This document shows positions 1 through 32,178 of a stretch of 32,178 bases of DNA, piece by piece. This DNA comes from Verrucomicrobiota bacterium (GTDB lineage Bacteria > Verrucomicrobiota > Verrucomicrobiia > Chthoniobacterales > UBA10450). Position numbers and translations under genes: made by a program. The DNA is taken from contig QHNV01000046.1 in assembly GCA_003218535.1 (NCBI GenBank), positions 1 through 32,178 on the forward strand. Reading direction: 5' to 3'. Within the stretch, counting starts at the first letter, position 1. Every line of letters starts with the position of its first letter. The notes beneath the pieces were generated by a model. It was not told where the DNA came from. It did not search any database and worked only from the letters and a program-made list of their open reading frames with translations.

Positions 1-179
1 CCATCGCCGGTCTCCGCATCCAAGTCGGCGGCAAAATCTGGAGGCAGCCGCAGCGCGACGTTGCCATCCCCCGTGCGCAGATTCCAACCGGACGTGCTCT
101 TCGATCCAGCTTCCGCTTCGGCGTCAATGTTGCCGTCGCCAGTATGTAGAGTCAACGTGTCAAATCGCCCACTCGTGCT
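1..179 (-). pseudogene. DUF4097-like beta-repeat protein fragment, cut by window edge
   Basis: Read on the minus strand, this stretch encodes a run with HTGDGNIDAEAEAGSK, then NLRTGDGNVALRLP, then DLDAETGDG. These repeated TGDGxI/V strands are typical of DUF4097 adhesin-like right-handed beta-repeat proteins. The reading frame is closed upstream by a TAA at 180-182 and has no good start codon. The frame also overlaps the 3' end of the neighbouring membrane protein gene in another frame. The amino-terminal part normally found in this family is therefore missing. The gene looks 5'-truncated, possibly by a deletion that joined two genes, or frameshifted. The downstream part lies outside the window. 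Confidence 0.6.
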
Positions 180-469
180 TTATCCGAGCTATAACCCGCA
201 TCCCCGCGAATGGAGCGCAGCCGGGCGCGGCTTCCCCATTCCGATTCCGGCCGATGAATCTGGCCGACTGTGATTTTCACCAGCCATGGCGCAGCAGCCA
301 GCGCACCGATCGCGACCAGAGCGATCGCTGCTGCCTGGCGAACCGGAGGCTTGATTTTGTCGGCCATCAATATTCCCAAGCCGACGCCAATGGCGGCGCG
401 CGTCAGAAAAAGCAACGGATCAACTGGAAGTTGTTCAGCACTTTTTGAAATGGATATCGGAAGAGACAT
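152..469 (-). CDS. small membrane protein of unknown function
   Basis: The 105-residue product has two hydrophobic segments (about residues 20-35 and 45-67), joined by a short charged loop, and a polar Arg-rich tail. The ATG at 469 follows an AAGG-type ribosome site. I do not recognise a named family. The tail (RLRSIRGDAGYSS) looks like the end of a compact inner-membrane protein. Its last residues, before the stop at 152-154, run into DNA that encodes a DUF4097-like protein in another frame, so the native C-terminus may have been replaced. No function can be assigned. Confidence 0.5.
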   Translation of the reverse strand: MSLPISISKSAEQLPVDPLLFLTRAAIGVGLGILMADKIKPPVRQAAAIALVAIGALAAAPWLVKITVGQIHRPESEWGSRARLRSIRGDAGYSSDKARVGDLTR

Positions 470-487
470 CGCCTACCTTATACTTCT

Positions 488-588
488 CGTTTCAAAAAAA
501 GCGAAACGGATTTTTTGGTCCACAGATGAACGTAGATTCTCAGAGAGTCCTGAATCCAAAATCCGTTTCTGATTCTATTCCATCTGTG
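488..588. repeat. interlaced inverted repeats upstream of manC
   Basis: A 12-base arm GAAACGGATTTT at 503-514 is exactly complementary to AAAATCCGTTTC at 558-569. A second pair, CACAGATG at 521-528 and CATCTGTG at 581-588, is interlaced with the first (order A1-B1-A2-B2). CGTTTC at 488-493 can also pair with GAAACG at 503-508. The element fills the gap between two divergent genes. It resembles the intergenic repeats rich in CACAGATG/CATCTGTG words seen in related genomes. That resemblance is recalled, not searched. Confidence 0.5.
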
Positions 589-616
589 CGAACCCGTGGC
601 TTAACTCCTTAGGATC

Positions 617-1693
617 GTGACGCCCAATCCGATCTACGCGCTGATTCTCGCTGGCGGGAGCGGTGAGCGTTTCTGGCCGCTGAGCCGGCGGGCCCGGCCT
701 AAACAACTGCTTCGACTGGTTTCTGACAAAACTCTTTTGGAGGAAACGGTCGCGCGTCTTGAGGGCCTTGTGGCGCGCGAACGTATTCTCATCCTGACAA
801 ACGCGGAACAAGAAGCCGCCGTGCGCGAATTGCTCACGGATCTGCCGAAGGAAAATATTGTGGCTGAACCGGCGAAACGCGATACCGCAGCTGCGGTTGC
901 ACTCGGCACCGGTTGGGTGGCAGGTCGTGATCATGCGGCCACGATGATCGTGCTTCCGGCAGATCACGTCATCACAAACCACGCGGCCTTTCAGGAAACG
1001 CTGATGTTAGCTGCTGGAGCAGCCGAGGAGACCGGCGAACTTGTAACGATTGGCATTAAACCGACATGGGCGTGCCCTGGTTTTGGCTACATCGAACATG
1101 GTGAGCCGATTCATCTGCGGAAGCACAACGAGTACAATGCAATCCATCGAGTGCTGCGTTTTCGCGAGAAACCTAATCCCGATCTTGCCGAATCGTTTTT
1201 ACGAAAGGGAAATTTCCGCTGGAACGCGGGTATGTTTGTGTGGTGTGTGCCCACAGTACTCGGGGAATTCAATCGCCATGCGCCAGCGCTGGCCGATTTC
1301 GTTTCCCAACTTTGCGCGCCGGGAAATTTCGAGAAGGCTTTGAACGAGCGTTTCAGTAAACTGCCGCAGATTTCATTCGATTACGCGATCATGGAAAAAG
1401 CCGACCGGGTCCTTGTAGTCGAGGCCACTTTCGACTGGGACGACATCGGGAGTTGGGGAGCAGTGGCGAGGTATTTTCAGAGCGATGCAGAAGGAAACGC
1501 TGCAAACTGTGCCATCACCGCACTCGATTCCTCCAATAACATCATTTTCGATAAGGGCGGTTCCTCGATCGCGCTGCTTGGAGTTCACAACCTCATTGTA
1601 GTGCGAACTGGCGACGCAGTTTTGGTTTGTCATCGTCGCCAGGCGGAAAAGATCAAAGACTTGATCGGGAAACTTCCGCCGGAACTGCAATGA
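617..1693 (+). CDS. manC: mannose-1-phosphate guanylyltransferase (GDP-mannose pyrophosphorylase)
   Basis: The enzyme makes GDP-mannose from mannose-1-phosphate and GTP in the cytoplasm, supplying mannose and fucose-type sugars for exopolysaccharide, O-antigen or glycan synthesis. The nucleotidyltransferase signature LAGGSGERFWPLSR is at residues 11-24, followed by PKQ at 28-30. Later motifs include FREKP and a DWDDIGSW segment typical of this family. At 358 residues it is the monofunctional form, without the C-terminal phosphomannose isomerase domain of the roughly 470-residue enzymes. The start is a GTG at 617 preceded by AGGA at 611-614. Its TGA overlaps the ATG of ruvX, so the two are probably co-transcribed. 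Confidence 0.9.
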   Translation: MTPNPIYALILAGGSGERFWPLSRRARPKQLLRLVSDKTLLEETVARLEGLVARERILILTNAEQEAAVRELLTDLPKENIVAEPAKRDTAAAVALGTGWVAGRDHAATMIVLPADHVITNHAAFQETLMLAAGAAEETGELVTIGIKPTWACPGFGYIEHGEPIHLRKHNEYNAIHRVLRFREKPNPDLAESFLRKGNFRWNAGMFVWCVPTVLGEFNRHAPALADFVSQLCAPGNFEKALNERFSKLPQISFDYAIMEKADRVLVVEATFDWDDIGSWGAVARYFQSDAEGNAANCAITALDSSNNIIFDKGGSSIALLGVHNLIVVRTGDAVLVCHRRQAEKIKDLIGKLPPELQ

Positions 1694-2145
1694 ATAAGGC
1701 AAAACATCCGATTCTCGCCCTGGATTTTGGGCGGGTCCGCATCGGAGCAGCCATCTCTGATGACTTGCAACTGCTCGCGCACCCGCTTGAGACCATCCCG
1801 GCGGACAAGCAAACGACATCGCGCGTCGCGGAAATTGTGCGCGAAAAGGAGGTCGATCACGTGGTGGTTGGAATTCCCAGGCAGATGAGCGGCGGCATCG
1901 GCGTTGCTGCAAACGACGTCCTGCGGTTTGTAGAAAAGTTACGTGCGCTTCTCCCCTGCCCGGTCGTCACGTGGGACGAACGTTTGAGTACTGCCGCGGC
2001 AGAACGGGCTTTGCGTGATGCCGGTAAGAAAACGCGCCAGACACGTGGTTATGTCGATCAAGTCGCGGCGCAGATCATTTTGCAGGGATATCTAGATCGG
2101 CTTCAAAACGCGGCGCATAGCGAAGAGAAAGCATGCCGAACCTAA
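1690..2145 (+). CDS. ruvX: RuvX/YqgF family Holliday junction resolvase-like nuclease
   Basis: This RNase H-fold protein has been linked to pre-16S rRNA processing and to Holliday junction resolution. Visible motifs are the first catalytic strand LALDFGRVRIGAAISDD, the VVGIP strand, and TWDERLSTAAAE with the second acidic residue, followed by YVDQVAAQIILQ. The ATG at 1690 gives 151 residues, the usual size, and overlaps the manC stop in ATGA. An upstream in-frame GTG at 1627 would add a tail made only of manC sequence and is unlikely. Pairing with manC is probably translational coupling rather than shared function. Confidence 0.9.
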   Translation: MNKAKHPILALDFGRVRIGAAISDDLQLLAHPLETIPADKQTTSRVAEIVREKEVDHVVVGIPRQMSGGIGVAANDVLRFVEKLRALLPCPVVTWDERLSTAAAERALRDAGKKTRQTRGYVDQVAAQIILQGYLDRLQNAAHSEEKACRT

Positions 2146-2162
2146 TATCGGACGTTTAGGCG

Positions 2163-2809
2163 CTAACAATTTGCGATTTGATCCACGAGATGCGGCAAAG
2201 CGATCGCGGCGGGCTCGCGGAGTAGTTGCGTCGCAAATGTTGAGAGTGGCGTTTCTTCAGGATTGACTTCAATGAGCTGGCCGCCACCAGTGCTGGCGCG
2301 TAGTGCCCAATCGACGATGTATCCAAACGTCGCCGTTGTGCCGATGACGATCGTGTAATCGCACCGATCATGGGCAAAGAACTTTTCGACGATATCGATC
2401 TTATGCGCATCGAGTTGTTCGCCAAACCAAACGACGCCGGGTCGCATGAGCGCATCGCATTCAGGACATCGTGGAACGTCAACATCATTGTCTGAGGTAG
2501 GGGCGATTGACCTCAATCGCGCGCTTTGGAGAGCTGCGCGACTGCCGGGTGGTTCAGGTGAACCACCCCTATCTTCATCTGAGAAATCGCACCGCGAGCA
2601 GCGCGTTGTAAAAATATCTCCGTGAATTTGCACCATCTTTCGCGATACCACTCCCACACTAGTTTCGGATCGCGTGCGAATGCTTCCGGTGTTGCTAGCT
2701 TTGCCGGATCGCGATTCCGCCAGTAACCGTCCTTGCCGCGAAAGGTTGGGATCCCGCTTTCAGCTGATACGCCCGCGCCGGTGATTACAAGAATACGCCT
2801 ATCATGCAT
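2163..2809 (-). pseudogene. disrupted Sir2-family NAD-dependent protein deacylase (sirtuin)
   Basis: The first half reads [15 protein letters not shown], the NAD-binding signature, and continues to WEWYRERW. The rest lies in another frame: [19 protein letters not shown], then RPGVVWFGE and a normal sirtuin end. Between them the family normally has about 45-50 residues including the TQNxDxLH catalytic segment; these are absent. The frame changes where both reading frames share the 10-mer at 2636-2645, which fits a deletion between short direct repeats. A palindromic element also sits between the two zinc Cys pairs. The catalytic His (in IHGD) and the four Cys remain, but no full-length enzyme can be made. 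Confidence 0.85.
2498..2571. repeat. paired palindromic element inside the sirtuin pseudogene
   Basis: The element is bounded by TAGGGG (2498-2503) and CCCCTA (2566-2571). It contains two perfect palindromes: GCGATTGA/TCAATCGC at 2503-2510 and 2513-2520, and GGGTGGTTCA/TGAACCACCC at 2547-2556 and 2559-2568, each with a two-base centre. It lies between the CxxC pairs of the sirtuin reading frame, where family members usually have a short loop, and adds about 25 codons without a stop in that frame. The TAGGGG flank plus variable stem matches the repeats at 27431-27482. Confidence 0.65.
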
Positions 2810-2906
2810 CTCTGTAGATCTGCACCGCTTCTGAAGAATATCGAAAATTAGTAGAGGCCAGAAAAAGATCGCTTCGTTACCGGCGCCAGTCTATCAATCA
2901 ATTCCT

Positions 2907-3350
2907 ATGCAAAAAGGAATCTTCGTTCTAGTCGTCCTGACTCTATGCACCTCATCTACTTTTGTTCTTGCGGCCGCTGACACTCCAGAAACGCGGCGCC
3001 ATGAAGCCGAACGTTATCTCCAAGCTACTCCCCCGAAAGCATTGTTCGAGGACATAGCTGATAAGATGGCTGCGAACCTTCCGCCGGATCAACGCGAGCA
3101 ATTCAAGCGAATGATGACTTCTGAACTCGACATTGCTGCACTGACCAAAGCGATGACCGATGCGATGATCAAACACTTCACCACTGAGGAATTGAAAGCG
3201 TTGGCTGATTTTTATGGCTCGGCTGTGGGGAAATCGGCGATGCAAAAGTTCGGCGCGTATATGGCCGATATCATGCCGACGATGCAGGCGGAGATTATGA
3301 AAGCGCAGGCAAAGCTGAACCAATCACTCCCGAACCAATCGCCGCGTTAA
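2907..3350 (+). CDS. secreted DUF2059-family protein
   Basis: The 147-residue product begins with a clear signal peptide (about residues 1-23, ending FVLAAADT). The mature part is helical and contains the DUF2059 pattern, with FTTEELKALADFYGSAVGKSAMQKF at its core (residues about 90-114). The protein is expected to be periplasmic. The family has no established biochemical role. The gene is transcribed away from the sirtuin pseudogene and stands alone. The ATG at 2907 has no strong ribosome site, but it gives the complete signal peptide. Confidence 0.75.
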   Translation: MQKGIFVLVVLTLCTSSTFVLAAADTPETRRHEAERYLQATPPKALFEDIADKMAANLPPDQREQFKRMMTSELDIAALTKAMTDAMIKHFTTEELKALADFYGSAVGKSAMQKFGAYMADIMPTMQAEIMKAQAKLNQSLPNQSPR

Positions 3351-3425
3351 GATAGAGAAACTGTGTATTGAAGGTGGAATGCCGTTCTCTAAACGCGTCG
3401 TTAGGATGAATTCAGTCGTCGGCGA

Positions 3426-3513
3426 GGTGGATCGACCGCTCCACGGGCGATGGCAAACAAAATGCAGCTTCGCCGCGTAATTAACCATCGAGCAAGGGAC
3501 TGCTCGATCCACC
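3426..3513. repeat. inverted pair of GGTGGATCGA palindromic repeats
   Basis: GGTGGATCGA at 3426-3435 is repeated in inverted orientation at 3504-3513. Each copy continues into its own hairpin. The right copy has ATCGAGCA (3487-3494) and TGCTCGAT (3501-3508) around a six-base loop. The left copy has the ATCGACC/GGGCGAT equivalent with different arm bases. Both end in CGATGG when read in their own direction. The element fills the gap between two convergent genes and could serve as a bidirectional transcription end, although neither side has a U-run. Confidence 0.6.
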
Positions 3514-3538
3514 ATTGTCGCGCGCTGATTCGCGAAAC

Positions 3539-5317
3539 TTAGTCCCAGCCGATCTGCCGGCCTTTGTTTTGTTCCTCCAGCCAGGTCATGAGCGGCTTGA
3601 AATAATCCATCATTGCGCGGGTCGAGATATCTTCGCCGGTCGCTTCTTTCAGGACTTTGCGCCAATCTTCGGTGCCGCCTTTTTTAAGAATGTTGTTCAA
3701 CCACACGCCAACTTCCTTGTTGTCGGCATAATTACATGACTGCGGCGGCTGATGGAGGATTTTGCGTGCGATGTAATCGTGTAATTGAAACTTAAAAACA
3801 GTTGCGAACGCATAATTATAATAGTAGGCGGGATTATCGTTAATGTGCGTCTTGGTGGCGGCATCGCAGAACTGTTCGCCGTGCGGTGACGGCGGCTCGA
3901 CTCCCTGAAAATCAGAGACATATTTCCACCAGCGCGCATTCCACTCATCGGGCGTCAAATTCCGCGCGTAGATGTCTGCTTCCCAATGCGGCATGGTGCC
4001 GCAAGAAAAATAAATAAACGGAATCGAGCGCGAGAGTGCGTCATCCAGGAGGAAGGCGGTCTTGTCGGCTTTAAAATCAGCCGGCAAAACGCCGCGCGAC
4101 TGCAGATACGGCACCTGACTCGAGGCGAGCGAAATAAGTTCCCCCACCCCTTCATGAAATCCAGGCGCAGCCCCGAGCCGCAGCACATAAGGAACTTCGG
4201 GACGTGTGTAGGCCATGAAATAATGGCCATGACCGAGCTCGTGGTGCGCGGTGAAAAACCAGCGCGCATTCGGCTCGATGCTTTGCAATGAACGAATGTC
4301 GTGCTCCAGATCGATGTGCCAGCAGGAGGCGTGCGTGTTCTTCTTGCGCTTTTCATTAGGCGGCACTGGATACAAATCCGATTTTTGCCAGAAACTTCCT
4401 GGTAACGGCGGGAATCCCAGCCCGGTGTAAAACTGCTCGGCCGTTTTGACGGTCCACTCCGGTTTTCGTCCCTCGAAGTATTTGTCGATATTCGCCGCTT
4501 CAACCAGCCCCGGCCATTCCTGCGCCCACCGATTGCTGATCCAGTGCGCCGGAATCTTTTTCGGCACCGGCTGATGAAATTTTTCTGCGAGCTTGTATTT
4601 CGCCCAGGTGTGCAGTTGCAAATAAAGCGGACGCAACGTTGTCATCCAATCCTCGAGCATCTTTAGCATCTCATCCGTGGTCATGCCGTAAGCTGCGACC
4701 TCCAGCGAAAAGTAGTCGGGATACTTCATCTCTTTTGCGACGCCGTTTCGCAGATCGCGCAGTGTGACGAGATTCTCTTTGAGCGCGGGTCCAATTTCCT
4801 TCGATGCTTCCCAGACCGCTTTGCGTTCAGAAAGATCCGGGCTCTTCTCCAGTTTGTCGTCGATTTGGTTGGCGGTGATTTTCTGGCCGTTGAGTTTGAA
4901 TTCGAACCCGTTCATGATCGACGCTTGTTTTGTTTCTGCGGTAACCCGTTTCGCCACAAGATCGGGATTGGTCATTGGCCCTTCCGCAGCGTTTAAGAGA
5001 AGCTGTTTCAACTGTCGAACGGTCAGCTCACTTAATTCTTTTTCGCGCGTGAGCAGCTCTCGCGCCTCGTTGATGATTGCCGGATTCCCATTAAACGCGG
5101 CGTAGGCTTTACCGGTAGCTTCTGCAGCCGCGTCGTGCTCGGGCGTCACATCGGTAACTGCAGCCCACTGCGCTTCGCTGTTCACCCGGTACAGCGCTTG
5201 ATAACCGGCGTTCGCGAGCGCCAGAAAATGATCCGCACGTTCCTGAACAGGCGACGCGGTAATCAAAGCTAACGGGAACCAAAGAAAGAGTACGGCAAAA
5301 GATTGGAGTCGAAACAT
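3539..5317 (-). CDS. M2-family (ACE-like) zinc dipeptidyl carboxypeptidase, exported
   Basis: The 592-residue protein has an N-terminal signal peptide (residues 1-21) and an all-helical peptidase M2 body. The zinc motif HHELGH at 358-363 supplies His359, Glu360 and His363. GAAPGFHEGVGE at 383-394 supplies the third ligand, Glu389, with spacing close to that of angiotensin-converting enzyme. Family members remove dipeptides from peptide C-termini. In a soil bacterium it would be a periplasmic or extracellular peptide scavenger. A complete single-domain enzyme is encoded. The gene lies 48 bases downstream of the Rieske-flavoprotein gene on the same strand, but no functional link is apparent. 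Confidence 0.9.
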   Translation of the reverse strand: MFRLQSFAVLFLWFPLALITASPVQERADHFLALANAGYQALYRVNSEAQWAAVTDVTPEHDAAAEATGKAYAAFNGNPAIINEARELLTREKELSELTVRQLKQLLLNAAEGPMTNPDLVAKRVTAETKQASIMNGFEFKLNGQKITANQIDDKLEKSPDLSERKAVWEASKEIGPALKENLVTLRDLRNGVAKEMKYPDYFSLEVAAYGMTTDEMLKMLEDWMTTLRPLYLQLHTWAKYKLAEKFHQPVPKKIPAHWISNRWAQEWPGLVEAANIDKYFEGRKPEWTVKTAEQFYTGLGFPPLPGSFWQKSDLYPVPPNEKRKKNTHASCWHIDLEHDIRSLQSIEPNARWFFTAHHELGHGHYFMAYTRPEVPYVLRLGAAPGFHEGVGELISLASSQVPYLQSRGVLPADFKADKTAFLLDDALSRSIPFIYFSCGTMPHWEADIYARNLTPDEWNARWWKYVSDFQGVEPPSPHGEQFCDAATKTHINDNPAYYYNYAFATVFKFQLHDYIARKILHQPPQSCNYADNKEVGVWLNNILKKGGTEDWRKVLKEATGEDISTRAMMDYFKPLMTWLEEQNKGRQIGWD

Positions 5318-5365
5318 TGCCGCAGCCTATCTACGAAAAACCTCAGAAAGCAAGCGCGCTGCTAT

Positions 5366-6895
5366 TCAACGAGCATGGAACTCACCGCCGCGCTCCAGCG
5401 CTACTTCGGCTTTGAGATTCTCAACGTCGCGACCGATGCTGGCAACCGCGGTAGTCTTGTCGCCAGCGCGGAAAATCACCGAGGCGTCTTTCGCTTTCAA
5501 ATGGCCCGACACGCTTGCGCGATCTTCGCGGCCGCCGTGACCGACGTAGTGAATGTGCAGGTCGAAATGGTTGCTCCAAAAAAATGGCGGCGTGGTGAAG
5601 GCCTCGTGCGCGCCGAGAATGTTGCGCGCGGCCGTTTGACCCTGGCGCTGGGCCACGACCCAATGCTCGACGCGAATGCGACCCACGCGCGGGTCGGGCC
5701 AGCACGCGATGTCACCGGCAGCAAAAATTGCGGACACACTTGTTTCTAGAAATTCATTAACTAGAACGCCATTGTCGGTTGCGATCCCCGCCTCCTCAGC
5801 CAGCGTAGTGTTTGGCCGAACGCCGATTCCGACGACAACCAAATCGCAGTCTAAAATCGTTCCGTCATCGAGTTGCACGTGTTGGTTGTCGATGGCTGTC
5901 GGCATTCGACCGAGATGAAATTTCACGCCGTTTGCCTCGTGCGTTTCGCGAACCAGATTTCCCAGCTCGCCGCCTAGCACTTTTTCAAGCGGCAACGACC
6001 CTTTTCCTACGACCGCGACTTCTAGCTTGCGCTCCCGCAACGACCACGCCACTTCCAGCCCGATGAAGCTCGCCCCGATCACCACGGCGCGCGTCGCGTT
6101 TTTCGCTTTATCGATGATGCGACGGCTGTCCACCAGCGTGCGCAAATAACAAACGTGCGGCAAATTGTCTCCCGGAATTGAAAGGCGTACCGGCTCAGCA
6201 CCGGTCGCCAACAACAGCGCGCCATAGCCTAACGGACGTCCGTCCGAGAGTGTCACCTGTTTCGCTTTCGGATCAATCGCTTCGACTACCGTACTTGTAA
6301 ACGTGTCGATCTTTTGCTCGCGATAAAAATCCGGCGGCCGCAGCGGAATCCATTCCTCCGGTGCATTGCCCGCGAGATAGTCTTTGGAAAGATTCGGACG
6401 ATCGTACGGCAAAAATTCATCCGCTCCGATCAACGTGACCGGACCAGCATAACCTTCACGGCGTAACATTTCCGCCGCAGCGCTTCCTGCCGCGCCCGCG
6501 CCAACGATCACCACGCTCGCGGGAGATGATTTTGGTTTTCGCGCCGGTTTCTCGTCGATCTTGCTCGTAACAAAAAGGCGGTCGCCACGTTTTTCGACCT
6601 TATAGCACGCAACGTCATTCAATGCAGGCGCGCCGATCGCTTCCCCCGTGCGCAAATCAAAACGGGCATGGTGCCACGGACAACGCACGGTGCAATCGAG
6701 CATTAAACCTTTTGCCAACGGCCCACCGTAATGGGTGCAAGTTGCGCCGATGGCAAAAAGTTCGTCGCCGCGTCGAGCTACTAGAACAGGTTCGCCAAAC
6801 GCGTGGCCTAACAACATCTCCTCATCAGCCAACTTGTCGATCTCGCAGCCGCTTTGAAAATTCGGGCCCTCAAGCTCGCTCGACGCCTCAGCCAT
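5366..6895 (-). CDS. Rieske [2Fe-2S] domain fused to FAD/NAD(P)-dependent reductase (AIFM3-like)
   Basis: Residues about 15-110 form a Rieske domain with Cys53-x-His55 and Cys72-x2-His75 (CTHYGG and CPWHH). From residue 127 a pyridine-nucleotide disulfide oxidoreductase follows, with the FAD motif VVIVGAGAAGSAAAEML (128-144). A second dinucleotide motif, VVIGASFIGLEVA, is at 271-283, with FAAGDIA near 390. The last 100 residues look like the reductase C-terminal domain of ferredoxin reductases. The order matches AIFM3/AIFL proteins and Rieske-containing ferredoxin reductases. Electrons probably pass from NAD(P)H via FAD to the iron-sulfur centre or an external acceptor. The substrate is unknown, and no oxygenase gene lies nearby. 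Confidence 0.85.
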   Translation of the reverse strand: MAEASSELEGPNFQSGCEIDKLADEEMLLGHAFGEPVLVARRGDELFAIGATCTHYGGPLAKGLMLDCTVRCPWHHARFDLRTGEAIGAPALNDVACYKVEKRGDRLFVTSKIDEKPARKPKSSPASVVIVGAGAAGSAAAEMLRREGYAGPVTLIGADEFLPYDRPNLSKDYLAGNAPEEWIPLRPPDFYREQKIDTFTSTVVEAIDPKAKQVTLSDGRPLGYGALLLATGAEPVRLSIPGDNLPHVCYLRTLVDSRRIIDKAKNATRAVVIGASFIGLEVAWSLRERKLEVAVVGKGSLPLEKVLGGELGNLVRETHEANGVKFHLGRMPTAIDNQHVQLDDGTILDCDLVVVGIGVRPNTTLAEEAGIATDNGVLVNEFLETSVSAIFAAGDIACWPDPRVGRIRVEHWVVAQRQGQTAARNILGAHEAFTTPPFFWSNHFDLHIHYVGHGGREDRASVSGHLKAKDASVIFRAGDKTTAVASIGRDVENLKAEVALERGGEFHAR

Positions 6896-7043
6896 AAAAT
6901 TTCCTCCGTTGCGTCACATGAGAATCGCATCGGAATCACGCAGCGCGTGCGTTCCCATCTACTTTATTCAGATACACATGCAACCGAGGTACATATCGCA
7001 CGCGATTAGTCTGTAAGAACATCCAATCGATAGGAGGAACATC

Positions 7044-7388
7044 ATGTTTGTGGTAGCTGCTGTGTTGTTTGCTTTGGCCGCGCTTGGCGGCATTATTTTA
7101 GCGGCGCTCCATCTCACGACTAAGAGCGCTCCAGTTCCACTGGCGCTGCTTCACGGCCTGTTGGCTGCGGCGGGGCTCGTGCTACTGATCATCGGCGTGA
7201 CGCAAATGGCGTCGGCTGGGCTGCCAGGGATAGCACTGGTGATTTTTATAATCGCCGCGCTGGGTGGGTTTGTGCTGTTTGCGATGCACCTGAAGAGGCG
7301 ACCGCTGCCTGGCGGGCTCATTGTTGTGCACGGACTACTGGCGGTGGCGGCGTTTACCATATTGCTTATCGCGCTGGCGCACAGCTGA
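7044..7388 (+). CDS. small four-helix membrane protein with internal duplication
   Basis: The 114-residue product is almost entirely hydrophobic, with four predicted membrane segments. Residues about 12-50 and 71-110 are two copies of the same two-helix unit. Compare AALGGIILAALHL with AALGGFVLFAMHL, and LLHGLLAAAGLVLLI with VVHGLLAVAAFTILL. Each unit carries one conserved His after its first helix and one HGLLA motif in the second, which might bind haem or metal. A strong ribosome site (AGGAGG, 7032-7037) precedes the ATG. A DUF2231 gene follows after 13 bases, so the pair is probably co-transcribed. Family not recognised. Confidence 0.75.
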   Translation: MFVVAAVLFALAALGGIILAALHLTTKSAPVPLALLHGLLAAAGLVLLIIGVTQMASAGLPGIALVIFIIAALGGFVLFAMHLKRRPLPGGLIVVHGLLAVAAFTILLIALAHS

Positions 7389-7401
7389 CGGGGGATATTG
7401 A

Positions 7402-7911
7402 ATGAAGAAGGGCCTGCGGCTGTTCGGTCATCCGTTGCATCCGATGTGGATCGTCTTCCCGCTGGGGTTGTTCCCAGTTGCGGCGGTCTTTGATATTATC
7501 TACTTGGTCACCCACAGCGGGCACTGGGCTGACATGTCGTACTGGATTATTGCGGCCGGAATCATCGGCTCGCTTATCGCCGCTGTATTTGGCTTCGTAG
7601 ATTGGCTGGCGCTTCCCTCAGGTACACGTGCAGTGTCAGTCGGCATTTTCCACGGTCTGACGAATTTTATTGTGGTTGTGCTTTTCATCGTAAGCTGGCT
7701 TCTGCGACAGCCGAATCCTACCATGCCCGGTTTGCTCCCGATCATTCTTTGTTTCATCGGAGTCGCGCTGGCGTTGTTCGGCGGTTGGCTCGGTGGGGAA
7801 CTGGTTTACCGAATGAGCGCAGGGGTGGACGAAGGAGCGCATCTCGATTCGCCAAATTCTCTCTCTGGTCGACCAGCTTCTGAAAGAGCAAGCGGTACCG
7901 GGTTTGTATAA
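7402..7911 (+). CDS. DUF2231 family membrane protein
   Basis: The N-terminus RLFGHPLHPMWIVFPLGLF is the hallmark of DUF2231, in which a GHPxHP motif starts the first of four membrane helices. The product has 169 residues with four hydrophobic segments and a polar tail. DUF2231 proteins have been noticed beside cytochrome and redox genes and may bind haem, but their role is not established. The gene follows the duplicated-helix membrane protein within 13 bases. Both carry conserved membrane-edge His residues, which suggests a shared redox or envelope task (inference). Confidence 0.85.
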   Translation: MKKGLRLFGHPLHPMWIVFPLGLFPVAAVFDIIYLVTHSGHWADMSYWIIAAGIIGSLIAAVFGFVDWLALPSGTRAVSVGIFHGLTNFIVVVLFIVSWLLRQPNPTMPGLLPIILCFIGVALALFGGWLGGELVYRMSAGVDEGAHLDSPNSLSGRPASERASGTGFV

Positions 7912-8046
7912 AGCATCGTATTGAGGAACTGAACCGTTCAGTCGATTCTTCCGCCTGAGGATGGCCGCAGCCAGTTCGTGTGATCGCTGGTGGCGACCAA
8001 ACCGTCGGGTAAAGCAGTGGTCGGCTAGTTGATAAGCCAAGCGATT

Positions 8047-9099
8047 TTAACGATTGGCACCTGCTGGAAACATTACCTTGTCGGGCGCGGCATTAAGCGC
8101 GACGAGTAGCTTTTTGATGAGGCGAGTCTTTATGCGGCCAGCTTCTCGCGGTGCGACGATGTAGCGGACAATAGCCTCCAGCCATGTATTCTCGCTTACT
8201 CGAAAAATAACGCGCGGTCGCTCATGCACTTCCAGTTCGTCAACCGGCGTCCGGGCGAGCAAGTCTCGAAACGTTTCCACGCGTTTAATCATTTCCTTGC
8301 CTAGTTCTTCCTCCGTAACCTTTTGCATCGTACCGGCGATGAATTCGAGATCGCTGTTGTAGGCGACATTGAATTTAATTTCGTTCCAAATGTAAGGGAA
8401 AAGCGGCCATGAGTAGTTGTAAATAAGCTCGTCCAGCACTTTTTCGTTTGGGAACTTAATCAGTCGACCGCTCGGATGATCACCAGACATGTATTGGCCA
8501 CCGAATTCCCAAAGGGTCGTATCGAGATAACTGACATCAATTACGTCGCCAGTGGCATCGCCTATCTTGATGCGATCACCCACGCGAAAAGGCTGCCGGA
8601 CGAGAATGTAAATCCAAGCGATGAAACTTTTCATCGGCGTTTGTACTGCGAGGCCGATGATAATTGATCCGACGCCGAGGGCGGCAACCGCAGCATACCA
8701 ATTGACAAAGATTATCGATACAACAATCAGCGCGATGAGAAGGGCGACGACCAGATGCACGATGCGCTGGAGAGTGAAACGAGTGGAAGCATCCTCGATA
8801 CGACCGAGCCCATACACAGAAGCAGCTTGCGCAATCGCGAGTACGATCACGATAAGCGCTGCGCCGCGCAGGATTCGCTCCGAAATATCGACGGTTGCCT
8901 GCGGCAAGGGAATCAGTTTCGAGCCAAGCAAAAAATACAGCACGATGCAAGCACCGAGAATAAGCGTGTGTGCAATGAACCAAAGTTTGTCTCTTCCTTG
9001 CGCTTTGACCTTTTGACGTCGTTTTTCGCCAGTAGCTCGTTGAAGCTCTTTGCGGACTTCGGGTTGCTGTGAAATTTCCTCCGCGGTCTCAGGCATCAT
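8047..9099 (-). CDS. MscS-family mechanosensitive ion channel
   Basis: The protein has about 350 residues: a charged cytoplasmic N-terminus, four membrane helices, then the MscS core. The pore-lining and beta-domain region reads AALGVGSIIIGLAVQTPMKSF, followed by RQPFRVGDRIKIGDATGDV. It continues into the C-terminal mixed domain. It should act as a pressure-release or small-conductance channel in the inner membrane. The open frame extends upstream to 9756, but that part runs antisense to the PHP-domain gene and has no membrane-protein character. The ATG-ATG at 9094-9099 is the sensible start. No clear ribosome site is seen. Confidence 0.85.
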   Translation of the reverse strand: MMPETAEEISQQPEVRKELQRATGEKRRQKVKAQGRDKLWFIAHTLILGACIVLYFLLGSKLIPLPQATVDISERILRGAALIVIVLAIAQAASVYGLGRIEDASTRFTLQRIVHLVVALLIALIVVSIIFVNWYAAVAALGVGSIIIGLAVQTPMKSFIAWIYILVRQPFRVGDRIKIGDATGDVIDVSYLDTTLWEFGGQYMSGDHPSGRLIKFPNEKVLDELIYNYSWPLFPYIWNEIKFNVAYNSDLEFIAGTMQKVTEEELGKEMIKRVETFRDLLARTPVDELEVHERPRVIFRVSENTWLEAIVRYIVAPREAGRIKTRLIKKLLVALNAAPDKVMFPAGANR

Positions 9100-9205
9100 T
9101 ATTAAAATCGCATTGAGCGAAAAAAATGCGTGCAACAACGCGGTAACTCTCAGCTGCGCGCCAGATTCGGCCCACTTGATTTGCGGGCAGAATCGATTCT
9201 CAAGT

Positions 9206-10285
9206 GTGCTCTCAAACACAGATGTCGCAGAGCTGCTCGCCCGCCAGGCGCAACAGGAGGCAGGAACATTGTCGCGCGCCTTTCGCAGGGCTTCCCGCAG
9301 TGCTTTTCTCTGGCCGGAAAATGTTGTCGATGTTGTTGCACAGAATCGGTCGCTAACTGAATTGCGCGGCATTGGCCCATTTTTAGAGAAGCAAATCCGG
9401 CGGTGGGTCGACCAGCATCGGCAGTTAACCGATAGACCTCCTGCGATTCGCCAGGATTTCATTTCGCTCGCCGACGCGAGACAACTACTCGCGACGAAAC
9501 CTGCGTGGTCAAAGAAGCTGCGCGGGGATTTACAAATGCATACGCGCTGGAGCGATGGATCGGGAACGATTGCCGAAATGGCCGATGCAGCAAGGGAGCG
9601 GTCATATGAATACATCGCGATTACCGACCACTCTAAGCGCTTGAAAATTGCAGGCGGGATTGACGAACGGGCCCTCCGCGAGCAAGCGTTGGAGATTGCT
9701 GGGACGAACCAGTCAATTTCGCGCGAGGGCGGAAACCTAACGATACTTCGTTCCATCGAGATGAATTTGAACCCTCAAGGCGAAGGTGACATGGCTCCAA
9801 AATCGCTTTCTGGTCTTGATCTGGTGCTTGGCTCATTCCATTCGTCCCTGCGTCGCATCGACGATCAGACCGAGCGATATCTCGCGGCGCTGCGCAATCC
9901 GCACATCCAAATCCTCGCACACCCGCGCGGTCGCATTTACAATTTTCGGCTCGGTTTGAAGGCGGATTGGCCACGAGTGTTTGCGGAAGCGGCGAAGCTC
10001 GATAAAGCATTGGAGATCGATTGTTATCCAGACCGACAGGACCTTAATTTGACCTTGCTCAAACTGGCCCGATCAGCAGGAACGCGACTATCGTTAGGGA
10101 CAGATGCGCATCACCCATGGCAACTTGGGTTCATCCAACTTGGCCTGGCTGCAGCGCTGCGCGCGAAGATTCCCGATGAAAGAATCGTTAATTTCATGTC
10201 GATCCAGCAGATAAAATGCTGGATCGCGGGCCTGCACGAAACGAAGCCGCTAACGTCAGGGCTCAATAAAGTGCAACTGAAATAG
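9206..10285 (+). CDS. PHP-domain phosphoesterase with N-terminal helix-hairpin-helix region (PolX C-terminal-like)
   Basis: The C-terminal two thirds is a PHP domain with GDLQMHTRWSDGSG, then ITDHSK, LGSFHSS, ILAHPRGR and GTDAHHP. These His and Asp clusters bind the metals. The N-terminal part (SLTELRGIGPFLEKQI) looks like the helix-hairpin-helix of family X DNA polymerases. No polymerase palm is present, so this is a stand-alone PHP protein. It may be a nuclease or phosphatase; its substrate is unknown. The open frame starts at 9050, but residues before the GTG at 9206 are not conserved-looking and face the divergent MscS gene. The GTG start gives about 359 residues and is my choice, with some uncertainty. 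Confidence 0.8.
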   Translation: MLSNTDVAELLARQAQQEAGTLSRAFRRASRSAFLWPENVVDVVAQNRSLTELRGIGPFLEKQIRRWVDQHRQLTDRPPAIRQDFISLADARQLLATKPAWSKKLRGDLQMHTRWSDGSGTIAEMADAARERSYEYIAITDHSKRLKIAGGIDERALREQALEIAGTNQSISREGGNLTILRSIEMNLNPQGEGDMAPKSLSGLDLVLGSFHSSLRRIDDQTERYLAALRNPHIQILAHPRGRIYNFRLGLKADWPRVFAEAAKLDKALEIDCYPDRQDLNLTLLKLARSAGTRLSLGTDAHHPWQLGFIQLGLAAALRAKIPDERIVNFMSIQQIKCWIAGLHETKPLTSGLNKVQLK

Positions 10286-10345
10286 AGTCAGCAAACCACT
10301 TGCGTTACAGCCAGGCCAAGAAGCTGCTGCGATTCTCTACAGAAG

Positions 10346-10795
10346 ATGAACGAAAAAGCTGCGAAGTGTGCAGATCAAATGCCCCGTTCACGCCGCTGCG
10401 AGATTAATGACCTATTTCGCGATTTTTCGCGGAATGCTGCAGAGGGAGTTGGATCGGCATTCGCGTTCATTGCCGCAATCACCGTCGTCATTATCTGGGC
10501 CGCGGCCGGACCCGTGTTTCATTTTTCCGATGCATGGCAGCTTATTATTAACACGGGCACGACCATCGTGACTTTCCTCATGGTTTTCTTGATTCAGAAC
10601 ACCCAGAACCGCGACGCGAAAGCCGTTCAATTGAAACTAGACGAGTTAATCCGGGCTCTTGAAGGCGCGCGTAATAAACTTGTCGACCTTGAAAATCATT
10701 CCGACGGAGATCTAAAAAAGCTCGAAGAAGAATTCGAGCGCTTGCACAAGCGATCTCGGGAAACCGACACCCACGTTGCAAAAGCCGAATCGTAA
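10346..10795 (+). CDS. low-affinity iron permease family small membrane protein
   Basis: The 149-residue product has two membrane helices. The first is around residues 36-54 (SAFAFIAAITVVIIWAAAGP). The second carries NTGTTIVTFLMVFLIQNTQNRD, the signature of the low-affinity iron permease family (PF04120). An amphipathic, coiled-coil-like tail follows (KLDELIRALEGAR). Family names imply Fe/Cu transport, but bacterial members are short and transport has not been firmly shown. It starts at the ATG at 10346, 60 bases after the PHP-domain gene. Confidence 0.8.
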   Translation: MNEKAAKCADQMPRSRRCEINDLFRDFSRNAAEGVGSAFAFIAAITVVIIWAAAGPVFHFSDAWQLIINTGTTIVTFLMVFLIQNTQNRDAKAVQLKLDELIRALEGARNKLVDLENHSDGDLKKLEEEFERLHKRSRETDTHVAKAES

Positions 10796-10855
10796 CCCGA
10801 AGTCAAAGGCAGCCGGTCTTAGACCGATGAACCAAATCTTAACTGAAATGAAAGG

Positions 10856-10984
10856 ATGAATGCAAAGATGCGCCTAACAAACAGAATCAAAGAAGCAGGG
10901 GCAACTGGATATATTTTACTTTGGTTACTAGGAATCCCGATTCCGATTTTGCTTTTGATTTTTCTGCTGCGCGGTTGCACATAA
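10856..10984 (+). CDS. single-span mini membrane protein (42 or 38 residues)
   Basis: A short frame encodes a positively charged start (RLTNRIKEAG), one membrane helix with LLWLLGIPIPILLLIFLL, and a RGCT end before TAA. The GIPIPI core is a pattern I have seen in very small bacterial membrane proteins, which supports a real gene. Start choice is open: ATG at 10856 (42 residues) or ATG at 10868 (38 residues). The AAAGG at 10851-10855 is well placed for the second. It lies 60 bases after the iron-permease family gene on the same strand. Function unknown. Confidence 0.6.
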   Translation: MNAKMRLTNRIKEAGATGYILLWLLGIPIPILLLIFLLRGCT

Positions 10985-11299
10985 TCGCCCACAAACTCAA
11001 CCGGCAACGGAGTCTGATGTGGACCTCTCGATCGATGGGTACGGGGGCACATTTACTCATTTGCTGCTCGTGATCGCTCGTTCCTGATCATGTTTGGGGT
11101 GCAGGTCGGTAGGCGCTATTGCCCAAATCAAGTGCGTCGAAAGTTGATATCACAGTTAATTTTTCATCCGCAAAAAAGTGCCAGTTGAATCGCCGCCAGC
11201 GCGCGGCCAGACACAGGCGAATTATATGAGAAATTGCGCCGACCCGGGAATAGATCGCGTTCACGGCTCACACGCACACTTTAAGGCGCCGCTACTGAA
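10985..11299. other. intergenic stretch with no supported gene
   Basis: This 315-base gap separates the mini membrane protein gene from the convergent DUF1328 gene. I see no conserved-looking frame, no tRNA-like fold and no U-tailed hairpin on either strand. Confidence 0.5.
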
Positions 11300-11470
11300 T
11301 TACGGAACTCCTCTGCCTCTCCAGCCGAAGATAAAAAAGATTATGCACATCACCAGGAACAGAAAGAATAGCACCTTAGCAATTCCTGCCGACGCCGCGG
11401 CGATGCCTCCAAACCCAAACACTGCTGCTACTATCGCAATTATTAGAAAAGTTATAGCCCAGCCTAACAT
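11300..11470 (-). CDS. DUF1328 family small membrane protein
   Basis: The 56-residue product [19 protein letters not shown]... has two membrane helices and matches the YtjA/DUF1328 pattern, which nearly always begins MLxWAxxFLxxAxIA. A strong ribosome site (AGGAGG, plus-strand 11478-11483) lies seven bases before the ATG at 11468-11470. The adjacent ATG at 11471-11473 is only four bases away and is less likely. DUF1328 genes occur widely as stress or osmotic genes of unknown mechanism. Confidence 0.85.
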
Positions 11471-11736
11471 CATTTCACCTCCTTTAGTCATGAATCGTGT
11501 CAGCTGGTTGCCCCGCGTGTGTTCTAATCCCGAATCGCTCTCTAGTCCCTGAGTATAACACCTTGGATCACTCTGTTACGGCCTTTAGCAGGCCTACGAC
11601 CCTGCCTGAGAGCCTGGTAATGAAAATCCTGATAGGCGCCTAGCCTTGCACCTCGCCCCAGGCGGGACCAGTATTCACCCTTCCAGTTATCGAAAAAGGC
11701 CTGGGCTAAGATTGCTATTCCTTCTGCCACTTCGGA

Positions 11737-11768
11737 AATAAAAGCGGCGGGACTCGCTTCCCGCCGCT
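11737..11768 (-). terminator. Rho-independent terminator after the 58-residue Gln/Arg-rich gene
   Basis: A perfect 10-bp stem (11743-11752 with 11759-11768) with a six-base loop is rich in G-C. In the minus-strand transcript it is followed by UUUAUU. It lies 22 bases beyond the stop codon at 11791-11793, so it most likely ends that gene's transcript. Confidence 0.75.
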
Positions 11769-11790
11769 CGTTAATCTAAAGAACGAAGCC

Positions 11791-11967
11791 TTATCGTCCG
11801 CCCTGCTGACCGCCTCCGGGTTGGCCACCTTCTTTTCCCTTCTCGCGTTGTTGACGTTCCCGTTCCTGGCGTTCACGTTCTTGTCTCTCACGATCTTGCT
11901 CCTGGCCGCCTTGTTGTCCGGGAGCGGAAGGTTTGCCCGGTTCATTCGGATTGTGTTGTGTTTCCAT
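11791..11967 (-). CDS. 58-residue disordered Gln/Arg/Glu-rich protein
   Basis: Starting at ATG 11967, the frame encodes a polar, low-complexity chain. It begins METQHNPNEPGKPSAPGQQG, continues with an RERQERERQERERQQRE charged repeat (about residues 26-42), and ends in Gly/Gln-rich GGQPGGGQQGGR. There is no hydrophobic core, so it is probably intrinsically disordered or a single charged helix. An AAAGG lies upstream of the start and a good terminator (11737-11768) follows, so it forms a complete small transcription unit. An overlapping 76-residue frame on the same strand is less credible. Family not recognised. A hydrophilin-like stress role is only a guess. Confidence 0.6.
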   Translation of the reverse strand: METQHNPNEPGKPSAPGQQGGQEQDRERQERERQERERQQREKGKEGGQPGGGQQGGR

Positions 11968-12123
11968 AGTACCTTTCGTTTTGTTACTAACTTCTGACTC
12001 GTCTCATCGCGGTTTGCGACGAAACCTACTTTAGCTTACAATCGCCTTGCAAATGGCGTTTGGTCTGGGAAACTTTGTCACAGCCGGCCGGTGCACCTCG
12101 AACGTTGCAATCCTCAACAATCA

Positions 12124-12495
12124 TTAGGTCGTTAGCAGTTCGGCCCAGTCACGTGGTAAAGATTGGGCGGCCTTTTCAAACACTTCTCGACCAACCGCAT
12201 TTCGTGCGAAGTGGGTCAACGACCTAAAGAGCTCGGCAGCCTGTTCGGGCGAAATTTGAAATTGCTGAACCAATGTGCTGGCAGCATCCTCTACCGAAAT
12301 TTCGGGAGGATTCGCTTGGTGCCCGCGCAGCCGCTCGGTTGTTAGCGGTTGCGGTAATTTGCTTGTGAATTTGCGTGCATCGCCTTCCTCGAATCTGCTC
12401 GCCAGGATGCCGCAAACCGCTTTTACCGCCGCATCCGGATCTTGGACAAAGTGCTGCTGGCGCGCGCAGTCGAGAAATTCTTTGTATCCTACCAT
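12124..12495 (-). CDS. DUF2267 family protein
   Basis: From the ATG at 12495 the product has 123 residues. It begins VGYKEFLDCARQQHFVQDPD and ends with LPRDWAELL, both matching the two-repeat helical DUF2267 family (YxEFL near the start and LPxDxxELF at the end). The family is often found in stress or osmotic gene clusters and has no known activity. The open frame continues to 12675, but the upstream 60 residues do not belong to the domain. I favour the internal ATG, although no clear ribosome site precedes it. Confidence 0.75.
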   Translation of the reverse strand: MVGYKEFLDCARQQHFVQDPDAAVKAVCGILASRFEEGDARKFTSKLPQPLTTERLRGHQANPPEISVEDAASTLVQQFQISPEQAAELFRSLTHFARNAVGREVFEKAAQSLPRDWAELLTT

Positions 12496-12680
12496 GCTTA
12501 AAGATTTCGCGCCGGAAAGCGTTAATGGCCGTTTGCGAATTCTGATAGCTACTTGCTTTTGCGCAATCTGTGACGACGCGCGCGAAATAGCTGAGAGCGG
12601 CAAGGCTGCCGGATAGGGTGTTCTCATTCCAACGAACCGTCGCAGCAGGTAATCGAGCACAAAACGACTTGGCATGCAGT

Positions 12681-13205
12681 TTATTTTGCCGGATTGAAAA
12701 TGATATCGCGCGGATCCGTGGCGACCTCTGTCCCAAGATCAAATTTCGCGAATAACCGATTGTGGGTCTTTGTCGTCGCGCAGACCTTCGAAGCTTGCGC
12801 GGCGAAGCAATCCATAATCTGTCTATTCGGTGAAACTGATTTGCGCAACGAGTTTCGGTTCAAGCCAGTGTAGCGCTCGCATCTCGTCTGCGGTTATCCA
12901 TTCACCAAAGTGGCTTTTCCGGCTGCGAGGCAAGTCGTCGAAGGGACATTCTTTGTGAACAATGGGCGCATGGTTTTCAGGAGCCTTAACCGACTAAGAG
13001 GATTGAATCCCTGGCGCACCTTTCCCGCGAGCATGAGTTTTCCGCATCGTAATACCCGACAAGAATCGATTGAAAACTTTCGATTCCTGGCTTGTACCCG
13101 TCGATGACGAATTCTTGCGCTATGTTGATCTTAAATTTCAGCCAAGTAGTTACCGGGTGCCCGCGCGATAAAGTGAATCGCGCTGCTTTCGATTACCCCT
13201 CTAAT
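12681..13205 (-). pseudogene. decayed ATP-dependent DNA ligase (LigD-type C-terminal part)
   Basis: Minus-strand translation in shifting frames gives successive pieces of the ligase OB-fold domain. They are DSLYRAGTR (near 13179), WLKFKINIAQEFVIDGYKPG (from 13144), LVGYYDAE, then in another frame LAGKVRQGFNPLSRL. A further shift gives CPFDDLPRSRKSHFGEWIT and LEPKLVAQISFTE. An in-frame TAG at 12823-12825 sits where family members have Trp. After it come TDYGLLRRASFEGLRDDKD and PQSVIREI. At least two frameshifts and one nonsense change occur, and the catalytic lysine domain is absent. This is a remnant of a bacterial ATP-dependent ligase, probably once linked to end-joining repair. Confidence 0.8.
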
Positions 13206-13326
13206 CTAGTTGGTTTATTACCGCGTGTTCTTCGACCGACGTTTGAACGTCTGACTTTAGTTCTGCCTGCGCAGAAACCCGAGAGATGAGACACGCGCAC
13301 AAGCCGCGGCATGCGACTAAATTTAT

Positions 13327-13776
13327 ATGAAAGAACAAAAAGAAATTATCTCAACGATCAACAACCTGATCGAAACGCTGAAGGATGGGCAGGAAGGCTT
13401 TAAACAAGCCGCAGAAGGCGTAAAAGATCCCCAGCTGAAATCGATCTTCAACGAATATTCGCAGCAGCGCTCACGATTCGCAACCGAACTGCAAAGCCAA
13501 GCCCGTAGCCTGGGCGAACCACAACCTGAAACCAGCAGCACTGCTGCTGGTGCGTTGCACCGTGCCTGGATTAATTTGAAATCCGCTGTTACTAGGGGCG
13601 ATGACCATGCAATTCTAGTCGAGTGCGAACGCGGAGAAGACTCGGCAGTGGAAGAATACAGAAAGGCGATAGATAGCAATCTATCAGTGCCCGTGCGCGA
13701 CGTTGTTTCGCGTCAATACGCAGAAATTAAAAACACGCACGACCGCATCAAACATCTCCGCGATACTACGGAGTAG
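13327..13776 (+). CDS. PA2169/DUF2383-type four-helix-bundle protein
   Basis: The 149-residue product is helical and acidic. It starts with INNLIETLKDGQEGFKQAAE and ends with YAEIKNTHDRIKHLRD, the pattern of the PA2169 family four-helix bundle (DUF2383, ferritin-like). A conserved WINLKSAVTRGDDHAILVECERGED stretch in the centre carries Glu residues that could hold metal. These proteins occur in stress-related clusters in soil bacteria, with no established reaction. The start is at ATG 13327. The gene lies alone between the ligase remnant and the histone-like gene. Confidence 0.8.
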   Translation: MKEQKEIISTINNLIETLKDGQEGFKQAAEGVKDPQLKSIFNEYSQQRSRFATELQSQARSLGEPQPETSSTAAGALHRAWINLKSAVTRGDDHAILVECERGEDSAVEEYRKAIDSNLSVPVRDVVSRQYAEIKNTHDRIKHLRDTTE

Positions 13777-14020
13777 AATCCGTCGAGGAAAGTTCTGTCG
13801 AGATAGTTTAGACTTCGGGCGAGAGTTTGCCAGGGCCTCAATCAGAGTTAGGCAGCCAGGCTATTGGTGGAGCTTAAGAAAAAGACTTAGACTAGCTATC
13901 AGATTTCTACGCATTGAGTCTGCCCTAGCTCACCGCCGCGGCGTGACCGTTAACTCATATCCCTGTCACTGATCGTTAGCTCAGCATCCTAGAGTAGTAA
14001 GATAAACGCGGAAACTTTTC

Positions 14021-14040
14021 ATTACGTCCAAACACGTAAT
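14021..14040. promoter_or_regulatory. inverted repeat before the histone-like gene
   Basis: ATTACGT (14021-14027) and ACGTAAT (14034-14040) form a 7+6+7 inverted repeat 22 bases upstream of the ATG at 14062. The position suits an operator, but no regulator gene lies beside it. Confidence 0.3.
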
Positions 14041-14061
14041 TAGCGGCGAAACACTCTTGGT

Positions 14062-14508
14062 ATGCCAGAAGAAGAAGCAGAGGAACGGGCGCGCGAAGAC
14101 GAACGCGAAGGCAAATCTCCTTCCACTCAGGCCGGCGAATTCGTGCGTGAGGAAATGGAACATATTCGCGAAGGCGAACATGGCGCTCGTTCGCCCGAGC
14201 AGGCGGTCGCAATCGGTCTGTCAAAGGCGCGCAGGGCTGGAGTGGAGCTGCCTCCGCCGAAAAGGGGCAAAAAGCGAACAAAGCGTCAAGCCAAGCAGGC
14301 CCTTGCTAAAGGCCGCACAGACGGTCGGAAGAAACCGTCACGCACGCGGTCCCGTGCGACTAAAGGTGCGCTCAAGCGCGAGAGCCGCCGGTCAGCATCG
14401 AGAAAGGCGTTGTCACGACGAGCAAAGCGGGCCGCAAGCCAACGCTCTGCACGTTCACGTTCGGCCGCAGCAAAGAAAGCCGCGCAGACACGAAAGCGCC
14501 GTCGCTAA
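14062..14508 (+). CDS. histone H1-like basic protein with DUF6496-type N-terminus
   Basis: The first 65 residues contain FVREEMEHIREGEHGARSPEQAVAIGLSKARRAG, which resembles the DUF6496 pattern (a helix followed by a xxQAxAIxLSxAR motif). The remaining 80 residues are almost only Lys, Arg, Ala, Ser and Thr, like eukaryotic H1 tails and bacterial H1-like proteins. It probably binds nucleic acid and may condense DNA under stress (inference). The product is 148 residues from ATG 14062, without a clear ribosome site. A second Lys-rich small gene lies at 15504. Confidence 0.7.
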   Translation: MPEEEAEERAREDEREGKSPSTQAGEFVREEMEHIREGEHGARSPEQAVAIGLSKARRAGVELPPPKRGKKRTKRQAKQALAKGRTDGRKKPSRTRSRATKGALKRESRRSASRKALSRRAKRAASQRSARSRSAAAKKAAQTRKRRR

Positions 14509-14591
14509 TGTCGCGCTGTGGCTTTGATGGAGATTTCGGATGGCGTTCTTTAGTGGAGATCTAGTAAATCAACACGCGGGAAAATCCCTTT

Positions 14592-15452
14592 ATGCCCAAA
14601 GACACGAAACTTCAGCCGACTCAGCGTCAGAAGCGACAACCCGGGCGCGAACACAAAATGAAGCCCCGGCCGAGGGCCGAGGGCGAAAAGCATCGGGGCA
14701 GTGGAAAATTGCGAGAGAAAGTAGCGCTTATCACTGGTGGTGATAGCGGGATTGGCCGCGCAGTCACGATTGCATTTGCGAAAGAAGGTGCGGATATGGC
14801 GATCGTCTATCTCGAAGAGCATAAGGACGCAAATGAGACTAGGCGCTTAGTGGAGGAAGAGGGGCGCAAATGTCTATTGATCGCTGGTGACGTCGGCCAG
14901 GAAAAGTTCTGTCGAAGGGCCGTCGAGGAAACCCTGAAGGAGTTTGGAAAGATTGACGTCTTGGTAAATAACGCGGCTGAACAACATCCACAGGAATCAA
15001 TTGAGAAAATAAGCGAAAAACAGCTCGAGCGAACATTTCGCACAAACATCTTCTCCTTCTTTTTCATGACAAAAGCCGCAGTGAAACATTTGAAAAAAGG
15101 CGCTGCAATTATCAATACAACTTCAGTCACCGCTTACAAAGGTAACCCTCAGCTGCTCGACTACTCTTCGACTAAGGGCGCCATCGCAGCTTTTACGCGA
15201 TCCCTCTCGCAAGCGCTCGCTGATAAAGACATTCGCGTAAACGGTGTCGCGCCGGGTCCAGTTTGGACTCCCCTGATTCCATCATCATTCCCCGCCGAAG
15301 ACGTCGAGGAGTTTGGCTCTGACGTTCCGCTGGGTCGGCCCGGCCAACCGGAGGAAATTGCGCCGAGCTTTGTGTTTCTTGCTTCCGATGATTCCTCCTA
15401 CATGACCGGCCAGATTTTGCATCCAAACGGAGGTACTGTCGTGAACGGCTAA
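14592..15452 (+). CDS. SDR-family oxidoreductase (general-stress-protein-39-like)
   Basis: This 286-residue classical short-chain dehydrogenase has a 40-residue basic leader. The cofactor motif TGGDSGIGRA is at about residues 48-57, NNAAEQHP near 126, the catalytic Ser in NTTSVTAYKG, and the YSSTKGA Tyr/Lys pair. PGPVWTPLIPSSFP follows. This arrangement matches the YdaD/YhdF/GSP39 branch, whose members are induced by stress and act on unknown alcohols or ketones. The long polar N-terminus is also typical of that branch. The start is the ATG at 14592, which keeps this leader. Confidence 0.88.
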   Translation: MPKDTKLQPTQRQKRQPGREHKMKPRPRAEGEKHRGSGKLREKVALITGGDSGIGRAVTIAFAKEGADMAIVYLEEHKDANETRRLVEEEGRKCLLIAGDVGQEKFCRRAVEETLKEFGKIDVLVNNAAEQHPQESIEKISEKQLERTFRTNIFSFFFMTKAAVKHLKKGAAIINTTSVTAYKGNPQLLDYSSTKGAIAAFTRSLSQALADKDIRVNGVAPGPVWTPLIPSSFPAEDVEEFGSDVPLGRPGQPEEIAPSFVFLASDDSSYMTGQILHPNGGTVVNG

Positions 15453-15503
15453 CTTCGGGGGTTGAAAGCAACTTCTTTAGCTTCACTCTGGCTTACCAAA
15501 GAT

Positions 15504-15668
15504 ATGACAACTAGAAAACAACGGCTTGCCGCGAAGCGGAACATCAAGAAAGCAGCTAAAGCTGCGCGACGAAAGAAAACAGTCGCGCATTTGCCGAAAA
15601 AGGCGCGCACCGCGCTTGGCAAAGAAGGAGCTAAGGCTGCACGAAAGAAACGGCGCGGATCAAAATAG
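15504..15668 (+). CDS. 54-residue Lys/Arg-rich basic protein
   Basis: From the ATG at 15504 the product reads MTTRKQRLAAKRNIKKAAKA and stays extremely rich in Lys, Arg and Ala to its end (RKKRRGSK). It probably binds nucleic acid. The upstream TTG at 15462 would extend it by 14 residues of unrelated composition, so the ATG is preferred. It follows the SDR gene and is followed within five bases by a two-helix membrane protein. No family is recognised. Confidence 0.55.
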   Translation: MTTRKQRLAAKRNIKKAAKAARRKKTVAHLPKKARTALGKEGAKAARKKRRGSK

Positions 15669-15672
15669 AATC

Positions 15673-15858
15673 GTGCACAAAGGAATATTCTTCGCGTTCA
15701 TTTTTATTGTTATAGGAATTTTCGTGTTGGCCAACACCGCCTTGTTGCTATTTCGCGAAGCAAAGCTTCTGGATATGGGATTGGTCGGCTTCCCGAGCAT
15801 TATTATTCTCGGCATTGCCGGTTTCACATTTGGATGGAAAAAGCGGAAGAGACAGTGA
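15673..15858 (+). CDS. 61-residue two-helix membrane protein
   Basis: From the GTG at 15673 the product has two membrane spans (about residues 4-25 and 35-52), a short loop REAKLLDMGLVGFPS, and a basic end KKRKRQ that should face the cytoplasm. The open frame continues upstream to 15526, but that part is an antiparallel-composition shadow of the Lys-rich gene. The start lies five bases after that gene's stop, suggesting co-translation. Function unknown. Confidence 0.55.
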   Translation: MHKGIFFAFIFIVIGIFVLANTALLLFREAKLLDMGLVGFPSIIILGIAGFTFGWKKRKRQ

Positions 15859-15965
15859 GCCATCGCCAAAACTTCTTTCGCGGGGGCAGGAAGCGGCTTC
15901 CGCAGGAACGGTTCCCGTTTCTCGAAGATTAACAGAGCTTACGATCGCGACAGCGAGTCAAACCA

Positions 15966-17231
15966 ATGCCCCGTCGTGCAAAAAGAAATCCGCTGAGGCG
16001 CTTCTTATCGCTTCTTGGCCCGGGTCTTATTACCGGCGTCGCCGACGACGATCCATCCGGCATTGCGACCTATTCAATTGTTGGCGCACAGCTCGGCACG
16101 TCGCTTTTATGGACAGCTTTTCTCACATGGCCGCTGATGGCGTGCGTCCAATTCATGTGTGCGCGCATTGGCATGGTAACAGGACGCGGTCTGGCGGGCG
16201 CGCTCCGTCAGATCTGTCCGCGCTGGATCTTATTTATTGTCGCGGTCGCATTGCTGAGTGCGAACATCATCAACATTGCCGCGGATCTCGCTGGTATGTC
16301 TGACGCAGGCATGATGCTTACTGGAATCAATTCACATGTGCTCACGGTTCTCTTCGGAGTAGGCATAGCGCTCGCGACAATTTATTTCAGGTATTACCAA
16401 ATCGCTTTCGTTTTGAAATGGCTAACACTAGTTCTGCTCGCTTACGTCATTACTGCTTTCATTCTCAAACCAAATTGGGGAAGCATCTTGTGTAATACGT
16501 TTATACCATCCTGGCCGCATGGACATAACGCGTGGCAAAGTCTCGTCGCGGTTCTCGGCACTACTATCAGCCCATACCTATTTTTCTGGCAAGCTTCCCA
16601 AGAAGTAGAAGAGGAGAAAGCGATGGGAAGGCGGATGCTGTTGTCGCGCGAAGGTGCGACTAAGCGTGAACTTTTCGATCGGCAGGTGGATGTGGGAGTC
16701 GGGACGTTCTTTTCAAATGCGGTCATGTATTTCATCATCTTGACCGCCGCGCTCACCCTGCACGCGCACGGTAACACCAAGGTTGAAAACTCACGCCAAG
16801 TTGCAGAAGCGCTGCAACCACTCGCCGGTTCGTTTGCGGCGGTTCTGTACACACTCGGAATTGTGGGCGTCGGCCTACTAGCGATTCCGATTCTTGCCGG
16901 CTCAAGCGCATACGCCTTTGCGGAGGTGTTCGTATGGAGAGAAGGTTTGGATCTGCCCTTCACATCGGCGCGCTATTTTTATGCGGTTGTCGGCGTGTCG
17001 ACGCTACTTGGCATCGCGATAGTGTTTGCAAACATCAATCCTATCAAGGCGCTGTTTTGGACGAGTGTTATCAATGGCGTACTGGCACCTTTTCTTTTGG
17101 TCGGGATTCTGATAGTCTCCTGCAATCGCACGCTTATGCAGCGCCAGCCAAGCTCTCGGTTGCCGCGCGTCGTTGTTGGACTTACAGCTGCGATTATGTT
17201 CGTAGCTGCCGGGGCAATGTTCGTCTTATAA
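15966..17231 (+). CDS. NRAMP-family divalent metal transporter, divergent subtype
   Basis: The 421-residue protein has about eleven membrane helices and the NRAMP (SLC11) fold signature at both metal-binding helices. The canonical residues are changed. Helix 1 reads ADDDPSGIATYS (27-37) in place of the usual DPGN. Helix 6 reads TTISPYLFFWQ (199-209), where MPHNLYLHS is usual. The Asn, Met and His of the classical Mn/Fe site are therefore missing. Membership is clear, but substrate cannot be taken from the family name. It follows two tiny genes and precedes DUF421 on the same strand. Confidence 0.85.
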   Translation: MPRRAKRNPLRRFLSLLGPGLITGVADDDPSGIATYSIVGAQLGTSLLWTAFLTWPLMACVQFMCARIGMVTGRGLAGALRQICPRWILFIVAVALLSANIINIAADLAGMSDAGMMLTGINSHVLTVLFGVGIALATIYFRYYQIAFVLKWLTLVLLAYVITAFILKPNWGSILCNTFIPSWPHGHNAWQSLVAVLGTTISPYLFFWQASQEVEEEKAMGRRMLLSREGATKRELFDRQVDVGVGTFFSNAVMYFIILTAALTLHAHGNTKVENSRQVAEALQPLAGSFAAVLYTLGIVGVGLLAIPILAGSSAYAFAEVFVWREGLDLPFTSARYFYAVVGVSTLLGIAIVFANINPIKALFWTSVINGVLAPFLLVGILIVSCNRTLMQRQPSSRLPRVVVGLTAAIMFVAAGAMFVL

Positions 17232-17338
17232 CAGGGTCGCGCTTATCGGTGGCCTACCTTTTCTTCCGCCTTTGCGGGAGCTCTGAAATAGCAAGATTCC
17301 GGTCGCGGAAGTTTTTTTCTGTGATGGAATGTTTAAGG

Positions 17339-17845
17339 ATGAACACATTCTCAGAGTCTATCGAAATGTTGCTTGGTCTAGGCGTGGAGCCAAAAGAATT
17401 AACGGTCCTGCAAGTGTCCTTACGTGGAGTAATAGTTTTCCTCACAACCTTGGTGATGGTGCGGCTTAGCAGCAAGCGTTCCCTTGCTGGAAAGACGGCT
17501 TTTGATGCTGTGCTAATCGTCATCATCGGTTCCATGTTGGCGCGTGCCATTAATGGGTCAGCCCCTTTCTTCCCAAGCCTAGTCGTCGGATTCGTTCTGG
17601 TGGTAAGTCATCGGGTTCTCGGCGAAATAGCGTACTTCTCACATGGTTTTGGCATTTTAATCAAAGGAAAAATGGAGGTGCTTGTGCAGAATGGGAAGCT
17701 GCAACACAAAACCATGCATCTAAATCAGATTTCCAAGCACGATCTGGAGGAAGATATGCGCCTTGAGGCAAAAACTGAAGACCTATCGAAAATTAGAGTG
17801 GCACGCATCGAACGCAGCGGTGACATAAGCTTTATCAAAGTCTAG
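17339..17845 (+). CDS. DUF421 (YetF-type) membrane protein
   Basis: From the ATG at 17339 the product has 168 residues: three membrane helices, then a soluble domain. Hallmarks are VRLSSKRSLAGKTAFDAVLI in the first helices, IGSMLARAINGSAPFF, and the soluble segment ILIKGKMEVLVQNGKL. A slightly longer product from the ATG at 17324 is possible. The frame is open back to 16934, but that stretch overlaps the NRAMP gene. DUF421 proteins include the Bacillus YetF and spore-associated YrbG types, whose role is unclear. Confidence 0.85.
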   Translation: MNTFSESIEMLLGLGVEPKELTVLQVSLRGVIVFLTTLVMVRLSSKRSLAGKTAFDAVLIVIIGSMLARAINGSAPFFPSLVVGFVLVVSHRVLGEIAYFSHGFGILIKGKMEVLVQNGKLQHKTMHLNQISKHDLEEDMRLEAKTEDLSKIRVARIERSGDISFIKV

Positions 17846-17887
17846 GAACAATCCCCAGCATCATTGCCGTCTTATTATTCCCTGAGC

Positions 17888-19714
17888 ATGGCCGCGGAAG
17901 TGTCAAAAATTCAGGATTACGCGATTATTGGAAACGGGCGTTCAGTTGCGCTGATCTCGAAGCGTGGTTCGCTGGACTGGCTTTGCTGGCCGCGATTCGA
18001 TAGCGCTTCCATCTTTGGTGCGCTCATCGATCCAAAAATCGGCGGCTGCTGGAGCATTCGCCCCGCACACGATTCACACGTAAGGCGGCGTTACATCGAG
18101 AACACGAATGTTCTCGAAACAACCTTTGTCAGCGACACGGGCAAAATTGTGCTGACCGATTTCATGTCGGTCACCTCTGAGGAAGAAAAAAAGCGACGAC
18201 TTTGGCCAGAGCACGAGTTCGTTAGGCTAGTAAAGTGCGAAGCCGGTGAAGTGCCCGTCGTGGTCGATTTTGATCCTCGGCCGGATTATGGTGGCACAAA
18301 TCCGTTCTTTAAAGACGAGGGCAAGCTCGGGTGGCGCATTGGCGTTGGCACAAATCTCCTTAATCTACGTAGCGACATCAAACTGCCAGCTAACGGCAAT
18401 GCTGGCTTGTCGGCGAGGTTGACATTAAAACGCGGCGAGACTATTTCGTTTTCTCTCACCTTCTCCAAGGAAGGTCCGGCCGTCCTGCCGCCACTTGGTA
18501 ATTTGGTCGCAGAAAAACTAAAGCTCACGATTGAATGGTGGCAACGTTGGGCGGGGCGCGCGAAGTATGACGGTCCTTATCACGAGCAAGTGATGCGAAG
18601 CGCTCTCGTCTTGGCGCTTTTGTCGTATGCGCCCTCGGGCGCGCTTGTCGCAGCGCCAACAACGTCCCTGCCTGAACGAATCGGCGGCGATTTAAACTGG
18701 GATTATCGCTTTTGCTGGTTGCGCGATGCCGCTCTCGCCGTACGCGCGCTTTTCAGCCTGGGATATGAAGATGACGCGGAAGCATTCGTGAGCTGGTTAC
18801 TCCATGCAACGCGTCTTACGCGGCCGTGCCTAAATACGTTGTACGATGTCTATGGCAATGGCATTCCACGTGAGAAAACGTTGCCGCATCTTTCTGGATA
18901 CAGGAATTCGTCTCCAATTCGCATCGGCAACGCGGCATCAGAGCAGCGTCAGCTCGATGTTTACGGCGAGGTGATCGAAGCGGTCTCGCATTTCTTTTGC
19001 AGCGAAAAGAAAATCGACCGGGAAGCCCAAAGGATGCTTTGTCAATACGGCGATTACGTCTGCCGGCACTGGTGCGAGCCAGACGACGGCATGTGGGAGC
19101 CGCGCACGCCGCGGCAGCATTTCACGCATTCACGCGCGTCGTGCTGGCTTGCGCTCGATCGCTTGCTCGACCTGCACAAGCGTGGTCTGGTCAAGGGGCT
19201 TCCGGTAGAAAGATTGGCGCAGACACGGGAGCGGATTCGCAGCGACATCGAGCAGCGCGCCTGGAATTCAAAGCTGGAGGCTTACACGCAGGTCCTGGAC
19301 GGGGAGACGCTTGACGCGAACGTGCTATTGCTACCGATGTATGGCTTTGAAGACGCCACTTCGGAACGAATGCGACAAACACATCAGCGGTTGCGCGAAA
19401 AATTGTGTCCAAAGTTCGGGTTAATGTACCGCGACGGTCGTACAGAAACGAGATGTGAAGGTGCATTTGGGATTTGCAGTTTTTGGGAAGCAAATTTTCT
19501 TGCGCGCTGCGGTGATCTGAACGAAGCGCGTCGCGTCTTTGACGCAGTGCTTGAGTATGCCAACGATGTGGATCTTTTCGCCGAGGAAATTGATCCCGAG
19601 ACCGGCGACGCTCTGGGAAACTTCCCGCAAGCTCTCACGCACCTCGCCCTCATCAATGCCGCGCTCTCGTTGCGTGACGCGGAAGAACGCGCGTCTAAGT
19701 TAGAACGACGATGA
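17888..19714 (+). CDS. GH15 family glycoside hydrolase (glucoamylase or trehalase type)
   Basis: The 608-residue protein has an N-terminal beta-sandwich (YAIIGNGRSVALISKRGSLD) and a C-terminal (alpha/alpha)6 barrel. NWDYRFCWLRDA is at about 270-281. WEPRTPRQHFTHS holds the probable general acid near residue 404, and EEIDPETGDALGNFPQ holds the general base near 567. Such cytosolic bacterial enzymes act on alpha-glucans or trehalose. Which one cannot be told here. Trehalose turnover would fit the stress-type neighbourhood. The ATG at 17888 is used; the TTG at 17864 adds eight residues. The stop overlaps the next gene (ATGA). Confidence 0.88.
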   Translation: MAAEVSKIQDYAIIGNGRSVALISKRGSLDWLCWPRFDSASIFGALIDPKIGGCWSIRPAHDSHVRRRYIENTNVLETTFVSDTGKIVLTDFMSVTSEEEKKRRLWPEHEFVRLVKCEAGEVPVVVDFDPRPDYGGTNPFFKDEGKLGWRIGVGTNLLNLRSDIKLPANGNAGLSARLTLKRGETISFSLTFSKEGPAVLPPLGNLVAEKLKLTIEWWQRWAGRAKYDGPYHEQVMRSALVLALLSYAPSGALVAAPTTSLPERIGGDLNWDYRFCWLRDAALAVRALFSLGYEDDAEAFVSWLLHATRLTRPCLNTLYDVYGNGIPREKTLPHLSGYRNSSPIRIGNAASEQRQLDVYGEVIEAVSHFFCSEKKIDREAQRMLCQYGDYVCRHWCEPDDGMWEPRTPRQHFTHSRASCWLALDRLLDLHKRGLVKGLPVERLAQTRERIRSDIEQRAWNSKLEAYTQVLDGETLDANVLLLPMYGFEDATSERMRQTHQRLREKLCPKFGLMYRDGRTETRCEGAFGICSFWEANFLARCGDLNEARRVFDAVLEYANDVDLFAEEIDPETGDALGNFPQALTHLALINAALSLRDAEERASKLERR

Positions 19715-20187
19715 ACTGGGGCAGCTGGTTACTATGGGGTTTTATTGCCACCGTTGTGCTGGAATCCATCTCGGCGGGTAGCCAGGGCTTTGGCCTGACG
19801 CGGATGAATGTGCCGTATCTGCTCGGCACGATGTTTACTCCTAACCGCGACCGCGCAAAATTGATTGGGATTTTTATTCATTTTCTCAATGGCTGGCTGT
19901 TCTCGCTGGTCTATGCGGCTGTTTTTGAATCGTTAGGAAAATCGACATGGTGGCTCGGCGGATTGTTCGGACTTGTACAGGCGATTTTTGTTCTCGCAGT
20001 GGCACTGCCCGCAATGCCGGCTTTGCACCCTCGCGTCGCCAACGAGCAGTACGGTCCAACCGTCGAACGGCAATTGGAGCCGCCCGGTTTTCTCGGCCTG
20101 CATTACGGCATTCGGACGCCGATCTCGGTTTTGGTCGCCCACACTATTTTCGGCATCATTCTTGGCGCGTTTTATGTGGTGAAATAG
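19711..20187 (+). CDS. four-helix membrane protein of unknown function
   Basis: The 158-residue product has hydrophobic segments near residues 6-24, 48-68, 76-96 and 138-156. It overlaps the GH15 gene by four bases, so the two are probably translated together. The loop before the last helix carries EPPGFLGLHYGIRTP. I do not recognise the family. The arrangement (inner-membrane protein after a cytosolic glycosidase) does not reveal a reaction. Confidence 0.75.
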   Translation: MNWGSWLLWGFIATVVLESISAGSQGFGLTRMNVPYLLGTMFTPNRDRAKLIGIFIHFLNGWLFSLVYAAVFESLGKSTWWLGGLFGLVQAIFVLAVALPAMPALHPRVANEQYGPTVERQLEPPGFLGLHYGIRTPISVLVAHTIFGIILGAFYVVK

Positions 20188-20239
20188 CGATCAAAATCTT
20201 CGCGACACGCACAACCCATCGAAATCGTACAGCGAATGG

Positions 20240-21058
20240 TTAGCCGCGTTTATCCGGTTCTGTAGGTTCTGCCCGTCCGCTCGTCGCGCCTGAAAGCAGA
20301 TCAACGCGAATGAGTGGATCGTCCGGTAACACAATTGGGCCTTCCCATCGGAGAAAACCGGCCGGTGCGGGATTGGTCAGCCAGATTTTTGTGTCAGGCA
20401 CATTCACAAACAAACTCGCGATGAACGGAATTTCCGGGTGAATGATGAACCGATCGCCCTTCAGCAAGCGTCCCGACATTCTCATGCGGTCAAGCCCGCC
20501 GTAAGAAATTTTCACTGTCACAACTTGCACCGTTAATGTTGGGAATGGCGCAAAGCCGACCGCCTTGAGGGCAAGTTGTTCGCCCCGAAGAAGCCGCTTG
20601 CGCAGATTACTCAATGCAATGGTGAACCCGAACCCGGCAAACGTCCGGCCTGGTTCAATATCAATCTTTTTGGACACATCCTTGTCGTTTCCGTGAATGT
20701 GTGCGCTGGCCGTTCCCGACAGAAAATCCACGGCGAATTCACGCTGCGGCTTTCCATGTTTCGATTCTTTCCAAGACCACTTTTCCTGGATGAGCTCCGG
20801 CTGTTGTCGAAATTGCGCGTGTTCCTCATAGAGTTCGCCGGCGGGGAATCTGTAAGTAATGATGATGTGAAGCCGGTTGCCTTCCACCCATTGCCTGAAC
20901 TCTCCGTCGGCAAGCTTTTTTCCATTGATGTCGCACAACCCGGGAAATCCGTGCGCCGCCCCCGCCGGCTCAGTAACTTCGAGAGCGAAAACCGGCGTTA
21001 CGATACAGCCCGCGGCAAAGATTGAGAGTAGGACGGCCCGCCTTTTTTTCACGCGCAT
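20240..21058 (-). CDS. exported protein of unknown function
   Basis: From the ATG at 21058 the product has 272 residues with a signal peptide (VKKRRAVLLSIFAAGCIVTPVFA). The mature part is beta-rich, with motifs HIIITYRFPAGELYEEHAQF and SYGGLDRMRMSGRL and a Glu/Pro-rich end. The Cys in the signal region is not in a clear lipobox. The frame continues upstream to 21103, giving 15 more residues without signal character. No family is recognised. It probably resides in the periplasm. Confidence 0.65.
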   Translation of the reverse strand: MRVKKRRAVLLSIFAAGCIVTPVFALEVTEPAGAAHGFPGLCDINGKKLADGEFRQWVEGNRLHIIITYRFPAGELYEEHAQFRQQPELIQEKWSWKESKHGKPQREFAVDFLSGTASAHIHGNDKDVSKKIDIEPGRTFAGFGFTIALSNLRKRLLRGEQLALKAVGFAPFPTLTVQVVTVKISYGGLDRMRMSGRLLKGDRFIIHPEIPFIASLFVNVPDTKIWLTNPAPAGFLRWEGPIVLPDDPLIRVDLLSGATSGRAEPTEPDKRG

Positions 21059-21210
21059 GGCTATCAGGTATCGCCGGGTGTGGCTGCAACGGACGCGTCG
21101 CAATTCACGGATTTGGTGACGAAAAAGTTACCTCATCTACGAAAAAATGATGGCGCAATCACCGCCGCAACGTCCGCGATTAACGATTCATAAAATGGGA
21201 GGTTAGAGGG

Positions 21211-22119
21211 ATGACGTCGCCAAATATTTTGGTGAAGGGTCCAACGCAGTCCCCTTCACGCGTCATGAAATCGGAGACAGCAGCGATCACAGAAACTGCC
21301 CTGATTACGGGCGCCAGCAGCGGGATAGGATTGCATCTCTCGAAGGAATTCGCCAGGCATGGACATCCATTGGTGCTCGTTGCTCCAGTCGCAACGGAAC
21401 TTCAGGAGATTGCGTCGGAATTGAAAACCGCAGGAGCGCCGTTGGTGAGAACAATCGCCAAGGACCTGGAGAAGCCTCACTCGCCGCAGGAGATCTTCGA
21501 TGAGCTGGCGCGCGATCTCATCTACATCGACATCCTCGTAAACAATGCCGGATCAGCGCACAGAGGGAAGTTTTGGGAGATCGACATCGACGACGACGTA
21601 TCGGTTTTGCGGCTGAACATCGAAGCGGTCCTGCGGCTCACGAAGTTGTTCTTGCCAGCGATGATTGAAAATCGCCGCGGACGTATTCTGAACGTGGCTT
21701 CCGTCGCAGGGTTTGAGCCTGGCCCACAAATGGCTGTTTATCATGCTTCCAAAGCATTTGTGCTGTCATTCAGCGAAGCGCTCGCAACCGAATTGGCAGA
21801 TACCGGGGTGACTGCCACCGCGCTGTGTCCCGGCCCGACTGACACTGATTTTCTTGAAAAATCCGGAACCCTCGGCACCCGCCTCTTTCAAAAAACAAAT
21901 GTGATGGCGCCGCAACACGTAGCCAAAGCTGGATACCAAGCATTGATGGCCGGCGAACGCGTCGCTGTTCCGGGGGTGGCGAACAAAATCATTGCCTTCT
22001 CCCGGCGTCTCCTGCCAGAAGCGACATTAGCCAAGATGACGGAAAGAATCTACGTCGATACAACAGACCGAACGCACGAGCGCGGACACGAAGAACTCAA
22101 GGCGGCGCACGGTCGCTAA
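21211..22119 (+). CDS. SDR-family oxidoreductase (DltE/YqjQ-like)
   Basis: The 302-residue short-chain dehydrogenase has TGASSGIGLHLSKEFARHG as its cofactor motif, VNNAGSAHRGKF, NVASVAGFEPGP with the catalytic Ser, and YHASKAFV with the Tyr/Lys pair. CPGPTDTDF follows. The unusual C-terminal part (VAVPGVANKIIAFSRRLLPE) is typical of the DltE-like group. Its substrate is unknown. An AGAGGG ribosome site precedes ATG 21211. The ATG at 21265 would remove 18 weakly conserved residues. It ends about 70 bases before the trp leader frame and is likely a separate unit. Confidence 0.85.
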   Translation: MTSPNILVKGPTQSPSRVMKSETAAITETALITGASSGIGLHLSKEFARHGHPLVLVAPVATELQEIASELKTAGAPLVRTIAKDLEKPHSPQEIFDELARDLIYIDILVNNAGSAHRGKFWEIDIDDDVSVLRLNIEAVLRLTKLFLPAMIENRRGRILNVASVAGFEPGPQMAVYHASKAFVLSFSEALATELADTGVTATALCPGPTDTDFLEKSGTLGTRLFQKTNVMAPQHVAKAGYQALMAGERVAVPGVANKIIAFSRRLLPEATLAKMTERIYVDTTDRTHERGHEELKAAHGR

Positions 22120-22153
22120 AAATCAGAGTTTTTCGACTCCTGGATTTTCTTGA

Positions 22154-22181
22154 TCGACACGGACACAACCAACGCTATATT
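22154..22181 (+). promoter_or_regulatory. putative sigma-70 promoter of the trp operon
   Basis: TCGACA (22154-22159) matches the -35 consensus at five of six positions. After 16 bases, TATATT (22176-22181) matches -10 at five of six. Transcription would start near 22188, only about three bases before the leader ATG. A leaderless or near-leaderless transcript is therefore implied if both calls are right. No other promoter candidate is better in the 70-base gap. Confidence 0.45.
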
Positions 22182-22190
22182 GGTGCGACA

Positions 22191-22274
22191 ATGAGCGCCG
22201 ACGTGTTTTATTCGACACATACGACAAATCGAAGGCCGGCTGCCTTCGCGCGGGCGCTGCTGCTTTGGTGGTAA
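22191..22274 (+). CDS. trpL: putative trp leader peptide (27 residues, ends Trp-Trp)
   Basis: An ATG at 22191 opens a 27-codon frame with tandem Trp codons at 22266-22271 directly before the TAA at 22272-22274. Its last seven residues are RALLLWW. A short peptide with adjacent Trp codons upstream of a trp operon is the classical sign of ribosome-mediated attenuation. Ribosomes would stall there when charged tRNA-Trp is scarce. A weak promoter-like sequence ends nine bases before the ATG, so no ribosome site exists for it. A GTG at 22203 would give a 23-residue alternative with the same end. Two Trp codons could arise by chance, but the position makes that less likely. Confidence 0.55.
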   Translation: MSADVFYSTHTTNRRPAAFARALLLWW

Positions 22275-22277
22275 AGA

Positions 22278-22342
22278 GCGACCGTTTCTCGACGGTGCGC
22301 TGATGTTTCTCTCGTTCAAAAGGGAGATCTTGTCTCTGCGCA
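22278..22342 (+). promoter_or_regulatory. candidate attenuator hairpins between trp leader frame and aroF
   Basis: Hairpin A pairs ACCGT (22281-22285) with ACGGT (22292-22296). Hairpin B pairs TCTCTC (22308-22313) with GGGAGA (22322-22327). Its outer stem pairs TGCGC (22296-22300) with GCGCA (22338-22342) and shares base 22296 with A, so the two partly compete. A ribosome stalled at the Trp codons would cover the left arm of A. B is followed only by mixed pyrimidines, not a clean U-run, so I cannot call it an intrinsic terminator. The switch could act on translation of aroF instead. Confidence 0.35.
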
Positions 22343-22370
22343 AATGAACTAACCCAAACCTTGTAACCAT

Positions 22371-23402
22371 ATGTTGATTGTGATGAAACCCCGCGCCACT
22401 GCGTCTGAGACCGAGGCAGTGGTTGATGTTATTACTGCGATCGGTCTTCGCGCTCATCCGATGCCCGGAGCCACGCGTACCGCGATCGGAATCACCGGGA
22501 ATGAAGGTCCCATCGACGGCAGACGTTTCGAGAACTTGCCCGGCGTAGCGGAAGTCATCCGCGTCACCAAGCCGTACAAGCTGGTCACGCTCGATCTGCA
22601 CCCCGATAAAACGGTCGTGCGCGTCGGCGACGCAACGATCGGCGGCAGCGAGATCGCGATTATTGCAGGGCCATGCGCGATTGAGAGCCGGGAACAGGCG
22701 TTTACTGTGGCCAAAGCCGTGCAGAAGAGTGGAGCGCGCTTTTTTCGCGGCAGCATATGGAAGCCGCGCACTTCGCCTTACACTTTTCAAGGCTTAGGTG
22801 ACAAGGCGTGGCAGATCATGACAGAAATTCGCGATGCGTTCGGACTAAAGGTCGTCACCGAAGCGGTGGAAGAGTCGCATGTCGGTCTTATCGAAAAGTA
22901 CGGTGATGTCATTCAAATCGGTGCTCGAAACATGCAAAACTTTTCGCTTCTTAAACGGGCGGGCCGGTCAAAGCTGCCTGTCCTGTTGAAGCGTGGAATG
23001 GCTGCAACACTGGAAGAATGGTTGCTGGCTGCCGAATACATCATGGCTGAGGGCAATTATAATGTCATCCTTTGCGAGCGGGGTGTGCGCACATTCGCGC
23101 AGCACACGCGTAACACGCTAGACCTCGCATCCGTACCGGCGATTCGCCGGATTTCACATTTGCCCGTAATCGTGGATCCTTCCCACGGCACCGGCACCGC
23201 CTATATGGTGACGCCGCTCGCTCGTGCTGGGATCGCAGTTGGCGCGGATGGCCTCATGGTCGAAGTCCACAATCGCCCCGAGCTAGCTCTTTCCGACAGC
23301 GCGCAGGCGTTGACGCCTTCTCAGTACGCGCAGCTCATCGAGGAAGTTCACGCCGTTCGCAATGTTATGCCACCCGCCGCTGATGGCTTGAACGCAAATT
23401 GA
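22371..23402 (+). CDS. aroF: 3-deoxy-7-phosphoheptulonate (DAHP) synthase, type I-beta
   Basis: This enzyme joins phosphoenolpyruvate and erythrose-4-phosphate, the first step of aromatic amino acid synthesis. The N-terminal 70 residues look like the ferredoxin-like regulatory domain ([13 protein letters not shown]). The catalytic barrel carries [57 protein letters not shown] and [10 protein letters not shown]. At 343 residues it is the Thermotoga-type enzyme, in which this domain mediates feedback by aromatic amino acids. It leads the trp operon after the leader frame. ATG 22371 gives the expected start; ATG 22383 is an alternative. No ribosome site is visible. Confidence 0.92.
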
Positions 23403-23416
23403 GGGAAACGCCGTTG

Positions 23417-23965
23417 ATGGTCCTGCTAATCGATAATTATGATTCCTTCGCTTACAACCTCGCGCAGTATTTCGGCGAGCTCGGTTGTGAACTTCTAGTT
23501 AGACGCAACGATGAAATTTCTCTGGATGAGATCGCAGCGTTAGCACCGGAGCGAATTTGCATTTCCCCCGGGCCCTGCACCCCGGGTGAAGCCGGCATTA
23601 GCAAGGAAGTTATTTTAACCTTCGGACAGCAGATCCCGATTTTAGGCGTTTGCCTCGGTCATCAATGCATCGCCGAGGCGTATGGCGGAAAAGTGATTCG
23701 TGCCGCACGGCTCATGCACGGGAAATCATCCATGATCAGGCATAACGGGACCCTGCTTTTTTCGGATTTACCTAATCCGTTTGAAGCCGGCCGATACCAT
23801 TCGTTAGTCGTCGAGCGAAGCACAGTTCCCGACTGTCTCGAGATCATGGCTCTGCGCCACCGCGAGTTCCCGGTGCACGGAGTGCAATTTCACCCGGAAT
23901 CACTCCTTACGCCCGATGGCAAAAGGATCCTGGCGAACTTTCTAGCGCATCCGGCACACTCATGA
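23417..23965 (+). CDS. trpG: anthranilate synthase glutamine amidotransferase subunit
   Basis: This subunit hydrolyses glutamine and passes ammonia to TrpE. The class I amidotransferase triad is seen in LGVCLGHQC (Cys79) and VQFHPESL (His and Glu). [13 protein letters not shown] marks the start. The 182-residue length is usual. It may also serve 4-amino-4-deoxychorismate synthase, as TrpG/PabA often does. The TTG at 23399 overlaps the aroF stop, but the ATG at 23417 matches the family start. It overlaps trpE by four bases. Confidence 0.93.
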
Positions 23966-25491
23966 AACTGCGAGTCACCCCAACGCTGGATGAATTTTCG
24001 CAGCTCGCGAGACAGGGGAACGTCATTCCTGTTTTCGTAGAACTCATCGCTGATGGCGAAACGCCGGTCTCAGCATTCAAGAAACTCAATCGTGGCGGTT
24101 ACAGCTTCCTTTTTGAATCAACCGAGAAAAATGACGTGTCGGGCCGCTTTTCATTCGTCGGAATCGAGCCACGACTGGTGATCCAAAGTTACGGACGCGA
24201 AGTCCGCATCGCGCAAAATGGTATCGAGCACCGGTTCCAAACGACGACTGATCCTCTCGACGAGGTTGGGAAGCTGATGGCTCGCTACCGATTTGTTTCA
24301 CATTCGGAATTGCCTCGATTCGCTGGCGGCGCTGTCGGTTTTCTCGGCTATGAAGCGATCCGATTCTTTGAACCAAAGGTTCCCGTAGCAGGCGATGACG
24401 ACCTGCGCCTGCCAGAAATGCTTTTCATGCTTACTGGCAGCGTCGTTGTTTTCGATCATCGGCTCCGCAGCTTGAAAGTCATCGTCAACGCGTTCCTTGA
24501 CGAAGGTCCAATCGAAAAGGTCTATGCGCGAGCCGCCGCCTCGGTGGATACCATAACGGAACAATTAGAGGCATCGGTTGATCTTCCACTTATCCGGATT
24601 GCAGAGTGCGAGACGCAGCCGGCCCGCAGCAATTTCCAGCGCAAAGATTTTGAGCGCGCAGTCGAACGAGCGAAGGAATACATCCGCGCGGGCGATATTT
24701 TTCAGGTCGTCTTGTCGCAACGATTTGAATCCGACTTCAACGGTGCGCCGCTCGATTTTTATCGCTGTCTTCGTTTCATCAATCCCTCGCCGTACATGTT
24801 TTGTCTCAAACTCGCTGCGGGACGGGTCCGTCCGACTGGCGGATTTGGCGGCGATTTTGCACTCGTTGGCAGTTCACCGGAAATGCATGTTCGCCTGGTC
24901 GGCGACACGATTGAGATTCGCCCCATCGCAGGGACCCGCGCGCGCGGCGCCAGCCCTGAGCAGGATGAAGCTAATGCAGCCGATCTTCTTGCAGATCCGA
25001 AGGAGCGTGCAGAGCACATCATGCTTGTCGATCTTGCACGCAACGATATCGGTCGTGTCGCCGAGTTCGGCACGGTTCGTGTGACCGAGATAATGGAAAT
25101 CGAGCGTTACAGTCACGTCATGCACATCGTTTCCAACGTGGTTGGCCGTAGCCGCAAGGCCTGTACTGCCTTCGACCTAGTGAGGGCGACATTCCCCGCC
25201 GGCACCGTCTCTGGCGCGCCAAAAATACGCGCCATGCAAATCATCAGCGAACTGGAGACGACCCGACGCGGCTGCTATGCAGGGGCGATCGGTTACTTCG
25301 GGTTCGATGGCAATTTCGATTCCTGCATCGCGTTGCGCTGCGCCATCTTAAAAAACGGGAAGGCGTATTTTCAAGCCGGCGCGGGTATCGTCGCTGATTC
25401 GGACCCGCAGCGGGAATACGAAGAAACAGTTAACAAAGCGGGTGCAATGATGAAGGCGCTGGCAATGGCGAGCCAGATGAAAACGGTATGA
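23962..25491 (+). CDS. trpE: anthranilate synthase large subunit
   Basis: TrpE converts chorismate and ammonia to anthranilate. The 509-residue protein has the chorismate-binding domain in its second half. [51 protein letters not shown] and [14 protein letters not shown] are all present. The tryptophan-feedback motif normally LLES is LFES here (Ser53 kept), which suggests feedback inhibition is retained. Between CLKL and DFALVGSS lies an extra 13-residue Gly/Arg-rich loop (bases 24814-24852) not expected in the family. It overlaps trpG at ATGA and trpD by four bases, fitting tight translational coupling. Confidence 0.95.
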
Positions 25492-26555
25492 ATCGGCAAG
25501 GCATGATCAGCGAAATCGGCGATGTCGAGCTTCGCCAAATAACCACGCGTCTCATGCGCGGCGACAACCTCAGCCGTACGGAAGCCGCAGAGTTCCTTCA
25601 GTGCCTGCTTAGTCCCGCCGTCACGGACTCGCGAATAGCTGCCGCGCTCGTCGCTTTAGCGGCCAAAGGCGAAACGGCCGAAGAGCTCGCAGGAATGGCC
25701 GAAGCCATGCGGAGTCGTGCTATTCGTTTAGATTCGCAGCATCGCAATTACATCGACACTGCAGGCACCGGATCAAGCGCGGCGAAAACGTTCAACGTCT
25801 CAACCGCCGCAGCATTCGTCATCGCAGGCGCCGGTTTACCTGTAGCAAAACACGGGGCGCGCGCGGCGACTTCGAATTGCGGAAGCGTAGACGTGCTCGA
25901 CGCGCTCGGCGTTAATACTGCTGCTTCTCTTGAAATTGTGGAACGCTGTCTCAACGAGCATGGGATCTGTTTTATGTTTGCGCCGCTTTTTCATACGGCG
26001 ATGGCGCGCGTCGCGCAGGTGCGTCGGCACCTGGGCGTGCCTACCACATTCAATTTGCTCGGGCCGCTCACGAATCCGGCGCGAGCGCCTTTTCAACTTC
26101 TGGGAGTGTCGCAGCGTTCGCTCGTTGAGCGCGTCGCATCCGCTCTCGTCCTTCTCGGCATCGAACAAGCGTGGGTTGTCCACGGCGCTGACGGCTTGGA
26201 TGAAGTGACAATCACAGGCGAGACTTTTGTCGCTGCCTGTTCGGCGTGCACGGGCGTGACGACATTCACGATTTCGCCAAAGGAGTTCGGATTGGAATGC
26301 CGATCCCTCGATGGATGCCACGCGGAAGGGCCAACTGAAAATGCGCGACTAATCCGCGTACTTTTGAATGGCGAAAAAAATGGGAACCTGGCTGTGGCGC
26401 GCGATCTGGTCGTCATCAATGCTGCTGGCGCGCTACATCTCGCGGGAGTTGCCACGGACCTACGTCAGGCAGCGAACATGGCTTGTGAAAGCATCGACAG
26501 CGGACGCGCAGCATCGAAGCTGGACGCGCTTATTCGAGAAACAAATCGGAGCTGA
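25488..26555 (+). CDS. trpD: anthranilate phosphoribosyltransferase
   Basis: TrpD transfers the ribosyl phosphate of PRPP to anthranilate. The 355-residue protein has the family layout, with the PRPP loop at residues 93-106 (GTGSSAAKTFNVST) and the anthranilate site at 121-129 (KHGARAATS). In most enzymes these read GTGGDGxxTxNxST and KHGNR. Here the GD pair is SS and the Asn is Ala, although the rest is conserved (ATSNCGSVDVLDALG, GPLTNP, GLDEVTITG). I regard it as a functional variant because the operon is otherwise intact. The stop is followed after two bases by trpC. Confidence 0.93.
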   Translation: MNRQGMISEIGDVELRQITTRLMRGDNLSRTEAAEFLQCLLSPAVTDSRIAAALVALAAKGETAEELAGMAEAMRSRAIRLDSQHRNYIDTAGTGSSAAKTFNVSTAAAFVIAGAGLPVAKHGARAATSNCGSVDVLDALGVNTAASLEIVERCLNEHGICFMFAPLFHTAMARVAQVRRHLGVPTTFNLLGPLTNPARAPFQLLGVSQRSLVERVASALVLLGIEQAWVVHGADGLDEVTITGETFVAACSACTGVTTFTISPKEFGLECRSLDGCHAEGPTENARLIRVLLNGEKNGNLAVARDLVVINAAGALHLAGVATDLRQAANMACESIDSGRAASKLDALIRETNRS

Positions 26556-26557
26556 CG

Positions 26558-27424
26558 ATGACTAGCATTCTCTCCGAAATTATCGATCGAAAACGGCAAG
26601 TCGTAACGCGACTACGAGCCGATCCCGCTTCGCGAGATTTTCGGCAGTGCGCACTGGAAATTCGCGCAGACGCAGCGGTGCATCGGTTGTTGCGAGCATT
26701 GAAGTCCAGGTCACCGGGAGTGAAGATTATCGCGGAATTCAAACGTAGATCGCCGTCAGCTGGAACCATTCACAGCGATTTATCGGTGACTCACGTTGCT
26801 CGTTTCTACGAACGCGGTGGTGCCTGCGTCATCTCGGTTTTGACCGACGAAGAATACTTTGGTGGTTCGATTGCCGATTTAAGCGCGGTTCGCGTCAGCA
26901 CCGGTCTGCCAATCTTGCGCAAAGATTTCATCATTGATCCGATCCAGCTTTACGAAGCAGCCATAGCCGGCGCCGACGCTGTATTGTTGATCGCAGGCGT
27001 ACTCGATGACGCTGCGCTATCAAAACTGCGCGCAGTCTCCGAGGACGAACTCGGGCTGGACGCGCTCGTCGAAGTGCATACGTCCGAAGAATTGCGCCGC
27101 GCGCTGAGTGCCAGCGCCAAAATCATTGGTGTGAACAACCGCGATCTTCAGACGTTCCGGGTTTCGTTGGAGACCAGCGAGCGACTCATCCTCGAAACGC
27201 AGCGCGACAAGATTATGGTTAGCGAGAGTGGACTACAAAGCGCAAAATCTTTACGTCATCTTCAAGCCCTCGGGTTCCGCGCTTTTCTAATCGGCGAAGC
27301 GCTGATGCGCGCGGCCGACCCTGAAACAGCTCTGAGCGATTTAATCGCTGCTGCCGAAGAGCGACCAGCGGTGAATGACGAAATCGGAACGACTAATGAC
27401 GAAAGAATCCAGAAATCCGAATGA
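26558..27424 (+). CDS. trpC: indole-3-glycerol phosphate synthase
   Basis: TrpC closes the indole ring from carboxyphenylamino-deoxyribulose phosphate. The 288-residue TIM barrel shows IIAEFKRRSPSAG with the catalytic Lys, LTDEEYFGGS, LRKDFIIDP, LIAGVLDD, LVEVHTSEEL, GVNNRDL and SESGL. The natural barrel ends near residue 268 (LSDLIAAAEERPA). The last 18 residues (VNDEIGTTNDERIQKSE) are encoded by a direct-repeat sequence running into the intergenic repeat and look acquired. It is a stand-alone enzyme, not fused to TrpF, which follows after 78 bases. Confidence 0.94.
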   Translation: MTSILSEIIDRKRQVVTRLRADPASRDFRQCALEIRADAAVHRLLRALKSRSPGVKIIAEFKRRSPSAGTIHSDLSVTHVARFYERGGACVISVLTDEEYFGGSIADLSAVRVSTGLPILRKDFIIDPIQLYEAAIAGADAVLLIAGVLDDAALSKLRAVSEDELGLDALVEVHTSEELRRALSASAKIIGVNNRDLQTFRVSLETSERLILETQRDKIMVSESGLQSAKSLRHLQALGFRAFLIGEALMRAADPETALSDLIAAAEERPAVNDEIGTTNDERIQKSE

Positions 27425-27428
27425 CGAA
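27374..27428 (+). repeat. triplicated AATGACGAA direct repeat at the trpC 3' end
   Basis: AATGACGAA occurs at 27374-27382, 27395-27403 and 27420-27428, spaced 21 and 25 bases apart. The array encodes the polar tail of TrpC, and the trpC stop TGA lies in the third copy. Similar Asn-Asp-Glu-rich tails from such repeats are known to me from related phyla; this is recollection, not a search. Confidence 0.55.
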
Positions 27429-27430
27429 CA

Positions 27431-27482
27431 TTGTAGGGCGTCTGTGTCAGACGCCGTGGCGTTTCACAGAAACGCCCCACAA
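27431..27482. repeat. inverted pair of TGTAGGG palindromic repeats between trpC and trpF
   Basis: Two hairpins sit back to back: GGCGTCTG (27437-27444) with CAGACGCC (27448-27455), and GGCGTTTC (27458-27465) with GAAACGCC (27469-27476). The outer ends are inverted, TTGTAGGG at 27431-27438 and CCCACAA at 27476-27482. The element lies inside the operon. It could stabilise upstream mRNA or reduce readthrough into trpFBA, as REP elements do elsewhere (inference). Confidence 0.7.
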
Positions 27483-27502
27483 TCCTGGCCTGTGATTTTT
27501 CC

Positions 27503-28159
27503 ATGACGATTCCGATACAAATTAAAATCTGTGGCGTTACGAACGTGGCGGACGCGCGCGCCTGCGTCGAAGTCGGCGCGCATTTGATCGGCCTTAACTT
27601 TTACCCGCAAAGCCCGCGCTACATCGAACCCGAGGTTGCCCGGCAAATCATAGAGACTATACCGGCGAGCGTTCACGCAGTTGGCGTTTTCGTCGATGCG
27701 AATGACGATGAAGTTCGTAATGTTGCAAACCTCGCCGGAATCCGAGGCGTGCAATTACACGGGAACTGTTCACCTGAAATGGCGCATGAACTGGCTCGTG
27801 AATTTCGCGTCATTCGGGCGTTTTCCACTCATGCGCGGTTCCGTCCAGAGGAGATTGCATCGTTTCCAGATTGCGATGTGCTGATCGATGCGCATCATCC
27901 CGATCTCCGGGGTGGAACTGGGCTGACATGCGATTGGCCGGCCGCGGGAGCAGCGTTGCCGTTCACACGATTTCTCATTCTCTCCGGTGGTTTAAACGCG
28001 CAAAACGTTGACCGAGCGATCGCGGCCGTCTCGCCACACGCTGTTGACGTTTGCAGCAGTGTTGAGAGTAAACCAGGCGTGAAAGATCATCGTGCGATTA
28101 AAGATTTTGTCGACGCCGTACGCGCGGCGGAGCGTTCGCTACAGGCGACATCGGCTTAG
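27503..28159 (+). CDS. trpF: phosphoribosylanthranilate isomerase
   Basis: TrpF performs the Amadori rearrangement of phosphoribosylanthranilate. The 218-residue barrel begins [15 protein letters not shown], with the catalytic Cys in KICG. It has [38 protein letters not shown] with the catalytic Asp, and [10 protein letters not shown] and [14 protein letters not shown] at the phosphate site. All positions expected for activity are present. The ATG at 27503 lacks a strong ribosome site, and the repeat unit lies between it and trpC. trpB follows eight bases after its stop. Confidence 0.94.
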
Positions 28160-28167
28160 CAATTCCA

Positions 28168-29391
28168 ATGCAAAAATTACCGATTACTGAAAGCGAGCCG
28201 GATGAGCACGGGCATTGGGGCAAGTTCGGTGGTCGTTACGTTCCGGAGACTTTGGTCGCGCCGCTCGAGGAGCTGACGAAGGAGTTCATGCGCGCTCGCG
28301 AGGATGCGAACTTTTGGCGCGAACTCAACCAACTGCTGCGAGATTATGGTGGCCGGCCAACGCCATTGTTTCATGCGCAGCGGCTGAGCGCACATGCTGG
28401 CGGAGCGCAAATTTATCTGAAACGCGAAGATCTTCTGCACACCGGCGCGCACAAGATCAACAACGCTGTGGGCCAGGCCCTGCTCGCCCGACGAATGAGC
28501 AAACGCCGCGTCATTGCTGAGACGGGCGCGGGTCAGCATGGCGTCGCTACGGCGACGGTTTGCGCGCTGTTTGGATTACGCTGCATCATTTACATGGGCG
28601 CGGAAGACGTGCGGCGGCAAGCGCTCAACGTTTTCCGAATGCGACTGCTGGGCGCCGAAGTGCTGACCGTCAACGCTGGCACGCGCACACTTAAAGATGC
28701 GATCAACGAGGCATTGCGCGATTGGGTGACGAATGTGCACGACACTTATTATTTGCTCGGCAGCGCGCTAGGTCCGCACCCCTACCCGCTCATGGTGCGT
28801 GAGTTCCAAAGCGTGATTGGACGTGAAGCGCGCGAACAAATTCTGTCCGCGTCGGGAAAGTTGCCGCGCGCGCTCATTGCCTGTGTCGGCGGCGGCTCAA
28901 ATTCGATCGGTTTGTTTCATCCTTTCATTGCAGATGAACAGGTCAGATTGATCGGCGTAGAAGCCGGAGGACGCGGTGATTCGTTAGGCGAACATGCCGC
29001 AAGATTTCACACTGGTGCGGCGAGCGGCGGTGGCCAGATCGGCGTTTTGCAAGGCACGATGTCTTACGTGCTTCAAGATACGAACGGCCAAATTGCAACG
29101 ACGCATTCGATTTCGGCTGGTCTCGATTACTCTGCCATTGGCCCGGAGCACGCGTTTCTCCACGACGCCGGACGAGCAGAATATATTTGGACAAGCGATG
29201 CCGAGGCACTCGAAGGATTCGAGCTTTGCGCCAAACTGGAGGGAATCATCCCGGCGCTGGAAACATCACACGCAATCCCGCCTGCAATTCGTATCGCACG
29301 CGATCTGCCACGAGATGAGTCGATCATCGTGAATTTGTCCGGTCGCGGCGATAAAGACGTCCAGCTCGTTGCGGATTTACAAATGCAATGA
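28168..29391 (+). CDS. trpB: tryptophan synthase beta chain
   Basis: TrpB condenses indole with serine using pyridoxal phosphate. The 407-residue protein is full length, of the standard TrpB1 type. [14 protein letters not shown] is near the start. [17 protein letters not shown] holds the PLP lysine in the HKINN motif, [15 protein letters not shown] follows, and [15 protein letters not shown] binds the phosphate. EAGGRG and the final LSGRGDKD are typical. It overlaps trpA by four bases, as expected for partners in an alpha2beta2 complex. Confidence 0.96.
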
Positions 29392-30182
29392 GCCGCATCC
29401 TGGGGACGTTCGCTGCGCTCAAACGCTCCGGATGCGGTGGGTTCATCCCATTTATCACTGCTGGCGATCCCGATCTTGCAACAACCGAGCTTCTACTCCG
29501 CGAGCTGGCCGCTGCGGGTGCAGACATTATTGAACTGGGCGTTCCCTTCAGCGATCCAGTCGCCGATGGCGAGGTAATTCAACGCGCATCCGACCGCGCG
29601 CTACGCAAGGGTGTGACGCTCCGCGACGCTCTGACATGCATTGCGCATGTAAAACAACGTATCGATGTGCCCATTGTTCTCTTCAGCTATTTCAATCCCT
29701 TATTGAGATTTGGCGAAGACCGGCTGGCAGACGAAGCGAAACAAGCCGGCGCGGACGCAGTGCTTGTGACGGACTTGGTCCCCGAAGAGGCTCAGACCTG
29801 GACTGAAAAATTGATCCAACACGAGCTCGACCCGATTTTTCTTGTCGCGCCAACAACGTCAGGTGATCGGCTGGCACAGATTGCAAAGCGGGGGCGCGGA
29901 TTCATCTATGCTGTTTCGCGCGCCGGCGTAACAGGCGCGAGAGATAAAATAACGCGCGATGCAGAAGCGCTCGTGAAACGCGTCCGCGCGGTAAGTGATT
30001 TACCCGTGGCGGTCGGCTTCGGGGTCTCGACTGCGGACCAGGTTCGCGAAATCTGGGGGTTCGCAGATGCCGCCGTTGTCGGCAGCGCCATCGTTAGCCA
30101 AATAGAAAAGCTCGGGAATTCGCCAGACCTGGTGAAGCACATCGGCAAATTCGCGCGATCACTGGTGGCACCGGCCAGCTAG
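29388..30182 (+). CDS. trpA: tryptophan synthase alpha chain
   Basis: TrpA splits indole-3-glycerol phosphate to indole, which is channelled to TrpB. The 264-residue barrel contains [30 protein letters not shown] with the catalytic Glu and Asp, [57 protein letters not shown] and VVGSAIV. The start overlaps trpB (ATGA). It is the last gene of the operon. No convincing terminator is seen in the 44 bases before the convergent toxin gene. Confidence 0.95.
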
Positions 30183-30226
30183 CGATCATTTATTCTTCAA
30201 GAGGCGATTTCGCGGCAGGCTCATGT

Positions 30227-30643
30227 CTAGTGTGAACTCTGCGGCTCGATACGCTTGATACCGGGGAACTGATCGAAGTCGCGATCGAATGACGCGATGC
30301 CAATGGATTCCGCGCTGGCGACCGCAGCGTGGTACGCGTCCACGAAGTTTACATCGGTTTGCGCGAAGTTTCGCAATGCGCTCAGCAAAATCCTCCTCTT
30401 CTGGACTTCAATCCCCGTGGATTCAACTACGTCTTTAAGGGCAGCGGCAATCTCGGCGCGATCGAGCAAATAAAATGATTGCAGCACCCACGCGGTTTCC
30501 GCGAGAGCAAGATCGGTAAGAACCAGAGTGAATTCGCCGGCAGCAGCGCGGGCAAATAGGTTGCGGCTACGAGGCGAATGAGTGGGATGATCACCGGTGA
30601 GGAAACGAACGAGAACGTTGGTGTCGAGCAAAAGCCTCGGCAT
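30227..30643 (-). CDS. PIN-domain ribonuclease toxin (VapC-type)
   Basis: The 138-residue protein shows the acidic PIN site: Asp7 in LLDTNVLVRFL, Glu49 in ALAETAWVL, Asp102 in VNFVDAYHAA, and Asp120/Asp122 in SFDRDFD. Such toxins cut specific RNAs, often tRNA or rRNA. The start codon overlaps the stop of the antitoxin gene (TGATG), the normal arrangement for a toxin-antitoxin pair. The active-site set is complete, so the toxin looks functional. The RNA target is unknown. Confidence 0.9.
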   Translation of the reverse strand: MPRLLLDTNVLVRFLTGDHPTHSPRSRNLFARAAAGEFTLVLTDLALAETAWVLQSFYLLDRAEIAAALKDVVESTGIEVQKRRILLSALRNFAQTDVNFVDAYHAAVASAESIGIASFDRDFDQFPGIKRIEPQSSH

Positions 30644-30906
30644 CAGACGCCCTTTTTCTTCCAGCGCCGAACGATGTCCCGTTGGACCGCAGCGCGCATT
30701 TGCGTCTTGCTCGGTGGCGGCCCCTTGCGTCGAATATGGGGCTTGAAAATCGCATATAGCTCGTGCAAGGAAGGCGCCTGCTTGATCGCGACCTTGCCAT
30801 CTTCGATCTCATAAAGGATACGATCGTTTTCTTTCAACCCAAGCAGTTTGCGAATCTCCCTGGGGACGGTGGTCTGTCCTTTACTGGTGAGTGTGGAAGA
30901 CGGCAT
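30643..30906 (-). CDS. AbrB/MazE-fold antitoxin
   Basis: The 87-residue protein begins SSTLTSKGQTTVPREIRKLLGLKENDRILYEI (motif STLTSKGQTTVPREI), the swapped-hairpin DNA-binding fold of AbrB and MazE antitoxins. Its C-terminal half, including HELYAIFKPHIRRKGPP, should wrap around and block the PIN toxin encoded immediately downstream. The mixed pairing of a MazE-type fold with a VapC toxin is common. AAGGA before the ATG at 30906 serves as ribosome site and forms part of the operator repeat. Confidence 0.9.
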   Translation of the reverse strand: MPSSTLTSKGQTTVPREIRKLLGLKENDRILYEIEDGKVAIKQAPSLHELYAIFKPHIRRKGPPPSKTQMRAAVQRDIVRRWKKKGV

Positions 30907-30912
30907 ATTGTT

Positions 30913-30955
30913 TTCCTTACCATGCGATAATTCCTTACCATAACGCAGCTGTCAA
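30913..30955 (-). promoter_or_regulatory. toxin-antitoxin promoter with direct-repeat operator
   Basis: On the minus strand a perfect -35 TTGACA (30950-30955) is followed after 17 bases by AATTAT (30927-30932), a 4/6 match to -10. The 11-mer ATGGTAAGGAA occurs twice, at 30931-30941 and 30913-30923, in direct orientation with 18-base spacing. This places one copy between the promoter boxes and the other beside the start. They are good binding sites for the AbrB-fold antitoxin, allowing autoregulation. Confidence 0.55.
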
Positions 30956-31068
30956 GGCAAAACTAGTGCTTCCGTGGAGATGACGGCACTGACTACTTTT
31001 GACTACTTTTGCTCTTAAGCCACGGCGAGCAGATGAGATGGGCAATAAGAAGCTGAGGTCGCAGCGCG

Positions 31069-31170
31069 TTATTTCGCTGTCTTCGCTTTCTTCGCAAGTG
31101 CGAGGCGCTCAGTCTTTTTCCGGCGTCTTGCGCGTCTCTTAGCGTTGTCTCTGCCTTGGCTGTGTCCCAT
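31069..31170 (-). CDS. 33-residue basic protein following the NYN gene
   Basis: A short frame from ATG 31170 begins MGHSQGRDNAKRRARRRKKT and ends KKAKTAK. It starts five bases after the NYN-domain stop and has a GAGG ribosome site three bases before its ATG. It is extremely basic and probably binds RNA or DNA. The same frame is open far upstream, antisense-like through the NYN gene, but that part is a shadow. The position suggests co-expression with the NYN protein. No family is known to me. Confidence 0.5.
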   Translation of the reverse strand: MGHSQGRDNAKRRARRRKKTERLALAKKAKTAK

Positions 31171-31175
31171 AAGCC

Positions 31176-31853
31176 TCAACCTTCGCCCGTTTGTCGCGAT
31201 GTAGCAATGGGGCGAAACCGAGGCCGGCGTCCGCGTCCGCCCGAGGCGGACTGCGTTCGATGCGATACCTGCGCTGGGGCATCCTGAACTTTTTTGATCT
31301 CGAACGTCCGAAAGAGCGGGGCTAGATCGATCACTTCGTTCGCGGCTGATCTCAATGTGTTCCCGAGATTTGCGGCGACTGACGCGACTTCCACGCGGAT
31401 ACCGTGTCGGCGCAGCTTGATGGCGAGATAAGCGAAATCGGCGTCGCCAGTCACGAGAATCACAACATCGGGTCGCATCTCGATGGAAAGCTCGAGCGCG
31501 TCGATTGCCATCATCACGTCCACGTTCGCCTTGTAATGACCCTCTTCGGCGGGCGCACCATCTTTGGTCACGACCATAAATCCATTGGAACGCAGCCAAT
31601 GGACAAACTTGTTTTTCTTGTCCCGCTCCTCCTGCCACGTCGGGATGGCCGGCGGCAATCCGGCATAGACCACCATCTCGATCAGATCACGTCCGGTATT
31701 TGGCCCGGCCAGAAAATCCCGCAGCTTTAACCAATCGAGCCCGCGTCCCGCGGTCCGCACGGAACTGCCGACGTTCGATTCGTCCACCAACACCAATACG
31801 CGGCCACGCGCGTGACCATCTGAATCTTTCTTTCGCACCTGGATAGGAATCAA
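31176..31853 (-). CDS. NYN domain (LabA/DUF88-type) putative ribonuclease
   Basis: The 225-residue protein belongs to the PIN-like NYN superfamily. RVLVLVDESNVGSSV holds the first Asp and the NxD-type Asn. KANVDVMMAIDAL holds the second acidic pair, and LVTGDADFAYLAIKLRRHG the third. It would cut RNA with divalent metal; the target is unknown. The C-terminal tail (SGGRGRRPRFRPI) is Arg/Gly-rich and may bind RNA. The start is uncertain: TTG at 31853, or GTG at 31838 closer to the domain. Confidence 0.85.
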   Translation of the reverse strand: MIPIQVRKKDSDGHARGRVLVLVDESNVGSSVRTAGRGLDWLKLRDFLAGPNTGRDLIEMVVYAGLPPAIPTWQEERDKKNKFVHWLRSNGFMVVTKDGAPAEEGHYKANVDVMMAIDALELSIEMRPDVVILVTGDADFAYLAIKLRRHGIRVEVASVAANLGNTLRSAANEVIDLAPLFRTFEIKKVQDAPAQVSHRTQSASGGRGRRPRFRPIATSRQTGEG

Positions 31854-32028
31854 CTACATCCGCGCAGTTCTAGCGAGCACTACTTCCTGTTCGAGTGATC
31901 ATCCGTGTAGCGGCGGTCGCCGCGGCGACCGCAATTCCTTCAATCCAAGAGCCACCCAATCAACAATGGGTGTATATACAACTATGATGCATTTCCGTTC
32001 GGTTTTGTGTCGAAGCCAGCACGCGGCC

Positions 32029-32171
32029 TGTAGTGGCAGGCGTCTAGCCTGCGAATCTGGTGTAGTGGCGGCTGTGTCAGCCGCAAAGCTTGGCTGTAGC
32101 CGCTGTCGTTGACTGCGGCCTGGCTCAGCCTAGCCGAACGCGCTGTAGGAGCGGCTGTGTCCAAGCTCCCA
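32029..32171. repeat. cluster of four TGTAG palindromic repeats
   Basis: TGTAG begins four units at 32029, 32061, 32095 and 32144. The second is a clean hairpin, GCGGCTG (32068-32074) with CAGCCGC (32078-32084) around TGT. The first has GCAGGC/GCCTGC. The fourth again carries GCGGCTGTGTC but with a different right arm. The 175 bases before it (31854-32028) hold no supported gene. The cluster ends near the window edge. Confidence 0.6.
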
Positions 32172-32178
32172 CCATCTC

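Follow-up and report, generated by a model that had tools for sequence, protein, structure and literature searches.

The aroF-trpGEDCFBA operon of a Udaeobacter-like bacterium (Chthoniobacterales, Verrucomicrobiota) is probably governed by a ribosome-mediated attenuator that depends on a tryptophan codon in a short leader frame, as judged from its sequence and from that of its relatives. Ribosome-mediated trp attenuation is textbook regulation. The leader was found in the window, by which we mean the whole stretch of 32,178 nucleotides that was analysed, and the nearest named relatives of the genome are Verrucomicrobia MAGs and uncultured Candidatus Udaeobacter. A preliminary description of this DNA had reported a 27-codon frame ending Trp-Trp-stop, located 96 nt before aroF and behind a promoter-like sequence, and reading 22191-22274 bore this out. 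Indeed, direct reading and a script both gave a frame of 27 codons, MSADVFYSTHTTNRRPAAFARALLLWW-stop (22191..22274, + strand, as for all window features given below), with 96 nt between its stop codon and the aroF ATG at 22371. The Trp-Trp codons TGG TGG occupy 22266..22271, and the first of them is the codon -2 that a codon table of 18 leaders showed to be invariant.

The operon begins with aroF (22371..23402), which encodes a 3-deoxy-7-phosphoheptulonate (DAHP) synthase, and continues with trpG (23417..23965; residues matched from 23420, start codon uncertain), trpE (23962..25491), trpD (25488..26555), trpC (26558..27424), trpF (27503..28159), trpB (28168..29391) and trpA (29388..30182). These genes were identified by homology search, except trpB, which was assigned to the PALP family by Pfam and named TrpB from its position and translation. 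By their coordinates, three adjacent gene pairs of the row overlap by 4 nt. The entire row consists of tryptophan synthesis genes and one DAHP synthase gene, in agreement with the earlier proposal that aroF and the trp genes are controlled together. The second half of that proposal, a coupling of the whole entry into the shikimate pathway to tryptophan, has to be narrowed: since the genome encodes a further DAHP synthase (G000:C7), 48% identical to the window aroF, tryptophan charging would govern the window aroF and not all shikimate-pathway entry. Concerning the origin of this gene, the window aroF (22371-23399) is 70-74% identical to aroF from Acidobacteriota (L048-L061) and mostly 65-71% identical to that of most other genera of its own family. 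In the tree, aroF of the aroF-trp clade groups with Acidobacteriota rows at 92/84, a branch that is not firm, and a transfer involving Acidobacteriota is possible on this sequence evidence.

To gauge how often such a frame arises by chance, 22120-22370 was shuffled 5000 times with its dinucleotide composition kept. Ten of these shuffles contained an ATG frame, 8-45 codons long, that had two or more Trp among its last five codons; in a single shuffle both final codons were Trp. A looser definition, one Trp in the last two codons with all start codons allowed, was reached by 434/5000 shuffles. Conservation across relatives is a stronger test of the leader frame than these shuffles.

For this purpose, aroF homologues were collected from 83 family genomes, 80 named contigs and additional fetched stretches; the matches, present in 82/83 of the family genomes, cover every kind of DAHP synthase as well as remoter enzymes. 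Loci with an identical upstream 150 nt were merged before counting, L001-L021 and L102-L127, which for the most part duplicate the genomic places of named records, were counted once, and the rows L035/L115, L062 and G079 (contig begins inside aroF) were dropped. The clade of the window aroF then comprises 29 distinct loci, namely 28 tree rows (branch 100/99) and L005, the protein of which is too short for the tree and the upstream region of which is the same as in the clade. trpG stands behind aroF in 26 of the 29 loci and the contig ends first in L043, L046 and L164. According to what precedes aroF, 19 loci (window included) carry a leader of the window type, called type A, six carry a second type, called type B, two carry a 10-residue frame and two carry neither. 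All 19 type A loci have trpG behind aroF; in the aroF tree type A is not resolved as a single clade (2 changes; L031 and L033 unplaced). Counts of 18 below refer to the distinct type A loci that are fully readable, window included. The excluded one, L024, has an unread stretch within the leader, yet displays the same frame end TGGCGATAA.

Alignment of the upstream regions of the relatives, as had been suggested, revealed the conserved short Trp frame: it is open in 18/18 readable type A loci, with 23-27 codons, and codon -2 is TGG in all 18. Lengths that depart from 27 codons do so by 3, 6 or 12 nt. The spacer between the frame and aroF (89-100 nt) varies by single bases. The other codons at the end of the frame are less constant, codon -1 being CGA in 16/18 and TGG in two (the window and L065) and codon -3 being TGG in 7/18; adjacent Trp codons at the end are present in 8/18 leaders. 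The tandem Trp that had been taken as the hallmark of the leader thus holds for these eight only, and what is invariant is the one Trp codon at -2. That 8/18 leaders contain no more than a single Trp counts to some degree against a trp attenuator. Relatives with the same operon and no short Trp-rich frame had been named as the finding that would count against the leader; of the 29 clade loci, two have neither leader type, namely L032, without any short Trp frame, and L042, with two that are unlike all others. The aroF of L042 is a near neighbour of that of the type B row L046, and therefore its upstream region may have been lost or exchanged. These two loci, together with the fact that one genome could show such a frame by luck, are what speaks for a chance short frame or a conserved DNA element misread as a frame. 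Against this stand the 10 shuffles in 5000 for the window alone and the 18 loci that keep both frame and Trp, and we regard this explanation as hardly credible.

Selection seems to act on the frame and its Trp codon and not on the middle of the peptide. Pairwise differences in the middle of the type A frame are 0.434, 0.433 and 0.430 at codon positions 1, 2 and 3, and this equal change suggests that the peptide is unselected there, in keeping with a leader whose control codon alone is of importance. Among the 20 positions tabulated (the first 9 and the last 11), the only invariant residues besides Trp are Met 1 and Ala -6, and the latter lies in or beside an RNA strand described below (strand 2). 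These data bear on the possibility that the leader encodes an arrest peptide similar to TnaC, in which the nascent chain senses free tryptophan and, in place of tRNA charging, stalls the ribosome near the stop codon. A single Trp codon in the whole frame (8/18 leaders), Arg (CGA) after Trp in 16/18 and the invariant Ala -6 would suit such a peptide. However, the residues of the nascent chain drift, codon positions 1, 2 and 3 changing equally in the middle of the frame, the part conserved ahead of Trp coincides in part with RNA strand 2, and an operon for tryptophan synthesis should respond to a lack of tryptophan and not to its excess. We consider an arrest peptide quite improbable.

A scan of 22050-22420 detected one promoter-like site, compared with a mean of 0.2 in shuffles, at 22154..22181: a -35 TCGACA, a 16 nt spacer and a -10 TATATT that lies 9 nt from the leader ATG. 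In the 17 loci with enough upstream sequence (window included), the -35 is TCGACA in 16 and TAGACA in one, the spacer is 16-17 nt in 16/17, and the gap between the -10 and the ATG is 7-9 nt in 16/17, the exception being L022, where a gap of 5 was chosen. In this count only gaps of 5-11 were considered, the best hexamer being chosen in each locus, and L033, which has 13 nt upstream, was left out. Transcription usually starts 6-8 nt past the -10. From the -10 to ATG spacing, the leader mRNA probably starts at the ATG or within about 3 nt of it.

A palindrome GGTAAC-N6-GTTACC with a variable middle was also noticed 54-55 nt upstream of the leader ATG in 7/18 type A rows (L041:2756-2773, L037:2750-2767, L025:2275-2292, L026:2750-2767, L027:641-658, L028:2291-2308 and L036:2755-2772); another of the 18, L033, has too little upstream sequence. 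It is absent upstream of the window leader, and elsewhere only copies of the same places were found (27/263 fetched loci). By its sequence it looks like an operator for a transcription factor.

A translated leader behind such a promoter could merely aid expression, by translational coupling or early loading of ribosomes, without any response to tryptophan. The frame is conserved and, by eye, no Shine-Dalgarno-like sequence is present next to the aroF start, as this explanation would have it. But most codons vary and the Trp codon does not, and the spacer of 89-100 nt is long for simple coupling; a role restricted to expression appears improbable.

We then considered the RNA that surrounds the frame. 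Five strands can be recognized. Strand 1 (GCGCCGAC, 22195..22202) lies at the start of the leader and has as its partner strand 2 (GCGGGCGC, 22250..22257), before the Trp codons; both came from folding of the alignment. Strand 3 (AGCGACCGT, 22277..22285) is invariant in sequence in the alignment. Strand 4 (ACGGTGCGCTGA, 22292..22303) can pair, by folding, either with strand 3 or with strand 5. The first pairing gives hairpin 3:4 (22277..22301), followed by a U-rich, non-uniform tail GATGTTTCTCTC; the second gives the composite hairpin 4:5 (22296..22342), which excludes 3:4 and contains an inner stem TCTCTC/GGGAGA (22308-22327) with the tail TCTTGTCTCT. Counted from the first base of the codon concerned, the distance to strand 3 is 11 nt for the invariant Trp codon in 17/18 sequences (12 nt in the other one) and 5 nt for the stop codon in 17/18.

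RNAalifold on 18 rows returned helix 1:2 and helix 3:4. Helix 1:2 is paired in 90.3% of the cells of the 18 sequences, with weak covariation, and 6/8 of its pairs are standard in the window. Taken together, helices 1:2 and 3:4 pair in 93.7% of cells as against 26-56% in slid versions; among 500 shuffles, in which kinship is not removed, 23 reached their covariation score and 119 their number of pairs changed on both sides. Folding z-scores, for which shuffles are the only control, were negative for hairpin 3:4 in 19/19 sequences (mean -2.70, 18/19 below -1.5), 19 values that are not independent since the sequences are nearly identical, and for hairpin 4:5 also in 19/19 (mean -2.48, 15/19 below -1.5). 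The segment 1-2 gave a mean of -1.66 (18 sequences). A pairing of strand 2 with strand 3 as protector found no support, its mean z being 0.12 (18 sequences).

In hairpin 4:5, two neighbouring pairs change in tandem and in a compensatory manner between the window and L065 on one side and the other sequences on the other side. The pair counts of 4:5 and its inner stem are above those of slid versions (81.7% vs 39-59%) and no better than those of column shuffles (390/500 for cells paired). Covariation is weak: when cognate strands were compared with swapped ones, 392/5000 were obtained for 1:2, 435/5000 for 4:5 and 553/5000 for 3:4, which hardly varies. A hint of a pairing 1:4 appeared in some masked folds (145/5000 in the swap test). 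The prediction of 4:5 rests more on its stability in every sequence than on covariation.

The position of these strands relative to the ribosome was modelled. A ribosome footprint extends from -15 to +14 around the P site. With this footprint, strand 3 is barely clear of a ribosome that has the Trp codon in its A site, and its first half is covered when the A site contains the stop codon. We folded the leader with 60 nt of aroF in 18 sequences, masking the ribosome; at the Trp codon the mask ends one base before strand 3. Here, 3:4 formed with P>0.5 in 12/18 sequences and 4:5 in 5/18. With the mask at the stop codon these numbers became 0/18 for 3:4 and 16/18 for 4:5, and without any mask 4/18 and 13/18. 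L031 and L033 have no 4:5 in the model, even with the ribosome at the stop codon. When the mask at the Trp codon was made 3 nt longer downstream, the base of 3:4 formed with P>0.5 in 0/18 and 4:5 in 14/18; the modelled flip of the hairpins with ribosome position therefore hangs on the footprint assumed, the shorter mask and the longer one giving opposite outcomes.

We propose the following sequence of events. Transcription would start at or next to the leader ATG, as suggested by the promoter spacing, and a ribosome would load at once on the 5' end. When charged tRNA-Trp is scarce, the ribosome would pause on the Trp codon that precedes the stop by two codons. Strand 3 would then lie just outside the ribosome and pair with strand 4, and with hairpin 3:4 formed the operon would be expressed. 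When charged tRNA-Trp is plentiful, the ribosome would move two codons on, to the stop, and cover strand 3, so that strand 4 would be free for strand 5 and hairpin 4:5 would form as the presumed off state. The assignment of 3:4 to the on state and 4:5 to the off state has in our estimation about an even chance of being right. Hairpin 3:4 is transcribed before strand 5, which could trap the 3:4 state, and the U-rich tail behind 3:4 points in the opposite direction to 3:4 being the on state. That the leader is a switch operated by the ribosome in response to tryptophan is very probable, whichever way the two hairpins are assigned.

The opposite assignment would make the leader an occlusion attenuator: hairpin 3:4 with its U-rich tail would be an intrinsic terminator, a ribosome held at the Trp codon would block 3:4, and 4:5 would form only after read-through. 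It is likewise a ribosome-mediated Trp switch. The near invariance of 3:4, with an A-rich stretch before it and a U/C-rich one behind strand 4, fits this assignment, as does the folding: without a mask, the lower stem of 3:4 formed with P>0.5 in 17/18 sequences once the tail was transcribed, and in 0/18 under the longer mask at the Trp codon. However, with Trp in the A site the stem would begin near +15 relative to the P site, where the ribosome ends, and would hardly be blocked; a ribosome at the stop codon would block 3:4 more, which would invert the regulation unless release is fast. Furthermore, 3:4 was not among the terminator-like sites that the scan reported for the window, and in L041 it called a shifted version. 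We consider occlusion unlikely and return to the reading in which 3:4 permits expression.

How the off state 4:5 would act is suggested by the openness of the aroF start. The openness of this region is the same whichever state is formed (mean unpaired 0.58 with the ribosome at Trp and 0.59 at the stop), which does not support an aroF translation start hidden in the off state and argues against control at translation initiation. We infer from this that 4:5 would act by premature termination of transcription, through Rho or through a hairpin that needs no U-tract. Rho is encoded in the genome (two matches). No U-tract was found behind hairpin 4:5 as a whole, that is, after strand 5. Its inner stem was one of three terminator-like sites in the scan of 22050-22420 (shuffle mean 0.5); the same scan did not call it in L041. 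The preliminary description had read the leader as a sign of ribosome-mediated trp attenuation, and the frame, the Trp codon, the promoter and the predicted alternative hairpins agree with that, but no canonical terminator with a U-tract was found behind the presumed off hairpin. The missing U-tract may be normal in this genome, for no run of five T or A was seen by eye at the convergent gene-end junctions 3340-3560, 7900-8060, 20180-20250 and 30170-30240; the scan found no terminator-like site at the latter two. Canonical intrinsic terminators may be rare in the genome.

The loci of the clade that have another leader deserve description. Type B stands upstream of aroF in L017, L018, L043, L046, L164 and L047. 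The first five, with an ATG start, have Met-Arg at residues 1-2 and Tyr-Trp-Arg at 21-23, positions that were counted by hand on the peptides, three of the five from an inner ATG. In L047 the motif is Gly-Tyr-Trp-Arg, and its frame could begin only at a GTG. From its sequence, type B looks like a second solution before the same gene. By eye, the start of the type B leader looks complementary to its own Tyr-Trp-Arg codons, and a Tyr adjoining the Trp is curious before a DAHP synthase gene. The 10-residue frame MTRELFLSTW, which ends in Trp, was read inside a longer frame in L020 and L021, whose aroF proteins are identical; it is weak evidence, because a frame end with one Trp occurred in 434/5000 shuffles. 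Two genomes contain two aroF-trpG copies each: G057:C348 and G057:C265 (L022, L031) are both type A, and of G072:C213 and G072:C96 (L028, L021) one is type A and the other has the 10-residue frame. These doubled copies may reflect mixed bins.

To describe the spread of the type A leader, a covariance model was built from the 19 type A sequences and run with Infernal's stricter filters, with which weak members can be missed. It matched 19 places, all training members, in 18/213 genomes of the order, 17 of them from the genus of the window and one from another genus of the family; of 387 genomes sampled evenly across the phylum, it hit only that of the window. A trpE match at E 1e-100 is present in 25 of the 35 genomes of the genus and absent from 10, many of the genomes being incomplete. 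The 25 divide into 17 with type A, two with type B (G067, G073), one with the 10-residue frame (G078), one with neither type (G081), two in which the contig begins inside aroF (G066, G079) and two without a match to the clade aroF (G051, G055). In other genera of the family, aroF is convergent to trpG in 22 fetched loci.

We also surveyed 39 stretches upstream of trpE, drawn from the 172 genomes of the order with trpE; three of them (L220, L225, L242) are shortened by a contig end. In 30/39 the end of a long frame lies no more than 100 nt from trpE, which is therefore probably inside an operon there. Short frames that have two Trp, or a single one among their last four codons, precede trpE in 8/39. 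Three of these frames (L222, L224, L226) are alike and have VRC..R.WIQ in common. Between trpE and this shared stretch lies a tRNA-Gly (gcc) gene, in the direction of trpE in L222 and opposite to it in L224 and L226, and with this gene intervening the stretch was rejected as a trpE leader.

No Rfam family, Trp_leader included, matched the window at gathering score. At E up to 10, the region 22100-22420 gave one match, to an unrelated family and far below the score of that family, and six relatives, scanned with permissive settings, each had one match below threshold, again to unrelated families. TrpR (PF01371) and the T-box (RF00230) had 0 matches in the window's own genome, which is about 90% complete, and the controls were positive. 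Outside the phylum, in L053 and L059 from Acidobacteriota (Blastocatellia), an aroF-trpE-trpG-trpD operon has a leader about 100-210 nt upstream of aroF; that of L053 is MKTSNYNSRTINAAWYWWSVNVGGCVVWRAM, with a strong hairpin AACCCGC..GCGGGTTTTTTT behind it. By its sequence this leader resembles a textbook case of trp attenuation, here in a different phylum. Strong matches to it were obtained in these 2/119 genomes of their order, together with three more that are short and weak.

A broader reading can be put forward tentatively, and we would call it rather doubtful as a whole. In this lineage, trp attenuation would do without an intrinsic terminator: one decisive Trp codon in a near-leaderless frame would pick the hairpin, and Rho or a U-less hairpin would provide the off state. 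Within one family, the aroF-trp operon would also have gained a Trp leader on more than one occasion, each time a different one (type A, Trp at -2; type B, Tyr-Trp-Arg at 21-23). A conserved trp attenuator in a widespread soil lineage would mean that the tryptophan makers of that genus meter the synthesis by tRNA charging. Such a geometry, with one Trp codon, a near-leaderless start and no U-tract, would show how few elements an attenuator can do with. Multiple amino acid auxotrophies have been reported for Udaeobacter, in the excerpted text of PMC10665431.

We judge the leader, from comparison with its relatives, to be most probably a Trp attenuator, a kind of control already known in other bacterial groups, with variant features that appear new. 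In E. coli, the trpL attenuator (Rfam Trp_leader) has a leader peptide of 14 codons with Trp codons before the Trp genes. As in that system, a strand a few nucleotides behind the stop codon is predicted here to pair with a middle strand that can instead pair with a third, and the position of the ribosome at Trp or at the stop would set the outcome, as modelled with the shorter footprint. Strands 3, 4 and 5 presumably play the roles of segments 2, 3 and 4 of the E. coli trp leader. Unlike E. coli trpL, the window leader has 27 codons, one invariant Trp codon and a near-leaderless start, its presumed off hairpin is not followed by a U-tract, and aroF is the first gene.

As described in the excerpts of PMC7298713 and PMC1262725, trp attenuation is known from Proteobacteria and Actinobacteria. 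The preliminary description knew of no account of it in this phylum, and in agreement with this no account of a trp leader in Verrucomicrobia is among the literature matches listed, from a search with subscription journals mostly outside its reach; PMC11683593, in the part excerpted, has ErmB as its subject. In the trpLE(G) operon of Sinorhizobium meliloti, the leader RNA begins at the leader ATG, the Trp codons are near the end of the frame, and no repression of transcription of that operon is reported in the excerpted text (PMC7298713). The window leader resembles it in the predicted RNA start at or near the ATG and in the Trp codons near the frame end. The S. meliloti peptide, as given in the same excerpts, has 14 residues and a different sequence, and the attenuator there controls trpE(G) and ends in a transcription terminator (PMC7298713).

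According to the excerpts of PMC1262725, the Trp attenuators of Corynebacterium and Streptomyces, like the window leader, combine leader peptides containing UGG with alternative hairpins before trp genes and were found by comparison; unlike here, all their terminators are GC-rich with poly-U and their UGG repeats are double or triple. The terms aroF and DAHP have 0 occurrences in the text of that paper. The same excerpts describe leader frames of Mycobacterium that carry cysteine codons and, unlike the window leader, have no conserved hairpins as possible terminators (PMC1262725). What these Mycobacterium frames share with the leader of the window is that their control codons are next to the stop, that there is no obvious intrinsic terminator, and that Rho has been proposed to act in its place (PMC1262725, as excerpted).
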